A stretch of DNA of 64,000 nt from an uncultured Pelagibacteraceae bacterium (lineage in GTDB: Bacteria; Pseudomonadota; Alphaproteobacteria; Pelagibacterales; Pelagibacteraceae): the NCBI GenBank assembly GCA_902570125.1, contig CACFXK010000001.1:124001-188000 (forward strand), in the 5' to 3' direction. The position numbers and the translations under genes are program-made. Each line of letters opens with the position of its first letter. Positions within the stretch are counted from its first letter, which is position 1. The notes below the pieces were generated by a model. That model saw only the letters and a list, made by a program, of their open reading frames with translations. It ran no database searches and had not been told where the DNA came from. Of this stretch, positions 1 to 64,000 are shown in pieces.

Positions 1-1247
1 TTCGCTGCAGCTCTTCCAAAAACTACTAAATCTATTAATGAATTTGAACCTAATCTATTTGCACCGTGAACAGAAACACATGCTGCTTCGCCAATAGCCA
101 TTAACCCGGGTACAGTTTTTTCAGATCCATTTAATGTAAGAACCTCTGCTTTATAATTTGTTGGTATTCCACCCATATTATAATGCACTGTGGGTACTAC
201 TGGTATAGGCTCCTTGGTTACATCAACGTTTGCAAATAATTTAGATGCTTCTGATATTCCTGGAAGCCTCTCATCTATAACTTTTGGGTCCAAATGATCA
301 ATATGAAGATGAACGTGATCTTGTTCTTTTCCTATACCTCTGCCTTCATTAATTTCTACTGCAATTGATCTACTCACGACATCTCTAGATGCTAAATCTT
401 TTGCTTTAGGAGCGTAACGCTCCATAAATCTTTCTCCTTTTGAATTTACTAGATAACCACCTTCTCCTCTTACACCCTCTGAAATTAATGTTCCATGACC
501 ATAAATACCTGTAGGATGAAATTGTACAAATTCCATATCTTGTAATGGTAATCCAGCTCTTAAAGCCATAGCATTTCCATCTCCAGTGCACGTATGAGCT
601 GAAGTAGCTGAGTAATACACTTTTCCATAACCACCTGTTGCTATAATTGTTGTATGGGACTTAAATCTGTGAATTGTTCCATCATTAAGGTTCCAAGCAA
701 TTATACCTTTGCATGCTCCGTCTTTCATTATCAAATCTAGTGCGAAGTATTCTATAAAAAATTCGGTATTATGTTTTAAAGCTTGTCCATACAATGTGTG
801 AAGTATTGCATGTCCAGTTCTATCTGCTGCTGCACAAGTTCTTTGCACAGTCTCATTTCCATAGTTTTTTGTCATGCCACCAAAAGGTCTTTGATAAATT
901 TTGCCATCATCTGTTCTGCTAAATGGAACTCCATACTTTTCTAATTCTAGAACAGCGGCTGGCGCTTCCTTACATAAATATTCTATAGAGTCCTGGTCTC
1001 CTAACCAATCAGCACCTTTAACAGTGTCGTACATATGCCATCTCCAATCATCTTCACCCATATTTCCAAGTGCTGCTGAAATACCACCTTGTGCTGCGGA
1101 GGTATGGCTTCTGGTTGGGAACACTTTAGAGACACATGCAGTTTTTAATCCCGCTTCACTTAATCCTACAGCTGCTCTTAGCCCAGAACCACCTGCACCT
1201 AGAACAACAACATCATATTCATGATCAATAATTTTGTATGCACTCAT
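1..1247 (-). CDS. sdhA: Succinate dehydrogenase flavoprotein subunit (partial, 3' end outside window)
   Basis: Catalytic FAD subunit of Complex II, oxidising succinate to fumarate in the TCA cycle at the inner membrane. The frame is open from the ATG at 1245-1247 to the window edge, so about 415 N-terminal residues are visible and the C-terminus is missing. Seen: an N-terminal dinucleotide-binding motif ([13 protein letters not shown]), the FAD-linking histidine in the SHTSAAQGG motif, and the conserved QFHPTG and [11 protein letters not shown] substrate-site motifs. It starts two bases after the sdhD stop, giving the usual sdhC-sdhD-sdhA order; sdhB would be expected further left. Identification is secure; only completeness is unknown. 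Confidence 0.97.
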
Positions 1248-1249
1248 AA

Positions 1250-1573
1250 CTATAAACTAAATATTAAGATAATGATTAATAATGGAAATACTATAGCAAA
1301 GATATTTAAAGATTTATTTGCGGCATTTTTGATTTTTTGATCTTCGATATAGTCCTCAAAAACCTCACTAATACTTAGTGCAGAGAAAAAATATGCAAAA
1401 ATCAAAAAAAGACTTAACAAAAACTTTGAAGGTTGAGAAGACACAAACAGTAATACCTGTTCAAAGCCTTTGTCGTAAATAAAAGCTAGATTAATCGCAA
1501 ACCATAGCATTAATGGCACTAATATTGCTGAACTTACTTTTAAGAACAACCATTTTTTTGTAACTGATCCCAT
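1250..1573 (-). CDS. sdhD: Succinate dehydrogenase membrane anchor subunit SdhD
   Basis: Small hydrophobic anchor (107 aa) with three membrane segments (about residues 10-32, 51-70, 88-106), placed exactly between sdhC and sdhA. The Asp-Tyr pair at residues 74-75 corresponds to the quinone-site DY of SdhD (DY in E. coli HAWIGMWQVLTDYV). Oddly, the protein has no histidine at all. The heme-b ligand expected 12 residues before that Tyr falls on Phe63. Its start shares one base with the sdhC stop, so the two are translationally coupled. Position and the DY motif support the call; sequence identity to well-studied SdhD is low. Confidence 0.85.
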
Positions 1574-1956
1574 TAAATTAAAACTCTTCCAATAATAAAG
1601 ATTATTACAGTAAGTGGAAATGATCCGATTAGCACAATTAATCCTGTTATTTTTGTAGTTTTTTGCTCAAAACCATAACCTAAATCCATAAACAAATGTC
1701 TTATTTCACTAAGCATTTGAAATGAAAAAGACCAAATAATTCCAAGACAAAAAAATTTGCCTAAAAAAGATGATAAGAACAAATTAATATTCTGATAACT
1801 CTGTTCACCCAATAATAAAGAGGCTATCCATATACCTATTAAAGTTATAGTGAAAAAGTTTATTATACCAGTTATTCTGTGTGAAATTGAAACCAGTGAG
1901 GAAATGTGCCAATTATAAATTTGTATATGTGGCGATATTGGATTTTTATTTTCCAT
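1573..1956 (-). CDS. sdhC: Succinate dehydrogenase cytochrome b556-type subunit SdhC
   Basis: Membrane anchor of Complex II (127 aa) with three hydrophobic helices. Seen: the N-terminal SISHRITG motif (residues 23-30, quinone-site Ser/Arg) and the second signature IRHLFMDLG (residues 85-93). In E. coli SdhC the heme-b ligand His84 lies seven residues before the His of IRH. Here that position is Gln80 (context SFSFQMLSEIRH), so the usual axial ligand is absent. The start overlaps the end of asd by 11 bases, implying co-translation with the upstream asd/dmd genes. The family call is firm. Loss of heme ligation is an inference from motif alignment. Confidence 0.92.
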   Translation of the reverse strand: MENKNPISPHIQIYNWHISSLVSISHRITGIINFFTITLIGIWIASLLLGEQSYQNINLFLSSFLGKFFCLGIIWSFSFQMLSEIRHLFMDLGYGFEQKTTKITGLIVLIGSFPLTVIIFIIGRVLI

Positions 1957-2956
1957 AAAAATCTTTTTCTACTAAAGCCTCAGCAATTTCAACTGCATTA
2001 AGTGCAGCACCTTTTAATAAGTTATCAGAAACAACCCACAAATTAATTGAATTTGGTTGAGATGAATCCTCACGAATTCTTGATATGAACGTTTCAAATT
2101 TGTCTTCAGCTTCAACAGGCGTAATGTATCCTCCATCTTTTTGCTGATCAACTACCTTACATCCTGGTGATGATGATAAGACATTTCTTATTTCTTCCAA
2201 GTCATGTTTTTTGTTAAATTCAACATTCACACTTATGGAGTGAGAAACAAGAACAGGGATTCTTACACAAGTAGATGTTATATTAATTTTACTATCTAAA
2301 ATTTTTTTTACCTCATCATGATTTTTTTGCTCTTCTTTTGTACTTCCATTTTCAAGAAAGCTATCAATATGTGGTATAGCATTAAAGGCTATCTGCTTAG
2401 TAAAATTTTTTGATTCAACATCTTTATTTTCCAAGACTTCTTTAGTTTGGGATATAAGTTCATCCATTCCAGCTTTACCTGCACCAGACACTGATTGATA
2501 AGTTGATGCAACTATTCTTTTTACATTATACAAATCATGTAATGGTTTGAGAGCTACAACTATTGGAATTACTGAACAATTAGCATTTGCTATAATATTC
2601 TTATTTTTAAATTTAGGTAATTCTTTGGAATTTACCTCTGGAACAATTAAAGGAATTTCTGGATCTTTTCTAAAGAATTTTGAATTATCTATTACAATTG
2701 TTTTTTCTGCTGCGATCGGTGCCCATTTTTCAGCAATTGAGGAACCAGCTGCAAAAAAAGCAATTTTTACTTTTGAAAAATCAAATTGTTCTAAATTACT
2801 AACAGTATGCTCTTTTCCTAAAAAGTTAATTTTTTTTCCTTCGCTATTTGAAGACGCAACTAAGTAAGCCTCTGTTATTGGAAAGTTTTTTTTTTCCAAA
2901 ACTTCTATTAATTTTCGACCTACGTTTCCCGTCGCTCCTACTATTGCTATATTCAT
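1946..2956 (-). CDS. asd: Aspartate-semialdehyde dehydrogenase
   Basis: Converts aspartyl phosphate to aspartate semialdehyde using NADPH, the branch point to lysine/diaminopimelate, threonine and methionine. Seen: an N-terminal Rossmann motif (IVGATGNVGRKLIEVL), the catalytic Cys in NANCSVIPIV (about residue 127) and the downstream substrate-binding region with TCVRIPV. At 336 aa it has the usual length. It lies 19 bases after dmdA and overlaps sdhC, so it is probably read from the same transcript. It is separate from dapF, another lysine-pathway gene in this window. Confidence 0.97.
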   Translation of the reverse strand: MNIAIVGATGNVGRKLIEVLEKKNFPITEAYLVASSNSEGKKINFLGKEHTVSNLEQFDFSKVKIAFFAAGSSIAEKWAPIAAEKTIVIDNSKFFRKDPEIPLIVPEVNSKELPKFKNKNIIANANCSVIPIVVALKPLHDLYNVKRIVASTYQSVSGAGKAGMDELISQTKEVLENKDVESKNFTKQIAFNAIPHIDSFLENGSTKEEQKNHDEVKKILDSKINITSTCVRIPVLVSHSISVNVEFNKKHDLEEIRNVLSSSPGCKVVDQQKDGGYITPVEAEDKFETFISRIREDSSQPNSINLWVVSDNLLKGAALNAVEIAEALVEKDFYGK

Positions 2957-2975
2957 GATATTTTAAAGTTTTATA

Positions 2976-4085
2976 CTAAATGAAAGGTAAATCACAAACT
3001 TTTCCATCAAAATCAGAGCCATTTATATTGATTTTAAAGGATTTTGAAGTCTCAAAGTGTGGTTTGTTAATCATTGCAATCCCAATGACTTGTTTAAAAG
3101 TTGGATTATAACAACCAGATCTCAATTCTCCAATTACATTATTATCTTCGTCTACTAGATCCATTGAGCCATTAACACTTATTTCCTTGGCATCAATTTT
3201 TACTCCCATAAGTTTTTTTTTAATTCCTTCAGCTTTAATTTTTTTCAGTTTTTCTTTACCTAAAAAATCAATATCACTATCTATATTTACATACTTATCA
3301 AAACCACATTCATATGGATTATCTCCATTGTCCATATCATTACCATGGGAAAGTAAACCACTCTCAATACGTTCGATAAGGTTTGGTCCACCTGGTCTAA
3401 TATTGAATTCCTTACCAATTTCAAAAAGATGATCATATAGTTTTAAACCTGAATCGTTGTGTTCCATATAAATTTCATAGCCACCTTGTTTAGACCATCC
3501 AGACTTTGCAATAAGATGTTTATCTCCACCAAATTCAAAATAATCAAAACCGAAAAATTTTAAATTTACAATTTTTTCTCCAAAAACTTTTTCCATTAAT
3601 TTAAATGATTTTGGTCCTTGTACTGCCATTATATCAACATCAGGTTCAGAAATTTTTACATCAAATTTATTTCCAATCGCTAATCCTTTGGCAAATAGAA
3701 TTACATCTGAGTCAGCTAAAGAGACCCACCACCTATTTTCATTTAATCTTAGAACTACAGGATCATTAATTAAACCTGCATTATCATCAATGATAGGGCA
3801 ATAATAACATCTTCCATCTTTGGATTTTGATAAATCTCTGCAAGTCATCAATTGAACTAATTTAGCTGAATCTTTACCAGAAATTTCAACTTGTCTTTCA
3901 GCAGCAACATCCCAAATCTGAACATGCTCTTTTAAGTGATGATAAGCATCTTCTACAGAACCAAATGCTGCTGGCAGCAACATATGATTATATATAGTAT
4001 AAGCAGTTACACCCTGTTTTTCAATTCTAGAGGTGTATGGTGTACCTCTAAGTCTTCTTGATTTTGCTATTAAAAAAGTTTTCAT
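2976..4085 (-). CDS. dmdA: Dimethylsulfoniopropionate (DMSP) demethylase DmdA
   Basis: Tetrahydrofolate-dependent demethylase of the GcvT fold that converts DMSP to methylmercaptopropionate and passes a methyl group to THF. The protein is 369 aa, the length of the Pelagibacter enzyme as I recall it. The N-terminal segment ([19 protein letters not shown], then [12 protein letters not shown]) and the LPFI C-terminus look like SAR11 DmdA and not like glycine-cleavage GcvT. No other glycine cleavage genes are adjacent. The two genes immediately upstream are the expected DmdB and DmdC, which strongly supports DMSP function over a generic aminomethyltransferase. Confidence 0.92.
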
Positions 4086-4136
4086 TTTTTTTTGAGCATT
4101 ACTGCCATCTTATTTGATTTTTGTAAAGAAACTATA

Positions 4137-5765
4137 TTAGTTTAATTCCTTAGCTTGTTTTCTAAGTTCAAACTTTTGAATTTTTCCAGTGGATGTCTTT
4201 GGTAGTGGAGTAAATACAACCTTCTTAGGAAGTTTAAATCCAGCAAGAGTTTCTCGACAAAATTTAATAATTTCTTCCTCTGAGCTTGATTTTCCTTCGA
4301 TTAATTCAATAAAAGCACAAGGTGTTTCACCCCATTTCTCGTCTGGTTTTGCTACAACAGCTGCAAGTGATACAGCAGGATGTTTTGAAATCGTATTTTC
4401 TATCTCAATAGATGAAATATTTTCTCCTCCTGAAATTATAATATCTTTTGATCGGTCTTGTATTTTTATGTAACCACTTGGATGCGTTACAGCTAAGTCC
4501 CCGGAATGAAACCATCCTCCATCCATTGATTTTTCTGTCGCTTCTTTGTCTTTAAAATAACCTTTCATTACAACATTTCCTCTAATCATTATCTCACCCA
4601 TTGTTTTTCCATCATGAGGAACAGGCTTCATGGTTTCAGGGTCCATTACAATAACGCCTTCTGTATTGGGATACCTTACACCTTGTCTTGCTCTTATTTC
4701 GTTTTGGTTATTTTGATCTAATTCGTCCCATTCTTGATTCCATGCACACTGCAAAATGTGACCATAAGTTTCCGTTAGACCATATACATGCATTACTTCA
4801 AATCCTAACTTTTGCATTTTTTCAAAAATTATACTAGGAGGAGGAGCGCCTGCTGTTAATACGTAGACCTTTCTCTTTAACTCTTTTTGCTGATCCTCAG
4901 GTGCATTAGCTAACATGTTTAAAACTATCGGTGCTCCACCAAAATGAGTAACTTCATATTTTTCAATTAATTCAAATATCTTTTTTACGTCAATATTTCT
5001 CAGACAAATTACTCGACCGTGAATCATTGACATTGTCCAAGGATAGCACCAGCCATTACAATGAAACATTGGTACTGTGTATAAAAAATTTAACTGATTA
5101 GGCATGTTCCATGCAACCGTACTTCCAGTTGCCATTAAATATGATCCTCTATGATGATAAACAACTCCTTTCGGATTACCAGTTGTACCTGAAGTATAAC
5201 CCAAAGCTATAGCTTGCCACTCATCTTTTGGCATTTTCCATTTAAAATTTTCATCCCCAGAATTTAAAAATTCCTCATATTCCAAAGATCCAATATTTTT
5301 AGAGTCGGTTAAGTTTGCGTCTTTATCATCAATATCTATTATTTTTATTTCTTGTTTAACATCTTCTAAAGCTTTTTTTACTACATCATGAAATTGTCTG
5401 TCTACAATTAGCACCTTTGCTTCACTGTGATTTAAAATATAACTAATTGTTTTTGAATCTAGTCTTGTATTAATTGCATTAATAACTGCTCCAACCATAG
5501 GTATTGAATAATGCGCTTCGAATATTTCAGGTGTGTTAAAAGCCAAAACAGATACCGTATCACCTATTTTAATTCCTAATTTATCTAATGCACTAGCAAA
5601 CTTAATACATCTTTTGTAAACTTCACTCCAAGTGTATTTCCTACTTTCATAAACTACTGCTTCGTAGTTTGGATAAATATCTTTTGCTCTTTCTAGAAAT
5701 GATAAAGGAGTTAATGGAACATAATTGGCTTGGTTTTTATCCAAATTTGTTTCATAAGGGTTCAT
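4137..5765 (-). CDS. dmdB: Methylmercaptopropionate-CoA ligase DmdB (acyl-CoA synthetase)
   Basis: AMP-forming acyl-CoA ligase (542 aa), probably activating methylmercaptopropionate made by DmdA. Seen: the P-loop-like AMP motif YTSGTTGNPKGVVYHH (about residues 190-205), the adenylate-binding YGLTETYG, the hinge and A8 motif (HSGDLAVTHPSGYIKIQDRSK), and the C-terminal Lys in PKTSTGKIQKF. It sits between dmdC and dmdA on the same strand, with a single base between it and dmdC. The DMSP-specific role is inferred from this clustering; by sequence alone it is a medium-chain acyl-CoA synthetase of the DmdB/AlkK type. Confidence 0.88.
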   Translation of the reverse strand: MNPYETNLDKNQANYVPLTPLSFLERAKDIYPNYEAVVYESRKYTWSEVYKRCIKFASALDKLGIKIGDTVSVLAFNTPEIFEAHYSIPMVGAVINAINTRLDSKTISYILNHSEAKVLIVDRQFHDVVKKALEDVKQEIKIIDIDDKDANLTDSKNIGSLEYEEFLNSGDENFKWKMPKDEWQAIALGYTSGTTGNPKGVVYHHRGSYLMATGSTVAWNMPNQLNFLYTVPMFHCNGWCYPWTMSMIHGRVICLRNIDVKKIFELIEKYEVTHFGGAPIVLNMLANAPEDQQKELKRKVYVLTAGAPPPSIIFEKMQKLGFEVMHVYGLTETYGHILQCAWNQEWDELDQNNQNEIRARQGVRYPNTEGVIVMDPETMKPVPHDGKTMGEIMIRGNVVMKGYFKDKEATEKSMDGGWFHSGDLAVTHPSGYIKIQDRSKDIIISGGENISSIEIENTISKHPAVSLAAVVAKPDEKWGETPCAFIELIEGKSSSEEEIIKFCRETLAGFKLPKKVVFTPLPKTSTGKIQKFELRKQAKELN

Positions 5766-5766
5766 T

Positions 5767-7530
5767 CTAATTAAATTTGTAATTCATAATATAATTACTT
5801 CCAGTTGTTGCAGTAATATAACTACTTTCTATCCTAGGAAGTACTCTATTAAAGAAAAAGTTGGCTGTTTGAATTTTGTCCTCATAAAAATCTTTATTAC
5901 TCTCATATTCTTTGAAGGAAACTTCTAGAACCTTTAACCAAGCATGCCCAGTTGCAACTAAACCTAGAACTTTTAAATAGTCATTACAGGCTCCGCTTGC
6001 ATCTTCTGGAGAATTTTTTATCTTTTCCTTCATCCAATCAGTAAATTTTGATAAAATATCAATATGATAGTTAAGTTGTTTTACAAAAGGTTCGGCTTTT
6101 TTGTCAGTAATTTTAATCTCGTCTTTAACTAAGTTTAGATAGTTTTCAATAATATCACCATTTTTGTTGATTAATTTTCTGAAAACTAAGTCGGCAGCTT
6201 GAACAGAATTTGTTCCCTCATAAATAGGTGTAATTCTATTGTCTCTATAGAATTGTTCAATACCTTGATCTTTCGTAAATCCATATCCTCCATGAATTTG
6301 CATTGCCTCACTTGTTATCTCCATTGCATTATCTGTAAAAAGTGATTTAACAACTGGGGTCATTAATGAAACAAGATCTGAAGCTTCTTGTTTTATTTTT
6401 TCATCAGAATGATTTAAGCTAACTTCAATTTGTTGAGATAGCCAGAAACTCAAGGCTCTTTGTCCCTCTATCATAGACTTCATGCTCAGGAGTGACCGTC
6501 TAATATCAACGTGATCAATAATGAAATCTGCACCATTGTTAGATTTTGAATTAAAAGCCTTACCTTGTTTTCTTTCTTTGGCATAAGTAAGAGAATTTTG
6601 GTATGCAATTTCAGAAATACCTAATCCTTGAATCCCCACAATAATTCTTTCCAAATTCATCATTGTGAACATAGAGTTAAGGCCCTTGTTTTTAGGTCCT
6701 ATCATATAACCAACAGCATCATCAAAATTTAACACGCACGTTGCAGATCCTTTAATACCCATTTTGTTTTCAATTGAACCTGTTGAAACACCATTTCTTG
6801 GCCCAACTGATCCATCTTTATTTAAAACAAATTTAGGAACTAAAAATAAACTAATACCTTTTGTTCCTGCTGGTGAGTCTGTTGATCGAGCTAATACTAA
6901 ATGAATAATATTTTCTGTTAAATCTTGATCGCCAGAAGTTATAAAAATTTTTTGACCACTAATTTTATAAGTTCCGTCATTTTGATCTACTGCTTTTGTT
7001 TTTAGAAGACCTAAGTCTGTTCCACATACTGGTTCTGTTAAACACATTGTGCCACTCCATTTACCCTCGACCATTTTTGGCAAATAAGTATTTTTTATCT
7101 CATCATCAGCATGCCTTAACAAACAGTTATATGCTCCAATTGTTAATTCACTGTAAAGTTTAAAAGATAAGCTCGCAGATGATAACATTTCGTCAAAGAA
7201 AGTACTCACTGTTTTCGGCATTCCTTGACCACCATATTTTGGATCACAAGATAAAGAAATCCATCCATCCTCTATAAATTTTTGATACGCTTCCTTATAT
7301 CCTGGAGGTGTTCTAACCACACCATTTTCTAAAACAGCTGGCGTTTCATCTCCACTTTTTGCAAGAGGTAAGATTAAGTTTTGAGTAATTTTTGCTGCTT
7401 CATCTAAAATATCTTTAACTAATTCTGTATTAACTTCTTTATATTTCTCAATTTCATTATATTTTTTATTGTTCCTCAATTTATCAAAGAGAAACATCAT
7501 ATCATCTACAGGTGCGTTATAAGTTGGCAT
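5767..7530 (-). CDS. dmdC: Methylmercaptopropionyl-CoA dehydrogenase DmdC (acyl-CoA dehydrogenase)
   Basis: FAD acyl-CoA dehydrogenase, 587 aa, longer than the ~380 aa of classical enzymes because of a C-terminal extension typical of the DmdC/AcdA group. It would oxidise methylmercaptopropionyl-CoA to the acryloyl form. Seen: the N-terminal MPTYNAPVDDMMFLF segment common in this subfamily, the flavin-binding segments CLTEPVCGTDLG and ISGQKIFITSGD, and the region MQIHGGYGFTKDQGIEQFYRDNRITPIYEGT, of which the last part marks the active site. It is the first gene of the dmdC-dmdB-dmdA run and begins 26 bases after leuB. A DmdD or AcuH hydratase is not seen in the window. Confidence 0.88.
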   Translation of the reverse strand: MPTYNAPVDDMMFLFDKLRNNKKYNEIEKYKEVNTELVKDILDEAAKITQNLILPLAKSGDETPAVLENGVVRTPPGYKEAYQKFIEDGWISLSCDPKYGGQGMPKTVSTFFDEMLSSASLSFKLYSELTIGAYNCLLRHADDEIKNTYLPKMVEGKWSGTMCLTEPVCGTDLGLLKTKAVDQNDGTYKISGQKIFITSGDQDLTENIIHLVLARSTDSPAGTKGISLFLVPKFVLNKDGSVGPRNGVSTGSIENKMGIKGSATCVLNFDDAVGYMIGPKNKGLNSMFTMMNLERIIVGIQGLGISEIAYQNSLTYAKERKQGKAFNSKSNNGADFIIDHVDIRRSLLSMKSMIEGQRALSFWLSQQIEVSLNHSDEKIKQEASDLVSLMTPVVKSLFTDNAMEITSEAMQIHGGYGFTKDQGIEQFYRDNRITPIYEGTNSVQAADLVFRKLINKNGDIIENYLNLVKDEIKITDKKAEPFVKQLNYHIDILSKFTDWMKEKIKNSPEDASGACNDYLKVLGLVATGHAWLKVLEVSFKEYESNKDFYEDKIQTANFFFNRVLPRIESSYITATTGSNYIMNYKFN

Positions 7531-7556
7531 AAATATACTTTAGAATAAATGTTTAA

Positions 7557-8663
7557 TTATTGCAATTTTGAAATTATCGCATCTCCCATTACTGATGTTG
7601 ATACTTCTTTCATTCCTTTTGATATTATATCCTTAGTTCTAAGACCCTCATCAAGCACACCTTGAACAGCTTTTTCTAAACTATCTGCCTCTTTATCTAG
7701 GTCTAAAGAATATCTTAAAGCCATTGCAAAACTAAGGATTGTTGCTATTGGATTGGCAATACCTTGACCTGCTATATCGGGTGCTGATCCATGAACTGGC
7801 TCATATAAAGATCTCATATTACCATTTTTATCTTTGGCTCCAAGAGACGCAGACGGCAAAAGCCCTAGAGAACCAGTCAACATTGCAGCTTCATCTGATA
7901 ACATGTCACCAAAAAGATTATCTGTTACTATCACATCAAATTGTTTGGGATTTCTAACTAACTGCATTGCACAGTTATCTGCTAACATATGTTTTAATTC
8001 TACATCACTATATTCTTTTTCATGAATTGCTTGAACTTCTTCTTTCCATAATTGACCTGCCTCCATGACATTCGACTTTTCACAGGAAGTGACTTTATTA
8101 TTCCTTTTTCTGGCTAGATCAAATGCAACACGGGCTACTCTCTCAATTTCGCTAGTAGTATAGACATGAGTGTTAATTCCTTTTCTTTCGCCATTATCAA
8201 TTGGTTTAATCCCTCTAGGTTCACCAAAGTAAATCCCACCCGTTAATTCCCTGACAAAAAGAATATCTAAATTAGAAACAAATTCAGGCTTTAAACTTGA
8301 GGCATCAACAAGTTGTTTGAAACAAATTGCAGGTCTCAAATTTGCAAATAATTTTAATTCTTTTCTTAATTTTAATAGAGCTCTCTCTGGTTTTTTTGAA
8401 AAATCAATATTATCCCATTTTGGTCCACCAACAGCACCTAATATTACTGCAGCGCTTTCTTGTGCCTTGTAAAAAGCTTCATCAGTTATTGGAGTTCCAT
8501 GTTTATCATAAGCAGCACCTCCAACCAAATCTTGGTCAATATCAAAATCCAAGGATTTACTTGAGTTAAACCATTCAATTATTTTTTTGACTTCAGCAAT
8601 TACCTCGGGTCCGATACCATCCCCTGGTAATAATAAAATTTTTCTTTTTTTAATTTTAATCAT
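7557..8663 (-). CDS. leuB: 3-isopropylmalate dehydrogenase
   Basis: Third enzyme of leucine synthesis, an NAD-dependent oxidative decarboxylase. Seen: the N-terminal [13 protein letters not shown] motif, the substrate arginines in [17 protein letters not shown], the catalytic [13 protein letters not shown] segment, the [12 protein letters not shown] metal-binding Asp pair and the [14 protein letters not shown] nucleotide motif. I start at the ATG at 8661-8663 (368 aa). An in-frame ATG 16 codons upstream lies inside leuD and would add an unconserved basic stretch. With the chosen start, leuB overlaps leuD by 8 bases. Order leuC-leuD-leuB. Confidence 0.95.
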
Positions 8664-9261
8664 TAAATATCCAAGGTTTTGCCTCTTTAATTTTATTTTC
8701 GTATGAAACAATTTTTTCAGATTTTTCTAGTGATAAAGCAATGTCATCTAATCCCTCTATTAGACATTTTTTCTTAAATTGATCTATTTCAAATTTTATT
8801 TCTTTATTACCAAAACTTATTGTTTGCTCAGGTAAATTTACAGAAATTTCCTCTTTTCTATTTGAGTACTCTGAAATTTCTTTAATTTGATCTTCTGTAA
8901 TCGTAATTGGGAGAATACCATTCTTAAAACAGTTATTATAAAATATATCTGCATAACTTGAACTAATTACACAAGTTATTCCAAAGTCCATTAAAGCCCA
9001 GGGAGCATGTTCTCTAGAAGAGCCACATCCAAAATTCTTTCCTGCAATTAAAATTTTAGAATTGTTATACGGACTATTATTTAAAATAAAGTCATCTATC
9101 TCTTTACCACTTTGGTCATATCTCATTTCAAAAAATAAATTTTTTCCTAGTCCAGTTCTTTTTATAGTTTTTAAAAACTGTTTAGGAATTATCATGTCTG
9201 TATCTATATTGACGATAGGTAGATAAGCTGGAATACTTTTTATTGAGATAAATTTATTCAT
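8656..9261 (-). CDS. leuD: 3-isopropylmalate dehydratase small subunit
   Basis: Swivel-domain subunit of isopropylmalate isomerase, working with LeuC. Seen: [16 protein letters not shown] near the N-terminus (residues 18-33), the substrate-recognition loop [17 protein letters not shown], and the [18 protein letters not shown] motif. Length 201 aa is typical of the bacterial form. It abuts leuC with no spacer (leuC stop at 9262, leuD start at 9261) and overlaps leuB, so stoichiometric co-translation is likely. Confidence 0.96.
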
Positions 9262-10665
9262 TTAATTTTGGTATTTTCTAACATCATCTAAGTTTCCAGA
9301 AATTGCAGCTGCTGCTGCCATTGCTGGACTAACTAAATGTGTTCTACCACCTCTTCCCTGTCTACCCTCAAAATTTCTATTAGAGGTAGATGCACATCTT
9401 TCTTCAGGTTTAAGTTTATCTGCGTTCATAGCTAGACACATTGAACAGCCTGGTTCTCTCCATTCGAAACCTGATTGTAAAAATATTTTATCTAGCCCCT
9501 CTTGCTCGGCTTGCTCTTTAACTAAACCAGAGCCTGGGACAATCATTGCATGTACATGTGATGCAACTTTTTTATCTTTTAATATTTTAGCTGCCTCTCT
9601 AATATCTTCTATTCTACCGTTAGTGCAGCTTCCTATAAAAACCTTATCAATCTTAATATCTTGAATGTTCGTATTTGGTTTTAATCCCATATAATTTAAT
9701 GATCTGTTAATTGAATTTTTTCTATCTGGGTCAGTTTCACTTTCAGGATTGGGAACTTTACCATCTATTTCAACCACATCCTGGGGAGATGTTCCCCAAG
9801 TTACCATTGGTTTAATTTGAGATCCATCTAACGTTAATTCTTTATCAAAGTTTGCGTCCTTATCAGATTTCAATGTATGCCAATATTCCAAAGCTTTTTC
9901 CCAGTTTTCTCCTTTTGGTGACATTGGTTTACCTTTTAAATATTGAAATATCTTTTCATCTGGTTGAATTAGTCCTGCTCTTGCCCCACCTTCAATCGTC
10001 ATGTTGCAAATCGTCATTCTTTGTTCAACACTTAGATTAGATATAAGGTTACCGGCATACTCAATCACATAACCAGTACCACCAGCCGTTCCTATTTTTC
10101 CAATTATCTGCAGGATGACATCCTTTGATGTTACGCCAATAGGTAATGAACCATTTACGCTAATTCTAAAGTTTTTTGATTTTTTTTGAACTAAAGTTTG
10201 TGTTGCTAAAACGTGTTCTACTTCTGAAGTTCCAATACCAAAAGCTAAAGCTCCAAATGCTCCATGAGTTGCAGTATGACTATCACCACAAACAATAATA
10301 TTTCCAGGCTGTGTAAAACCTTGTTCAGGTCCTATGATATGGACAATGCCTTGTCTTTTATCGTCCATACCAAATATCTCGACACCAAATTCCTTACAGT
10401 TTTTGTTCAAAGTTTCAACTTGAATTCTCGAATCTTCATCTGCAATACCTTTTGACCTATCAGTTGTAGGAACATTATGATCTGCAACTGCAAGAGTTAA
10501 TTTAGGATGTCTTACTTTTCTATTTGAATTTCTTAAGCCTTCAAATGCTTGAGGGCTTGTAACTTCATGAATTAAATGTCTATCTACAAACAAAAGTGAT
10601 GTACCATCTGGTTGCTCATCAACAAGGTGTTCATTCCAAATTTTATCGTAAGTTGTAAAAGGCAT
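9262..10665 (-). CDS. leuC: 3-isopropylmalate dehydratase large subunit
   Basis: Aconitase-family [4Fe-4S] subunit of isopropylmalate isomerase, 467 aa as usual. Seen: the cluster cysteines in FIGSCTNGR and [11 protein letters not shown], the early DHNVPTTDR segment, the [20 protein letters not shown] core motif and the C-terminal [15 protein letters not shown] motif. It follows rplS after 11 bases, so leucine synthesis appears to be read through from the ribosomal-protein/trmD genes; no leader peptide or T-box is visible in that small gap. Confidence 0.97.
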
Positions 10666-10676
10666 TTAGAAAAAAA

Positions 10677-11246
10677 TTATTTTTTCTGTTCTTGATTTTC
10701 TTTCGGTTCTTCTATTTTTACAGGCTCTGCTTTAACTTCTTCTTTTGGAGCTTCTGCTTTAACTTCTTCTTTTGGAGCTTCTGCTTTAACTTCCTCATTT
10801 GGAGCTTCTGTTTGAGGATCAGTTGATGGCATTACGTTTTCCTCAGTAACCTCATTAATCTTAGTTTCTAAATCAATACCAATCGTCTTCTTAATTTTTT
10901 CTGCTATTCTCGCGGATTTACCAGTTCTATCTCTTAGATAGTATAATTTTGCTCTTCTTACTTTTCCTGATCTTACAACTTTTATTGTATCTACAATTGG
11001 GCTATATAATGCAAAAGTTCTTTCTACTCCCTCGCCAAAAGAAATTTTTCTAACAGTAAAAGATGAATTGATGTCTCTACTCTTTTTTGCAATACATACA
11101 CCTTCAAAATATTGAATTCTGTCTCTTTTACCTTCTGTTATCCTAACCCCAACTTTAACGATGTCTCCAGGAAAAAAATCAGGATGTTTTCTCTCAGAAA
11201 TAATCTTGTTTAAATTTGATCTGTTTATTTCTTCAATATTTTTCAT
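10677..11246 (-). CDS. rplS: 50S ribosomal protein L19 with an extended acidic/lysine repeat tail
   Basis: The L19 core (about residues 1-125) is clear: [26 protein letters not shown], then [16 protein letters not shown] and [23 protein letters not shown]. After it comes a tail of about 60 residues made of Lys, Glu, Ala and Pro, with repeats of the EVKAEAPKE type. Typical L19 ends near residue 115-125, so the tail is extra. The tail DNA is built from 27-bp repeats (10,731-10,811). These closely match those in the tail of rpsP on the other side of trmD. The order rpsP-trmD-rplS is the standard bacterial arrangement (rimM is missing from between). Confidence 0.95.
10731..10811 (-). repeat. Three 27-bp tandem repeats in the rplS tail
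   Basis: Units at 10,731-10,757 and 10,758-10,784 are identical. The third, at 10,785-10,811, differs at a few bases. Each encodes nine residues of Lys/Glu/Ala/Pro type and keeps the reading frame. Aligned to the units in rpsP, 24 of 27 bases match. Confidence 0.95.
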
Positions 11247-11247
11247 T

Positions 11248-11931
11248 TTAATTTTTCTTATATTTTTGCCACAAGTCTGGTCTTCGGTCGCGTGTTATAG
11301 CCTCAGATTGGGATAAACGCCAGTCTTTAATTTTGGCGTGATCACCTGAAATTAGGACATTTGGGACCTTTTTTTCCTCCCAAACTTGAGGTTTTGTGAA
11401 TTGTGGATATTCAAGAAGGCCATTCTCAAAACTCTCATCTCTTGAGGAATTAATATTACCTAGAATTCCTGGAATAAATCTTAAAATAGAGTCTGTTACA
11501 ACAAATGCAGCAACCTCACCCCCTGACAATATAAAGTCACCAATGCTAATCTCTTCAATATCTCTACTTTCTAGTATTCTCTCATCTACTCCTTCGAAGT
11601 GTCCACAAATTAAATTAATTGTTTTTTCACTCGAAAACTCTCTTGCAAGTTTAGAATTAAAAACTTTTCCTCTTGGACTTAAATAAAGGGTCTTTTCTTT
11701 AGCCTTGATATTTGCATCTAATGAATTTGCTAAAACATCTGCTTTCATAATCATTCCATTTCCTCCACCATAAGGAGTGTCGTCAACAGTTTTATGTTTA
11801 TCTAAAGCATAATCTCTTATGTTTACTGTTTCTAAATCCCATTCTTTTCCTTTCGACTTTCCAAAAAGGCCCTTACTCAAATAACCAGGAAAATATTCAG
11901 GATACAACGTAAATACTCTAGACAAAAACAT
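11248..11931 (-). CDS. trmD: tRNA (guanine-N1)-methyltransferase TrmD
   Basis: SAM-dependent methyltransferase that makes m1G37 next to the anticodon and prevents frameshifting. I take the ATG at 11,929-11,931, giving 227 aa, close to the family norm. The first residues ([16 protein letters not shown]) match the conserved N-terminus. Upstream the frame stays open through the rpsP repeat tail, but that is basic low-complexity sequence read out of frame. Seen: [23 protein letters not shown], the knot motif [13 protein letters not shown], and [12 protein letters not shown]. It lies between rpsP (4-base gap) and rplS (1-base gap). Confidence 0.95.
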
Positions 11932-11935
11932 TATT

Positions 11936-12364
11936 CTATTTAGCTTCTTCCTTTGGAGCTTCTGTTTTAGCTTCTTCCTTTGGAGCTTCTGTTTTAGCTT
12001 CTTCTTTTGGTGCTTCTGTTTTAGGAGCATCTGCTTTAGCTGCTCCACCCTCATCAGTTTTCTTTCTATCTTTTTTTGGAATTGCTTTTTGAGGATTATT
12101 ACCTTTTGCTGGCATAGGCATAATCTCATTTTCTCCTAATAATCTTGCAACTCTAGTTGTTGGTTGTGCCCCTTGACCCAGCCAATACTTAACTCTCTCA
12201 ACATCTAATCCCATTCTTTCTTTTTTTTCTCTTGGAATTAGAGGATTAAAAAAACCTAGTTTTTCTATAAACCTTCCATCTCTTGGAAATCTGCTATCAG
12301 CAACCACTATCTTATATACTGGTCTCTTCTTAGTTCCTCCCATTGATAAACGCATCTTCAACAT
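11936..12364 (-). CDS. rpsP: 30S ribosomal protein S16 with a repeat-bearing C-terminal extension
   Basis: The S16 core occupies about residues 1-85: [41 protein letters not shown], of which the first half is the RNA-binding signature, then [13 protein letters not shown] further 55 or so residues follow, ending in repeats of the TEAPKEEAK type; typical S16 is 80-90 aa. The tail resembles that of L19 in composition and in DNA. It is the second gene of the ffh-rpsP-trmD-rplS run. Function of the tail is unknown; charged flexible tails on ribosomal proteins occur in other alphaproteobacteria. Confidence 0.95.
11942..12022 (-). repeat. Three 27-bp tandem repeats in the rpsP tail
   Basis: Units at 11,942-11,968 and 11,969-11,995 are identical. 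The unit at 11,996-12,022 has two changes. They encode nine-residue Thr/Glu/Ala/Pro/Lys units. The same unit, with 3 of 27 bases changed, makes up the tail of rplS about 1.1 kb away. Confidence 0.95.
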
Positions 12365-12376
12365 TTGTTCTCCTAT

Positions 12377-13735
12377 TTATTTTAATTGATTAAAAAGTTC
12401 TGGTGGTATGCCTTTATCCATCATCCCTTTTGTATTTCCTTTAGACATTTTTTTCATCATTTCTGACATCATCTTAAATTGCTTAAGCAATTTATTGATA
12501 GTGGCTACGTCTGTTCCTGAGCCATTAGCAATTCTTTTTTTTCTAGAACCATCTATAATCTTAGGGTTTTCACGCTCTTTTTTGGTCATAGATAATATAA
12601 CCGCCTCGTTTTGAGTAATTATTTTTTCATCCACTCCAGCTTGATCCATTTGAGATTTAACTTTTGAAACACCAGGCAAAAAAGACATTATACCTTCAAT
12701 ACCACCCATTTTTTTCATTTGTCTTAGCTGCGTAAGATAATCCTCTAACGAGAACTGACCTTTTTTTAATTTTTCCTCTGTTTTTTTTAATTTTTCTTCA
12801 TCTAGATCTTCTGCAGCCTTTTCAACAAGGGAAACAATATCTCCCATACCTAAAATTCTATTGGCAATTCTGTCTGGGTGAAAAACTTCAAAATTTTCTA
12901 TTTTTTCACCAACTCCTAAAAATTTAATTGGAACATCTGCAACATATTTCATACTTAATGCTGCTCCACCTCTTCCATCACCATCTGATCTTGTAAGAAT
13001 AATACCTGTCAGATTAACAGTACTTTTAAATTCTTTAGCAACATTAGCTGCTACTTGGCCAGTCAAAGAATCTGCGACAAGAATTGTTTCTGACGGATTT
13101 ATAATACTTTCAATTTGTTTAATCTCACTCATCATTTGTAAATCAATCTGAGTTCTTCCGGCTGTGTCAAATAGAATTACATCTGCTCCATTAAGATTAG
13201 CAGCACTAATCGCTCTTCTACAAATATCTGCAGGAAGTTGATCTTTGATGACTGGAAGCGTTATTATATTATTTTGCTCACCCAAAAGTCTTAGTTGCTC
13301 TTGTGCAGCAGGTCTGTAAACGTCTAGACTAGCCATCATAACTTTTTTCTTTTTGTTAGCCTCTAAAAATCTTGCTAACTTAGCTGTAGTTGTAGTTTTT
13401 CCAGAACCCTGTAACCCAACTAACATCACTGGAACAGGAGGTACTGCATTTAATTCAATATCAGAATTTTTATCCCCTAAGAAAGAAATTAACTCATCGT
13501 TAACAACTTTAACTACCATCTGTCCTGGTGAAGTAGATCTAACGATCTCTTGACCAAGAGCTTTGGGTTTCACTCTATTTATAAATTCTTTTACAACTTC
13601 TAAAGATACATCCGCTTCTAAAAGAGCAAGCCTAATCTCTCTTAAACCCTCATCTACTTGCTTTTCATCAAGCGAAGGCGCCTTTTTTAAAGAAGAAAAT
13701 ATTTCTTCAAATTTATTTGTTAAATTTTCAAACAT
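12377..13735 (-). CDS. ffh: Signal recognition particle protein Ffh
   Basis: SRP GTPase that binds signal peptides of nascent membrane proteins and docks with FtsY, which is also encoded in this window. Seen: N domain (1-85), G1 GLQGSGKTTTTAKLARFL, DVYRPAAQEQL, DTAGRTQID, TRSDGDGRGGAAL, and a methionine-rich M domain with MKKMGGIEGIMSFLPG. I start at the ATG at 13,733-13,735 (452 aa), where MFENLTNKFEEIF matches the family. An in-frame ATG eight codons upstream falls inside the structured leader. The leader RNA element lies 16 bases upstream of this start. Confidence 0.97.
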   Translation of the reverse strand: MFENLTNKFEEIFSSLKKAPSLDEKQVDEGLREIRLALLEADVSLEVVKEFINRVKPKALGQEIVRSTSPGQMVVKVVNDELISFLGDKNSDIELNAVPPVPVMLVGLQGSGKTTTTAKLARFLEANKKKKVMMASLDVYRPAAQEQLRLLGEQNNIITLPVIKDQLPADICRRAISAANLNGADVILFDTAGRTQIDLQMMSEIKQIESIINPSETILVADSLTGQVAANVAKEFKSTVNLTGIILTRSDGDGRGGAALSMKYVADVPIKFLGVGEKIENFEVFHPDRIANRILGMGDIVSLVEKAAEDLDEEKLKKTEEKLKKGQFSLEDYLTQLRQMKKMGGIEGIMSFLPGVSKVKSQMDQAGVDEKIITQNEAVILSMTKKERENPKIIDGSRKKRIANGSGTDVATINKLLKQFKMMSEMMKKMSKGNTKGMMDKGIPPELFNQLK

Positions 13736-13751
13736 AATCACATCCAGCAAG

Positions 13752-13844
13752 TATCGCACCAGTGGGCGAACTCTCGCTGACTGGTGTCGATCTCTTTGTT
13801 ATCAAAGACACCGCAAATTGCTGTATTTTGCGGAAACGGCGATA
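13752..13844 (-). ncRNA. Structured RNA element in the ffh leader (four-way-junction fold)
   Basis: The spacer between ffh and dapF folds strongly. A closing stem pairs 13,752-13,757 with 13,839-13,844. Inside it are three hairpins: 13,758-13,763 with 13,780-13,785 (continued by an inner stem around a short loop), 13,793-13,798 with 13,803-13,808, and 13,811-13,817 with 13,827-13,833 (7 bp, GC-rich for this genome). Ending 16 bases before the ffh start, it most likely acts as a leader of ffh. I recall a published structured RNA upstream of ffh in Pelagibacter but cannot verify it here. It shows no GGAA-tetraloop SRP-RNA core, so it is not an obvious 4.5S RNA. Strand is inferred from ffh. Confidence 0.7.
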
Positions 13845-13847
13845 AAC

Positions 13848-13853
13848 TATAAT
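13848..13853 (+). promoter_or_regulatory. Candidate -10 box for dapF-ftsY
   Basis: A perfect TATAAT lies 43 bases before the dapF start, directly beside the ffh leader element. No convincing -35 box is seen at 16-18 bases upstream, so this is tentative. Confidence 0.4.
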
Positions 13854-13895
13854 AGAGGTTCAAAATGTCAATAAATAAGTTAAATACTGAAGTAT

Positions 13896-14720
13896 ATGGA
13901 ATTTAAAGCTTTTAAAATGGATGGTCTTGGAAATGATTTTGTAATTATTGATAATAGGTCAAATAATGTCGAATTAAACAAGGATCAAATTATTAAAATT
14001 TGTGATCGAAACTTTATTGGTTGTGATCAACTAATCTTTATTAACAACAGTGATAATGCTGATGCTGATCTAGAATTTTATAACTCTGATGGATCAGGAT
14101 CTGACGCCTGTGGAAACGGTACAAGATGTGTGGCCTTCTTATTATCAAAAGAAAAAAATACAAAAAATATAAACGTTCAAGTAGCATCAAAACAGTTAAA
14201 TTCAAAGTTACTTGATGATGGTCAAGTTGAAACAATAATTGGTGTACCAAAAACTAATTGGAAAGAAATTCCTTTATCTAAAAAACTCGATACTAAAAAT
14301 TTAGGAATAATTATAGAAGATAACAATAACCAAGAAGTGAGTGGCGGTATAGCTATTAACGTAGGTAATCCTCATACTATTTTTTTTGTTGATAATGTAG
14401 AAAATTTCAATTTAGAAAAAATTGGAACTGAGATCGAAAATCATGAACTGTTTCCTGAAAAATGTAATTTCACTCTTGCTCAAAAATTAAATCAAAATCA
14501 TTATAAAATTAAAGTTTGGGAAAGAGGTGCAGGTTTAACGAAAGCATGTGGAACTGCTGCATGTGCAACGGCAGTGGCTGCAAATTTAGAAAAATTAGAA
14601 AATTCTAGAACTGAAATTGAATTCAGTTTAGGAAAATTAATAATCTCTATTGATGAAAGTCAACAAATTCATATGAAAGGACCTGTATCTAGTATCAGAG
14701 AAATTGATATAAATATCTAA
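13896..14720 (+). CDS. dapF: Diaminopimelate epimerase
   Basis: Cofactor-independent racemase that converts LL- to meso-diaminopimelate for lysine and peptidoglycan. Both catalytic cysteines are visible: in SDACGNGTRCVAF (about residue 73) and in KACGTAACAT (about residue 219). The N-terminal FKMDGLGNDFVIID motif confirms the start. Length 274 aa is normal. The stop codon TAA overlaps the ATG of ftsY by one base (TAATG), so the two are translationally coupled. Divergently placed from ffh. Confidence 0.97.
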   Translation: MEFKAFKMDGLGNDFVIIDNRSNNVELNKDQIIKICDRNFIGCDQLIFINNSDNADADLEFYNSDGSGSDACGNGTRCVAFLLSKEKNTKNINVQVASKQLNSKLLDDGQVETIIGVPKTNWKEIPLSKKLDTKNLGIIIEDNNNQEVSGGIAINVGNPHTIFFVDNVENFNLEKIGTEIENHELFPEKCNFTLAQKLNQNHYKIKVWERGAGLTKACGTAACATAVAANLEKLENSRTEIEFSLGKLIISIDESQQIHMKGPVSSIREIDINI

Positions 14721-15637
14721 TGGGTATTTTCGAAAAGTTTAAATTAGGTTTTAAAAAAAGTGCTGATAGTATTTCTTCAGGACTTAGAGAAATAATATTA
14801 AAAAAAGAAATTGATGATGAAACATTAAACAAAATAGAGGAATTTTTGATTAGTTCTGATGTAGGTATTGACGCTTCAGCTGAAATAAAAAATATTATCT
14901 CTCAAAAAAAAATTGATCCTAAGAAAAATGCGGTTGAGGAAATAAATGCTATTTTAAAAGAATATATTTTAGAGTTAATGGTACCCTTAGAAAGAAAAGA
15001 TTTTTTTGAAAATAAAGAAAATTTAAACGTAACATTAATTTCTGGTGTAAATGGGGTAGGTAAGACGACCACTATCGGTAAAATTGGTAAAATATTTAAA
15101 GATAACGGCTCAGAAGTAATATTTTCTGCTTGCGATACCTTTAGGGCAGCAGCAATAGAACAATTAGAGTCTTGGTCTGATAAGATTGGAGCGACAATTA
15201 TCAAATCAAATCCAGGATCTGACCCTGCTTCAGTAGCTTACAAGGCGATAGAACATGCAAAAAACAACAATATTAGACGGGTACTAATTGATACCGCTGG
15301 CAGATTGCAAAATAAGAAAAATTTAATGGATGAATTCAAAAAAATTGCAAATGTTATAAAAAAAACAGATGAAAGTGCACCTCATGATGTTGTTTTAGTT
15401 CTAGATGCAACTTCCGGGCAAAATATAATAAATCAACTTGAAGAATTTGATAAAATTATAAAAATTACTGGTTTAATTATGACAAAACTTGATGGGACAG
15501 CAAAAGGAGGAGTACTAATTGCAATTTCAAAAAAATATAAGGTTCCAATTTTAGGCCTTGGACTTGGAGAAAAAGAAGACGATTTACAAATTTTCAATGC
15601 TGAACAATTTGCAGATGCATTTACTCAATTTAATTAA
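14720..15637 (+). CDS. ftsY: SRP receptor FtsY
   Basis: GTPase that receives the Ffh-ribosome complex at the membrane. Seen: N domain (about 1-95), G1 GVNGVGKTTTIGKIGKIF, DTFRAAAIEQLESW, DTAGRLQNKKNLM, TKLDGTAKGGVL and the closing GLGEKEDDLQIFNAEQFADAF. At 305 aa it is a nearly bare NG domain; the long acidic A domain of E. coli FtsY is absent, and only a short basic amphipathic N-terminus (KFKLGFKKSADSISSGL) is left for membrane contact. It sits close to ffh, its partner. The 3' end overlaps the convergent hypothetical gene by 8 bases. Confidence 0.97.
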   Translation: MGIFEKFKLGFKKSADSISSGLREIILKKEIDDETLNKIEEFLISSDVGIDASAEIKNIISQKKIDPKKNAVEEINAILKEYILELMVPLERKDFFENKENLNVTLISGVNGVGKTTTIGKIGKIFKDNGSEVIFSACDTFRAAAIEQLESWSDKIGATIIKSNPGSDPASVAYKAIEHAKNNNIRRVLIDTAGRLQNKKNLMDEFKKIANVIKKTDESAPHDVVLVLDATSGQNIINQLEEFDKIIKITGLIMTKLDGTAKGGVLIAISKKYKVPILGLGLGEKEDDLQIFNAEQFADAFTQFN

Positions 15638-16190
15638 TTAGATTTTTAGAAATTAAAGGTTTTTCAATAGAACATTCAAAATTATTCTTGTTTGTTTCAT
15701 ATCCACAAACTTTTGCATAACTTGAAATAATGAAATTTAGTTTCCCGTCATTCTCGAAATTTTTTAATTTTTTAGACTGAATATTATATTCTAGATTTTC
15801 ATGAAAATTTTTTTTACCACTTACTAAAATTAAAGTATTATTATCTTTCATTAAATAATATGCAAAGTCCTCAGGAAAAACTGGATAGGTATAATTTTTT
15901 ACAAGTTTTTTAACTTTTTTAGGAAACCATTCATATGTTAGTAAAGGGAAATCCTCTTTTGAATTATGATTATAAATATATAGATCTTGTGGATAATCAT
16001 TAATATAGTTTGCATCTTCTCCTCTAGCTAAAATGGCTTTGTCTCTTGTTTTGAAATATAATGTAAATTGACTATTATATGATTTCATTTTACCAACATA
16101 AAAATATTTATTCCTAGTTTCGTTGCTAATTTCAGCGTAAGAAAAATTCGAAAAAAAAATTACAATTAATATAGATAAAATTCTTGCCAT
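15630..16190 (-). CDS. Exported hypothetical protein
   Basis: A 186-aa protein with an N-terminal signal peptide (MARILSILIVIFFSNFSYA, cleavage near residue 19), so probably periplasmic. The rest is mixed charged and aromatic sequence with no motif I recognise; two cysteines near the C-terminus (in KVCGYET and FECSIE) might form a disulfide. It overlaps the end of ftsY on the opposite strand and lies about 50 bases downstream of the alpha/beta hydrolase gene on the same strand. Function unknown. Confidence 0.7.
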   Translation of the reverse strand: MARILSILIVIFFSNFSYAEISNETRNKYFYVGKMKSYNSQFTLYFKTRDKAILARGEDANYINDYPQDLYIYNHNSKEDFPLLTYEWFPKKVKKLVKNYTYPVFPEDFAYYLMKDNNTLILVSGKKNFHENLEYNIQSKKLKNFENDGKLNFIISSYAKVCGYETNKNNFECSIEKPLISKNLIN

Positions 16191-16239
16191 ATATGACTTT
16201 AAAAATATAAAGTTGCTTAATATTTGTTTGAATTGTGTC

Positions 16240-17049
16240 TTAATTTAATTCTGTAATAAATAACTCAATTGAGTTTATGAGATTTTTGTTAAAATCCATC
16301 ATATGATCATCATTTTCAACAAAAAAACTTGATTTTTTTCCATTAAATTTATCATAAATTTCTTTTCCCATTTTAAATGGTACAATTTTATCTTTCATAC
16401 CATGCATTACCAGAATTGGAGATGTATTTTTATTCAATTTGCTAATCGAATTGTATTTATCTTTTAACAAATATTTAACTGGCAAATATGGATAATAACT
16501 TTTTGCTAGTGTTTCCATAGATGTGAACGGTGACTCTAATATCACACCACTAAAAGAATAATCTTGTGCTAGATTTAATGCAATTGCTGTACCCAACGAC
16601 TCCCCGTACAAGATTATATTTTTATCTTCAATTTTCTTGGAATTTAGCCATTTCTTTGCTGCCAAAGCATCTTCATAAAGGCCTATTTCTGAGGGTTTTC
16701 CATCATTTCCACTAAATCCTCTATAAGCGAATATCAAATAGTTAACATTCATTTTTGAGAATTCATTTAACTTATAAATACGATTATCAAGTTTGCCAGC
16801 ATTGCCATGAAAAAGTAATATAGTCTTATAATTTTCGTTCTTTTGAAAGTGCCATCCAACCAAACTACTTTCAGAGTTAATAAATACCTTTTCTATTTTG
16901 TGATTCAAAGGTCCTTCTTCTAAATAATTATTTTCTCCTGGATGGTACAGAAGATTTCTTTGATAAAAAAAAATAAAAATGCAAATAAATATATAAATTA
17001 TTAATATTAATAATAATATATTTGTTAGTGTCATCTTTTTATTAATCAT
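16240..17049 (-). CDS. Membrane-anchored alpha/beta hydrolase (Bem46/ABHD13-like)
   Basis: A 269-aa protein with one N-terminal membrane segment (about residues 8-28), then an alpha/beta hydrolase fold. Seen: the oxyanion-side motif LLFHGNAGKLDNR, the nucleophile elbow GESLGTA (Ser near residue 151), the acid in VMHGMKDKIVPF and the catalytic His in NDDHMMDF. The arrangement matches the YfhR/Bem46/ABHD13 group, whose substrates are mostly undefined. The start overlaps the 3' end of the MFS gene by 8 bases, so the two form an operon. Confidence 0.85.
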   Translation of the reverse strand: MINKKMTLTNILLLILIIYIFICIFIFFYQRNLLYHPGENNYLEEGPLNHKIEKVFINSESSLVGWHFQKNENYKTILLFHGNAGKLDNRIYKLNEFSKMNVNYLIFAYRGFSGNDGKPSEIGLYEDALAAKKWLNSKKIEDKNIILYGESLGTAIALNLAQDYSFSGVILESPFTSMETLAKSYYPYLPVKYLLKDKYNSISKLNKNTSPILVMHGMKDKIVPFKMGKEIYDKFNGKKSSFFVENDDHMMDFNKNLINSIELFITELN

Positions 17050-18253
17050 TATTTCTATTTAGATAAATGAAAAAAATATAACTTAATATACAAAGAATTA
17101 AAAAAATTGAAAAAGAAATTCTATAACTACTTACAATATCAAATCCTTTAGAATTAAATAAGTCTATAAATAATCCAATACCCCATTGCATAAAGAATGT
17201 TCCTGAATGAATGAATACATTATATGAAGTAAGTGACTTGCCCGCTAAATTTTGTGAAAAGTTTAAAGCTATAGCTGGTTGAGTTAGAGAAATTACAATT
17301 GAAGTCATAATGTATATTGCAAATAAAAAAGCTCCAGCTTTAGGACCAAAAAAGATTATTAGAAAAAAAATAAAGTAACTTATTGGGAGTCCAAATTTAA
17401 TTAGTTTAACACTACTTATTCCATAATCAGAGAGTTTGGGGAGAATATATCCCCATAAAAAGTATGATGCTAACATAGTTACATTGATCCAAAACAAGCC
17501 TGTAGCACTTTGAAATGGAGAATAACCTGTAATATTTAGCATCCAAGGACCGGCCCAAAGCGTTTGGATTGCCTGTATACCACCATAATTAATAAATGCT
17601 AATGGTACCATACTGATAAAAAACTTATTCTTCCAAATTTGTGCTAAACCTTTTTTTTCTTGATCAACAGTGAAGTTTTCTTTCTGTTCCCAATTAGGAG
17701 TGAATAAGAAAATTAAAATAATACTTATTAAAATAAGTATAGCTATTAAAATGAAAATCCATCTCCATCCTATGTATGGTAATAAAATCTGTACAGGTAA
17801 AGTAGATGATACAAAACCTATATTTGCTACCATTAACATCCATGAATTAGCGCGCTGTTGATATTTTTCAGCAAACCAAACTCTGTATCCTGTTAGAGGT
17901 CCCATCATACAAGCACTCACTCCGATCCCAATAAATATTCTTGAAATAAGCAACCCAGAAAAACTTTTTGCTAATGCAAATGATACGGTTCCTACCAATG
18001 CAATTATTAAAAAATACCCAACAACCTTTTTTGGTCCAAATTTATCAAGTAGTAGTCCTATTGGGACTTGCATAATTGAAAAGCCAATAAAATAGCCTCC
18101 TGCTAACAGTCCTAAATTTCCTGCTGTTAAATCGAATTCATATGTCAGGACTGGTGTTAATGTTGCAGTAATAGATCTAACAAGATTTGATAATAAAAAA
18201 CCAAAGGCAAAAATACAAAATATGATAATGCTTTTATTTACTTTAGTAATCAT
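17042..18253 (-). CDS. Major facilitator superfamily transporter
   Basis: A 403-aa integral membrane protein with about 12 hydrophobic helices and the MFS loop signature between helices 2 and 3 (GLLLDKFGPKKVVG). Charged residues are otherwise few in the membrane. I cannot assign a substrate: neighbours are an alpha/beta hydrolase downstream and, divergently, a gamma-glutamyltransferase-like gene only 29 bases away, so both directions share a very small promoter region. Confidence is high for the family, low for substrate. Confidence 0.88.
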   Translation of the reverse strand: MITKVNKSIIIFCIFAFGFLLSNLVRSITATLTPVLTYEFDLTAGNLGLLAGGYFIGFSIMQVPIGLLLDKFGPKKVVGYFLIIALVGTVSFALAKSFSGLLISRIFIGIGVSACMMGPLTGYRVWFAEKYQQRANSWMLMVANIGFVSSTLPVQILLPYIGWRWIFILIAILILISIILIFLFTPNWEQKENFTVDQEKKGLAQIWKNKFFISMVPLAFINYGGIQAIQTLWAGPWMLNITGYSPFQSATGLFWINVTMLASYFLWGYILPKLSDYGISSVKLIKFGLPISYFIFFLIIFFGPKAGAFLFAIYIMTSIVISLTQPAIALNFSQNLAGKSLTSYNVFIHSGTFFMQWGIGLFIDLFNSKGFDIVSSYRISFSIFLILCILSYIFFIYLNRNND

Positions 18254-18282
18254 TTATAAATTTTTGAGATTTAATCTGTACT

Positions 18283-19866
18283 ATGAATAATCAATCAACT
18301 AAAGATAAAGATGCACGCTCATCAAATGCTATGGCTGCAACTTCTCATCCATTAGCGACCGAAGAGGCCTTAAAAATACTAAAAATGGGTGGAAATGCAG
18401 TAGATGCTTCTATAGCAGCTTCAATTGTTTTATCTGTGGTTGAGCCTAATGCAACAAGTATTGGTGGAGACTGTTTTGCAATTGTCAAAATGAATAATAA
18501 GGATGCAGTATCTTTTAATGGATCTGGGTTAGCACCAGAGAAATTAAGTTATGATTTCTTCAAGGAAAAAAATATAGATAAAATTGGATTAACAAGTCCT
18601 CATTCAGTAACGATTCCTGGTGCAGTTCATGCTTGGGAAACTATTCATAAAGAATTTGGAAAATTAGATTTTGAACAATTATTTACAGGTGCAATTGAGA
18701 TTGCAAAAAATGGTCACAAGATTTCTAAAGTAGTGTCAAATGCTTGGCATAATAGCTTAAATAAAATTAATGGAAATGAAAATTCTAAAAAAATTTTTTT
18801 GAAAGAAGGTCGGACTTATCAAGAAAATGAATTAATGAAAAATATTCCATTAGGAAAAACATTAGAGGTAATTAGTAAAAAAGGAAGTAAAGAATTTTAT
18901 GAGGGTGAAACTGCAAAAGATATAATTGAAAGTTTAAATGAATTAGGGGGTGTACATACTTTTGAGGATTTTTCTAAACAGAACACAATAAGATCAGAAA
19001 CAATAAAATCTAGTTATAAGGGTGATTTTATTCATCAATGTCCTCCAAATGGACCTGGCGTAACTGTTTTGATTATGATGAAATTGTTAGAAAAACTAAA
19101 TATTCATAACTATAAATTCAACAGTACAGAAAGATTTCATCTTGAAGCCGAAGTTACAAAACAAGCTTATAAAGTTAAAGAAACAAGCTTAGGCGATCCA
19201 AATTTTGTAAATTTTGATTTAGATGAAATTTTAAGTGATAAAAATATTGAGGATATTTTTAATAAAATTAAGCTCAATTCATGCAGTGATGTTGGTGACT
19301 TAAATATTCCAGCTCACCCAGAAACTATTTATCTAACAGTTGTAGATAAAGACTTAAATAGTGTGTCCATCATTAATTCAGTTTGTTATGTATTTGGATC
19401 AGGTATCACTACAAATAAAAGTGGAATACTTTTACATAACAGGGGTACAAATTTCAGAGTAGAGCATGGACATCCAAACTGTATTGAGGGCTTAAAAAGA
19501 CCATTACATACTATAATTCCAGGTATGGTCATTGACAAAGATAACAATACAACTTTGAGCTATGGAGTTATGGGAGGGCAATATCAACCAGTAGGACAGG
19601 TGCATGTTTTAAATAATATGATTGATTACGGCATGGGTCCTCAAGAGGCTTTAAGTTTTCCAAGAGCTTTTCATTTTAACAATATTTATAAGCTTGAAAA
19701 ATCAGTTGATAATCAAATTTTTAACGAATTGAAAGAAATCGGTCATAATGTTGAGTATATTGATGGCACTCATGGTGGAGGTCAAGCTATTAAAATAAAT
19801 CGTGCAGAAGGGGATCTTTTAGGAGGATCTGATCCTAGAAAAGATGGTTACGCAAAAGGGTACTAA
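18283..19866 (+). CDS. Gamma-glutamyltransferase family protein (cytoplasmic, YwrD-like)
   Basis: Ntn-hydrolase of the gamma-glutamyltransferase family (527 aa). The nucleophile threonine of the small subunit appears to be Thr348 in AHPETIYLTVVDKD, followed by FGSGITTNKSGILLHNRG and the C-terminal DGTHGGGQAIKI. Early motifs ATSHPLATEEALKIL and GGNAVDASIAAS match the large subunit. It lacks a signal peptide, unlike periplasmic glutathione-cleaving Ggt, and the second Thr of the usual TT pair is Ile. It is followed by an acyl-CoA synthetase and a reductase, so it may act on a gamma-amide or similar metabolite and not on glutathione; that is inference. Confidence 0.85.
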   Translation: MNNQSTKDKDARSSNAMAATSHPLATEEALKILKMGGNAVDASIAASIVLSVVEPNATSIGGDCFAIVKMNNKDAVSFNGSGLAPEKLSYDFFKEKNIDKIGLTSPHSVTIPGAVHAWETIHKEFGKLDFEQLFTGAIEIAKNGHKISKVVSNAWHNSLNKINGNENSKKIFLKEGRTYQENELMKNIPLGKTLEVISKKGSKEFYEGETAKDIIESLNELGGVHTFEDFSKQNTIRSETIKSSYKGDFIHQCPPNGPGVTVLIMMKLLEKLNIHNYKFNSTERFHLEAEVTKQAYKVKETSLGDPNFVNFDLDEILSDKNIEDIFNKIKLNSCSDVGDLNIPAHPETIYLTVVDKDLNSVSIINSVCYVFGSGITTNKSGILLHNRGTNFRVEHGHPNCIEGLKRPLHTIIPGMVIDKDNNTTLSYGVMGGQYQPVGQVHVLNNMIDYGMGPQEALSFPRAFHFNNIYKLEKSVDNQIFNELKEIGHNVEYIDGTHGGGQAIKINRAEGDLLGGSDPRKDGYAKGY

Positions 19867-19869
19867 ATA

Positions 19870-21378
19870 ATGTCAAAAAGAATTGTTAGAAACATTTTTG
19901 AAAAGGTGAATGATGAAAATATTGCTCTAACCTCTGAAATAAGTACAAAACTAAATTACAAAGATTTAAAATCATTTATAGATAAAATTTCTAAACAGCT
20001 GGCTGGAAATGGATTATCAAACAAAGATAGAGCAGCGATAGTTTTACCAAATGGGCCATATATGGCTTCAAGTTTTTTAGCTATTTCAAGCTATATGTCT
20101 GCTGCACCTTTAAATCCATCATATAAATCTGAGGAGTATGAATTTTATTTAAAAGATTTAAATCCAAAAATTGTTTTGGTTGAGAAAAATTCTGAAAATC
20201 CAGTTGTCGATGTAGCAAAAAAATTAAAAATAGAATTATGCGAGATTAATCCAGAAAAGGATGGACCTTCAGGAATATTTAATATTTATGAAAAAGAAAG
20301 TGAATATTCTTTACCTGATGAAAATGATGAAGCATTAGTGCTACACACTTCTGGTACTACATCAAGACCAAAAATTGTTCCTTTAACAAATAAAAATATT
20401 TTTTCTTCTGCAGAAAATATTTCTAAAAGTTTAAATCTTTCTAAAAATGACCATTGTCTTAATATTATGCCACTTTTTCATATACATGGTCTTATAGCTA
20501 TTTTAGCTTCATCAATGAAAGCTGGGGCATCTGTATGTGCATCAAATGGTTTTAATGCTATCAAGTTTTTAGATATGGCTAAATCAGAAAAAATAACTTG
20601 GTACTCAGGGGTGCCTACAATGCATCAGGCGATTTTATTAAGAGCACGTAGAAATTTAGAAGTTGCTAAGCTACTAAAACTAAGATTAATTAGATCATCA
20701 TCTGCATCTTTACCGCCAGTGGTATTCAAAGATCTAAATGATGTTTTTAGTTGCCCAGTGATTGAAGCATACGGTATGACAGAAGCTACTCACCAAATGA
20801 CTTCTAATCCATTGCCACCCAAGCAACAAAAAGCAGGATTTGTAGGCCTTCCAGCAGGTCCGGAAGTATGTATTATGAATGAAAATGGGGAAGTGCTAAA
20901 TCAAGGTGATGAAGGAGAAGTGTGTATAAAAGGTGAAAATGTAACTCTTGGATACGATAATAACGAAGAAGCAAACAAAACAAGTTTTACCAATGGTTGG
21001 TTTAGAACTGGCGATCAAGGTTATTTCGATAATGAGGGTTATTTAAAGATTTCAGGAAGATTGAAAGAAATAATTAATAAAGGTGGAGAAAAAATATCAC
21101 CATTAGAAGTTGATAATGTATTAATGGACCATCCATTAATAGATCTAGCAGTTTGTTTTGGGTATGAAGACAAAATGCTTGGAGAAAATATTGCTAGTGC
21201 AATTATAATAAAAAGTGGTGAGGCATGTTCAGAAAATGATGTTTTAGAATATGCTCAAGAAAAACTTGCTAAGTTTAAAATACCAAAAAAAATTTTTTTT
21301 GTTGAAGAAATTCCAAAAGGAGCAACTGGTAAATTACAAAGAAATGTTTTAGCAAAAAAATTTGGTTTAAATAATTAA
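19870..21378 (+). CDS. AMP-forming acyl-CoA synthetase (oxalyl-CoA synthetase AAE3/Pcs60-like)
   Basis: A 502-aa ligase of the adenylate-forming superfamily. Seen: LHTSGTTSRPKIVPLTNKN (AMP motif, about residues 156-174), EAYGMTEATHQMTSNPLP, the GWFRTGDQGYFDNEGYLKI hinge motif, and the terminal PKGATGKLQR with its catalytic Lys. The stretch YGMTEATHQMTSNP together with INKGGEKISPLEVD is what I associate with the plant AAE3/yeast Pcs60 oxalate-CoA ligase group. The oxalate substrate is an inference from these motifs; a related dicarboxylate or branched acid is possible. It lies 3 bases after the gamma-glutamyltransferase-like gene. Confidence 0.82.
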   Translation: MSKRIVRNIFEKVNDENIALTSEISTKLNYKDLKSFIDKISKQLAGNGLSNKDRAAIVLPNGPYMASSFLAISSYMSAAPLNPSYKSEEYEFYLKDLNPKIVLVEKNSENPVVDVAKKLKIELCEINPEKDGPSGIFNIYEKESEYSLPDENDEALVLHTSGTTSRPKIVPLTNKNIFSSAENISKSLNLSKNDHCLNIMPLFHIHGLIAILASSMKAGASVCASNGFNAIKFLDMAKSEKITWYSGVPTMHQAILLRARRNLEVAKLLKLRLIRSSSASLPPVVFKDLNDVFSCPVIEAYGMTEATHQMTSNPLPPKQQKAGFVGLPAGPEVCIMNENGEVLNQGDEGEVCIKGENVTLGYDNNEEANKTSFTNGWFRTGDQGYFDNEGYLKISGRLKEIINKGGEKISPLEVDNVLMDHPLIDLAVCFGYEDKMLGENIASAIIIKSGEACSENDVLEYAQEKLAKFKIPKKIFFVEEIPKGATGKLQRNVLAKKFGLNN

Positions 21379-22394
21379 TGACAAAAGTTTGTATATTTGG
21401 CGCAGGATCTATTGGTGGATATTTAGCTGCATGTTTAAGTAAAAATAATATTGATTTATCACTTATAGCCAGAGGTCCACACAAAAAAGCTATTGAGGAA
21501 AATGGTTTAACATTAATTAAAAAAGATAAAACAGAAAACTTTAAATTAAAAGTAACAGATGATCCCAAAGAACTTGGAATTCAAGATTATATTTTTATAT
21601 CAGTAAAAGCTCATGCAATTTCTAATATAGTTGATTCTCTTCAAAGCTTAATTGGAAAAAATACAACTATAATATCTGCTGTGAATGGCTTACCTTGGTG
21701 GTATTTTCATAAAGCTAACACGGGGACAAACTTAGATGAGAAACATATAGATAGTGTTGATCCTGATGGTAAAATTTGGAATTCTTTGAAGCCTTCAAGA
21801 GCTCTTGGATGTGTGGTTTATCCAGCAGCTGAAATTACTGAACCTGGTGTTATTAAACACAATGGTGGTGAAAGATTTACATTAGGCGAACCAGATGGGT
21901 CAAAATCAGAAAGACTTAAAATTATTGCAGACTTATTAATTGCAGGAGGCTTAAAAGCTCCACAAAAAAGTAATCTAAGAGATGAAATATGGATAAAGCT
22001 CTGGGGTAATTGCTCATTTAATATAGTAAGCGCATTATATGATAAGACTTTGGATGAAATTGGTAATGACCCAGAATTATTAAACACCGTAAGAAAATTG
22101 ATGGAAGAATGTCAGTTAGTAGGAGAGAAAATAGGTGTAAAATTCAACGTCTCAATCGATCAGAGAATTAAAGCTGCTGTCTCTATTATTGGTCACAAAC
22201 CCTCGACAACGCAAGACTTACATGCAAAACGTCCTTTAGAAATAGATCCAATTATTGGGTCAATAATTGAAATTGGAAATAAAATTAATGTAAAAACCCT
22301 TACATTAAAAACTGAGTATAACAAATTAAAAGACAAAGCAGAAAGACTTAGTTTATATAAAAGGACAAATATAATTGAACAGATTACAAGTTAA
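21378..22394 (+). CDS. 2-dehydropantoate 2-reductase family protein
   Basis: NADPH-dependent ketoacid reductase fold (338 aa). Seen: the N-terminal nucleotide motif VCIFGAGSIGGYLAACL, KAHAISNIVDSL with its conserved Lys, NGLPWWYFH and the C-terminal catalytic-domain segment EIWIKLWGNCSFN (Lys), then STTQDLHAKRPLEIDPIIG. The last matches the substrate Ser/Asn region of PanE. Its ATG overlaps the stop of the upstream CoA ligase (TAATG). The clustering with the ligase and GGT-like gene argues for a role in a catabolic oxoacid pathway and not necessarily pantothenate synthesis, so I leave the symbol blank. Confidence 0.85.
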   Translation: MTKVCIFGAGSIGGYLAACLSKNNIDLSLIARGPHKKAIEENGLTLIKKDKTENFKLKVTDDPKELGIQDYIFISVKAHAISNIVDSLQSLIGKNTTIISAVNGLPWWYFHKANTGTNLDEKHIDSVDPDGKIWNSLKPSRALGCVVYPAAEITEPGVIKHNGGERFTLGEPDGSKSERLKIIADLLIAGGLKAPQKSNLRDEIWIKLWGNCSFNIVSALYDKTLDEIGNDPELLNTVRKLMEECQLVGEKIGVKFNVSIDQRIKAAVSIIGHKPSTTQDLHAKRPLEIDPIIGSIIEIGNKINVKTLTLKTEYNKLKDKAERLSLYKRTNIIEQITS

Positions 22395-25046
22395 TCAAAA
22401 ATTGAGAGAAATATCTCTATGTACTGAATTACATTTTGAAACATAAATTGCTTGCTCTTTTGTAAGTTTTTGTTGTAATCTCAATCCAATAGTTTCACTT
22501 AATACAGTTAAGTGATTATTTATTCTATCCATATATTTTTTGTCAAATTCATTTCTCCAACTTACTTCTTGATCAAAATGTGCATAAGTATCACTAGCTA
22601 TTTTTTGAATTTGTTCTGGATCTTTTTCATCTTCATCCATTATAGTTATTAGATAGTCTAATTTATCTGCAAATTCATCTGATCCAGAAATCTCTCCTAC
22701 TTTATCAAACATATTATCAATATGATCAATAGCATCTAAATAGCCTCTATTATCAATTTTAGATTTAAGAATTTGAATGTCTTCATTTAATTCTTCAAAT
22801 TTTTCAGCATCTAAAATAAATAGTTTTATCAACATCAAATCATCGTATGCATTGTCTGCAGTTTTACGATATTTTTTTACTGCTAAGTTTTTTGCTTTAT
22901 TAATCTTGTTAAATTCATCATTTTTAGATTTCCAATCTTTAGAAATTGAGTTTGCTATTTCGTCAATTTCAAGTTTTGTGTCCTCAATTCTTTGTTCAAT
23001 TTTATTTTTTTCAGAAACCTCATCATCATCTAAATTTCTAATTTCAGCTTTAAATTTATCTATTTTTTTATTGAGTTTAAAAATTTTTTTTTGTTTTTTT
23101 CTTGTTTTGAAATGCAAATCTCGATAGTCAACAGCATAATCATTGTAAATAGCTTCGGCACTTTTTACATCATCAACTAATTCAAATGTATAATTTGAAT
23201 TATCAACATGACGTTGGAAATAACTTAACTTATCGGCTGGTAAATTTGCAAGTATTATTGAATCAAAATCATCTATACTATTCTTTATTTCATCTGCGTT
23301 GTTTGTATATTTTGCAAATTTATATTCTTGCAAACAATACTGAAGTTTTGGATTCATAGGAGGAGGTGCAACATTTGAAGTCAGATAAACTCTATTTGGA
23401 AGATAATTCACAAGACTTGGATAAGAACCTACAATTGCTAGGCCAATGAGTTGTAAAATTATAAATGGAACAACACCTTTCCAAATATCTAATGTTTGTA
23501 CCACTTTTGGAGCAACACCTTTTAAATAAAATAAGGCAAAACCAAAAGGGGGAGTTAAAAAAGATGTTTGTAAATTAACACCAATCATAACACCTAACCA
23601 GACCGCTGTAACATTTGCTCCTGTCTCAGCTAATAATATAGGTGCAATTATTGGAACAACCACAACAGCGATTTCAATAAAATCTAAAAAGAACCCAAGT
23701 AAGAATATTACAATCATGACAACTACAAACTGAGTCCAAAAGCCACCAGGTAAATCTTGAAGGAAGTCTCTTACTAATTCTTCACCACCAAATGCTCTAA
23801 ATCCTGATGTAAGCATGGCAGCACCTAATAGAATAATAAATACCATCGAAGTTGTAACGCATGTTTCAGTTACTACTTCTTTAAGAACATTTTCTGTTTT
23901 ATATGTTCTCCAAAAACTCCATGCTATTCCATAAACCAAAGTGATTACAAAAATACCAGTTATATAAATTGCTCCTAAATCTCTTTCTTCTATATTTTTT
24001 ATGTTAAGTTCATAATTTGATGCAAAAAAAGTAATGGGTATTAATGATCCAATTATCATTATAAGTGGATAGAAGGCACTTTTCTTACCTTGAAATAGAC
24101 GGTAACCCGCCATTAATGTTGCTCCAATTGCTCCTATAGAACCAGCTTGGTTAACAGTTGCAATACCCATAAGAATCGATCCTAAAACAGCAAAAATTAA
24201 TGCAAGTGGAGGAATAATTATAACAATAACTCTCATCCAAAATTTGAAATCAAAGTTACCTTTAAATGGAACAGGTGGGGCAACTCCTTTTTTTATTCTT
24301 GCATAGAAAAATACATAGATCATATATAAAGCTACAAGAACTAATCCTGGTAAAAGTGCTCCAAGGAACATGTCGCCGGCACTAGATGAACCTACTCTAA
24401 ATTCACCTGGCATATTAAATTCGCCTGTTAAAGCTTTATAATCGTTCTGCCTCATATTATTGGCAACATCTGATGCGCTCGCTAATTGGTCCGCTATGAT
24501 AATCAATACAATCGATGGAGGTATAATCTGTCCTAGAGTTCCAGAGGAGCAAACAATTCCACTTGCAAGTTTTCTGTCATAATTGTTGTTTAACATTGTA
24601 GGTAATGAAATTAATCCCATTGCAATGACTGTTGCTCCAACAATACCTGTGGTTGCAGCTAATAATGCACCAACAAATATTACCGAAATACCTAAACCAC
24701 CAGGTATCGGGCCAAATAATTGACCCATAGTTATTAATAAATCCTCAGCAATTTTTGATTTTTGAAGCATAATTCCCATAAAAATAAATAAGGGAATTGC
24801 AATTAAAGTGTCGGTCTCAACGTCCCAGTAATTACTTCTAAAATTTGTGATACCAGCAACAAGCCATTCGGTTGGACCATCCACAGCAAAATAAGCATCA
24901 ACATCCCCAGCAAAAAGATAACCAAAAAAAGCGGCTAAACCGATAGATATGATAGCTGAACCAGGAAGAGCAAAGGCAACTGGATACCCTGAAGCTAGTG
25001 CTGCAATCATTATTAAAACTAGTATAGCTAAAAAAAATAATTCCAT
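22395..25046 (-). CDS. TRAP transporter large permease (DctM family) with long C-terminal coiled-coil domain
   Basis: The first ~590 residues are a DctM-type permease, recognised by the N-terminal IPLFIFMGIMLQKS, the GALLAATTGIVGATVIAMGL and SGIVCSSGTLGQIIPPSI motifs, and LQTSFLTPPFGFALFYLKGVAP near its end. Ordinary DctM is about 430 aa, so the membrane part is itself enlarged by loops. A further ~290 hydrophilic residues follow, rich in Lys, Asp, Glu and Ile and with strong coiled-coil character (about residues 665-760). The gene overlaps the dctQ stop by one base and is the last of the dctP-dctQ-dctM set. It ends exactly against the convergent reductase gene. Substrate is considered under dctP. 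Confidence 0.92.
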   Translation of the reverse strand: MELFFLAILVLIMIAALASGYPVAFALPGSAIISIGLAAFFGYLFAGDVDAYFAVDGPTEWLVAGITNFRSNYWDVETDTLIAIPLFIFMGIMLQKSKIAEDLLITMGQLFGPIPGGLGISVIFVGALLAATTGIVGATVIAMGLISLPTMLNNNYDRKLASGIVCSSGTLGQIIPPSIVLIIIADQLASASDVANNMRQNDYKALTGEFNMPGEFRVGSSSAGDMFLGALLPGLVLVALYMIYVFFYARIKKGVAPPVPFKGNFDFKFWMRVIVIIIPPLALIFAVLGSILMGIATVNQAGSIGAIGATLMAGYRLFQGKKSAFYPLIMIIGSLIPITFFASNYELNIKNIEERDLGAIYITGIFVITLVYGIAWSFWRTYKTENVLKEVVTETCVTTSMVFIILLGAAMLTSGFRAFGGEELVRDFLQDLPGGFWTQFVVVMIVIFLLGFFLDFIEIAVVVVPIIAPILLAETGANVTAVWLGVMIGVNLQTSFLTPPFGFALFYLKGVAPKVVQTLDIWKGVVPFIILQLIGLAIVGSYPSLVNYLPNRVYLTSNVAPPPMNPKLQYCLQEYKFAKYTNNADEIKNSIDDFDSIILANLPADKLSYFQRHVDNSNYTFELVDDVKSAEAIYNDYAVDYRDLHFKTRKKQKKIFKLNKKIDKFKAEIRNLDDDEVSEKNKIEQRIEDTKLEIDEIANSISKDWKSKNDEFNKINKAKNLAVKKYRKTADNAYDDLMLIKLFILDAEKFEELNEDIQILKSKIDNRGYLDAIDHIDNMFDKVGEISGSDEFADKLDYLITIMDEDEKDPEQIQKIASDTYAHFDQEVSWRNEFDKKYMDRINNHLTVLSETIGLRLQQKLTKEQAIYVSKCNSVHRDISLNF

Positions 25047-26098
25047 TATTTGCTGCTCTCTATATTTTCAATATTTACGTCATTTTCTTTATTGACATTA
25101 GAAATATTCATTTCTTCCTCGTCTTGAAGAAGTTTGTGACTACTACTCATAAAATAACTTGTGAATTGTAATAACATCGTAACTGCAAAAACTGCTAAAT
25201 AAACTGCCATTAAATAAAGTAGATACAGTCCATTAGAACCTTGTTGAGTTACTTCAAAAGCAACTACTGGTCCATTAATAATGCTAGCCTTACCGTTTAA
25301 ACCATAAAAAATAACTATTAAACAAAGTGGAACCCCAAGAAGTGCTGAACCTATCGAATTTGTCCATGCTTTTTTTCTCTCACTAAATGAAGAGTAAAGG
25401 ACATCTACTCTTACATGTCCTTCATGTATTAGAGCATATGCACTTGCAAATAGATATAGCGCTGCATACCAAAATCTTACAAGATCTCCCTGAAAAGCTT
25501 GCTCATAAGAAAATATAAATCTTGATAATACTATTACAAATTCACTTAGTACGACTAGAACTGCAAGCCAAATAAATCCGACTGATTTTGTAAAATAACC
25601 AATTATGAAAGATCCTAAAATAATTGGGAAATGTATAAATGTGATTCTTTCAGGGGCTTTAACCATAAAAGCTTTAACCTCAGGACTGAAAATAGCTTCC
25701 CATAGTCTTTCTACAACCATGAATGAAATTATAAAATCAGCAACACCAACTAGAAATACAGCCCAAAAAGATGATCTAACTAAATATGCAGAAAATTTTG
25801 ATAATATTTCTGAATCATGTTCCAGTGTCTGAGAATATGTTTTAAAAACGTATAAAATAACTCCAGCAATACAAATCAAATAAATTCCAATTTGCAAATA
25901 ACCATAATTTAATTCTGATCCTTGAAGAGCTTTTTGTTTAAAACCAAATAATTCGTAATGAGAAAAAATTTTTTTTACTCCTGGCCAGTCGACCCAAACT
26001 GTAAGAACATTATTTATTAAAAACGCTAGAGTAAAAGCTAACACAGAGTAGCTTAAAATTCTTAAATAACGTGCTGTAATCTTACTTTCGGAATCCAT
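25046..26098 (-). CDS. TRAP transporter small permease (DctQ family), enlarged
   Basis: A 350-aa membrane protein, about twice the usual DctQ length. The C-terminal half carries the DctQ features: FWYAALYLFASAYALIHEGHVRVDVLYSSFSERKKAW (of which HVRVDVLY is the hallmark), then further helices. The N-terminal half has about four additional membrane segments. It ends with a short acidic, hydrophilic tail (about residues 325-350). It is preceded by a terminator-like hairpin after dctP and overlaps dctM by one base, as expected for a DctQ-DctM pair forming the membrane complex. Confidence 0.88.
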   Translation of the reverse strand: MDSESKITARYLRILSYSVLAFTLAFLINNVLTVWVDWPGVKKIFSHYELFGFKQKALQGSELNYGYLQIGIYLICIAGVILYVFKTYSQTLEHDSEILSKFSAYLVRSSFWAVFLVGVADFIISFMVVERLWEAIFSPEVKAFMVKAPERITFIHFPIILGSFIIGYFTKSVGFIWLAVLVVLSEFVIVLSRFIFSYEQAFQGDLVRFWYAALYLFASAYALIHEGHVRVDVLYSSFSERKKAWTNSIGSALLGVPLCLIVIFYGLNGKASIINGPVVAFEVTQQGSNGLYLLYLMAVYLAVFAVTMLLQFTSYFMSSSHKLLQDEEEMNISNVNKENDVNIENIESSK

Positions 26099-26142
26099 AG
26101 GTTTTTTTTAATACTAAAAATTTACTTTTATTGAAACTAAAA

Positions 26143-26168
26143 AAAAGGGCCCAATTAAGGGCCCTTTT
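26143..26168 (-). terminator. Intra-operon terminator/attenuator between dctP and dctQ
   Basis: A 10-bp perfect stem pairs 26,143-26,152 with 26,159-26,168 around a 6-base loop and contains six consecutive G:C pairs. Read on the minus strand it is followed directly by a run of U residues. It lies 20 bases after the dctP stop. It would let the binding protein be made in excess over the permease subunits. Confidence 0.85.
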
Positions 26169-26187
26169 AATTACATAAAAGACGTAA

Positions 26188-27321
26188 TTACATTCCTAGC
26201 ACTCTGTTTCTTTGCTGAATGTAAGGTGAGTCTGATAGGTTTGTCCAAGCACCAATTTCTTTTCTAGCTTTTAAGAAACTTGTGTGGATTCTCTCAGCGA
26301 GACCACTACTTGCTCTAGTTTCCTCAAAAACTTCCTCTGCTGCTTTTCCAAAACCATCGTAAACTTTATCACTAAACTTCTCTAGTTTAACACCATGGTC
26401 GTTTATCAATCTAGCTAATGCTGCTCCGTTTTTAGCATTGTACTCTGACATCATAACGTCGTTTTCAGTAGATGCACAAGCTTCGATTAACAACTGATCT
26501 GATTTTGATAAACTTGTAAACCAAGATTTATTACATCCACAAGCTAACATTGAACCAGGTTCGTGCATTCCAGGATAGTAGTAGTATTTAGCTGCTTCTT
26601 GGAATTTCATTGCTTCATCATTCCATGGACCAACCCATTCTGTTGCATCAATTGCACCAGACACTAAGTTTTCATAAATTTGTCCACCAGGAAGTGAAAC
26701 TGGAGATCCTCCAAGTTTACCGATAACTTGACCACCTAATCCAGGCATACGCATTTTTAAACCTTTAAAGTCATTTGGACTTCTGATTTTTTTGTTAAAC
26801 CATCCACCCATTTGAACTCCTGTATCACCACACATGAAATTTTTTAGACCAAATTTATCTGCTAATTCATCCCATAATTGTTGACCACCAGCAAATCTGA
26901 TCCAAGCATTCATTTCTGTGTAAGTGAAACCGAAAGGTACTGCTGTGAAGTAACCCCAAGCAGGATCTTTTTTCACCCAGTAATAGTCTGCAGCATGATA
27001 CATTTGAGAGTTACCTGATGCAACTTCATCAAATGAGTCAAATGCCTTAACTCTTTCGTTCGCAGCGTAGTAAGTAACTTGAATTCTTCCATCACTTACA
27101 TCACCAATTCTTTGCGCAAATCTTTGTGCACCAGTACCTAGCCCTGGGAAATCTCTTCCCCAAGTTGCTACCATTGAAACTTCAATTCTGTCTTTGGCAA
27201 CAGCTGGAGCAGACAAAGATGATGCAGCTACAGCGGCAACACCTGTTGCAGCAGCAGCTTTAAAGAACTTACGTCTTGAAGGTGTTTTTTTTACCTTCAT
27301 TAGTTTTTTGTCTTTAATCAT
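26188..27321 (-). CDS. TRAP transporter substrate-binding protein (DctP family, TakP-like)
   Basis: Periplasmic solute receptor (377 aa) with a twin-arginine type signal: PSRRKFFKAAAATG, hydrophobic stretch, then APAVAKD (cleavage near residue 42). The mature part shows ATDATEWVGPWND-like context (SGAIDATEWVGPWNDEAMKF) and YYYYPGMHEPGS, which are features I associate with 2-oxoacid receptors such as TakP. Neighbouring 2-hydroxyacid and lactate-type dehydrogenases fit uptake of a 2-oxo- or 2-hydroxyacid; the exact ligand is inferred. A GAGGAG ribosome site sits just before the start at 27,321. Confidence 0.92.
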   Translation of the reverse strand: MIKDKKLMKVKKTPSRRKFFKAAAATGVAAVAASSLSAPAVAKDRIEVSMVATWGRDFPGLGTGAQRFAQRIGDVSDGRIQVTYYAANERVKAFDSFDEVASGNSQMYHAADYYWVKKDPAWGYFTAVPFGFTYTEMNAWIRFAGGQQLWDELADKFGLKNFMCGDTGVQMGGWFNKKIRSPNDFKGLKMRMPGLGGQVIGKLGGSPVSLPGGQIYENLVSGAIDATEWVGPWNDEAMKFQEAAKYYYYPGMHEPGSMLACGCNKSWFTSLSKSDQLLIEACASTENDVMMSEYNAKNGAALARLINDHGVKLEKFSDKVYDGFGKAAEEVFEETRASSGLAERIHTSFLKARKEIGAWTNLSDSPYIQQRNRVLGM

Positions 27322-27425
27322 TTATTTCTCCTCTATAGTTAATTAACTAATGATAATTAAACATAAATGTAACTTAGAGTCATTTTAAAAATTAGGACAA
27401 ATAGGTTAAATACAACTTGAGATTG

Positions 27426-28379
27426 TTAATTGACTTTGTTTTTACAATTTCCTGTCTTAAAGTACTCATCTAAGTTATCTATAGCCAAATTTGCCATGGC
27501 TGTTCTAGTTTCCTTTGTAGCACTGCCTAAATGAGGAAGTATAAATGCACTTTTATGTTTGTAGTAGCCTTTATTTAAGTTTGGCTCGTTTTTATAAACA
27601 TCTAACCCAACTGCATAAACTTTTCTTCTATCCAGTGCATCAACCATTGCCTCGTCTTCAATTATGTCACCTCTTGCAACATTAGTAACAATTGCACCCT
27701 TTGGTAAATATTCGATTGTATCTTTATTAATCATATCAATTGTCTCTTTTGATGCTGGACAACATATAGACAACACATCCGATACAGATAAAAGATCTTT
27801 TAAATTATCATGATAAATTGCACCTTGTTCTTTTTCCTCACTAAGTTTTGATCTGTTATGATAATGAATTATCATTCCAAGAGATTTAGCAACTTTAGCA
27901 ATTTTTTGTCCTATTCTTCCCATTCCTAAAATACCTAACCTTGTACCTGTTAATTGTTTTCCAATTAATAAATCTGCTGACCAAACCCATCCACCTTCTC
28001 TAGCTCTTTCAATTCCCTCAGAAGCTCTTCTGCAAGCACCAAGAATTAAAAGAACTCCTATTTCTGCTGTTGCATCAGTTAAAACATCTGGAGTATTAGT
28101 TACGGCTATTCCTCTATTTTTTGCTGCTTCTAAATCAATATTTCCAAATCCAACTGCAAAGTTAGAAAGTATTTTGACAGAGTCTGGTAATTGATTGATT
28201 GTATCAGCATCAAGCTTATCTGTTAAAGCCGATAGTATACCATCACAGCCTTCACTCATTTCAATTAATTTTTTTTGTGAATATAGTTCATCGTTAAGAT
28301 TTAAATTTGCATCAAAGATTTCTTTTGCTTTATCCTCACAAGATCTTAACAATCTTCTGGTGACCAATATTTTTTTCAT
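27426..28379 (-). CDS. D-2-hydroxyacid dehydrogenase (glyoxylate/hydroxypyruvate reductase-like)
   Basis: NAD(P)-dependent enzyme interconverting 2-oxoacids and D-2-hydroxyacids (317 aa). Seen: the Rossmann motif LGILGMGRIGQKIAKVAK, catalytic Arg in TNVARGDIIEDEA, Glu in DVYKNEPNLN and His in LPHLGSATKETRTAM. Best fit is the GyaR/GhrB group that reduces glyoxylate or hydroxypyruvate. It starts 9 bases after the GlcD-type oxidase gene, suggesting that they handle the same acid in opposite or successive steps. Confidence 0.9.
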   Translation of the reverse strand: MKKILVTRRLLRSCEDKAKEIFDANLNLNDELYSQKKLIEMSEGCDGILSALTDKLDADTINQLPDSVKILSNFAVGFGNIDLEAAKNRGIAVTNTPDVLTDATAEIGVLLILGACRRASEGIERAREGGWVWSADLLIGKQLTGTRLGILGMGRIGQKIAKVAKSLGMIIHYHNRSKLSEEKEQGAIYHDNLKDLLSVSDVLSICCPASKETIDMINKDTIEYLPKGAIVTNVARGDIIEDEAMVDALDRRKVYAVGLDVYKNEPNLNKGYYKHKSAFILPHLGSATKETRTAMANLAIDNLDEYFKTGNCKNKVN

Positions 28380-28388
28380 TAAGTTAGA

Positions 28389-29762
28389 TTAATTTAAATC
28401 AAAAATTTTACCAGGATTCATTATATTATTTACATCTATTGATCGTTTAATAGACTTCATGACTGGTACATTATCCGGATGTTCTCTTAGTAAGTAATGT
28501 TTTTTTTGAAGTCCTATACCATGTTCTCCAGTAATAGTTCCTTCAAGTTCAAGTGCTTTATTGATTAAATCATCACTATATTGTCTTATTCTTTTTTGTT
28601 TATCCTCATCATCTGGATCATAAAGAACGATAGAATGAAAATTTCCATCACCAACATGACCTACCATTGGAGCAGTTAGACCCAGCTTTTGAACTTCTTT
28701 TTCTGCCCATGAAATACACTCAACTAATCTTGAAATTGGTACACATACATCTGTAGAATAAACTTTCATATCATTTCCTAAAGCTTTAACCGAATAGTAA
28801 ACATCGTGTCTTGCTTTCCATAATTTTTTTTGCTCTTCAGGAGAAGACGCCCATTGAAAATCACTTCCACCATTACTTTTTGAAATTTCTTCAACAATTC
28901 CAATATTTTCATTATTTGATGCTTCACTACCATGAAATTCAAAAAATAGAGTAGGTGATGCTTTTATATTTTCTAATTTAGAATACTTAATACTAATTTC
29001 CATTTGGTCTTTATTAAGCATTTCAATTCTTGCAATTGGAACACCATATTGAATAACTTCTTGAGAAGCTTTAACTGCAGAGTCTAAATCTGGAAAATAG
29101 CATACTGCACTCATTATACTTTCAGGTATAGGTGATAATCTTAATTGTACTTCAGTAATTATTCCAAGCGTTCCCTCTGAACCTATGAATAAATTTGTCA
29201 GATTATATCCAGCAGAAGTTTTTTTTGTTCTAGCTCCTGTTTTAATAATATCTCCATTTGGAAGAACAACTGTTAGACCTGAAATTACAGTTCTCATAGT
29301 TCCATATTTCACAGCCATTGTACCTGAAGCTGATGTTGCTGCCATACCACCAAGAGCAGCATCGGCACCTGGATCAATTGGAAAGAAAACTCCGTCTTCT
29401 CTTAAGTATTCATTTAATTGTTTTCTTGTTACATTTGCTTGAACCCTACAATCAAAGTCTTCAGCATTTACACTTAAAACCTTATTCATTTTTTCTAAAG
29501 AAATTGTTATTCCGTTTTGATTTCCAACAACATGACCTTCTAAAGAAGTACCTGTACCAAATGGAACTACAGGTATTTTATGTTCGTTACATAGTTTTAA
29601 TAATTGAGAAACTTCCTCATTTGTTTCTGGAAATACTACAGCTTTTGAAAGAATTGGATCATACGTATCTTCACCTCTTGCATAATTTGCTCGTGTGGAC
29701 TCTGAGGTTGAAAATCTTCCGTTAAAGATTTTTTTCAATTCTGTTTGTACATTCTCATTCAT
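28389..29762 (-). CDS. FAD-linked D-2-hydroxyacid oxidase/dehydrogenase (GlcD / D-lactate dehydrogenase family)
   Basis: FAD-binding type 4 oxidase (457 aa). Seen: the FAD pyrophosphate loop VVPFGTGTSLEGHVVG, DCRVQANVTRKQLN, GGMAATSASGTMAVKYG, the FIGSEGTLGIITEVQLRL motif, the metal-binding GHVGDGNFHS and the C-terminal EHGIGLQKKHYL. This matches glycolate oxidase GlcD or D-lactate dehydrogenase Dld. There is no glcE or glcF next to it, which favours a stand-alone D-lactate or D-2-hydroxyacid dehydrogenase. Part of the hydroxyacid block with the reductase downstream. Confidence 0.88.
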   Translation of the reverse strand: MNENVQTELKKIFNGRFSTSESTRANYARGEDTYDPILSKAVVFPETNEEVSQLLKLCNEHKIPVVPFGTGTSLEGHVVGNQNGITISLEKMNKVLSVNAEDFDCRVQANVTRKQLNEYLREDGVFFPIDPGADAALGGMAATSASGTMAVKYGTMRTVISGLTVVLPNGDIIKTGARTKKTSAGYNLTNLFIGSEGTLGIITEVQLRLSPIPESIMSAVCYFPDLDSAVKASQEVIQYGVPIARIEMLNKDQMEISIKYSKLENIKASPTLFFEFHGSEASNNENIGIVEEISKSNGGSDFQWASSPEEQKKLWKARHDVYYSVKALGNDMKVYSTDVCVPISRLVECISWAEKEVQKLGLTAPMVGHVGDGNFHSIVLYDPDDEDKQKRIRQYSDDLINKALELEGTITGEHGIGLQKKHYLLREHPDNVPVMKSIKRSIDVNNIMNPGKIFDLN

Positions 29763-29799
29763 AAGTAAATATTACAGAAAAATCTTTTAAAAATACAGC

Positions 29800-30966
29800 C
29801 TATTTAGAAAGCATCTTGCCTATATTTTCTAAGGCCTGCTGTATGTTATCTCTAGATGCGGCAAAACTAAATCTTACGTAGTCTTGGCAAGTTTGTCCAA
29901 ATGCTGTTCCAGGCACTATTGCAACACCAGCTTCATGCATTGCTTTTTTACAAAATTCTGCGCCTGTCATTCCAGTACCTTTTACATTTGGAAATGCATA
30001 AAATGCTCCACCTGGGAGACTGCACTCTATCCCTGGTAAATCATTTAAACCTTTATGAATTAAATTTCTTCTTAAAGTAAACTTATCTAACATATCTTTA
30101 ATTGAATCATCTGGTCCATCCAATGCAGCTATACCAGCAAATTGTGCTGCTGCATTTACACAAGACACACTGTTGATTAATAATTTATTCACATGTTCAA
30201 CTAGTTCTTTCGGCCAAAAACTCCAACCTAATCTCCATCCAGTCATTGAATATGCTTTACTCCAACCTTCTAATACAATTAACCTATCTCTTAAATTTTC
30301 ATAATGAAAAAACGATGGCATTTCTTTGTAGTCAAAAATTTGTCTACTATAGATTTCATCGCTTAAGATCGTAACATGTGGATGTTTTTCTAACTCTTTA
30401 GCAAAATAATCTATCACTGGCTTCTCAACAAAACTTCCCGTTGGGTTATTTGGGTTAATTAAAATTAACAATCTAGTTTTATCAGTAATTAAAGATAATA
30501 TTTTATCTGGATCAAATTTAAGATCTTTATCTTCAGTAAGATCGTATGGTACTGGTGTTGAACCAGTATAATTTATCATTGACTCATAAATTGGGAAGGC
30601 AGGTGTAGGATGAATTATTTCTGCTCCTGGTTCACCAAAACATTGAATTGCATAACTCATTGTAGGCTTACCACCTGGCATAATCAAAATTCTTTCAGCA
30701 TCAATATCTGAATTATATCGTTTTTTAATCCATCTTGTTACAGCTTCTCTACATTCTGGAATTCCGTTAGACATAACATATCCATGATGACCATCGTCTA
30801 AAGCTTTTTTTGCAGCTTCAACTACATGTTTTGGTGTTTTAAAATCCGGTTGACCTAATCCCAAATGTATCATTGGGTGACCCTTTGCTTCTAATGCTTT
30901 AGCTTCAGCTAATACGCTGAATGCAGACTCTGTTCCTAAGTTTTCTAAATTTTTTGCCAATATCAT
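29800..30966 (-). CDS. Pyridoxal-phosphate aminotransferase (class I/II)
   Basis: Aspartate-aminotransferase-fold enzyme, 388 aa. Seen: MIHLGLGQPDFKTPKHV, GKPTMSYAIQCFGEPG (cofactor phosphate side), LLILINPNNPTGSF, SDEIYSRQIF, the PLP-lysine context EGWSKAYSMTGWRLGW (about residue 238) and the carboxylate-binding Arg in YVRFSFAAS. It probably moves amino groups between an amino acid and pyruvate, glyoxylate or another 2-oxoacid, consistent with the surrounding hydroxyacid genes. The exact donor cannot be read from the sequence. Confidence 0.9.
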   Translation of the reverse strand: MILAKNLENLGTESAFSVLAEAKALEAKGHPMIHLGLGQPDFKTPKHVVEAAKKALDDGHHGYVMSNGIPECREAVTRWIKKRYNSDIDAERILIMPGGKPTMSYAIQCFGEPGAEIIHPTPAFPIYESMINYTGSTPVPYDLTEDKDLKFDPDKILSLITDKTRLLILINPNNPTGSFVEKPVIDYFAKELEKHPHVTILSDEIYSRQIFDYKEMPSFFHYENLRDRLIVLEGWSKAYSMTGWRLGWSFWPKELVEHVNKLLINSVSCVNAAAQFAGIAALDGPDDSIKDMLDKFTLRRNLIHKGLNDLPGIECSLPGGAFYAFPNVKGTGMTGAEFCKKAMHEAGVAIVPGTAFGQTCQDYVRFSFAASRDNIQQALENIGKMLSK

Positions 30967-31031
30967 AATTTTATTTTTTAAAGTGAGAAAACTAACTGAA
31001 AAGGTTATCTATGTCTATTAATTAAAATTTT

Positions 31032-32183
31032 TTATCTTCTATAAATAATTTTGGACTCATCTAAGTCTCTTATACTTTTGCATCCCATCAAGATCATGTT
31101 ACGTCTTATTTCATCATGCATATTTTGTAGTAATCTTTCTACTCCTTCTTGGCCACCAGCCCCTAAACTAAACAAAAAAGCTTTACCAAAACTACAAGCT
31201 GTCGCACCTGCTGCTAAAGCTTTAAGAACATGTGTTCCTCTTCGAACTCCACCATCTAAAATTACCTCTAATTTATCTCCAACAGCATCTCTTATAGCTT
31301 TTACTTGATCAAAAGGAGATCTAGACCCGTCAAGTTGTCTTCCACCATGGTTTGATATCATTATAGCGGTACATCCTATGTCTATTGCTCTTTTAGCGTC
31401 ATCAACTGACATAACTCCTTTAAGTGCAATTGGACCGTCCCATTTTTTTATACAATACTCTGCATCTTTCCAATTCATGGCAGGATCATATTGCTCATTT
31501 ATATATCCCATAACAGATTGGGCAATATTTGTACCCTTATCAACTTTATCTTTAAGATTTGCTAATTCAAATTTTTTATGCGTAAAATAATTAAAGACCC
31601 ACTGAGGTCTCATGGCAAAACTCATTAAACTATCTAAAGTAAATTTTGGTGGTGTTGTAAAACCTGTCCTGTGATCTCTTTCTCTATTTCCAGCAACAAT
31701 AGTGTCAACTGTGATACACATTCCATTGAAGTTTGCTCTTTTACATCTATCAATTAAGTCATTAGTTATCGATTGATCCTTATGAATATACAATTGGAAA
31801 ATTTTCGGCCCACTTGAAAGATTTGCAATTTCTTCAATCGAAAAGGAAGCCATGGTAGACATACTGTATATCGTACCAAATTTTTCTGCAGCACGAGCAG
31901 AAGCCTTATCTCCGTCTGGGTGATATAAACTTTGCATAGCCGTAGGTGATAAAAAGATTGGCATATCCATTTTTGTTCCAAAGACCTCTGTTTTTAAATC
32001 AGGTTCACCAACACTATTTAAAATATTTGGAATTAGATCACAGTCATTAAATGAATCTGTATTTCTATTCATTGTAACTTCATCATCTGCCCCTCCATCT
32101 ATATAATGAAAAATAGGTGAAGGTAGTTTTTTTTTTGCTAACTTTCTAAAGTCATCAAAGTTATAGCAATTGCTCAAACTCAT
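31032..32183 (-). CDS. FMN-dependent alpha-hydroxyacid dehydrogenase (LldD family), copy 1
   Basis: Glycolate-oxidase/L-lactate dehydrogenase fold (383 aa), oxidising L-2-hydroxyacids and passing electrons to quinone or oxygen. Seen: FHYIDGGADDEVTMNRNT near the N-terminus, LSPTAMQSLYHPDGD, TVDTIVAGNRERDHRTGF (FMN/Arg) and the catalytic His with SNHGGRQLDGSRSPFDQ, then LDGGVRRGTHVLKAL. It is a close paralogue of the next gene, with which it shares one base (TAATG). Both are 383 aa with nearly the same motifs, so this is a tandem duplication kept in the same operon. Confidence 0.92.
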   Translation of the reverse strand: MSLSNCYNFDDFRKLAKKKLPSPIFHYIDGGADDEVTMNRNTDSFNDCDLIPNILNSVGEPDLKTEVFGTKMDMPIFLSPTAMQSLYHPDGDKASARAAEKFGTIYSMSTMASFSIEEIANLSSGPKIFQLYIHKDQSITNDLIDRCKRANFNGMCITVDTIVAGNRERDHRTGFTTPPKFTLDSLMSFAMRPQWVFNYFTHKKFELANLKDKVDKGTNIAQSVMGYINEQYDPAMNWKDAEYCIKKWDGPIALKGVMSVDDAKRAIDIGCTAIMISNHGGRQLDGSRSPFDQVKAIRDAVGDKLEVILDGGVRRGTHVLKALAAGATACSFGKAFLFSLGAGGQEGVERLLQNMHDEIRRNMILMGCKSIRDLDESKIIYRR

Positions 32184-33334
32184 TATATTCTGAATCTTAA
32201 ATTACTTCTGTTTAGATCACTGATTTTTGTGCAACCCATTAGTTTCATATCTCGTTGCAGTTCAGTTTTATATTGATTTAGTGCTCTTTCCACTCCTGCT
32301 TGACCTGCTGCAGCTAAAGCATAAAGATAAAGTCTTCCACCTGAACAAGCTTTAGCTCCTAAAGATAATGCTTTTAGCATGTGAGTTCCTCTATGAATTC
32401 CGCCTTCACATATAACATCAAGTTTATCGCCAACAGCATCAACAATTTCTGCAAGTTGATCAAAAGGAGATCTAGAACCATCAAGTTGTCTTCCTCCGTG
32501 ATTTGAAACCATAATTCCAGTGCAACCAATATCTACAGCTTTTTTTGCATCTTCAACACTCATAATACCTTTAAGCGCAAAATGGCCACCCCATTGAGAA
32601 CAAAGTTTTTCAGCATCTTTCCAATTCATAGATTGGTCTAACATAGTAGAAAAATAACTCCCAATTGAAGAGTTAGTGCTTGTACCTTCTTTCACAAAAT
32701 CTTGAAGGTGTGGTAATTCAAATTTACCTTTAGTCAGATAGTTTATTCCCCACATAGGCTTAGTGGCAAAACTAAACAAACTTGATAGAGTTAATTTAGG
32801 CGGAGATGTAAATCCAGTTCTTAAATCTCTCTCTCGGTTTCCACCTGTAATAGTATCCACCGTTAAAGCCATTACATCGAATTTTGCTGCTTTAGCTCTC
32901 TCTAAACAAGAGTCATTTAAGCCTCTATCTTTGTGAAAATAAAATTGAAACATCTTAGGAGTATCAATCATAGCAGAAATTTCTTCTACACTGACTGTAG
33001 CCAAAGCTGAAACACCAAACATTGTATTAAATTTTTTTGCTGCCTTTCCAACTGCTCTTTCTCCATCATAATGAAAAAGTCTTTGTAATGCTGTGGGTGC
33101 TAGGTAAAACGGTAAATCCAATTTTTTTCCAAATATTGTTGTTGAAAGATCAACATTTTCAACTCCTCTTAAAACATTTGGAACTAAATCAACATCATCA
33201 AAAGCACTAGTATTTCTTGCATACGTTATCTCATCATCAGCTGCACCATCAATGTAGTGAAAAATTGGAGAAGGTAATTTTTTTTTAGCTAATTTTCTAA
33301 AATCACCAAAATTGTGACAGTCTTTTAAATTCAT
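32183..33334 (-). CDS. FMN-dependent alpha-hydroxyacid dehydrogenase (LldD family), copy 2
   Basis: Second tandem LldD-type enzyme, 383 aa. Seen: FHYIDGAADDEITYARNT, LAPTALQRLFHYDGE, TVDTITGGNRERDLRTGF and the active-site SNHGGRQLDGSRSPFDQL. The region around residues 115-140 and 200-240 differs more from copy 1 than the core, which may mean a different acid is oxidised. The active-site His is kept in both. It starts 9 bases after the PagL-like gene stop, joining this block to the ccm run. Confidence 0.92.
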   Translation of the reverse strand: MNLKDCHNFGDFRKLAKKKLPSPIFHYIDGAADDEITYARNTSAFDDVDLVPNVLRGVENVDLSTTIFGKKLDLPFYLAPTALQRLFHYDGERAVGKAAKKFNTMFGVSALATVSVEEISAMIDTPKMFQFYFHKDRGLNDSCLERAKAAKFDVMALTVDTITGGNRERDLRTGFTSPPKLTLSSLFSFATKPMWGINYLTKGKFELPHLQDFVKEGTSTNSSIGSYFSTMLDQSMNWKDAEKLCSQWGGHFALKGIMSVEDAKKAVDIGCTGIMVSNHGGRQLDGSRSPFDQLAEIVDAVGDKLDVICEGGIHRGTHMLKALSLGAKACSGGRLYLYALAAAGQAGVERALNQYKTELQRDMKLMGCTKISDLNRSNLRFRI

Positions 33335-33343
33335 AATCTTAAT

Positions 33344-33844
33344 TTAAAATTTTTTTATATAATTAAACATATAACTATTTGCCCCAGGATTTTTATCCCC
33401 AAGGCTCGCGTTTGATATATGGTTATATGACAGTGCTATTTCACTATTTGATGAAAATTCATAAGAAATTTGTATTTCTGTTTTAAACTCAATCACATGT
33501 CCTAAATCTTTACCATCACCTTTAGAATATAGACCAGGAGTAAAGCTTGGAGTAAACTTCAAAGGACCCTCATTGTAAATTTGAAAACCTGTATAAATAT
33601 ATGCCGCGTTATCTGCTGTCACCATTAGACCTGTTACTGGTTGAAGGATTCCTAAAAAGCTCTCTTTATCTTTTCCAGTATTAACATGCTGTATACCAAT
33701 TAAAGTAGACTTTTTTCCCTCATCACTAAAATCAAAAGTCCCAGTGTAAAAACTCCAATTTTCATTAGAACTATGTCCATCTGCTTTTGCTAAATTAAAA
33801 CCCAGCAAAAAATAAATTAACAATAATTTTAAAATGGTTTGCAT
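33344..33844 (-). CDS. Lipid A 3-O-deacylase (PagL-like outer membrane protein)
   Basis: A 166-aa protein with a signal peptide (MQTILKLLLIYFLLGFNLAKA) and alternating-residue strands expected of a small beta-barrel, ending in aromatic Phe. The C-terminal motif NHISNASLGDKNPGANS contains the His142-x-Ser144 pair of the PagL catalytic site and the NPG that follows in the acyloxyacyl hydrolase/PagL family. The third catalytic residue (Glu in Pseudomonas PagL) would fall on Asn156. The function, removal of an acyl chain from lipid A in the outer membrane, is inferred from these motifs. It sits 12 bases after ccmH. Confidence 0.72.
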   Translation of the reverse strand: MQTILKLLLIYFLLGFNLAKADGHSSNENWSFYTGTFDFSDEGKKSTLIGIQHVNTGKDKESFLGILQPVTGLMVTADNAAYIYTGFQIYNEGPLKFTPSFTPGLYSKGDGKDLGHVIEFKTEIQISYEFSSNSEIALSYNHISNASLGDKNPGANSYMFNYIKKF

Positions 33845-33856
33845 AAAAATTTGTAC

Positions 33857-34219
33857 CTACTTTATAGATACTTTTCTAAGAATTAAAATACCGCCAAAAA
33901 CAAATAAAATCAAAGGTAATACCCAAAGTAAAACTGTGTTTTTGTTAATTTCTGGATCATAAACTATCCACTCTCCATATTTGCTCTTAAGAAAATCATA
34001 AATCTGTTCATCATTTTTACCTTCATCGATTTTATTTTGAATTAAAATTTTCATACTTAAAGCAAAATCAGATTGAGAGTCATAAACTGATTGTCCTTGA
34101 CAAATTAAACATCTCAAATTTTTTGAAATTTGATCAACCTTTTCAGAATTAGCTGCATTTGATAGATTAAAAGAAACTATTAAGTAAAATATTGTAAGTA
34201 CTAAAATTTTAATTTTCAT
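33857..34219 (-). CDS. ccmH: Cytochrome c maturation protein CcmH
   Basis: Periplasmic, membrane-tethered thiol-disulfide protein (120 aa) that reduces apocytochrome c before heme attachment. Seen: signal peptide to about residue 22, the LRCLICQGQSVYDSQSDFA motif with its CxxC-like LRCxxCQ (residues 37-40), GKNDEQIYDFLKSKYGEWIVYDP, and a C-terminal membrane helix (about 97-114). This is the short CcmH/CycL form without the TPR domain. Overlaps ccmG by 11 bases and is the last Ccm gene of the run. Confidence 0.95.
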   Translation of the reverse strand: MKIKILVLTIFYLIVSFNLSNAANSEKVDQISKNLRCLICQGQSVYDSQSDFALSMKILIQNKIDEGKNDEQIYDFLKSKYGEWIVYDPEINKNTVLLWVLPLILFVFGGILILRKVSIK

Positions 34220-34742
34220 TTTTGATTATCATTTTAAGTTCAGCAAGTTTTTTATCATCAAGTGGACCAATATATTTTTTTAAAATAGTTTTAGAATTGT
34301 TATTTATGAGAATTGTTTCAGGTACTCCGTATGCACCTAGCTCAATTGAATTAACTCCCGAAGGGTCAACTACAATTTTAGAATAAGGATTACCCAATTC
34401 TTTAATAAATTTTTTTGCATTTACTTCACTATCTTTATAGTTAATTCCAATAATATTGAATTTACCTAACGAATTTAAATTTAATAAATAAGGATGCTCA
34501 TCTCTACATGGTAGACACCATGAAGCCCATATATTTATTAATGAAAAATCTTTATCATTTATCAATTCGTATAATGTTGTCTCCTCATTAGAGTAAAGAA
34601 ACTTAGCTTTAAAGTTAAAATCAATATTACTTGAGTTTAAATTTGGGGAATAATTATTTGTTTTATTAAGGCCTTTAAGAAGAATAAAAAAACTTACAAT
34701 AACTAAAAAAACTACTGCTATTAGCTTAATATTTTTAACCAT
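34209..34742 (-). CDS. ccmG: Cytochrome c maturation thioredoxin CcmG (DsbE)
   Basis: Membrane-anchored periplasmic thioredoxin (177 aa) that keeps the Ccm thiols reduced. N-terminal helix at about residues 7-23, then the active site INIWASWCLPCRDEHPYL (Cys-Leu-Pro-Cys near residue 78) and YGVPETILIN, the cis-proline loop of the family. It overlaps ccmF by 8 bases upstream and ccmH by 11 downstream. Confidence 0.95.
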   Translation of the reverse strand: MVKNIKLIAVVFLVIVSFFILLKGLNKTNNYSPNLNSSNIDFNFKAKFLYSNEETTLYELINDKDFSLINIWASWCLPCRDEHPYLLNLNSLGKFNIIGINYKDSEVNAKKFIKELGNPYSKIVVDPSGVNSIELGAYGVPETILINNNSKTILKKYIGPLDDKKLAELKMIIKNEN

Positions 34743-36606
34743 TTTTTTTTACAATGCTTAATATCCCTCCAAAGGAGATTAATATTATTGATATCCAAAT
34801 CCATATCATAAACGGTTTTATTTGATACCTGACATTATAAAATCCATCATTTTTTAATATATTAAATACCAAAAAATTATCAGAATATAATGTCGATTTT
34901 ATATCGGCCTCACTAGTTATAGTTTGTGGCTGATCATAAACTCTTACTTCTGGTTTCAGATTGATCGAATTATTTTTGTCTGAAATTTTAAAATTTGCCT
35001 CTAAAGACTGGTAATTTTTACTTTCATTTACTTTAAGACTTTCAAATTTAATTGTTTTATTTAAAAATTTTCTTTCATCTCCAACTTTCATATTTGATGA
35101 GTACTCTTTTGCAAGAACACCATTGACTAAAACACTTAAAATAAACAAGCTAAAACCGAAATGAGATATTTTTTGAGATAAATTTGTTTTTTTTACTGAA
35201 AAATCTTTAATAGTAATTAAGAAAAGAAAAATACTTGCAATAAAAAGTGGGAGTGAAAATAGATATGAAATTCCAACTCTTTTTAAAAAAATAAAAGAAA
35301 TAATTATTGATAAAATAAAAAATAAAAGCTGCTGTAGATTAATTTTATTTATTTTATCTTTAATCCAATTTAAATTTGGTCCAATTGCCATAAAAATTAA
35401 AAAAGGAATCAAAAAAGGTACAATTAATTTATGATAAAAAGGGGGACCAACTGAAATTTTATCATTATTTACTACTTCTAGAAATATTGGATAAACCGTG
35501 CCAATTAAGACAACTGATAAAAAAAACATCATAAACAAGTTATTAACTAGAACAGCTGTTTCTTTACTAACAATATAAGTTTTTGTGAAATTGTTTTTGA
35601 TTTTGTTTTGATAAAAAAAATAAATAAAAATAGACAACGTAATTAATATAAATAAAAAACAAAGAATAAAAACTCCCCTTGATGGATCATTTGCAAAAGT
35701 ATGGATTGAATTTAAAATACCAGATCTAACTAAAAATGTTCCACTCATACTTAATGAAAAAGTTGTAATTGATAAAATTACTGCCCAGGAATGAAACATT
35801 TCTCTTTTTTCCAAAATTAAAATAGTGTGAAATAAAGCCGTTAAACAAAACCATGGCATCAGGGATACATTTTCAACTGGATCCCAAAACCAAAAACCTC
35901 CCCATCCTAGTTCATAATAAGCCCATATAGATCCTAATAAAATTCCAATAGATAAAAAAATCCATGAAACCAGTACCCAATTCTTTATATGCTTGGCCCA
36001 GGTTTTATTTACAGAACCTGATATTAAGGCTGCGAGCGAAGAAGAAAAAATAATAGATGTTCCAACATATCCTAAATATAATATTGGTGGATGAATTGCT
36101 AATGCTGGGTCTTGAAGTATTGGATTTAAACCAGTTCCCTCGTTTGGAATTGGGAATAAACTCATAAAGGGATTTGAGGTAAAAAGAATAAATAATAAAA
36201 ATCCTGCAATTATTATTTCCTGAAAAAATAAAGTAAGAATTCTATATTTATTTGAAAGATTTTTTGAAGTAATTGTAAAAATTAATAAAAAAATTGATAA
36301 TACTAATAACCAAAGAAGTAAACTTCCCTCATGGTTTCCCCATGTTCCTGAGATTTTATAGAATAAAGGTTTAGAGGTATGAGAATTAGTATATACTGTC
36401 TCATTACTAAAATCTGAGATTATAAAGGCTATTATAAGAGCAATGAAACTTATTATAATCATTAATGATTGAATAGAAATTAGTGAAAAAATTCTTCCAC
36501 TGACATTTATATTATTTTGATTTAATAATATTGGAGATTGAATGATTATTAAAATAGATGACAGTAAAGCAATATAAAGTGAATAATTTCCAATTTGGTT
36601 TAGCAT
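34735..36606 (-). CDS. ccmF: Cytochrome c maturation / heme lyase protein CcmF
   Basis: Large membrane protein (623 aa, many helices) that attaches heme to apocytochrome c. The tryptophan-rich WWD heme-binding domain is clear: ELGWGGFWFWDPVENVSLMPW (about residues 232-252). Further motifs: GTWGNHEGSLLLWLL and the PALAIHPPILYLGYVG stretch. A periplasmic domain (about residues 500-590) precedes the last helix. Shares one base with ccmE. Length is in the usual 620-660 range. Confidence 0.97.
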   Translation of the reverse strand: MLNQIGNYSLYIALLSSILIIIQSPILLNQNNINVSGRIFSLISIQSLMIIISFIALIIAFIISDFSNETVYTNSHTSKPLFYKISGTWGNHEGSLLLWLLVLSIFLLIFTITSKNLSNKYRILTLFFQEIIIAGFLLFILFTSNPFMSLFPIPNEGTGLNPILQDPALAIHPPILYLGYVGTSIIFSSSLAALISGSVNKTWAKHIKNWVLVSWIFLSIGILLGSIWAYYELGWGGFWFWDPVENVSLMPWFCLTALFHTILILEKREMFHSWAVILSITTFSLSMSGTFLVRSGILNSIHTFANDPSRGVFILCFLFILITLSIFIYFFYQNKIKNNFTKTYIVSKETAVLVNNLFMMFFLSVVLIGTVYPIFLEVVNNDKISVGPPFYHKLIVPFLIPFLIFMAIGPNLNWIKDKINKINLQQLLFFILSIIISFIFLKRVGISYLFSLPLFIASIFLFLITIKDFSVKKTNLSQKISHFGFSLFILSVLVNGVLAKEYSSNMKVGDERKFLNKTIKFESLKVNESKNYQSLEANFKISDKNNSINLKPEVRVYDQPQTITSEADIKSTLYSDNFLVFNILKNDGFYNVRYQIKPFMIWIWISIILISFGGILSIVKKNG

Positions 36607-37028
36607 TAATTACTCTCTTTTAATGCCTCTTTCACCTCAGGTGGCATATAATTTTCATCATGTTTTGCTAATATTTTAACCGCAGTTAAAAAATTACGAT
36701 CTTTTAAAAAACCTTCAGCCACAACTCCTTTTCCTTCTTCAAATAAATTTGGAACAGAACCACTATAATTAACGATTAATTCATTTTTAAAGTCAGTTAT
36801 AACAAAGTTAACTTCTGACTGATTAACATTAATTGATTTTGATTTAACCATTCCACCAACTCTTATTTTTTTTGATGTCAACTCTGTTAAATTTTTTATT
36901 TCTGTAGGTGATTTAAAATAAACAACGTTTTCCTCAAGTGATTTAAAAACTAAAAATACAATTAAGATAAATGAAAAGAATATAGATAATATAAAGATGG
37001 CTCTTAATTTAACTTTTTTACCATACAT
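36606..37028 (-). CDS. ccmE: Cytochrome c maturation heme chaperone CcmE
   Basis: Membrane-anchored periplasmic heme chaperone (140 aa). N-terminal helix at about residues 8-28, then an OB-fold domain ([41 protein letters not shown]). The covalent heme-binding histidine is seen in [14 protein letters not shown] (residue near 123), with the following Tyr as heme ligand. Located between ccmD and ccmF. Confidence 0.96.
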
Positions 37029-37039
37029 GAAAATAAAAA

Positions 37040-37273
37040 TTAAATTTTAGATGCAGATGAGGTAGCTAGTATTTCTTTATATGTCTCTTGTTTTTTTGCT
37101 ATTTCAATTTTATCAGTATCTAAATTTTCAAAACGCGTCCTGAATTTCTTTTGCTCTTTAACAAGTTGAAGTTTGATTACTGAATATAAAATACAGAAAC
37201 AAGAAAGAGTAAATGCAAAAGAAGACCATACATAGAGACCATATCCATTCATGTATAAAACTTCGTTAATCAT
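37040..37273 (-). CDS. ccmD: Heme exporter protein CcmD
   Basis: Small membrane protein (77 aa) with one hydrophobic helix (about residues 12-34) and a charged cytoplasmic tail, between ccmC and ccmE, the standard place of CcmD. It holds CcmE to the CcmABC complex. The ATG at 37,273 overlaps the ccmC stop by 4 bases. A second in-frame ATG seven codons later (MNGYGLYVW) also matches the typical CcmD start and may be the real one. Called mostly by position, since CcmD is poorly conserved. Confidence 0.82.
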
Positions 37274-37977
37274 AATCTATCTAATCCTTTATTTTTTATT
37301 TTTATCAGTTCTGTATTATATTTCATCAAAAATATCAAAAGCGAAAAAAGTGCAAATGCCGCAGTCATTATACCTAAAGGTAACAACATAGAAGCATGAA
37401 TGGAGGTTTCTGTAAAAATATTTACTGAAGAAGGTTGGTGCAATGTTGACCACCATTCAACAGAAAATTTGATTATTGGGACATTTATTAAACCTATTAT
37501 CGCTATGTACGAACTAATCTTTACAGCTTTTTCCTCATTGTCAGTTACCCTCCAACTTAGAAGAAACATTAAATAGAAAAAAGCAAGTAATAACATTGAT
37601 GTTATTCTTGCATCCCATGCCCACCAGGTTCCCCAAGTAGGTTTACCCCAAATGGATCCTGTAACCAAAGCAATAACATTAAAAACAAAACCAGATGGTG
37701 CTAAGCTTTTTGTTATTAAAGAAAGATTCTTATTTTTAAAAACTAAAATACCAAATGACAAAACAGCAATTAAAGAAAAAATTCCAAGAGAAATCCAAGC
37801 TGCTGGAACATGGACATACATAATTCTCACCGAATCGCTTTGTTTATAATCTTCTGGAGAAAGTATTAAAGCCTCAACAAGGCCAATGCTTATAATTACT
37901 AAAAAAATAACAAATACAAATTTTTGTGTTTTATTTATTATTTTTAATAAATTATTTGGTTTTAAATACTTAAACAT
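37270..37977 (-). CDS. ccmC: Heme exporter permease CcmC
   Basis: Six-helix membrane protein (235 aa) that presents heme to CcmE. Seen: the YVHVPAAWISLGIF segment with a heme-ligand His, the tryptophan-rich WGKPTWGTWWAWDARITSML motif, and VEWWSTLHQPSS with the second His. It is the first Ccm gene in this run. The usual ccmA and ccmB are not upstream: the next gene is hspQ, after a 180-base spacer, so they must be elsewhere if present. Confidence 0.97.
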   Translation of the reverse strand: MFKYLKPNNLLKIINKTQKFVFVIFLVIISIGLVEALILSPEDYKQSDSVRIMYVHVPAAWISLGIFSLIAVLSFGILVFKNKNLSLITKSLAPSGFVFNVIALVTGSIWGKPTWGTWWAWDARITSMLLLAFFYLMFLLSWRVTDNEEKAVKISSYIAIIGLINVPIIKFSVEWWSTLHQPSSVNIFTETSIHASMLLPLGIMTAAFALFSLLIFLMKYNTELIKIKNKGLDRL

Positions 37978-38033
37978 TTTCTGTTATCTATAACACAAAT
38001 TTAAATTATGAAAATTTTTCTGGTGAGTTATTC

Positions 38034-38086
38034 TGACCAAGAACGCAGAGGGAGATAAAATAAATGGGATAAAACATCCTTGGTCA
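38034..38086. other. Folded intergenic element between hspQ and ccmC
   Basis: The 180-base spacer holds an 8-bp perfect inverted repeat (38,034-38,041 with 38,079-38,086) around a 37-base loop. The loop contains two similar purine-rich blocks (GGGAGATAAAAT and GGGATAAAA). There is no U-run right after the stem on either strand, so it is not a classic terminator. As both neighbours are read leftward, it would be in the ccmC leader or the hspQ 3' end. Identity unknown; I do not recognise a riboswitch class. Confidence 0.4.
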
Positions 38087-38158
38087 AAATATAATTTACT
38101 TTAGAAAAAATCTATGACAAAGGTTTGCACGAAATGTGTTTAAATAATGTAAATTAGC

Positions 38159-38479
38159 TTAATTAGAAGGCTTAAAATAACCAGAGCCTTTTTTCCCTGA
38201 GAATATCTCGTTGATTAGAGGGTGTTTAATTGGTTCATCAGAGTCATCCACTAATAAATTTTGCTCAGAAACGTATGCTTCGTAGGTGATTTCGTCATTT
38301 TCAGCTAACAGATGATAAAATGGTTGGTCTTTTCTAGGTCTTACGTTTTTTGGTATAGATTGATACCACTCCTCAGAATTATTAAACTCAAAATCAACAT
38401 CATAAATTACACCTCTAAAATCGAAGTGCTTATGTTTTACAACATCTCCAATAGAAAATTTTCCTTTTTGAACAGTCAC
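38159..38479 (-). CDS. hspQ: HspQ/YccV-like heat-shock, hemimethylated-DNA-binding family protein
   Basis: A 106-aa protein matching the YccV/HspQ domain: GKFSIGDVVKHKHFDFRGVIYDVD, then SIPKNVRPRKDQPFYHLLAEN and YVSEQNLLVDDSDEPIKHP. In E. coli HspQ influences Lon proteolysis and DnaA stability; by family the fold was first described as hemimethylated-DNA binding. Divergent from yciB with a 77-base gap and upstream of the ccm block. The family call is firm, its role here inferred. Confidence 0.92.
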   Translation of the reverse strand: MTVQKGKFSIGDVVKHKHFDFRGVIYDVDFEFNNSEEWYQSIPKNVRPRKDQPFYHLLAENDEITYEAYVSEQNLLVDDSDEPIKHPLINEIFSGKKGSGYFKPSN

Positions 38480-38556
38480 ACCATAAATATGGATATTTAA
38501 AATTAAAAATCAATAAAAAAAATATAATTGTTTTATTATTCTGCTATTATGTAGCA

Positions 38557-39108
38557 GTGAATAAATCTGTTTTAAAATTTGTTACTGATTTAGGGCCTTT
38601 GGTAATATTTTTTTATTTTTATTATAACAATGATAAAAATTTAATTGTTGCAATACCTCCACTCATAGTTGCAACAATAATAGCAGTTTTAATTATGTGG
38701 ATTGTTGAAAAAACAATTCCAAAGGTACCATTAATAAGCGGAATATTGATTACATTGTTTGGTGGTTTAACAATTTATTTTGATGATCCTATATTTATTT
38801 ACATGAAGCCAACAATAATAAATATTTTGTTTGGTCTTGCATTAATGTTTGGCAAATACTTTACGAATGAACCAGTTTTAAAAAAATTACTTGGAAAATC
38901 AATGCCCTTAAGTGATGAAGGATGGGAGATTTTAAATAAAAGATGGACTTACTTCTTTTTTGGATTAGCGATTTTAAATGAAATAATTTGGAGAACACAA
39001 TCAGAAGAATTTTGGGTAAACTTTAAAGTTTGGGGAATGTTGCCAATAACCTTTATTTTTACCGCTTTTCAAATAGGATTAATAAACAAACATAAACTGA
39101 ATGAATAG
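38557..39108 (+). CDS. yciB: Intracellular septation protein A family (YciB)
   Basis: Five-helix inner membrane protein (183 aa). Seen: FVTDLGPLVIFFYFYY at the N-terminus, PLISGILITLFGGLTIYFDDPIFIYMKPTIINILFGLAL (its FDDPIFIYMKPT core is the family signature) and RWTYFFFGLAILNEIIWR. It uses a GTG start codon at 38,557, since no ATG precedes the conserved start. The 3' end overlaps the DUF2794 gene by 8 bases. Role in envelope and septum maintenance by family. Confidence 0.92.
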   Translation: MNKSVLKFVTDLGPLVIFFYFYYNNDKNLIVAIPPLIVATIIAVLIMWIVEKTIPKVPLISGILITLFGGLTIYFDDPIFIYMKPTIINILFGLALMFGKYFTNEPVLKKLLGKSMPLSDEGWEILNKRWTYFFFGLAILNEIIWRTQSEEFWVNFKVWGMLPITFIFTAFQIGLINKHKLNE

Positions 39109-39439
39109 AAATTTAAAATTAGTAGTAAATAATACGAAAAAAGATGAAGATAAAAAACTTTTTTTTGAGAGAACTGAATTAAAAATTATATTAGATCTTT
39201 ATGCAAAAATGGTTTCCTCGGGCAATTGGAAAGACTATGGTCTTTCTATTTCGGGAAAGCAGGTAAGTTTTAGTGTTTTTAAAAACGCAGCTGAAAAAGC
39301 TATATATAAAATTTGTAAAAACTTTAAGCCTTCAAATAAAAATCTTAAATATTTAATTACAGATACTAATGGTAAGATACTAAAAAATTCATATGATCTT
39401 AAGATACTCTTGAATAAAGTTGATTGGAAAAAAATTTAG
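39101..39439 (+). CDS. DUF2794 family protein
   Basis: A 112-aa soluble protein of the alphaproteobacterial DUF2794 family, identified from FFERTELKIILDLYAKMVSSGNWKDYGL, FSVFKNAAEKAIYKICK and the closing GKILKNSYDLKILLNKVDW. The function of the family is not known. It overlaps yciB by 8 bases and so is co-translated with it; the end nearly meets the convergent Bax-inhibitor-like gene (3-base gap). Confidence 0.85.
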   Translation: MNRNLKLVVNNTKKDEDKKLFFERTELKIILDLYAKMVSSGNWKDYGLSISGKQVSFSVFKNAAEKAIYKICKNFKPSNKNLKYLITDTNGKILKNSYDLKILLNKVDWKKI

Positions 39440-39442
39440 TTT

Positions 39443-40201
39443 TTATCTTCTTTGACCAAATAATCTTAAAAGCATTATAAATAAATTTATAAAATCTAAA
39501 TATAAAGTTAATGCTCCCATAACGGCTTTTTTACCCATTAACTCACCGCTGTCTGAGGCAGCATACATATTTTTAATTTTTTGTGTATCGTATGCAGTTA
39601 AGCCAACAAATACTAAAACACCGATTATTGATATTGCAAAATACATCATTGATGATTTTAAGAATATATTTACTACTGATGCAATTATAATTCCTATCAA
39701 ACCCATCATTAAAAAAGATCCCATCTTAGTTAAATCTCTTTTTGTTGTATAGCCATAGATGCTCATTGCACCAAATGTTGCTGAAGAAATAAAGAATACT
39801 CTTGTTACACTTAAACCTGTGTAAACAAGTAATATTGATGAAAGAGATAATCCCATTAATGCAGCAAATAACCAGAAAGTTGTCTGAGCTCTTGAAGCAC
39901 TCATTTTATTAATTCCAAAACTCATGTAAAACACAATTCCTAATGGAGCTAACATTACAATCCATTTTAAACCTGATAAATAAATTGCATTCCCAAATTC
40001 TGTTAATCCAACAATTGCTCCATTTAAATCTGTTACTACAGACATTTTAAATGATAAAAGTGCTATTATTCCAGTAAGCAAGACACCAGTTGCCATATAG
40101 TTATAAACTTTAAGCATGTAGGCTCTTAAGCCTTCATCCATAACAACAGTTTGCTTGGCTGTTGTTGCTTTATTTAAAATATTATCTTTATTGAATTCCA
40201 T
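39443..40201 (-). CDS. Bax inhibitor-1/YccA family membrane protein
   Basis: Seven-helix membrane protein (252 aa) of the BI-1/TMBIM family. Seen: VYNYMATGVLLTGIIALLSF, FFISSATFGAMSIYGYTTKRDLTKMGSFLMMGLIG (of which ATFGAMSIYGYTTKRDL is the hallmark), and the C-terminal GLTAYDTQKIKNMY plus LTLYLDFINLFIMLLRLFG, containing the paired acidic residues of the calcium-leak/pH sensor. In bacteria these proteins act as pH-dependent calcium leak channels or modulators of FtsH. No obvious operon partner. Confidence 0.93.
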   Translation of the reverse strand: MEFNKDNILNKATTAKQTVVMDEGLRAYMLKVYNYMATGVLLTGIIALLSFKMSVVTDLNGAIVGLTEFGNAIYLSGLKWIVMLAPLGIVFYMSFGINKMSASRAQTTFWLFAALMGLSLSSILLVYTGLSVTRVFFISSATFGAMSIYGYTTKRDLTKMGSFLMMGLIGIIIASVVNIFLKSSMMYFAISIIGVLVFVGLTAYDTQKIKNMYAASDSGELMGKKAVMGALTLYLDFINLFIMLLRLFGQRR

Positions 40202-40272
40202 ATTATTTATATAAGATTTTTTTTTAAGATTTTCAAGTCGTCAAAATAAATGTAACAAATACTACATAAATT

Positions 40273-41307
40273 ATGAATTATAAAAAACTAGGAAATACTG
40301 AGCTAAATGTAAGTACAATTTGTCTTGGGACAATGACTTGGGGTGAACAAAATACCCAAAATGAGGCATTTGAACAAATGAATTACTCTTTAGATAATGG
40401 AGTAAATTTTTGGGATACAGCTGAACTTTATGCAGTTCCACCAAAAGCTGAAACATATGGTCATACAGAAACTATAATTGGAAATTGGTTTGAAAAAACA
40501 AAAAAAAGAAAAGACGTAATACTCGCATCCAAAGTGGGTGGTCCTAGTAGAAAATATATGAGAAATGGAGAAAATAGTTTTACAGGCAAAAACTTAGAGA
40601 ATGCTCTCCATGGAAGTCTAAAAAGATTAAAAACCGATTATATTGATCTTTATCAACTACATTGGCCTGAAAGAAATGTTAATAACTTTGGAAGACTAGG
40701 TTACGAACATAAAGAGAATGACTGGAATAAATTTGAAGATGTTCTTGAAAACTTAAAAAAATTTATTGGACAGGGTAAAATTAGGTATGTTGGTTTGTCA
40801 AATGAAACCCCATGGGGAGTTATGAATTATATTCAACTTTCAAAAGATAAAGATCTTCCAAGAATGATGTCAATTCAAAATCCATACAGTTTATTAAATA
40901 GGTCTTATGAAGTTGGTTTAGCAGAAGTATCTATAAGAGAAGATATAGGATGTTTATCTTATTCACCTTTAGCTAGTGGTTATTTAACAGGCAAATATAG
41001 AAATAAAAAATTTCCAAAAGGATCAAGAATGGAGAGAGATTTTGATTTTTGGACAAGATATAGAAAACCAAATATGGAAGAGGCTGTTGAAGATTATTAC
41101 AAAATTAGTCAAAAATTTGACCTTGATATGAGTCAAATGTCTATAAAATTCTGTGAAGTTCAAGACTTTATGACTAGTGTAATTATTGGAGCAACAACTA
41201 TGGAGCAGTTGAAAACTAACGTAGAAAGTGTAAAAGTGAATCTTGATAGTGAAGTAATAAAAGAAATTAATAATGTACAAAAAAAATATCCCAATCCATG
41301 TCCATAA
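40273..41307 (+). CDS. Aldo/keto reductase (Tas-like)
   Basis: NADPH-dependent carbonyl reductase with a TIM-barrel fold (344 aa). Catalytic residues are seen as Asp and Tyr in FWDTAELYAVPPKAETYGHTE (the WDTAELY part), Lys in LASKVGG and His in YQLHWPER. The long insert with AVPPKAETYG and the WPERNVNNFG segment are typical of the Tas subgroup. Substrate unknown. The 3' end overlaps the IalB-like gene by 10 bases. Confidence 0.92.
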   Translation: MNYKKLGNTELNVSTICLGTMTWGEQNTQNEAFEQMNYSLDNGVNFWDTAELYAVPPKAETYGHTETIIGNWFEKTKKRKDVILASKVGGPSRKYMRNGENSFTGKNLENALHGSLKRLKTDYIDLYQLHWPERNVNNFGRLGYEHKENDWNKFEDVLENLKKFIGQGKIRYVGLSNETPWGVMNYIQLSKDKDLPRMMSIQNPYSLLNRSYEVGLAEVSIREDIGCLSYSPLASGYLTGKYRNKKFPKGSRMERDFDFWTRYRKPNMEEAVEDYYKISQKFDLDMSQMSIKFCEVQDFMTSVIIGATTMEQLKTNVESVKVNLDSEVIKEINNVQKKYPNPCP

Positions 41308-41810
41308 TTAAAAAATTATTTTTAAAAACACTTATATTGACAGTATTTCTAATGACATCTGTCCAGTCAGAAGACTTAACAAAGTTAGGAACTTTTAAAG
41401 ATTGGAATGCTGTTGCAGTTTTTAATGAAACTGGAAAAATCTGTTTTGCTTATTCTATACCAGTAAGCCAGTCTCCTAAGGCAAGCAACAGAGAAGCAAG
41501 ATTATTTGTATCCTTTAGACCTGAAGATAAGATTTCTGATGAAGTGAGCATAACATCTGGTTACGATTTTAATCCACAAAACTCAATTTTAGCTACATCG
41601 GGTAAATCAAAATTTGAGTTTGACCTACCACAAAACAAATTTGCTTGGATTTCTAGTGGAAAAACAGAACAAAAAATAATTAAAAGAATGAAAAAGGCAT
41701 CTAGATTAATGATAACAGCCTACAAACAAAGTGGCAAAAGAACTACAGATGACTATTCATTAATGGGATTTACCAAAGCTTATAACGCTGCAAAAAAAAG
41801 CTGCACTTAA
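41298..41810 (+). CDS. Invasion-associated locus B (IalB) family exported protein
   Basis: A 170-aa periplasmic protein with a signal peptide (about residues 1-24, ending VQSEDL). The body fits the alphaproteobacterial IalB family: LGTFKDWNAVAVF, CFAYSIPVSQSP, ARLFVSFRPEDKISDEVSI, SGYDF, AWIS and TTDDYSLMGFTKAYNAAKKSC. Two conserved cysteines (near 49 and 169) could pair. The name comes from Bartonella; here it is probably an envelope protein of unknown role. It abuts argG with no spacer. Confidence 0.82.
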   Translation: MSIIKKLFLKTLILTVFLMTSVQSEDLTKLGTFKDWNAVAVFNETGKICFAYSIPVSQSPKASNREARLFVSFRPEDKISDEVSITSGYDFNPQNSILATSGKSKFEFDLPQNKFAWISSGKTEQKIIKRMKKASRLMITAYKQSGKRTTDDYSLMGFTKAYNAAKKSCT

Positions 41811-42995
41811 ATGAAAAAACAAAAGAAGATTGTACTCGCCTATTCAGGTGGTTTGGATACGTCTATCATTCTTAAATGGCTTCAGGAAAATTATGATGCT
41901 GAAGTTATAGCATACACTGCTGATGTTGGGCAGGAAATGGATAGAAAAAAAATAATTAAGAATGCAAAAAAATTGGGAGTTAAAAAAATCATAATTCAAG
42001 ATCTAAAAAACATTTTTGTTAAAGATTATGTGTATCCTATAATAAGAGGTCATGCTCTTTATGAGGGTGTTTATTTGTTAGGTACATCTATTGCAAGACC
42101 ACTGATTGCAAAAGATCAAATCAGGGTTGCTAAAAAATTTAATGCTTATGCTGTCTCACATGGTTCGACAGGAAAAGGAAATGATCAAGTTAGATTTGAA
42201 TTGGGATATCATTACTTTGGTCCTAAAATTAAAATAATTGCGCCATGGAGAATTTGGAAATTAAAATCAAGAACAGATCTAATCAATTATGCAAAAAAAC
42301 ATGGAATACCAATTCCAAAAGATAAAAAAGGTGCACCACCTTTCTCAGTTGATGATAATTTATTTCATACTTCAACAGAGGGAAAAGTTTTAGAAAATCC
42401 TAAAAATTCTGCACCTGAATTTATTTTTCAAAGGACAACTTCTCCTGAAAAGGCTCCAAATAAACCAAGCTTTATTACTATTAATTACAAAAATGGTGAC
42501 CCTGTTGGTTTAAATGGAAAAAAATTATCTCCAGCAAAAGTTTTGGATAAATTAAATCTATTAGCTGGAAGAAATGGAATAGGAAGAGTGGATTTGGTCG
42601 AGAATAGATTTATTGGAATAAAGTCTAGAGGAGTTTATGAAACTCCTGGAGGAACATTATTGCTTGTGGCACACAGAGCAATAGAATCTGTTACTCTAGA
42701 CAAAAATACAATGCATAAAAAGGATGAGGTAATGCCAAGGTATGCAGAGCTTATTTACAATGGCTATTGGTATTCAAAGGAAAGATTTAAACTACAAAAA
42801 ATTGTTGATTCAAAGAGAAATAAAGTTAATGGATCAGTAAAACTCAAACTTTATAAAGGTAATATTACAATTCAATCAAGACAAACTTCCAGTAATGCTT
42901 ACTCGATGAAAAAAGTTTCTTTCGAAGAAAATAAAACTTTTAATAAATCAAATGTAGAAAGATTTATTAACTTTCATAAAAGAAATTTAAGATAA
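41811..42995 (+). CDS. argG: Argininosuccinate synthase
   Basis: ATP-dependent ligase joining citrulline and aspartate in arginine synthesis, 394 aa. Seen: the ATP pyrophosphatase loop VLAYSGGLDTSIILKWLQE, GTSIARPLIAK, SHGSTGKGNDQVRFELGYHY (the GSTGKGNDQVRFE core), APWRIW, and GVYETPGGTLLLVAHRAIES. Start directly after the IalB-like stop. No other arg genes are in the window. Confidence 0.98.
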   Translation: MKKQKKIVLAYSGGLDTSIILKWLQENYDAEVIAYTADVGQEMDRKKIIKNAKKLGVKKIIIQDLKNIFVKDYVYPIIRGHALYEGVYLLGTSIARPLIAKDQIRVAKKFNAYAVSHGSTGKGNDQVRFELGYHYFGPKIKIIAPWRIWKLKSRTDLINYAKKHGIPIPKDKKGAPPFSVDDNLFHTSTEGKVLENPKNSAPEFIFQRTTSPEKAPNKPSFITINYKNGDPVGLNGKKLSPAKVLDKLNLLAGRNGIGRVDLVENRFIGIKSRGVYETPGGTLLLVAHRAIESVTLDKNTMHKKDEVMPRYAELIYNGYWYSKERFKLQKIVDSKRNKVNGSVKLKLYKGNITIQSRQTSSNAYSMKKVSFEENKTFNKSNVERFINFHKRNLR

Positions 42996-43002
42996 TAAAA
43001 AA

Positions 43003-44145
43003 ATGGAATTTAAAACTACAAGAGCTTCGGCTATTGAGAAACTAGATAATTTTATTAAAAATAATCTTGGAGAATACTCAAAATTAAGAAATTTTGATTT
43101 TGGTCCCGATAAAAGATCAAATACATCTTGCCTATCACCATACATAACACACGGGGTAATTAATGAAAAGGAGGTAATTAGTAAGTCACTGGAAAAATTT
43201 TCTTTTTCAAAAAATGAAAAATTTATTCAAGAAGTTCTATGGAGAACTTATTGGAAAGGATGGATGGAACTACGATCTGGAGTATGGGATGATTATTTAT
43301 TAGATTTAAAAAGAATAAAAGAAGAGTTTAAAGATAATAAAAGTTACTTAAATGCCATTGAAGGTAAAACTAACATTGAATGTTTTAATGAGTGGGTAAA
43401 TGAATTAAAGACTTATAATTATTTGCATAATCATACCAGAATGTGGTTTGCAAGCATTTGGATATTTACACTAGACCTACCTTGGCAACTTGGTGCAGAA
43501 TTTTTTATGCAACACTTGTATGATGGTGATACTGCATCAAATACTTTAGGTTGGCGTTGGGTTGCAGGTATTCAAACTCAAGGGAAGCATTATCTTGCAA
43601 GTGAATGGAATATTAAAAAATTTACAAATAAAAGATTTGAAAATATAAAACTTTACGAAAATGCACCCCCAATAATAAGTGATAAAAATTACACTATTCT
43701 GCATAAAACTTTTGAAAATCCTATAAATATTGATGAGAAAAACTTACTAGTTTTTGAAAATAACTTAGCATTTGAAATCACCGACTTTGCAATTCAAAAA
43801 TTCAAAAAAATTCTTCTTATTGAAAATAGAAATGAAAATAGAAATATTCAGCTTAGTGAAAATGTAGTGAATTTTAAGGCTAGTTTAATTGAGGAACAAA
43901 AGAAAAGGTTAGTGGAAAAATCAATTAATTGTGAGATTATTGATATCAAAGAAATAAAAAATTTCGAAAGTGCTTATTGTCTTTATCCAACTGTTGGTGA
44001 AAATTTAGATTACATAAATCAAAACTCACTAAAAAATATTGAGTTTCTTTATAGAAAATTAGATCAAAATTCTTGGAAGTTTTGTAACAAAGGTTTTTTT
44101 AACTTTAAAAAATACATTCCTAAAATAGTTGAAAACCTTGAATAA
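43003..44145 (+). CDS. Photolyase/cryptochrome FAD-binding-domain protein with unusual domain order
   Basis: 380 aa. The N-terminal ~215 residues are a photolyase FAD-binding domain: TRASAIEKLDNFI at the very start, NTSCLSPYITHGVI, FIQEVLWRTYWKGWME, NYLHNHTRMWFASIWIF, then DGDTASNTLGWRWVAG and QTQGKHYLASEWNIKKFT. In ordinary photolyases an alpha/beta antenna domain precedes this. Here the FAD domain comes first and about 150 other residues follow, with alternating hydrophobic strands (KILLIENR, CEIIDI, SAYCLYPTVG) that could be a Rossmann-like domain. Blue-light DNA repair or sensing is inferred. It follows argG by 7 bases. Confidence 0.8.
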   Translation: MEFKTTRASAIEKLDNFIKNNLGEYSKLRNFDFGPDKRSNTSCLSPYITHGVINEKEVISKSLEKFSFSKNEKFIQEVLWRTYWKGWMELRSGVWDDYLLDLKRIKEEFKDNKSYLNAIEGKTNIECFNEWVNELKTYNYLHNHTRMWFASIWIFTLDLPWQLGAEFFMQHLYDGDTASNTLGWRWVAGIQTQGKHYLASEWNIKKFTNKRFENIKLYENAPPIISDKNYTILHKTFENPINIDEKNLLVFENNLAFEITDFAIQKFKKILLIENRNENRNIQLSENVVNFKASLIEEQKKRLVEKSINCEIIDIKEIKNFESAYCLYPTVGENLDYINQNSLKNIEFLYRKLDQNSWKFCNKGFFNFKKYIPKIVENLE

Positions 44146-44185
44146 ATTTAATTGAAATTTTTTTGATTTATGAGATAAAAATAAT

Positions 44186-44422
44186 ATGCAAAACCCACAA
44201 ATATTAGAAATAATCGATAATTTAAAAGGCAGAAAAAATTACGAAGAAAAAAAAGCCTCTAAGCTAGGGTTTAAATCTCTTTATGCATATTTTGAAAACA
44301 AACTTTTACAAGAAAAAATTACCCTAGATGAAAGTGCAAAAGAGTTAGAAATAGCAAAGGCTGAAGCAGAATCATTAAAAGAAGAAAAAAGCAAGCCAAA
44401 AAAAACTTGCGGCTGTTGTTAA
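44186..44422 (+). CDS. Small charged hypothetical protein with Cys-rich C-terminus
   Basis: A 78-aa protein, helix-rich and highly charged (Lys/Glu), ending CGCC after a lysine stretch. The region around residues 38-68 should form a helix. The terminal Cys-Gly-Cys-Cys suggests metal or thiol chemistry, but no family is recognised. It lies about 40 bases after the photolyase-like gene, possibly in the same transcript. Its end meets the convergent metallohydrolase gene with a 4-base overlap. Confidence 0.65.
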   Translation: MQNPQILEIIDNLKGRKNYEEKKASKLGFKSLYAYFENKLLQEKITLDESAKELEIAKAEAESLKEEKSKPKKTCGCC

Positions 44423-45477
44423 ATTTCTAAACTTTTTAAAGACTGAAATTCACCAATTTTAAAAATAATTGCATCTTCTTTTTTAAAACCATATTTTTCT
44501 GCATTATCTTTAAATCTAATTGGAGGTTCCATAATTGGCTCTAAAGACAAAACGAAAGTTCCCCAATGCATTCCTAATACTTTTTTGCTTTTTAGATCTC
44601 TGGCTATACTTAGAGCCTCTTCAGGATTAGTATGATAAGAAGATTTATCTTTATTTGGAGATAATGGATAAAAATTATAAGCACCAATATTAATAAAAGT
44701 TAAATCAATAGGTCCATATTTTTCACCTAATTCTTTATAAATATTTCCTACACCAGTATCACATGCAAAAAGTATTTTTTTATTTTTATATTCAATTAAA
44801 AAATTTCCCCACAATGTTTTATTAGTGTCTGTCAAACTTCTTTTTGACCAATGCACTGCGGGAACTAATGTTACTTTTAAATCCTCATTAACCTTAATTT
44901 CATCATACCAATCCATTTCGTTCACATCTTTATATTTGTTTCTTGTAAAATATTTTCCAAGTCTTAAAGGAAGAAGAACCTTTGCATCTTTAAAAGGAAA
45001 TTTTCTTATTGTTCTCATATCTTGGTGATCATAATGATTATGTGTCAGAAGAAATAAATCAGTTTTTGGAAGTTCATTTAAGTTTAAGGCTGTTTTGGTA
45101 AATCTTTTTGGACCAAAGATTAAAGGTCCTGCATTTTTTGAAAATACTGGATCAGTTATTATTGTTGTATTTCCAAGCTTAATTAAGAAGGTTGCATGTC
45201 CTATCCAGCCAATATAATCGTCATTTTTTAGATTTTCTAAATCTGAAAGTACTTTTTGTTTTTCTATAGCGTGATCTTCAGGAATAGCCATATCAAGTTT
45301 TTTCTTTTCCTTATTAAATATTTTAAAAGACCACTTAAAATTTGAGTTTCGTTCTGGAGATCCTTCAGGATTTCTAAAACTACCGTCTGGTAAATGATGA
45401 TAAGGTATTTTTTCCATGGCTAATGTAAAAGAATTATAGATAAAAAATATAACAATTAAAATTGTTAACTTTGGCAA
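44419..45477 (-). CDS. Exported metallo-beta-lactamase-fold hydrolase (UlaG/NAPE-PLD-like)
   Basis: A 352-aa protein with an N-terminal hydrophobic signal (about residues 1-20). The metal-site motifs of the MBL fold are seen in order: LLTHNHYDHQDM (HxHxDH near residue 147), VPAVHWSKRS, FACDTGVG and MHWGTFVLS. The composition matches the NAPE-PLD/RomA-like group that cleaves phosphodiesters or lactones. Substrate unknown. It lies 6 bases downstream of folD. Confidence 0.87.
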   Translation of the reverse strand: MPKLTILIVIFFIYNSFTLAMEKIPYHHLPDGSFRNPEGSPERNSNFKWSFKIFNKEKKKLDMAIPEDHAIEKQKVLSDLENLKNDDYIGWIGHATFLIKLGNTTIITDPVFSKNAGPLIFGPKRFTKTALNLNELPKTDLFLLTHNHYDHQDMRTIRKFPFKDAKVLLPLRLGKYFTRNKYKDVNEMDWYDEIKVNEDLKVTLVPAVHWSKRSLTDTNKTLWGNFLIEYKNKKILFACDTGVGNIYKELGEKYGPIDLTFINIGAYNFYPLSPNKDKSSYHTNPEEALSIARDLKSKKVLGMHWGTFVLSLEPIMEPPIRFKDNAEKYGFKKEDAIIFKIGEFQSLKSLEI

Positions 45478-45483
45478 TAATCT

Positions 45484-46332
45484 TTAGTTGTTTAAGGTTC
45501 TTTTGAAACACTCAATTGTATTTTTTAACAAACAAGCAATTGTCATTGGTCCAACTCCACCTGGAACTGGAGTTAAAGCTTTTGCAACTTTTGAAACTTC
45601 TTCAAAATCAACATCGCCTACCAGACCATTTTCTGTTTTGTTTATTCCAACATCAATAACTATTGCATCTTTTTTCACCCAATTACCTTTTATAAGTTCA
45701 GGAATCCCAACTGCAGCCACAATAACATCTGCCTCTAAACATTCATGTTGAAGGTCTTTAGTTTTTGAGTGAGTAATTGTAACTGTACAATCTTCTTGAA
45801 GTAATAGCTGTGCCATCGCTTTACCATTCAAGTTTGACCGCCCAATCATTACAGCTTTTTTCCCTGTTAAGTTAGGTTCTATTTTTTTTAATAAATAGTA
45901 ACACCCAAGAGGTGTACAAGGAATTGAACCTTGGTATCCAGATGAAAGGTTACCAACATTCATAGGATGTAAACCATCAACATCTTTATGTGGTGAAATA
46001 GTTTCTATAACGTGTTGCTTGTTAATATGTTTTGGGAGTGGCAATTGAACCAAAATCCCTGAAACAGTTTCATCTTTATTAAGTTCTTCAATTTTATCTA
46101 AGACTGTTTTTTCATCTACAGTGTCTGGGTATTTAATAACTTCAGATTTTAAACCAACTTGCGTTGCTGATTTTTCTTTATTTCTTACATAAATCTGACT
46201 TGGAGCCAAATCTCCAATTAATATCACTGTAAGACCAGGAACTTTGTTGTATTTTTCTCTCAGGCCTTCTACTTCTGTTTTTAATTCTTCTCTAAGTTCA
46301 GCCGATTGTTTTTTTCCGTCTATTAAAATCAT
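45484..46332 (-). CDS. folD: Bifunctional methylenetetrahydrofolate dehydrogenase/cyclohydrolase
   Basis: Interconverts methylene-, methenyl- and formyl-THF (282 aa). I start at the ATG at 46,330-46,332 (MILIDGKKQSAELR); the frame extends 14 codons further but that overlaps the YggT gene and is not conserved. Seen: the YVRNKEKSATQVGL catalytic Lys context, GILVQLPLPKHI, DVDGLHPMNVG, VMIGRSNLNGKAMAQLL and the PVPGGVGPMTIACLLKNT close. Folate one-carbon flow also receives the methyl group released by DmdA. Confidence 0.96.
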   Translation of the reverse strand: MILIDGKKQSAELREELKTEVEGLREKYNKVPGLTVILIGDLAPSQIYVRNKEKSATQVGLKSEVIKYPDTVDEKTVLDKIEELNKDETVSGILVQLPLPKHINKQHVIETISPHKDVDGLHPMNVGNLSSGYQGSIPCTPLGCYYLLKKIEPNLTGKKAVMIGRSNLNGKAMAQLLLQEDCTVTITHSKTKDLQHECLEADVIVAAVGIPELIKGNWVKKDAIVIDVGINKTENGLVGDVDFEEVSKVAKALTPVPGGVGPMTIACLLKNTIECFKRTLNN

Positions 46333-46337
46333 GATTA

Positions 46338-46628
46338 TTAAAAAATAAGTGGTGCTATGTAGAGTTTCATACACATTTCTACAAACCAGATCAACAAAAG
46401 AAGAATGATAGGTGATATATCAAAAGCACCAAGACTTGGCAAAAAACCCCTTATTTTATTAAGTATTGGATCAGTGAGCTTATAAGTAAACTCTAATATT
46501 GAATAAACAAATCTATTTGAAGTATTTAAGACATTAAAAGCTATTAACCAACTTATAACAACGTTAGCGATTACTACATAAGAATACAATTTTAATAATT
46601 GTAAAGCTAAGTAAAAAATAGCTATCAT
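46338..46628 (-). CDS. YggT family membrane protein
   Basis: A 96-aa protein with two membrane helices (about residues 12-34 and 70-92). The family motif is seen in YVVIANVVISWLIAFNV and YKLTDPILNKIRGFLPSLGAFDISPIIL (its TDPILNKIRGFLP part is diagnostic). YggT proteins are linked to cell division, potassium/osmotic resistance or cytochrome assembly. It overlaps the MscS gene by 4 bases. Confidence 0.9.
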   Translation of the reverse strand: MIAIFYLALQLLKLYSYVVIANVVISWLIAFNVLNTSNRFVYSILEFTYKLTDPILNKIRGFLPSLGAFDISPIILLLLIWFVEMCMKLYIAPLIF

Positions 46629-47710
46629 TTCTTTTCTACGTATACTGAAGTGCTTGGGAAAGCAAAAGATGCTTTATTACCCTCAACAATTTCTTTAATT
46701 TTAATTGCCAGTCTTTCTTTAACCAACAACATCTCACTCCAACTATTTGTTTTTGTATAACATCTTATATACATATCTATTGAGCTATCAGCAAATTTAT
46801 CAACCCTAACAGAAACACCAACTTTAGTATCATAATCTTCTGAACTATTTATAAAGTCTTCTATCTCATTTCGTATGGTTTTTAATTGTTCAACGGTAGA
46901 GTCATACTGAAGTGTTATCGTCCAACTAATTCTCCAATTTGTAATTTGACTTTTATTAATTACAGCATTCTCTGCAAACTGGAAATTTGGAATAATTGCT
47001 AAAGACTTGTCAAATTTTCTTATAACAGTTGATCTAAAACCTATTTTTTCAACTACACCCTCGATTATTCCTTCAACTTCAATCCAATCACCCATTTTAA
47101 ATCTTTTTTCAACAAGTACTAAAATTCCTGATATTAAATTTTTGAATAAATCTTGTGCTCCTAAGGCAACTGCAACACCGAATAAACCAAGTCCCGCAAT
47201 AATTGGACCAATTTTTATTCCCCATAATTCTAAAACAGCTGCAGCACCTAAGATTAAAATTAAAATTTTTAATGATTTGATAATCCAGCCAATTAATTCT
47301 CTAGTTAAAATCTTATCAAATCCACTTAGTATGTAGGAAATTGGTTCGATAATTTGGTGAATAATCCAAAAAAGTAAAATTGTAATTAACGTTCTATTTA
47401 CGTTGTCTAAAAATAACCTCGTATCTTCTGCAAAAGACATGTAGTAACTTGCAAAAAATACTCCAAGAACAATTGGAAGAAATCTAGCTGGTCCCTCCAT
47501 TGCCTTAACGAAAGTATCATCAAGTTTATTTGTTGTTCTTTTAGTAATAAGTTCTAATTTTTTAATGATTAATTTGCTAATTAACCCTCTAAAAACTAAG
47601 AATATAAAGAATATTCCAAGACCTATTAAGATCTCAACAAAGTTTACACCTAAAATTCCCTTTTGCCATACAGACAAAAAAAGTCCAGAAAAATTCTCAA
47701 AAACACCCAT
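46625..47710 (-). CDS. Small-conductance mechanosensitive channel (MscS family)
   Basis: A 361-aa channel with about five membrane helices. The pore helix and beta domain are recognised from GLFGVAVALGAQDLFKNLISG, VEKRFKMGDWIEVEGIIEGVVEKIGFRST (partly) and KSLAIIPNFQFAENAVINKSQ. Roughly residues 255-360 form the cytosolic alpha/beta vestibule. Opens on hypo-osmotic shock. Read with yggT and folD downstream; lies 2 bases after hemD. Confidence 0.93.
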   Translation of the reverse strand: MGVFENFSGLFLSVWQKGILGVNFVEILIGLGIFFIFLVFRGLISKLIIKKLELITKRTTNKLDDTFVKAMEGPARFLPIVLGVFFASYYMSFAEDTRLFLDNVNRTLITILLFWIIHQIIEPISYILSGFDKILTRELIGWIIKSLKILILILGAAAVLELWGIKIGPIIAGLGLFGVAVALGAQDLFKNLISGILVLVEKRFKMGDWIEVEGIIEGVVEKIGFRSTVIRKFDKSLAIIPNFQFAENAVINKSQITNWRISWTITLQYDSTVEQLKTIRNEIEDFINSSEDYDTKVGVSVRVDKFADSSIDMYIRCYTKTNSWSEMLLVKERLAIKIKEIVEGNKASFAFPSTSVYVEKK

Positions 47711-47712
47711 GG

Positions 47713-48411
47713 CTAAATTTTATATAGCAAAAACTCTTCTTCACCAGAGTTAAATAGAAAAATTTTTTTCCACTTGATCTCATTTAAAATTGCTGATGCT
47801 TTTTCACCCATACACATCAAATTGGTATCCATCCAACTGTCTAAAAGATCATATTTTTTAAGTAAATTTAATAAACTCTTGGCGCTATTTTCTGAGTAGA
47901 CATAAATTATATCAGGGATTGAGGCTTTTAATTGTGCTCTAAATTCCTCTTTTATTTCTTGAGTTGATGAAACTGTATAGTTAATCAATCTCTTTAAAGA
48001 ATAACCTTCAGAAATGAGATCTTTATCTAACCTGCTCGAAACTATTTCTCCACTTACGTAAAGAAGTGATCCATTTTTTGGGTTGAAGTTTTGTAATATT
48101 AATTCTTTTAAATTATTTACGTTTCCTTCAGCAGAGATTATATTTTGAAAACCGTTTAGCTTTGCAACTTTTTCTGTTGCAGAGCCAACACAATAACATT
48201 CAATTTTTTTATCAATTCTATTTAAATCTAAATTCTTAATCGCATTTGAACTTGTAAATATTATTCCCTTAAATTGGCTATAGTCAGGTTCGTCGTATTT
48301 AATTGGTTCAACTTTTATCACAGGTAAATGAGAAACTTTATGCCCCAAAGAACTAAATCTTAATATTAATTCTTTACTATCCTCTAATGGTCTTGTTAAT
48401 AAAATATGCAT
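47713..48411 (-). CDS. hemD: Uroporphyrinogen-III synthase
   Basis: Cyclises hydroxymethylbilane to uroporphyrinogen III (232 aa). The family is weakly conserved, but the N-terminal ILLTRPLEDSKELILRFSSLGH, GIIFTSSNAI, CVGSATEKVAKLNGF and the YTVSST linker are typical, and it directly follows hemC with a 1-base gap, the standard pairing. Feeds heme for the cytochromes matured by the ccm genes in this window. Confidence 0.9.
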   Translation of the reverse strand: MHILLTRPLEDSKELILRFSSLGHKVSHLPVIKVEPIKYDEPDYSQFKGIIFTSSNAIKNLDLNRIDKKIECYCVGSATEKVAKLNGFQNIISAEGNVNNLKELILQNFNPKNGSLLYVSGEIVSSRLDKDLISEGYSLKRLINYTVSSTQEIKEEFRAQLKASIPDIIYVYSENSAKSLLNLLKKYDLLDSWMDTNLMCMGEKASAILNEIKWKKIFLFNSGEEEFLLYKI

Positions 48412-48412
48412 T

Positions 48413-49324
48413 TTACCTTTTATAAGATCCCTTTGACTCTAATTTCAATTTTTCTCCAATCTTAATACTTAAATCTTTAACCTTTGTTTTATTTTCACTT
48501 TCTTCAACAAAAAATCTTTGTTTGCCATCTACTGAAAAGAGTTCTGCTTTTATATTTACAACATCTTTATCAATCTTTGCATACACACCAACTGCTGTAT
48601 CGCAGTCACCCTCGAGTATTTTTAAGATTTTTCTTTCAGCATTTGCAATAATTCTGGACTGATCATCATTAATCTTTTCTAAGATATTAATTATTTCTTG
48701 ATCGTTTTCTCTACATTGTATGGCAATAATACCTTGTCCTGCACATGGTATTAGTTCTTCAGTATTAAATTCATGTGTAATTTTATTTGTCAAACCTAAA
48801 GCCTCAATGCCAGCTTTAGAAAGTAAAATTGCATCGTAATCTCCATTCTCTAATTTCTTGATCCTAGTATCCACATTTCCTCTTATTAGTTTATAATTCA
48901 GATCTGATCTAATACTTTTTAATTGGTATTCCCTTCTGTAAGAAGAAGTGCCTATTATCGAATTAGGTTTAAGATTTTGAAAATTTACATTATCGTTACT
49001 AATAAAAATTTCATTGGGGGAATTTCTTTTTAAATAAAAATTAGTTATTAGCCCCTCTGTTTCAATCGATGGCATATCTTTTAAAGCATGAACAGCTATG
49101 TCAATATTATTATTAGTTAATTCTATTTCAATTTTTTTTGAAAATAATCCTTTTCCTCCAATGTTTGACAGCCTGTCCTTTTGGTTTTCATCTCCACTTG
49201 TAACTATTTTTTTTGTTTCTATGTGGGTTGATGAAACTTTTTTGAGATGGTTTATCACTTTTTCAGTATAAATTTGAGCTAACTGACTTCCCCGAGTACC
49301 AATAATAAATTTATTCCTTTTCAT
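48413..49324 (-). CDS. hemC: Porphobilinogen deaminase (hydroxymethylbilane synthase)
   Basis: Polymerises four porphobilinogens (303 aa). Seen: IGTRGSQLAQIYTEKV at the start, HALKDMPS with its catalytic Asp, IGTSSYRREYQL, RGNVDTRIKKL, and the dipyrromethane-binding Cys in EGDCDTAVGVYA (near residue 240). Divergent from tsaD across a 54-base AT-rich gap, so both promoters lie there. Confidence 0.97.
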   Translation of the reverse strand: MKRNKFIIGTRGSQLAQIYTEKVINHLKKVSSTHIETKKIVTSGDENQKDRLSNIGGKGLFSKKIEIELTNNNIDIAVHALKDMPSIETEGLITNFYLKRNSPNEIFISNDNVNFQNLKPNSIIGTSSYRREYQLKSIRSDLNYKLIRGNVDTRIKKLENGDYDAILLSKAGIEALGLTNKITHEFNTEELIPCAGQGIIAIQCRENDQEIINILEKINDDQSRIIANAERKILKILEGDCDTAVGVYAKIDKDVVNIKAELFSVDGKQRFFVEESENKTKVKDLSIKIGEKLKLESKGSYKR

Positions 49325-49378
49325 AATTCTTATTTTTATTACATTCTTATAGTTTAATTGTATTAATTATAAATATTT

Positions 49379-50452
49379 ATGAATGAAAAAAAAATAATCC
49401 TTGGAATTGAGACAAGTTGCGATGAAACAGCGGTATCAATCATAGAAGAAGATAAAAACGGTAAGATAAAAATATTATCTAATGTAGTTTCAAGTCAGTT
49501 TGATATTCATAAAGAATTTGGAGGTGTGGTTCCTGAGCTTGCAGCACGATCTCATGTTGAAAAAATTGATTTAATTGCAAAAAAAGCAATTAATGAAAGC
49601 GGTATAAATTTAAATGATGTTTCTGCAATTGCTTCAACATCTGGTCCAGGCTTAATTGTTTGCCTTACTGTTGGTTTAAATTTTGGCAAAGCATTATCTG
49701 CAAGCCTTAATATACCTTTTATTGGCGTAAACCATCTTGAAGGACATGCGTTAAGTCCAAAACTTAATACAAGTTTAGATTTTCCATATTTATTATTATT
49801 AATTTCAGGAGGACATACGCAATATCTTAGTGTGAATGGACTTGGAAAATATAAAAGATTAGGAACAACAATTGATGATGCTTTAGGAGAAGCATTTGAC
49901 AAAACCGCAAAACTTTTAGGTATTGAATTTCCAGGAGGACCAAAGTTAGAAAGTTTTGCAGAACAGGGAGATGCAAATAAATTTAAACTTCCTAAACCAA
50001 TTATAAATAAAGGGGGATGTAATTTATCATTTGCAGGTCTTAAAACAGCCATTTTAAGGATATCAAGCACTATAAAATCTAAACAAGAAAAATATGATCT
50101 TGCAGCATCTTTTCAAAAAACAATTGAAGAAATTTTAGAAGTAAAAACACAAATAGCATTTGATGAGTTCAAAAAGACTAGCAAAAAGAAAAGTAAAACT
50201 TTTGTGATCGCTGGAGGTGTTGCTGCCAATGAAGGTATTAGAAAAAAATTAATAAAAGTATGTAAGAAGAATAATTTTAGACCAATTTTCCCTGAACCAA
50301 AATTATGTGGAGATAATGCAGCCATGATTGCACTTGTTGGTCTCGAAAAGTTTAAAATCAAAAAATTTGATAATTTAGATCTTCCTGCAAGTCCAAGACT
50401 ACCACTTGACGAAAAAGCAAAGTTTTTAAAAGGAGCAGGAGTAAGATTATAA
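49379..50452 (+). CDS. tsaD: tRNA N6-threonylcarbamoyladenosine synthase subunit TsaD
   Basis: Metal-dependent ASKHA-fold transferase that makes t6A37 on ANN-decoding tRNAs (357 aa). Seen: LGIETSCDETAVSI, VVPELAARSHVEKI, the metal ligands in NHLEGHALSP, LLLLISGGHTQYL, GTTIDDALGEAFDKTAKLLG (GEAFDK core), GVAANEGIRKKL and CGDNAAMIALVG. Stop codon is followed immediately by a tiny ORF, then an EVE-domain gene. Confidence 0.97.
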   Translation: MNEKKIILGIETSCDETAVSIIEEDKNGKIKILSNVVSSQFDIHKEFGGVVPELAARSHVEKIDLIAKKAINESGINLNDVSAIASTSGPGLIVCLTVGLNFGKALSASLNIPFIGVNHLEGHALSPKLNTSLDFPYLLLLISGGHTQYLSVNGLGKYKRLGTTIDDALGEAFDKTAKLLGIEFPGGPKLESFAEQGDANKFKLPKPIINKGGCNLSFAGLKTAILRISSTIKSKQEKYDLAASFQKTIEEILEVKTQIAFDEFKKTSKKKSKTFVIAGGVAANEGIRKKLIKVCKKNNFRPIFPEPKLCGDNAAMIALVGLEKFKIKKFDNLDLPASPRLPLDEKAKFLKGAGVRL

Positions 50453-50569
50453 ATGTCAAAAAGATATAGTGGCAAATCATTTAAGGATGCTAGCGTAATG
50501 AAACAAGCTAAACTTTCTTTAAAGGAAAAAAGAAAACTTAAAAAAGAAAAGAAAAAGAAAAAAAATTAA
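50453..50569 (+). CDS. 38-residue lysine-rich small protein
   Basis: A short ORF starts at the base after the tsaD stop and ends at the base before the EVE-domain ATG, so it fills the spacer exactly. It begins MSKRYSGKSFKDASVMKQAK and its last 20 residues are mostly Lys, Arg, Glu and Leu, ending in a run of Lys then Asn. The exact packing, with no spare base on either side, supports real translation. It resembles no family I can name; a strongly basic helix that binds RNA or ribosomes is plausible but unproven. Confidence 0.6.
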   Translation: MSKRYSGKSFKDASVMKQAKLSLKEKRKLKKEKKKKKN

Positions 50570-50986
50570 ATGCAGTATTGGTTAGTGAAATCAGAACCAG
50601 ATGTATGGTCAATTGATCAACAAATTAAAGCTGGAGAAAAAGGAGCAGACTGGGATGGTGTAAGAAATTATCAAGCAGCAAATAACTTAAAAAAAATGGA
50701 AAAAGGAGATCTTTGTTTTTTTTATCATTCTAATATTGGAAAAGAGATAGTTGGTATAGTCGAAGTTATTAAAACAGCATTCATTGATCCAACGGATAAG
50801 GAAAAAAGATTTGTTGCAGTTAAAGTTAGATTTAAAAGAAAACTTCAAAATCCTGTAACACTTGAAAACATCAAAAAAACAAAGGCTTTAGAGAACTTAT
50901 CTCTAATTAGACAAAGTAGACTGTCTGTAATGCCTATTGATACTAAAAGCTGGAAAATAATTTTGAAGATGGGTAGAATTAATTAA
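50570..50986 (+). CDS. EVE (PUA-like) domain protein
   Basis: A 138-aa stand-alone EVE domain. Seen: [57 protein letters not shown] (its GVRNYQARN-like core and FYHS are hallmarks) and [16 protein letters not shown] domains bind modified bases in RNA or DNA; the stand-alone form near tsaD is common in alphaproteobacteria and is probably linked to RNA modification. Followed by acs after 10 bases. Confidence 0.93.
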
Positions 50987-50996
50987 AAAAAAATTC

Positions 50997-52982
50997 ATGT
51001 CTAAGAAAAAAAAAGTTAAAAAAAAGGTTATCTCTAAAAAACCTAAAGAGACAATTTATAAAACTAAGAAAGAATGGATAAGTAGAGCTACAGTTAACAA
51101 ATCTCAATATACAAAAAAATATAACGAGTCGATTAGAGATAACGATGGATTTTGGAAAAAGGAAGGTAAAAGAATTAATTGGATTAAACCTTATAAAAAA
51201 ATTAAAGACGTTAAATATAGTAAAGATGATGTTCATATCAAATGGTTCTATGATGGTACTTTAAATGCCTCAGCGAATTGCATTGATAGGCATATTAAAA
51301 AAAATGCTAATAAGACTGCAATTATATGGGTAGGAGACGATCCAAAAGTTCAAAAAAAAATTACATATAAAGAACTTCATAAAGAAGTTTCAAAAGCAGC
51401 AAATGGATTAAAAAATCTGGGAGTTCAAAAAGGTGATAGAGTAACAATTTATCTTACCATGATACCAGAGCTTGCCTACACAATGCTTGCATGTGCTAGA
51501 ATAGGTGCAGTTCACTCCATAATATTTGGAGGTTTTTCACCAGATAGCATTTCAGGTAGAATTAATGATTGCGAATCTGATTATGTTATAACTGCGGATG
51601 AGGGCGTAAGAGGAGGCAAAACAATCCCTTTAAAATCTATTACAGATGAAGCTTTACAAAGCTGTCCCAACGTAAAGAAATGTATCGTTGTAAAGAGAAC
51701 AGGCACCAAAAAAATTGATTGGTACAATGATCGTGATGTTTGGTATCACAAAATGATAAGTAAAGTCTCAGCAAAATGTGAGCCTGAAGAAATGAATGCT
51801 GAAGATCCATTATTCATTCTTTACACATCTGGTTCAACTGGTAAACCAAAAGGTGTACTACATACAACTGGCGGATACATGGTTTATGCATCAATGACTC
51901 ACCAATATATTTTTAATTATAAACCTAAAGATATTTACTGGTGCACAGCTGATATAGGTTGGGTTACTGGACACAGTTATATTATTTATGGTCCACTTGC
52001 TAACGGTGCAACTACAATTATGTTTGAAGGAATACCTACTTATCCTGATACATCTAGATGGTGGCAAATAGTTGATAAATACAAAGTTAATATTTTTTAT
52101 ACAGCTCCAACAGCAATCAGAGCTTTAATGAGGGAAGGTGATAAACCTGTAAAGAAAACATCTAGAAAAACTTTAAAACTTTTAGGTACTGTTGGTGAAC
52201 CAATTAACCCTGAAGCTTGGGAATGGTATTATAAAACTGTTGGTGATAGTAGATGCCCGATCGTTGATACTTGGTGGCAAACAGAAACTGGTGGAATTTT
52301 GATCAGTCCTCAAACTGGGGCGATCGATTTAAAACCTGGTTCTGCAACAAAACCATTTTATGGAATTAAACCCGAGATCCTAGATAAAGATGGCAAGGTT
52401 TTAAAAGGAGAAGCACAAGGTAGACTTTGTATTTCACAATCGTGGCCTGGACAAATGAGAAGTGTCTATGGAGACCATCAAAGATTTATAGATACTTATT
52501 TTTCTCAGTTTGATGGGAAGTACTTTACTGGTGATGGCTGCAGAAGAGATAAGGATGGATACTATTGGATTACTGGAAGAGTAGATGATGTAATTATTGT
52601 TTCTGGACATAATTTAGGTACTGCAGAAATTGAAAGTGCGTTTGTAGCTCATCCAAAAGTAGCTGAAGCAGCAGTAGTTGGATATCCACATGATATAAAA
52701 GGAAACGGGCTTTACTGTTATGTTACTTTAAATGCTGGAGAAAAAAGCACTCTTGATTTAGAGAGAGATTTAAAACTTTGGGTTAGGAAACAAATCGGTC
52801 CAATAGCAACTCCGGACCTAATTCAATTTGCACCAGGACTGCCAAAAACAAGATCGGGTAAAATAATGAGAAGAATTCTGAGAAAAATTGCTGCCAATGA
52901 ACATGGTCAATTAGGAGATACAACTACTTTAGCTGATCCCTCTGTTGTTGAAAGCTTGGTAGATAATAGGAAAAATATCTAG
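50997..52982 (+). CDS. acs: Acetyl-CoA synthetase
   Basis: AMP-forming acetate activation (661 aa). Seen: [51 protein letters not shown] (AMP loop [10 protein letters not shown]), [29 protein letters not shown] and the acetylatable catalytic Lys in [16 protein letters not shown]. The N-terminal 20 residues are an unusual Lys-rich stretch absent from most Acs. It sits near a DUF4212/solute symporter pair, so acetate uptake and activation may be linked. Its 3' end overlaps the convergent hypothetical gene by 4 bases. Confidence 0.97.
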
Positions 52983-53605
52983 ATCTTTATTAGTTTAGAA
53001 AACTCTTCCTTAATATTGTCCCATTTCAAAATCATAGAATTAAGGACTATCTTTCTATCTATAGACTTTAGTTCAGTAGCTACTGGGGCCCAATTATATA
53101 ATGCAAGAGCACTTTCATTGAATGGCCAAGACTTATAATAGTCATCCCATTTAATTTGATCTAATCTTTTCTGAAAACTAGCTCTCGCTTCATCAACAAT
53201 CTCTTTGGGCATTCCATTCTCTGATTCTTTATCCAAAATATTATTATAAATTTCAGAGGCTTTATTAGTTTCTCGAAAATTATAAAAAACATTTAAATAC
53301 GAAATAGTGTAAAAAGATAAATCTTGAAGTGAAATTGCGTAAATGTTCCATTTGGCTGTGTTAATTGATTTTAAAAATTTTTCATCATCAAAATGGAGAA
53401 CCCATTTAGTGCCCATTCTTGTTTTCAAATAGTTATATAAAGTAACTTGTGATACCCATGCTGATTTTTGCTGAATAAATTCTTTCAAATCATCAACATT
53501 CTTTATTTTTTTCTTTGGCAAAATGCCTTTAAACATTGCAACTAAATAAACTTTGAAATCTTCAAGTTTTATATCTTTTAAGTTGAATCTGTATTTAAGG
53601 GCCAT
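52979..53605 (-). CDS. Hypothetical protein, soluble, helix-rich
   Basis: A 208-aa protein without signal peptide or membrane helix. It is rich in Trp, Tyr, Lys and Ile, with several amphipathic helices expected (for example [22 protein letters not shown]). I do not recognise a domain. It lies convergent to acs and divergent from the DUF4212 gene across a 120-base gap. Function unknown; the length and continuous frame support a real gene. Confidence 0.65.
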
Positions 53606-53725
53606 TTATCTACTTAATATGTTGATGTATAATGTAAAAATGACACAATATCGAGTGTTTTTAGGGGTTTAAATAAATTTGATTATCGGTATGGTTCTTT
53701 ATTTAACCTATAGGAGAGAGAAAAA

Positions 53726-53992
53726 ATGTCAAAACAAGAACAACACTGGGAAAAAACCAGGAATTTGCTCTTTATCACATTAGCAATTTGGTTTGTTTTC
53801 TCAATTGGCATCTTTCTTTTCGGAGCCGAAATGCAAGAATCAAGCATTAGACCATTTGGATATCCTTTAACGTATTGGTTTACATGTCAGGGATCGCTTG
53901 CAATCTTCGTCATTCTAATTTTCTGGTTTGCCGGTCGACAAGAGAAAATAGATGATGAATTCGGATTTACTGAAAGAGAGGGTGATCAATGA
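53726..53992 (+). CDS. DUF4212 small subunit of a sodium/solute symporter
   Basis: An 88-aa protein with two membrane helices (about residues 14-32 and 48-70) of the DUF4212 family. Seen: HWEKTRNLLFITLAIWFVFS and FGYPLTYWFTCQGSLAIFVILIFWFAGRQEKID, with the FPLTYWFAxQGSL-like family core. These small subunits partner with the large SSS symporter encoded next. A strong AGGAGA ribosome site lies 8-13 bases before the start, and a TATAAT occurs at 53,628-53,633. Overlaps the large subunit by 4 bases (ATGA). Confidence 0.92.
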   Translation: MSKQEQHWEKTRNLLFITLAIWFVFSIGIFLFGAEMQESSIRPFGYPLTYWFTCQGSLAIFVILIFWFAGRQEKIDDEFGFTEREGDQ

Positions 53993-55803
53993 TAAAAGGT
54001 AAATTTATAGATAACTTACCTAAAGTCTATGGGATATATACTGGAGGTTTTCTAGTATTTATCATCATAATGGCAATAGCTGAACAAGCTGGAATGACAG
54101 CAAAAATGATTGGTATCTTTTTTGTATCTTTTACAGTTTTGATTTATGCTTTAATTGGTTGGTTATCAAGAACACTTCAAACAGACGCTTATTACGTAGC
54201 TGGAAGACAGGTACCTACCGTATTTAATGGAATGGCAACTGCAGCAGACTGGATGTCTGGTGCATCTTTTGTAGCCATGGCAGGTGGTATTTACTTTAAA
54301 GGCTATGGTTATATGGCACTGCTTGTTGGATGGACTGGTGGATATGTACTAGTTGCATCTTTGTTAGCACCATATCTTAGAAAATTTGGATGTTATACTG
54401 TACCAGATTTTATAGGAACTCGTTACGGTGGTAACTTAGCAAGATTTAGTGCTGTTATAGTCTTAACTGTTGCATCATTCACTTACGTGACTGCTCAAAT
54501 TAACGCTACAGGAACAATTGCTTCTGTTGCCTTAGATATTCCATTTGAAATTGCAGTTTACGTTGGACTAGCTAGTATTCTGATGTGCTCAATGCTTGGT
54601 GGAATGAGAGCAGTAACTTGGACACAAGTTGCTCAATACATTGTGCTAATTATTGCTTATTTACTCCCAGTATTCTGGATAAGTAACAATATTGGTGCAG
54701 GTTTCTTCCCACACTTCATGTTAGCTGACGAAGTAGCAAGAATTGCAGAACTTGAAGGTCAATTTGGATTTGTTAAAAACTCAGCTGCAGATTTAGCTAC
54801 AGTTCCAAAAGGATTATCTGCAATTACTAAAGCGCACTCATCAGTTAATGCAACACCTTGGGCATTTATTTCATTAGCAGTTTGTATGATGGCTGGAACA
54901 GCATCATTACCTCACGTTATGATGAGATACTTTACTACTCCAAGTGTAAGAACAGCTAGAAGATCAGTAGGTTGGTCGTTATTCTTTATATTCCTACTTT
55001 ACTCTTCAGCTCCAATGTTAGCTACTCTATCAAAAATTTCTTTGATGGATCCTAATCTAGCTACTGGAATTATCGGTAAATCGATAACTGAAGTTCAAGC
55101 TCTTGACTGGTATCAAAACTGGAACCAAGCGAAGTTGATGTTTGTAAGTGACTTTAACGGCAATGGAACTCTGGAACTTAATGAGTTCTTTATGAAAGGA
55201 AGTGCTGTTGTATTAGCAACACCTGAAATTGCTGGATTGCCTTATGTAATATCTGGACTAGTTGCTGCTGGAGGTATGGCTGCTGCCATGTCAACTGCGG
55301 ATGGATTAGTTTTAGCTATTTCAAATGCGCTATCACATGATGTTTACTACAAAATCATCAATCCAAAAGCTGAAACTGCAAAAAGATTAATTGTTGCAAG
55401 GGTATTGCTTGTACTTATTGGTTTTGCAGGAGCTACTATTGCTGCACTAGAGATACAAGGTATTCTAGGTTCGGTAATTTGGGCTTTTGACTTTGCGATG
55501 TCTGGACTGTTCTTCCCACTTGTACTTGGTGTATGGTGGAAGAGAGCTAATGCACCAGGAGCTGTTGCGGGAATGCTGTTAGGACTGATCTCAGGAACTG
55601 CGTATCTAGTTTGGGTACGAAGTGGTGGATCTGGGTTCTTAGGAATAACTCAACTTACTTTTGGAATAGTTGGAGCAGCTGTAAGTTTAATTTCTATGAT
55701 TGTAGTAAGTTTAATAACTACAGCACCAGATGCAGCTACTCAGAAAATGGTTGATGATGTACGTGTACCAAGTGGTAAAACCATACTTGGAAAACAACAT
55801 TAA
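53989..55803 (+). CDS. Sodium/solute symporter large subunit (acetate/monocarboxylate type) with an EF-hand-like loop
   Basis: A 604-aa SSS-family transporter (~13 helices) of the group paired with DUF4212 subunits. Seen: YYVAGRQVPTVFNGMATAADWMSGASFVAM, MGGMRAVTWTQVAQYIV (as LGGMRAVTWTQ), MAGTASLPHVMMRYFTTP and the AAGGMAAAMSTADGLVLAISNALSHD sodium-site region. Related carriers move acetate, propionate or other monocarboxylates; the nearby acs gene favours acetate. A hydrophilic loop at residues 388-399 reads as a perfect EF-hand calcium loop (DFNGNGTLELNE). Ends before a GC-rich hairpin. Confidence 0.92.
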   Translation: MIKGKFIDNLPKVYGIYTGGFLVFIIIMAIAEQAGMTAKMIGIFFVSFTVLIYALIGWLSRTLQTDAYYVAGRQVPTVFNGMATAADWMSGASFVAMAGGIYFKGYGYMALLVGWTGGYVLVASLLAPYLRKFGCYTVPDFIGTRYGGNLARFSAVIVLTVASFTYVTAQINATGTIASVALDIPFEIAVYVGLASILMCSMLGGMRAVTWTQVAQYIVLIIAYLLPVFWISNNIGAGFFPHFMLADEVARIAELEGQFGFVKNSAADLATVPKGLSAITKAHSSVNATPWAFISLAVCMMAGTASLPHVMMRYFTTPSVRTARRSVGWSLFFIFLLYSSAPMLATLSKISLMDPNLATGIIGKSITEVQALDWYQNWNQAKLMFVSDFNGNGTLELNEFFMKGSAVVLATPEIAGLPYVISGLVAAGGMAAAMSTADGLVLAISNALSHDVYYKIINPKAETAKRLIVARVLLVLIGFAGATIAALEIQGILGSVIWAFDFAMSGLFFPLVLGVWWKRANAPGAVAGMLLGLISGTAYLVWVRSGGSGFLGITQLTFGIVGAAVSLISMIVVSLITTAPDAATQKMVDDVRVPSGKTILGKQH

Positions 55804-55820
55804 TTGAAAAATATTATTTT

Positions 55821-55841
55821 AGGGGCGAAATTTTCGCCCCT
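55821..55841 (+). terminator. GC-rich hairpin after the symporter gene
   Basis: An 8-bp stem (AGGGGCGA with TCGCCCCT, 55,821-55,828 and 55,834-55,841) with a 5-base loop, 17 bases after the symporter stop. No U-run follows on the plus strand, so it may stabilise the 3' end more than terminate. It lies 14 bases before the next start codon and could reduce its expression. Confidence 0.55.
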
Positions 55842-55855
55842 AGATAAAATCTAAA

Positions 55856-56206
55856 ATGTCAGCAAACTTTCATCCCTTAATTTATATAATTGATTACATC
55901 CTTGGAGTTATAATGTGGACTTTAATTGGACGAGTTGCGATGAATATATTTCAGAAGGAAGATTCACAATTTTTCTTTATGAAAGTATTTGTGAAATTAA
56001 CAAACCCACTTATAAAAATATTTAAACCAATTACTCCAAGCTTCATTATAGGACCTTTGGTACCACTTTATGTTGCATGGTTCTTTTACATGGGTCGCTT
56101 CTATTTAATGCCTTATTTACTTGGTTATTCAGTTATGGGTATGCTTTCGTTCCCTCTTGAAAGTGAAATTGCAAGAGAAATATATAGAATATTTAGCAAA
56201 AACTAA
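55856..56206 (+). CDS. YggT-like hypothetical membrane protein
   Basis: A 116-aa protein with two or three membrane helices (about residues 8-28, 62-80 and 82-100). The middle part (RVAMNIFQKEDS, then FVKLTNPLIKIFKPITP) resembles the YggT pattern with its TNPLI/KP-P motif but is not a close match. It begins just after a strong hairpin that follows the symporter and precedes rpe. Function unknown; it may assist membrane protein assembly, as proposed for YggT. Confidence 0.7.
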   Translation: MSANFHPLIYIIDYILGVIMWTLIGRVAMNIFQKEDSQFFFMKVFVKLTNPLIKIFKPITPSFIIGPLVPLYVAWFFYMGRFYLMPYLLGYSVMGMLSFPLESEIAREIYRIFSKN

Positions 56207-56249
56207 TTCAAATAGAACAAAAAATTGATACTAATATTTTTAGTATTAA

Positions 56250-56909
56250 ATGAAAAAAATTCAAATTTCTCCATCTATATTATCTGCTGACTTCAGCCAG
56301 CTTGGTAATGAAATTAAAAAACTAGAACAAGGTGGGGCTGATCTAATACACGTTGATGTAATGGACGGTCACTTTGTTCCAAATTTAACAATAGGACCTC
56401 CGGTAATAAAAAACTTAAGAAAATATACAAAGCTTCCATTTGATGTTCATTTAATGATCTCACCAGTGCACGAATACATTGAAAATTATGCAAATGCTGG
56501 AGCTGATATAATAACTATTCATCCTGAAGCTACTAAAAACTTAAAAGAGACTATAAATTTGATAAAAAAATTTGGTAAAAAAGTTGGTGTATCTTTAAAT
56601 CCAGAAACTAAAATATCAACTTTAATTGATGAAATAGACAATATCGATTTAGTTTTAGTTATGAGTGTTAATCCTGGTTTTGGTGGGCAAAAATTTATGC
56701 CTGAGGTATTAGATAAAATAAAAGAATTAAAAAAAATAAAAGATAAAAATGAATATCACTTTGATATTGAGGTTGATGGAGGAATTAATTTTAGTAATTC
56801 AAAAATAGTTTTAGAAGCCGGAGCTAATATTTTAGTATCTGGAACCACAGTGTTCAAAGAAAACAATGGTAATATCAAAACTAATATTGATAAACTAAAA
56901 TCAATGTAA
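56250..56909 (+). CDS. rpe: Ribulose-phosphate 3-epimerase
   Basis: TIM-barrel enzyme of the pentose phosphate pathway (219 aa). Seen: ISPSILSADFSQLGNEIKKL, HVDVMDGHFVPNLTIGPPVI (metal His and catalytic Asp), FDVHLMI, LVLVMSVNPGFGGQKFMP (loop) and EVDGGINFSN (second catalytic Asp). Heads the rpe-heparinase-purH run seen in many alphaproteobacteria. The next gene begins 1 base after its stop. Confidence 0.97.
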   Translation: MKKIQISPSILSADFSQLGNEIKKLEQGGADLIHVDVMDGHFVPNLTIGPPVIKNLRKYTKLPFDVHLMISPVHEYIENYANAGADIITIHPEATKNLKETINLIKKFGKKVGVSLNPETKISTLIDEIDNIDLVLVMSVNPGFGGQKFMPEVLDKIKELKKIKDKNEYHFDIEVDGGINFSNSKIVLEAGANILVSGTTVFKENNGNIKTNIDKLKSM

Positions 56910-56910
56910 A

Positions 56911-58539
56911 ATGTTTTTAAAAAGTTCTTTTAATTATATCAATGAATTTTATTTTATCTTTAAAAACCAAATACGAAATATTTATTTAAACTCATCTATT
57001 TATAATAAAAAAATTTCAAGAGTTGATGAAAACGTTTTAGTTTATCAACCAAGTCTTAATATTCTCAGTTCATTAATTAAATACGAAAAACAAAAAAAAA
57101 AAATTGAAGATTTTAGTGTTCAGTCTATATGGGAAAATAAAAATTTAAAATATAATGATTTTAAAAAACTTCATAGTTTCTATTGGCTATTTTCTATAGA
57201 TCTTAAATCTTCAAATAAAGTTACTCAAACAATTATTTCAAATTGGATTAAAAAAAATCAAAACTATGAAATAAAAAGTTGGGAAATAGATATTCTTTCT
57301 AAAAGAGTAATAGCTTGGATTTCAAATTCAAAGATAACCTACAGTGAATCTGGAAATAACTATAAAAATAGTTTTAACGAAATAATCAGTAAGCAAGTAA
57401 ATCATTTAATAAATGAAATTGACAGATCTTCTGATTTAAACGACAAAATGATTGGGTGTACAGCTATAATACTTGCTGGAATAAGTTATAAAAATAGTAG
57501 GTTTTTGAAGTACGGATTAGATTTACTTAAAAAAATTATTAATACTTCTTTTGACAATAACTACTTTCCAAAATCAAGAAATATTAGACAGATGGTTTTT
57601 TATTTAAAATATTTTATTTTGATAAGAGAACTTTTAAAGGATTCATTAAATGATATTCCAGAATATCTAAATGAAATAATTCATTTTCTTGGCAAATCCT
57701 ATGATTTTATTTGGGGGTCATTAAAGCAAAGTTTGTTATTTAATGGAAATAATAATTCAAGTAATAAAGACTTTGATGAATATTTATCTCTATTTAGATA
57801 CAAGTTTAAAAATGATAAATTTGATGTATCTGGCTATACAATCTTAAAAAATAAAAATGCAGTTCTTGCTATGGATACTGGGAATAATCCAGAAAAGAAT
57901 TACTCCGAAAATTATCAAAGTGGACCATTATCATTTGAATTTTTTTTTAAGGGTGAAAAACTAATTACAAACTCTGGTTATTTTCAAGATCATAACCATC
58001 AACTGAATTCAATTTCTAAAACAACCGCAACTCACTCGACACTAATTTTAGATAATTCTTCAACTTGTAATTTTAAAAAAAATGGCAAAGGTCCTAGCAT
58101 AATAAGCAAAGGATTTAAAACCTTTGATAATGAAGTAGTATATGAAAAAGATTATTGGAGTATTAAATGTTCGCATGATGGATATTTATCAAGATATGGA
58201 GTAATTCATCAAAGGAATTTAGAATTTGATAACAATAAAAGTATTCTTTTTGGAAAAGAAAGACTTATTAAAAAAAAGAATTTTAAAGCTACAAACTTTG
58301 AAATAAGGTTTCATCTGTTACCAAACATTAAAATAACCAAACTTCAAGATAGTAAATCTGTCTTAATTGAATTAGAGAATTCTGGTTGGAGATTCTTTTC
58401 AAATGATGGATTGATAGGGGTTGAAACTGGACTATATTTCGGTAATAAAAATAATTATATTGAAAACCAGAATATTTTTATTTCAGGTGTTACTCAAAAT
58501 AATGAACAATTAATTGAATGGAAGATGAGTAAAATATGA
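56911..58539 (+). CDS. Heparinase II/III-like family protein
   Basis: A 542-aa protein with an N-terminal alpha-barrel (about residues 1-290) and a C-terminal beta-sandwich of the heparinase II/III family. Seen: SIWENKNLKYNDFKKLHSFYWLF, GPLSFEFFFKGEKLITNSGYFQDHN (the GxFEFF motif), and TATHSTLILDNSST. It is conserved between rpe and purH across alphaproteobacteria. Polysaccharide-lyase activity is assumed from fold only; no signal peptide is visible. Its stop overlaps the purH ATG by 4 bases. Confidence 0.88.
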   Translation: MFLKSSFNYINEFYFIFKNQIRNIYLNSSIYNKKISRVDENVLVYQPSLNILSSLIKYEKQKKKIEDFSVQSIWENKNLKYNDFKKLHSFYWLFSIDLKSSNKVTQTIISNWIKKNQNYEIKSWEIDILSKRVIAWISNSKITYSESGNNYKNSFNEIISKQVNHLINEIDRSSDLNDKMIGCTAIILAGISYKNSRFLKYGLDLLKKIINTSFDNNYFPKSRNIRQMVFYLKYFILIRELLKDSLNDIPEYLNEIIHFLGKSYDFIWGSLKQSLLFNGNNNSSNKDFDEYLSLFRYKFKNDKFDVSGYTILKNKNAVLAMDTGNNPEKNYSENYQSGPLSFEFFFKGEKLITNSGYFQDHNHQLNSISKTTATHSTLILDNSSTCNFKKNGKGPSIISKGFKTFDNEVVYEKDYWSIKCSHDGYLSRYGVIHQRNLEFDNNKSILFGKERLIKKKNFKATNFEIRFHLLPNIKITKLQDSKSVLIELENSGWRFFSNDGLIGVETGLYFGNKNNYIENQNIFISGVTQNNEQLIEWKMSKI

Positions 58540-60080
58540 GTAAAAAAATAAAAAAAGCAATTATATCTCTATCAGATAAATCAGAAATTAAATTAATTTT
58601 AAATACACTTAAAAAATATAGGGTTAATATCTTAAGCTCAGGGGGTACATCAAAAGAAATTAAGAAATTAGGTTTCAAATGTACAGAAATATCAGAATAT
58701 ACAAATACAGATGAGATTTTAGATGGTAGAGTTAAAACACTTCATCCAAAGTTATATGCAGGTATTTTAAGCAAAAGAGATAACAAAAAACACAAAAAAG
58801 AACTTAAAAAAAATGATTATAAGGAAATAGATTTGGTTGTAGTTAATTTTTATCCATTTGAACAAACACTAAAAAACACAAAAAATCAAAATACAATTAT
58901 TGAAAACATAGATGTTGGGGGTCCAACTCTTGTGAGAGCTGCAGCTAAAAATTATAAACATACTACAGTTCTAACTTCTCCAAAACAATATAGGGAATTC
59001 ATTATGAATTTAGAAAAAAATAAAGGTGCTACAAGTTTAGAGTTTAGAAAAAAACTATCTCAAGAAGCTTTTAATTTAACAGCATATTACGACTCGGTTA
59101 TTTCAGAATATTTAAATATCAAGAATAATAATCATTTTCCTCAAAGAAAAACTATTCATGGAAATTTAGTTGAAGTATTACGATATGGGGAAAACCCTCA
59201 TCAACAAGCAGCAATCTATAGTAAAAATAATAATTTAGATATTACCCAATTGAACGGAAAAAAATTAAGTTATAATAATTATAATGATATTTATGCAGCT
59301 TTAAATATTTCACAAATACTTCCAAAAAATACTGGAACTGTAATTGTAAAACATGCAAATCCATGTGGTGTATCAATGAATAATAATAAAATAAAGAGTT
59401 ATAAAGAGGCTTTAGCATGTGATCCTATAAGTGCATTTGGAGGAATTGTTGCATGTAATTTTAGAATTAATAAAAAAATGGCTATAGAATTAAATAAAAT
59501 ATTTTTAGAGGTTGTCATAGGACTTGGTTTTGATAAGGACTCTCTTAAAATTCTAAAAAAGAGGAAAAATATAAGATTAATTGATGCAACAAAATTAAAA
59601 AAACAGAATCTTAATAATATAATTAGTAACTTTGACTCTCTATTATTTCAAAATTCAGATAACAAAATTTTTAACAAAAATAATTTTAAAGTCGTATCTA
59701 AAATTAAGCCAACAAAGAAAATATTTAATGATTTACTATTTGCCTTTAATGTTTGTAGGTATGTAAAATCTAATGCAATTGTTTTAACAAGAAATAGTTC
59801 AACTATAGGAATAGGATCTGGACAACCAAGTAGACTAGATAGTTGTAAGATAGCAATAGATAAGATGAAAAAATTTCAAGAGATTAGTCGAAATGATATA
59901 ATATTAGGGGCATCAGATGCTTTTTTTCCTTTTGTAGATGGAATTGAAACTTTAGTTCAGAGTGGAGTAAGTGCAATTATACAGCCCTCAGGATCTATTC
60001 GTGACAAAGAAATTATCAAGTTTGCAGACAATTTAGGTATTATTCTTATTTTTTCTAAAACTAGGCACTTTAAACATTAA
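58536..60080 (+). CDS. purH: Bifunctional AICAR formyltransferase/IMP cyclohydrolase
   Basis: Last two steps of purine synthesis, 514 aa. Seen: the cyclohydrolase part ILSSGGTSKEIKKLG, DGRVKTLHPKLYAGIL and NVGGPTLVRAAAKN (as DVGGPTLVRAAAKN), then the transformylase Lys-His pair in VIVKHANPCGVS, SAFGGIVACN, IGSGQPSRLDSC and SDAFFPFVDGIE. It overlaps the heparinase-like gene by 4 bases and uses formyl-THF made by FolD. Confidence 0.97.
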   Translation: MSKKIKKAIISLSDKSEIKLILNTLKKYRVNILSSGGTSKEIKKLGFKCTEISEYTNTDEILDGRVKTLHPKLYAGILSKRDNKKHKKELKKNDYKEIDLVVVNFYPFEQTLKNTKNQNTIIENIDVGGPTLVRAAAKNYKHTTVLTSPKQYREFIMNLEKNKGATSLEFRKKLSQEAFNLTAYYDSVISEYLNIKNNNHFPQRKTIHGNLVEVLRYGENPHQQAAIYSKNNNLDITQLNGKKLSYNNYNDIYAALNISQILPKNTGTVIVKHANPCGVSMNNNKIKSYKEALACDPISAFGGIVACNFRINKKMAIELNKIFLEVVIGLGFDKDSLKILKKRKNIRLIDATKLKKQNLNNIISNFDSLLFQNSDNKIFNKNNFKVVSKIKPTKKIFNDLLFAFNVCRYVKSNAIVLTRNSSTIGIGSGQPSRLDSCKIAIDKMKKFQEISRNDIILGASDAFFPFVDGIETLVQSGVSAIIQPSGSIRDKEIIKFADNLGIILIFSKTRHFKH

Positions 60081-60083
60081 TAT

Positions 60084-60422
60084 TTAATTTACTCTATCAA
60101 TCTTTGCTGCAAGCACAAAATCACTTTCATGCAACCCATTGATGGCATGTGTTTGTATTTTAATTTTAGCATACCCCCAACCAAACCATATATCTGGATG
60201 ATGACCTTCTTTCTCAGCAATCTCACCTACTTTATTAACAAAAGATTGACTTTCTAAAAAATTATCAAATTTAAAATTTTTAATAATATAGAAATCTTTG
60301 TTATCTACAGACTCTACATCCCATCCATCAACTTTCTTAAGATATTTGTGAATTTCCTCTAAATTAAAACTTGGAATACCACCCTCACATGGAATACATT
60401 TTTTATCAGCTAAATCACTCAT
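60084..60422 (-). CDS. Pterin-4a-carbinolamine dehydratase (DCoH/PCD family)
   Basis: A 112-aa protein of the pterin dehydratase family. Seen: IHKYLKKVDGWDVE, FLESQSFVNKVGEIAEKEGHHPDIWFGWGYAKIKIQTHAINGLHESDFVLAAKID, in which EGHHPD and THAINGLHESDFVLA are the family active-site features. It recycles pterin cofactors in organisms with aromatic amino acid hydroxylases; here no phenylalanine hydroxylase is in view, so the role may differ. Convergent with purH with a 3-base gap. Confidence 0.93.
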   Translation of the reverse strand: MSDLADKKCIPCEGGIPSFNLEEIHKYLKKVDGWDVESVDNKDFYIIKNFKFDNFLESQSFVNKVGEIAEKEGHHPDIWFGWGYAKIKIQTHAINGLHESDFVLAAKIDRVN

Positions 60423-60470
60423 TATTTATTATTATAAATATTGAATTTCAAAAAGCAAGTTTTTGATAAA

Positions 60471-61607
60471 TTATTTAACATCTAAAGATAATTTTTGATC
60501 TTCGAACCAATTATTAATGATTAAAAAATTATGTAAGGAATTACCTTTAATGGTATTATGAACTTCAATTTTTTTTTCTAAACCATCTTTGGTATTTTCT
60601 TCATCAAATTTTTTTTCATTATTAATCCATTTTTCTGGAAACAACATCAGTTCTGTTTTATTTTCGCTTATTTTTGTGTACTCTGGATATTTTACTTCAT
60701 ATTCATGGCAGCCTCTTTTACTTTTAACCAAATAATCATTTTCAAAATATTTACTCAAAATTATTTCTGTTTTTTTTTCAACTTCTAGAACCTGTTCAAG
60801 GCTGGTACAATAAATAATACTTTTAAATATGTCGTTATTATACTTTTTATCTATCATATTTTTTCTATTAAAATTTGAGAAAAATGTGGTTTGATCAAAG
60901 AGAAGGGATACCTTTAGTAAATCGTAGATATTTTTTGACTCTATGACTACTTTAAAACATTCAAAACAAAATTTTGGAATAGAATTGTATTTAAAAAAAA
61001 TCTTCTTATGTCTTTCACAATTAAGAAAAATTGATTTTTTTCGAAAAATTTGAAATTTATTATAAGAAAGATTCTTTAGAGTTTTATAAACTATTTTTTT
61101 ACATTTAATGAAATAATCAATAATTTCGTGATCAGATATTTTTTTTGAAAAATCGATGTTAAGTGGAACCTTTTTAATTTTTTGATCTAGGTTAAAAATT
61201 TCATTATCAGTGAAAAAATTTGGTTCATAAAAAGATAATAATTCAATAATTTTATCTCTAGCGAGTTTGTAATCCTTTTTGATATGAATTGATTTGATAA
61301 GAAATTTATAAGATTTATCTAATTCACTAGTATTAAAATATGCTAAACCTAAATTATAATAACCAGGATAAAAATTTGGATTTATGTGAATTGATTTCTC
61401 GAAATTTAATATTGATTTTTCAAAATCACTAAGTTTAAAATTAATTAATCCAAGTATGTTATGAAATTGAGCCATATTTTTTAAGTATGGATATTTTTCT
61501 TTACTATAATTAGCTAATAATAAAGCTTCTTTTGAGGGATTTGTATTATGACATTCTATGATTTTATTTATCTGAGCAAACTCATTTTTATAATTTTGTT
61601 TGTCCAT
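60471..61607 (-). CDS. TPR-repeat protein with a possible zinc-binding segment
   Basis: 378 aa. The N-terminal half (about residues 25-120) has tetratricopeptide repeats, for example FHNILGLINFKLSDFEKS and YYNLGLAYFNTSELDKSY, which bind partner proteins. The C-terminal half has no family I recognise. It contains a Cys-x2-His plus Cys-x2-Cys cluster (NCERH then FCFEC, about residues 196-216) that could hold a zinc ion, and an EYEVKYPEYTKI stretch. It lies just left of the tRNA-Gly and its promoter region; no partner is adjacent. Function unknown. Confidence 0.75.
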   Translation of the reverse strand: MDKQNYKNEFAQINKIIECHNTNPSKEALLLANYSKEKYPYLKNMAQFHNILGLINFKLSDFEKSILNFEKSIHINPNFYPGYYNLGLAYFNTSELDKSYKFLIKSIHIKKDYKLARDKIIELLSFYEPNFFTDNEIFNLDQKIKKVPLNIDFSKKISDHEIIDYFIKCKKIVYKTLKNLSYNKFQIFRKKSIFLNCERHKKIFFKYNSIPKFCFECFKVVIESKNIYDLLKVSLLFDQTTFFSNFNRKNMIDKKYNNDIFKSIIYCTSLEQVLEVEKKTEIILSKYFENDYLVKSKRGCHEYEVKYPEYTKISENKTELMLFPEKWINNEKKFDEENTKDGLEKKIEVHNTIKGNSLHNFLIINNWFEDQKLSLDVK

Positions 61608-61674
61608 CTTCTTGTTCTATATTAATTTTATTAGAATATTATTTTCCAAAATATATCATAAGAATAAATTTTTT

Positions 61675-61749
61675 TGGAGCGGGCAATGGGACTCGAACCC
61701 ACGACCTTCTCGTTGGCAACGAGACGCTCTACCACTGAGCTATGCCCGC
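61675..61749 (-). tRNA. tRNA-Gly (GCC)
   Basis: All arms fold as a standard tRNA: acceptor GCGGGCA/TGCCCGC, D arm with GCTC/GAGC, anticodon arm TCTCG-TTGCCAA-CGAGA, T arm GTGGG-TTCGAGT-CCCAT. The anticodon GCC (61,715-61,717) reads glycine GGC/GGU. The 3' CCA is encoded (61,675-61,677), with discriminator at 61,678. It has a near-perfect promoter on the right side. Its anticodon-arm sequence is repeated at the end of the window, suggesting a recombinase target. Confidence 0.98.
61709..61727. repeat. Left copy of tRNA-derived direct repeat (candidate att core)
   Basis: This 19-bp sequence covers the anticodon stem-loop and four flanking bases. It recurs without change at 63,982-64,000. The first 15 bases are a perfect inverted repeat by nature of the stem-loop, but the trailing ACGC fixes the direct orientation. 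Bases just before it differ between copies. Confidence 0.85.
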
Positions 61750-61762
61750 TTGTTAAAAAATC

Positions 61763-61791
61763 ATTATAGTTAGCGGTTTTTATAAATGCAA
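61763..61791 (-). promoter_or_regulatory. Promoter of tRNA-Gly
   Basis: On the minus strand TTGCAT (61,786-61,791) and a perfect TATAAT (61,763-61,768) are 17 bases apart, placing the start about 6-8 bases before the tRNA 5' end. The promoter lies on the side of the putative cassette, to the right of the tRNA. Confidence 0.75.
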
Positions 61792-61824
61792 GTATTAGTT
61801 AAAATAGTAAAATTTAACACCAAC

Positions 61825-61845
61825 TGTGTCGTGAGTGTGCCGAAA
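61825..61845. repeat. Left copy of 21-bp arm-like repeat
   Basis: TGTGTCG, six bases, TGCCGAAA. The copy at 63,907-63,927 matches at 18 of 21 positions in the same orientation. It ends 3 bases before the ATPase stop codon and lies 97 bases right of the tRNA-derived core. Candidate integrase arm-type binding site. Confidence 0.75.
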
Positions 61846-61847
61846 TT

Positions 61848-63698
61848 TTAATCAATTACATTTAAACTTTTATCTACCTTTAATTTATTTTTAATTGCTC
61901 TATTAGCTCTTTCAATGATGTTGGACCTAACTGATACAGCTGTAGTTAACGCCTCTTCTGACAAAGCCTTTTCTACATCTTCAGCAGCCCATTTAGGTCT
62001 TCCAACTAATTGGTTTGCACCTGCAACCACTTCCATTAATTGTTGGGTAAACTGTTCTTCAACACATTGTACTATAATTTTAGGAGCTTGATTATTTAGT
62101 TTTCCAAAAGTTTCCAGAAAGCTTTCTCTAACTGTTTGATAACCACTAAAATCCTTATTGGCCTTAACTAAATTTAAAGATTTATGATAACAGGCGGCTC
62201 TATCTACCATTTCATTTGGATCTCTTGTTCCATCCGCAACACTAACCCATTTAACTTCTGGGTATGGATCTGCCTCTACTCTAAAACCTTTAACCTTAGA
62301 TTTTTTTTCATACATAGACAACATTTCTCTTATTGCTCCGGTATTTGCACCAGCGGAGGAAGCCTTTCTGTCCCTTTTATTATCACCATCTAACAAATTA
62401 CCTGAGAATGATTCTATTTCTTCTTCTGAAATAAATTCACTTCCTGACGGATTTTTTTTATACTTACCTAATTTAAAAAATCTAAGTAAGTCTTTTAATT
62501 TATCCTTTAAATTATCAGAGTAATTATCGCTTCCGAGTTTATCTGCAGCCTCTTTTTCAAATTCTTCAATTTCTTTAGGCATTTTAGATTTAAACTCGTT
62601 TTGCCATTTTTCCCAAGGGAGTACCGAACCATCTCTACCAACTACGTGTCTTCTTTGAGTATCCTGTTCATAATTGCTACCTGGTTCGATTAATAAGGCT
62701 ACATTTTTAAAGCTAAAAATTAAACCAAAGTTTGTAGCTATATTTCCACTCCCATAGGTCAAATCAAAGACTTCATCATCTTTAACTAATCCACATTGAC
62801 CTACCAAAAACTCTCTAGAATTAGTTTTTCTTTCAGGATTTAAAATCCACCAATGTGCCTTTGCATCAGATAATTCAACTGTTCCTGACTTATTTTTGAG
62901 TCTATTTCGATCAAGTGAATACTTATGCCCTTTGACAAATCTTAAACAATTTGATTTAGCAGGATCATTTATTGAGTTCTTTTTTTCATTAAATACAGCC
63001 TTATCAAGCTCATAGTAATATCCCGTTCTTACCTTCAATTCTATACCATCTGGAATATTAAAGAATCTCGTATTTAAATATGACAATTGCCAAAATTCTT
63101 TGGTGCCTCTTACTCCCTCAGGTAACTGCATAGTATCCTCTTCTGGTTTTTTCCCAAATAAGGTAACTCTAGTACCATGATCTTTAATTTCAGCAGGCTT
63201 CACTTCATCAGTTATTTCTAAATAATTTAAATATTTTCCATCTTCATTTTTGAATCTTTCCATACAGTAGGTGCCTAAAGTTGGATCATAATAAATTAAT
63301 ACCATAAACCCTTTTCCATTTTGCCAAGACTCATATTGTAATCCTGCAGGATTTCTTGAGAGAGCACTTATTTTTGCCCCAACTCCATAATTTATATGTT
63401 CTGATTTAACATCTCCAGATGAAGCTAATTGTGATACTAGTTTTTCCATTTGTTCTGGAGACATTCCAGTACCGTTATCTATAAAACTAATTTTCAAATA
63501 TTTTTTATCTGAAAAATGCCAATTGACCCAATTTGCATCGACTACGATGGTACCTTTTTTTTCTTTAGTTTTTTGAATTGCCTCAACTGAGTTTTTAACA
63601 AACTCTCTTAAGAATTGATCTGGTAGACAGTCTCTACCAAGGTTGTTTATGAATTGTGTAAGTCCATGAGGATTTACACCGACAGGTGTTTTTTCCAT
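61848..63698 (-). CDS. GHKL (Hsp90/MORC/MutL-like) ATPase protein
   Basis: 616 aa from the ATG at 63,696-63,698, chosen because GGAGG lies six bases before it; an ATG ten codons upstream lacks such a site. The N-terminal Bergerat fold is complete: LREFVKNSVEA (Glu32, Asn36), IDNGTGM (Asp74, Gly76, Gly78), NYGVGAKISAL (residues 103-113) and HGTRVTLFG (Gly175-Thr176). It lacks histidine-kinase phosphoacceptor features. A middle domain follows, then a charged linker (about 440-475) and a C-terminal domain (about 480-610) of unknown type. Such ATPases occur in chaperones, MutL, MORC and prokaryotic conflict systems. As sole gene of a tRNA-flanked cassette, a defence role is plausible but unproven. 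Confidence 0.88.
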   Translation of the reverse strand: MEKTPVGVNPHGLTQFINNLGRDCLPDQFLREFVKNSVEAIQKTKEKKGTIVVDANWVNWHFSDKKYLKISFIDNGTGMSPEQMEKLVSQLASSGDVKSEHINYGVGAKISALSRNPAGLQYESWQNGKGFMVLIYYDPTLGTYCMERFKNEDGKYLNYLEITDEVKPAEIKDHGTRVTLFGKKPEEDTMQLPEGVRGTKEFWQLSYLNTRFFNIPDGIELKVRTGYYYELDKAVFNEKKNSINDPAKSNCLRFVKGHKYSLDRNRLKNKSGTVELSDAKAHWWILNPERKTNSREFLVGQCGLVKDDEVFDLTYGSGNIATNFGLIFSFKNVALLIEPGSNYEQDTQRRHVVGRDGSVLPWEKWQNEFKSKMPKEIEEFEKEAADKLGSDNYSDNLKDKLKDLLRFFKLGKYKKNPSGSEFISEEEIESFSGNLLDGDNKRDRKASSAGANTGAIREMLSMYEKKSKVKGFRVEADPYPEVKWVSVADGTRDPNEMVDRAACYHKSLNLVKANKDFSGYQTVRESFLETFGKLNNQAPKIIVQCVEEQFTQQLMEVVAGANQLVGRPKWAAEDVEKALSEEALTTAVSVRSNIIERANRAIKNKLKVDKSLNVID

Positions 63699-63714
63699 TT
63701 TACCTCCAAAAGTT

Positions 63715-63736
63715 AACGGTTTAAACAACGGTTAAA
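63715..63736 (-). promoter_or_regulatory. Direct repeats upstream of the GHKL ATPase gene
   Basis: AACGGTT occurs at 63,715 and again at 63,727, 12 bases apart, each followed by an A-rich stretch, just upstream of the ribosome site. The spacing of about one helical turn suggests an operator bound by a dimer on one face. No regulator gene is in view. Confidence 0.4.
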
Positions 63737-63811
63737 GTTTACCGGCTTGTAAAATTCACTTTTAATGTTTGGGGCAAAAGCGCGAAACATAATTATGAAC
63801 TATACAGATTA

Positions 63812-63839
63812 AATATAATTGACCATTGAAATTATTCAA
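63812..63839 (-). promoter_or_regulatory. Candidate promoter of the GHKL ATPase gene
   Basis: On the minus strand TTGAAT (63,834-63,839) and TATATT (63,812-63,817) are separated by 16 bases. Transcription would begin about 105 bases before the start codon, upstream of the AACGGTT repeats. Confidence 0.35.
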
Positions 63840-63906
63840 TAGCAATATTTTAAAATTTCATATCACATTTTTAGAATAAGATACTATTAAGACGTGTATT
63901 TTTAAA

Positions 63907-63927
63907 TGTGTCGATAGAGTGCCGAAA
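63907..63927. repeat. Right copy of 21-bp arm-like repeat
   Basis: TGTGTCG, six bases, TGCCGAAA, with 18 of 21 positions shared with 61,825-61,845 in the same orientation. It ends 54 bases before the right tRNA-derived core. Confidence 0.75.
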
Positions 63928-63981
63928 ATTACTTAACGTTGAGAAAGTTAAAAGTTTACAAAGATAAAAAGATATGGCTGC

Positions 63982-64000
63982 CTCGTTGGCAACGAGACGC
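63982..64000. repeat. Right copy of tRNA-derived direct repeat (candidate att core, cut by window edge)
   Basis: Identical over 19 bases to the tRNA-Gly anticodon arm and running to the last base of the window, so the true repeat may be longer and may include the 5' half of a tRNA-Gly. The sequence just before it shows no tRNA T-arm, so it is not the 3' half of a complete second tRNA. Confidence 0.85.

Follow-up and report, generated by a model that had tools for sequence, protein, structure and literature searches.

Evidence for gene cassettes without an integrase of their own at a tRNA-Gly gene in SAR11 bacteria

Introduction

Marine elements that target tRNA genes include tycheposons and virion-encapsidated satellites. 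Integrative elements more usually carry the 3′ half of a tRNA, and those of the IMEX type are moved by the host recombinases XerC and XerD. The tycheposon, according to the available part of one account, has its own tyrosine recombinase (PMC10872708). The locus described here is closest in kind to cis-mobilizable elements (CIMEs) and to 'additive' islands with tRNA repeats. The accessible passages on CIMEs and on the Dehalococcoides ssrA islands that have no integration module present these as decayed elements, or as possibly mobilised with an adjacent island (PMC5704250, PMC3146451). In Pelagibacterales, prophages are described as rare in the portion at hand of PMC7771536. The excerpted text of a 2025 single-cell genome study reports transfer of phnCDEubiE between Pelagibacter and HIMB59, and gives it as the one gene set common to orders at <2% divergence (PMC12416821).

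Here we analyse a 64,000-nucleotide stretch of SAR11 DNA, hereafter the window (G000:C1:124001-188000), on a contig that extends 2,988 bases past the window end. Judged by its sequence, the rightmost part of the window is a 2.3-kb gene cassette that lies in a tRNA-Gly gene and has no integrase of its own.

Results

A cassette inserted in tRNA-Gly

A first-pass annotation had described a minimal, integrase-less passenger element of about 2.3 kb, bounded by a 19-bp perfect repeat of the tRNA anticodon arm. The repeat is indeed perfect and includes the anticodon arm, but its true length is 46 bp, the right copy (C1:187982-188027) being cut by the window end. It comprises the 5′ half of tRNA-Gly(GCC) and 5 nt, unlike the more usual 3′ half. 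The imperfect direct repeat noted just inside it is also present (61822-61848 and 63904-63930, 81% alike) and represents an arm-like motif, GTGTCG(N3)GTGTGTCGA or a near variant. Joining the ends gives the predicted arm-core-arm spacing, which sister cassettes have as well. Sites of attL and attR type, each consisting of a 46-bp core repeat and an arm-like site, are therefore kept at both ends, and we infer that they work as att sites. The features are collected in Table 1.

Table 1. Features of the cassette, in window coordinates unless marked C1
Feature	Position	Strand	Remark
Intact tRNA-Gly(GCC)	61675..61749	-	3′ part chromosomal, 5′ half is cassette left end
Left direct repeat (core), 46 bp perfect	61709..61754	.	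Spans anticodon arm to 5 nt before tRNA 5′ end
Putative tRNA promoter from cassette	61763..61791	-	TATAAT 61763-61768, 17-nt spacer, TTGCAT 61786-61791; by eye
Left arm-like site GTGTCGTGAGTGTGCCGA	61826..61843	+	117 bp from core start
Cargo, 616-aa GHKL ATPase (HATPase_c)	61848..63698	-	ATG start, GGAGG ahead
Shine-Dalgarno-like GGAGG of cargo gene	63703..63707	-	Sequence
Right arm-like site GTGTCGATAGAGTGCCGA	63908..63925	+	74 bp ahead of right core
Right end, arm-to-core segment	63926..63981	.	With arm, 56/78 positions match G047 cassette right end
Right direct repeat, first 19 bp	63982..64000	.	27 bp more past window to C1:188027, then native-type tRNA upstream region

ARAGORN called a single intact tRNA-Gly(GCC) and none at the right repeat copy, which is a truncated 5′ half and not, as had been considered, part of an ordinary second tRNA-Gly. 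A DNA search of the genome's own assembly (86% complete) found no second complete copy of the tRNA-Gly region. Upstream of the intact gene, the cassette may supply a new tRNA promoter; the putative element in Table 1 was absent from the output of a consensus scan (first hexamer 3/6).

Relatives with an intact tRNA-Gly provide the empty sites that the annotation had proposed to look for: their native upstream region is joined straight to the gene, with identities of 94% (G131), 93% (G087) and 91% (G080) over 96 bases starting at the right repeat in G000. To the right of that repeat, G000 itself has a native-type tRNA upstream region, followed by a TPR-sulfotransferase gene, a LON-domain gene and a UbiH-like gene. 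Because these occupy the sequence beyond the repeat, the cassette is not, within the readable 3 kb, the first unit of a tandem array, as had been offered as an alternative. The neighbourhood is conserved on both sides (3 kb readable rightward), with no adjoining integrated element. Ends and empty sites thus support the passenger element as first described, except that it is not solitary but one of a family. In other genomes an almost identical left end is found at this tRNA around another gene, and the cassette ends are therefore not a matter of chance.

The cargo gene

The single ATPase gene reported earlier was confirmed as an open reading frame with a HATPase_c match and no recombinase inside the cassette. 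In its 626-aa form (TTG start), the frame matched HATPase_c (E 5e-7) and HATPase_c_3 (E 8e-7), both passing the cut-offs. Searches of phage records, IMG/VR and solved-structure sequences with the protein gave no match, and PHROGs gave weak matches only (best E 0.067); seven plasmid records matched, one of them at 35% over 96%. PADLOC made no defence call on it, and a defence role for GHKL is suggested by association only. An alignment-free AlphaFold2 model of the protein (mean pLDDT 35) was set aside.

A family of cassettes with common ends

Across 399 genomes of the genus, the cassette left end was found in 55 at E<=0.001, with 15 strong matches (E<1e-30) that include G000. The arm pattern matched 29 times in 23/399 genomes, and 27 of these matches adjoin tRNA-Gly(GCC) or tRNA-Thr(TGT); the reversed pattern, scanned as a control, gave 0 matches. 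In named genomes, arm-pattern stretches (n=61) fall into 29 at Gly, 13 at Thr, 6 chromosomal propeller loci and 13 unrelated. The length between two exact cores was 1647 bp in ten of 12 cassettes, 1689 in one and 2273 in one. Gly cassettes (n=11 measured) have 117 bp from core to arm and 74-75 bp from arm to core. At tRNA-Thr, where relatives have array-like units, both arms are present in 6/10 units (core-to-arm 103-113 bp, arm-to-core 78 bp) and absent in 4/10 measured. These spacings omit G120, whose right arm was not recognised, and the Thr loci G016 and G114, with a single arm each. The GHKL cassette is the single case of its kind in the family, and its right arm deviates from the motif.

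On this evidence the loci form a family of small cassettes that have common end sequences, differing cargo and, as far as their sequences indicate, no mobility enzyme of their own; having none, they were probably moved between lineages by something else. Enclosed by the same ends are a beta-propeller gene, phnCDE with a methyltransferase (both ends being conserved around them), a sulfotransferase and a trypsin-like protein; cargo across the family includes phosphorus uptake, probable defence genes and others.

The beta-propeller cassette occurs at 14 named loci, each exactly 1647 bp. We compared seven of the 11 genomes that carry it, omitting G047, G279, G120 and G152 because the purH piece was short, indels occurred, or sequence like that of a cassette lay past the right repeat. 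Over the 21 pairs, mean identity was 97.7% for the element against 74% for purH, and the 300-bp flanks were at 62% and 61%, against a shuffled baseline of 60%. In six of the pairs the cassettes are 99.8-99.9% identical and the genomes' purH 71-75%. Such identity in the element, set against divergent purH and flanks near the shuffled background, argues for recent site-specific transfer.

The phnCDEubiE set, too, sits in a tRNA-Gly cassette in the Pelagibacter genome shown: AG-899-N21 (PMC12416821) is our L186, where the phn genes and methyltransferase make up a 3928-bp cassette on NODE_6. Phage_integrase matches in L186 are confined to contigs C24 and C9, and its 8-kb cassette locus has no integrase frame.

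Search for a helper integrase

With six integrase queries, the cassette loci scanned yielded no integrase frame, and in the G000 assembly the one Phage_integrase match found is to a 312-aa frame that lies on a different contig. We then compared cassette right ends with the integrase-side ends of 12 integrase elements; segments of the nine non-Gly elements were placed by distance from the integrase rather than by core. As the compared segment of G124 opens with tRNA sequence, the whole comparison was repeated after trimming 14 tRNA-like positions from the start. With its right end, the G047 propeller cassette scored 20 against both G124 and L151, a satellite-like IMG/VR contig that carries an integrase, a terminase small subunit and an AAA protein (0/2000 shuffles each); in the repeat, G124 gave 0/5000 and L151 p 0.013. 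Similarity to G180, the third Gly-targeting integrase element, was not convincing (p 0.03, and 0.14 without the 14 positions). The propeller cassette right end thus resembles the integrase-side end of the G124 tRNA-Gly element strongly and that of L151 less so. The GHKL cassette right end showed no likeness to any of the 12 (p at least 0.09, and at least 0.11 without the 14 positions). Arm likeness was seen in L151 only (p 0.003, uncorrected for the 12 tests), and the searches turned up no integrase element that shares the cassettes' arm sequence.

Scans of IMG/VR with arm patterns returned one contig and then 11 that include it, none with either tRNA half; the ten added contigs have GC in a listed range of 0.25-0.60, the lowest value being 0.29. 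Two exact cassette-end patterns were absent. One of these contigs, L223, has an integrase-like frame ~3 kb from the motif run. In L152, a 43-kb contig, the tRNA-Gly half is present in exact form, with no integrase in the 4.3 kb examined, and L153 is a 2.2-kb stretch carrying the Thr half. The L151 integrase had no relative in IMG/VR but itself, and L151 matched no phage record.

Discussion

The reading we favour, with a probability of roughly 0.8, is that these are non-autonomous, attP-complete cassettes whose movement depends on a tRNA-Gly tyrosine recombinase acting in trans. The two ends together would make a complete attP-like site, with arm, tRNA-Gly anticodon-arm core and arm, and one to a few cargo genes would lie between the arms. 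The recombinase, most likely from a tRNA-Gly integrase element, phage satellite or phage of the G124 or L151 kind, would excise the cassette as a circle and insert it into the anticodon arm of tRNA-Gly(GCC). The tRNA gene would thereby be rebuilt, with its 5′ half and new upstream region coming from the cassette. Excision, such a helper and a vehicle between cells are what we infer for the family, and the GHKL cassette may itself still move. Whether all this amounts to a trans-mobilised cassette system of SAR11, integron-like in effect, we put at even odds; its parts would be arm modules at Gly-GCC and Thr-TGT, swappable cargo, arrays at tRNA-Thr, and integrase elements or satellites that supply the integrase and possibly particles.

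The competing account that survives best, though we think it unlikely, is a fixed relic: a cis-mobilizable element that lost its integrase and with it its mobility. Relics of integrase loss are described in the accessible parts of PMC5704250 and PMC3146451, decayed cassettes are known here (G381 and G194 are without a second exact core), and the GHKL cassette is single, with a deviating right arm and right end. Yet the 46-bp repeat in the window is still perfect, and sister cassettes that share its layout are all but identical in 6/21 pairs despite the divergence of purH. Movement by the host XerC/XerD, as for IMEX elements, is highly improbable: the only Phage_integrase match in G000 has the size expected of Xer and is a candidate on that ground, but the target is a tRNA gene, the paired arms point to an integrase that binds arms, the right end of the propeller cassette is similar to that of a tRNA-Gly integrase element, and 6/22 genomes (incomplete assemblies) have no Phage_integrase match. 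Least credible is spread by homologous recombination of conserved flanks. Homologous recombination as such is reported for core genes of these bacteria in the available part of PMC12416821, but in 20 cassette pairs identity to the left of the tRNA drops from 1.0 to 0.38 inside 10 bp, and beyond the right repeat it goes from 1.0 through 0.57 and 0.45 to ~0.3, the native tRNA upstream region there being conserved in part.

Trans-mobilised cassettes would offer a concrete vehicle, with sequence-defined ends, for accessory-gene movement despite the rarity of prophages. If the integron-like system is real, it would be a vehicle for the recent spread of phosphorus-acquisition and anti-phage genes in very abundant ocean bacteria. 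The end motifs make the cassette gene pool searchable and the question of the helper directly testable.

In the literature searched, which covered few subscription papers, we found no description of an integrase-less, arm-bearing cassette family in SAR11; the available parts of PMC7318151 and PMC11898729 contain nothing on such cassettes. CIMEs and the Dehalococcoides ssrA islands are alike, in the portions at hand, in their attL/attR-type repeats, absence of integration genes and tandem accretion at an RNA gene (PMC5704250, PMC3146451), and the GHKL cassette, with its single GHKL gene and no integrase frame, shares the CIME trait of having no integration or transfer genes. Unlike these, the SAR11 cassettes are 1-4 kb long, most have both arm sites, standard ends surround exchanged cargo, and propeller cassettes have spread among diverged lineages. 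Additive flexible genomic islands (Methylopumilus tRNA-Lys; Actinomarinales) are likewise tRNA-sited cassettes with partial-tRNA direct repeats, but the accessible text mentions neither arm sites nor end modules in common, nor any link to a helper (PMC10872708, PMC7771536). For phnCDEubiE, the excerpted study mentions tyrosine recombinases and neighbouring tRNA genes without naming a cassette (PMC12416821). L151, with its integrase, terminase small subunit and AAA protein, can be likened to tycheposons and virion-encapsidated satellites, whereas the cassettes, unlike a tycheposon, satellite or IME, all autonomous tRNA-targeted elements, encode no recombinase. Integron gene cassettes and CALINs, as portrayed in part of PMC11389934, are alike in their small swappable cargo, arrays and an integrase acting in trans; the repeat of the SAR11 cassette, unlike theirs, is a tRNA half with arm motifs.

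The GHKL cassette at tRNA-Gly

The window's cassette lies between two copies of a perfect 46-bp repeat, consisting of the 5′ half of tRNA-Gly(GCC) plus 5 nt, with the second copy 2,273 bp rightward and crossing the window end. The first-pass annotation was right that the repeat is perfect; the 19 bp it gave is too short, the right copy being cut by the window end. Inside the repeats are two arm-like sites and a single gene, encoding a 616-aa GHKL ATPase. That the right repeat might belong to an ordinary second tRNA-Gly is contradicted by ARAGORN, which finds no tRNA there, and a DNA search of the source assembly (G000, 86% complete) with this region returned no second complete tRNA-Gly(GCC). 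The window spans C1:124001-188000 of G000. Including 2,988 further bases inspected past the right edge, the rightward neighbours are putative TPR-sulfotransferase, LON-domain and UbiH-like genes; on the left stand a TPR gene, a probable purH and between them a gene that looks like pterin dehydratase. The TPR domain of the flanking genes was supported by a profile test. Insertion exchanges the region upstream of the tRNA, and the cassette supplies a putative tRNA promoter, TTGCAT–17 nt–TATAAT, read by eye and not reported by a consensus promoter scan. The available text of PMC6563490 describes insertion into the 5′ part of a tRNA as the rarer case.

Coordinates of features in the window and in compared loci
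Feature	Sequence	Coordinates	Strand	Basis or remark
tRNA-Gly(GCC), intact	window	61675-61749	-	ARAGORN
tRNA-Gly, reversed	L047 (G102)	5319-5393		
Propeller gene, chromosomal	L110 (G000:C12)	1889-3225		
Propeller gene, chromosomal	L111 (G353:C1)	9400-10736		
tRNA-Thr unit, 4 kb	L143 (G106)	5608-9612		oriented coordinates
Motif in repeat run	L223	3590-3608		GTGTCGATA-type
Integrase-like frame	L223	6640-7740		about 3 kb from motif

Relatives share the gene order purH, pterin dehydratase, tRNA-Gly, variable genes, LON and UbiH. Among 20 sampled loci, 15 have an intact tRNA-Gly (L041, L044, L045 and L048-L059, some cut by a contig end), and the genomes of these 15 contain no exact arm match. The remaining five comprise a sister cassette (L046), a reversed tRNA (L047) and three loci with no tRNA within the stretch (L040, L042, L043), of which L040 continues as an element that bears an integrase, and L043 as a cassette with β-propeller cargo. 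In L047 the tRNA is oriented opposite to its usual neighbours, as though a small segment had been inverted. The empty site anticipated by the first-pass annotation is present: in relatives the native upstream region abuts the intact tRNA directly and matches the G000 sequence from the right repeat on (for example, 94% over 96 bases in genome G131). A search of 150 other genomes of the genus for the GHKL protein gave two distant matches only, 22-23% identical.

A cassette family with exchangeable cargo

Searching 399 genomes of the genus with the left end gave 55 genomes that match at E<=0.001, 15 strong (E<1e-30, including G000) and 40 weak. Twelve cassettes with two exact cores measure 1647 bp (ten), 1689 bp (one) and 2273 bp (the window's), and all eleven of the shorter kinds encode the same 416-aa β-propeller protein with a signal-peptide-like start. 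Compared with the propeller cassette of G047, the GHKL cassette agrees at 88 of 94 positions past the left repeat and at 56 of 78 at the right end. By eye the left end is of two types, one resembling the native tRNA upstream region. Spacing is 117 bp from core to arm and 74-75 bp from arm to core in the 11 Gly cassettes measured. In named genomes the arm pattern gave 61 stretches, with 29 at tRNA-Gly, 13 at tRNA-Thr, 6 at a chromosomal propeller locus and 13 unrelated (12 set apart by high GC, one from a gut bacterium). L204 and L215 are two ends of one contig, and several named loci are genomes already in the genus set.

Elsewhere at tRNA-Gly, L182 carries a sulfotransferase and L212 a trypsin-like protein, and L112 combines a CII-like regulator with proteins resembling, by eye, those of the IMG/VR element L154. 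L164, and L186 of Pelagibacter AG-899-N21, carry 3.9 kb encoding a phosphonate-binding protein, ATPase, permease and methyltransferase; PhnE exceeds the NCBIfam cut-off, PhnC falls just under it and PhnD is matched via Pfam only. Both their ends are nearly those of the propeller cassette, with one mismatch in each right repeat. L154 (IMGVR_UViG_3300017731_002668) itself bears an integrase and a tRNA-Thr half, and three of its small proteins resemble those of the integrase-less L112. L182 (PAGT01000030.1, GC 0.25) is labelled a Flavobacteriales MAG, yet its genes are ordered as in SAR11 and it carries a tRNA-Gly cassette; the contig is probably misbinned or misnamed.

The propeller protein's choice-of-anchor I match lies above the Pfam and below the NCBIfam cut-off. 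Over 31-42% of the cassette query, the propeller DNA is 65.6-68.3% like genes from 9 Synechococcus phage records that carry the annotation alkaline phosphatase. The propeller gene also occurs at a chromosomal non-tRNA place, with two conserved genes alongside and one arm motif adjoining, an arm context found in six named loci. This locus may be a cassette source or a decayed insertion.

Units flanked by a near-identical arm motif also occur at tRNA-Thr(TGT), carrying that tRNA's 3′ half. Arms were found in six of ten, with 103-113 bp from core to arm and 78 bp from arm to core. Genome G106 has five Thr halves and therefore four units in tandem; arms were made out in one of these. The Thr units encode, among other proteins, an MmeI-like type IIG restriction enzyme accompanied by a helicase (G016, in a unit without a recognised arm), a NucS-like protein that matches one of PADLOC's candidate families (L195), and pseudopilin-like and lipoprotein-like proteins. 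The L143 unit holds mostly pseudopilin-like genes with a prepilin-type N-terminus.

Transfer between lineages

All 21 pairings of seven propeller cassettes were compared, together with the last 570 nt of purH and 300-bp flanks. Mean identity was 97.7% for the cassette interior, 74% for purH and 62% and 61% for the flanks, against 60% for shuffled sequence; interior and purH identities were 99.8% and 71% for G361 and G387, and 99.9% and 72% for G314 and G256. Contrary to this pattern, G387 and G256 are 88% alike in purH and 92% in the left flank, and G284 and G361 78% in the left flank. Twenty of the pairs have purH identities below 85%; in these, identity drops from 1.0 to 0.38 over the first 10 bp to the left of the tRNA, and on the other side, past the repeat, it declines to 0.57, next to 0.45 and finally to around 0.3. 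On these comparisons, transfer of the propeller cassettes is judged to be recent and site-specific. Beyond the right repeat in G279, G120 and G256 the sequence is like a cassette left end; therefore accretion may occur at tRNA-Gly as well.

A candidate helper integrase

None of six integrase queries picked up an integrase frame in the cassette loci scanned. In G000 the single Phage_integrase match is a 312-aa frame on another contig, and six of 22 genomes checked have none. At the same tRNA, G124 carries an integrase-bearing element of about 8.4 kb, and the 6-kb IMG/VR contig L151 combines a tRNA-Gly half, an integrase whose frame overruns the contig ends, a terminase small subunit and an AAA protein. 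At E<=1e-8, 11 of 250 genomes have an integrase of the G124 kind, G000 not among them; G010 has both this integrase and a propeller cassette.

The right end of the G047 cassette scores 20 against the integrase-side ends of both G124 and L151 (0 of 2000 shuffles), weakly against G180, a third tRNA-Gly element (p 0.03), and, among nine non-Gly elements, p 0.03 in one and 0.1 or more in the others. Part of this match is tRNA-like sequence; with the first 14 positions removed, values are 0 of 5000 for G124, p 0.013 for L151, 0.14 for G180 and 0.16 or more for the nine. The right end of the GHKL cassette matched none of the 12 integrase elements. Of 12 elements tested for an arm-like stretch, one, L151, has it (p 0.003, before correction for the 12 tests). 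The end likenesses therefore make the integrase of a tRNA-Gly element the best, though not proven, candidate for a helper.

Two more SAR11 integrase genes (L232, L234) adjoin, by eye, an apparent tmRNA gene end. L223 (IMGVR_UViG_3300025024_000007, GC 0.45) has a repeat run and an integrase-like frame, and L220 (GC 0.29) a motif run as well; tRNA halves are present in neither.

Relatives of the GHKL protein

Over 601 aligned positions, the GHKL protein shares 35% identity with a protein encoded by a 1.3-Mb plasmid of Caballeronia. Relatives occur in seven plasmid records: four from Agrobacterium or Dinoroseobacter (one of each pair inspected) and one each from Rhizobium, Acidisoma and Caballeronia. 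On the Agrobacterium plasmid a more distant relative lies immediately ahead of GajA (E 8e-221) and GajB (3e-178); on the Dinoroseobacter plasmid an ATP-binding protein and a UvrD helicase, both by annotation, follow after a single intervening gene; on the Rhizobium plasmid a restriction endonuclease lies about 1 kb away. No defence gene was recognised nearby in the Acidisoma and Caballeronia records. A relative (30% over 206 aa) adjoins a UG13 reverse transcriptase in one alphaproteobacterium. The GHKL protein matches none of the PADLOC models; association suggests a role in defence.

Comparison with known elements

A search of the literature, as far as it was available, turned up no published account of such a shared arm module, of its near-fixed geometry, of cargo exchanged at two tRNAs or of a likeness to the ends of integrase elements. 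Transfer of phnCDEubiE has already been described, with L186 as the Pelagibacter example (PMC12416821, available text). Integrase-less repeat-flanked elements, CIMEs (PMC5704250, PMC3146451), and tRNA-repeat cassettes (PMC10872708, PMC7771536) are likewise known from the accessible parts of those papers.
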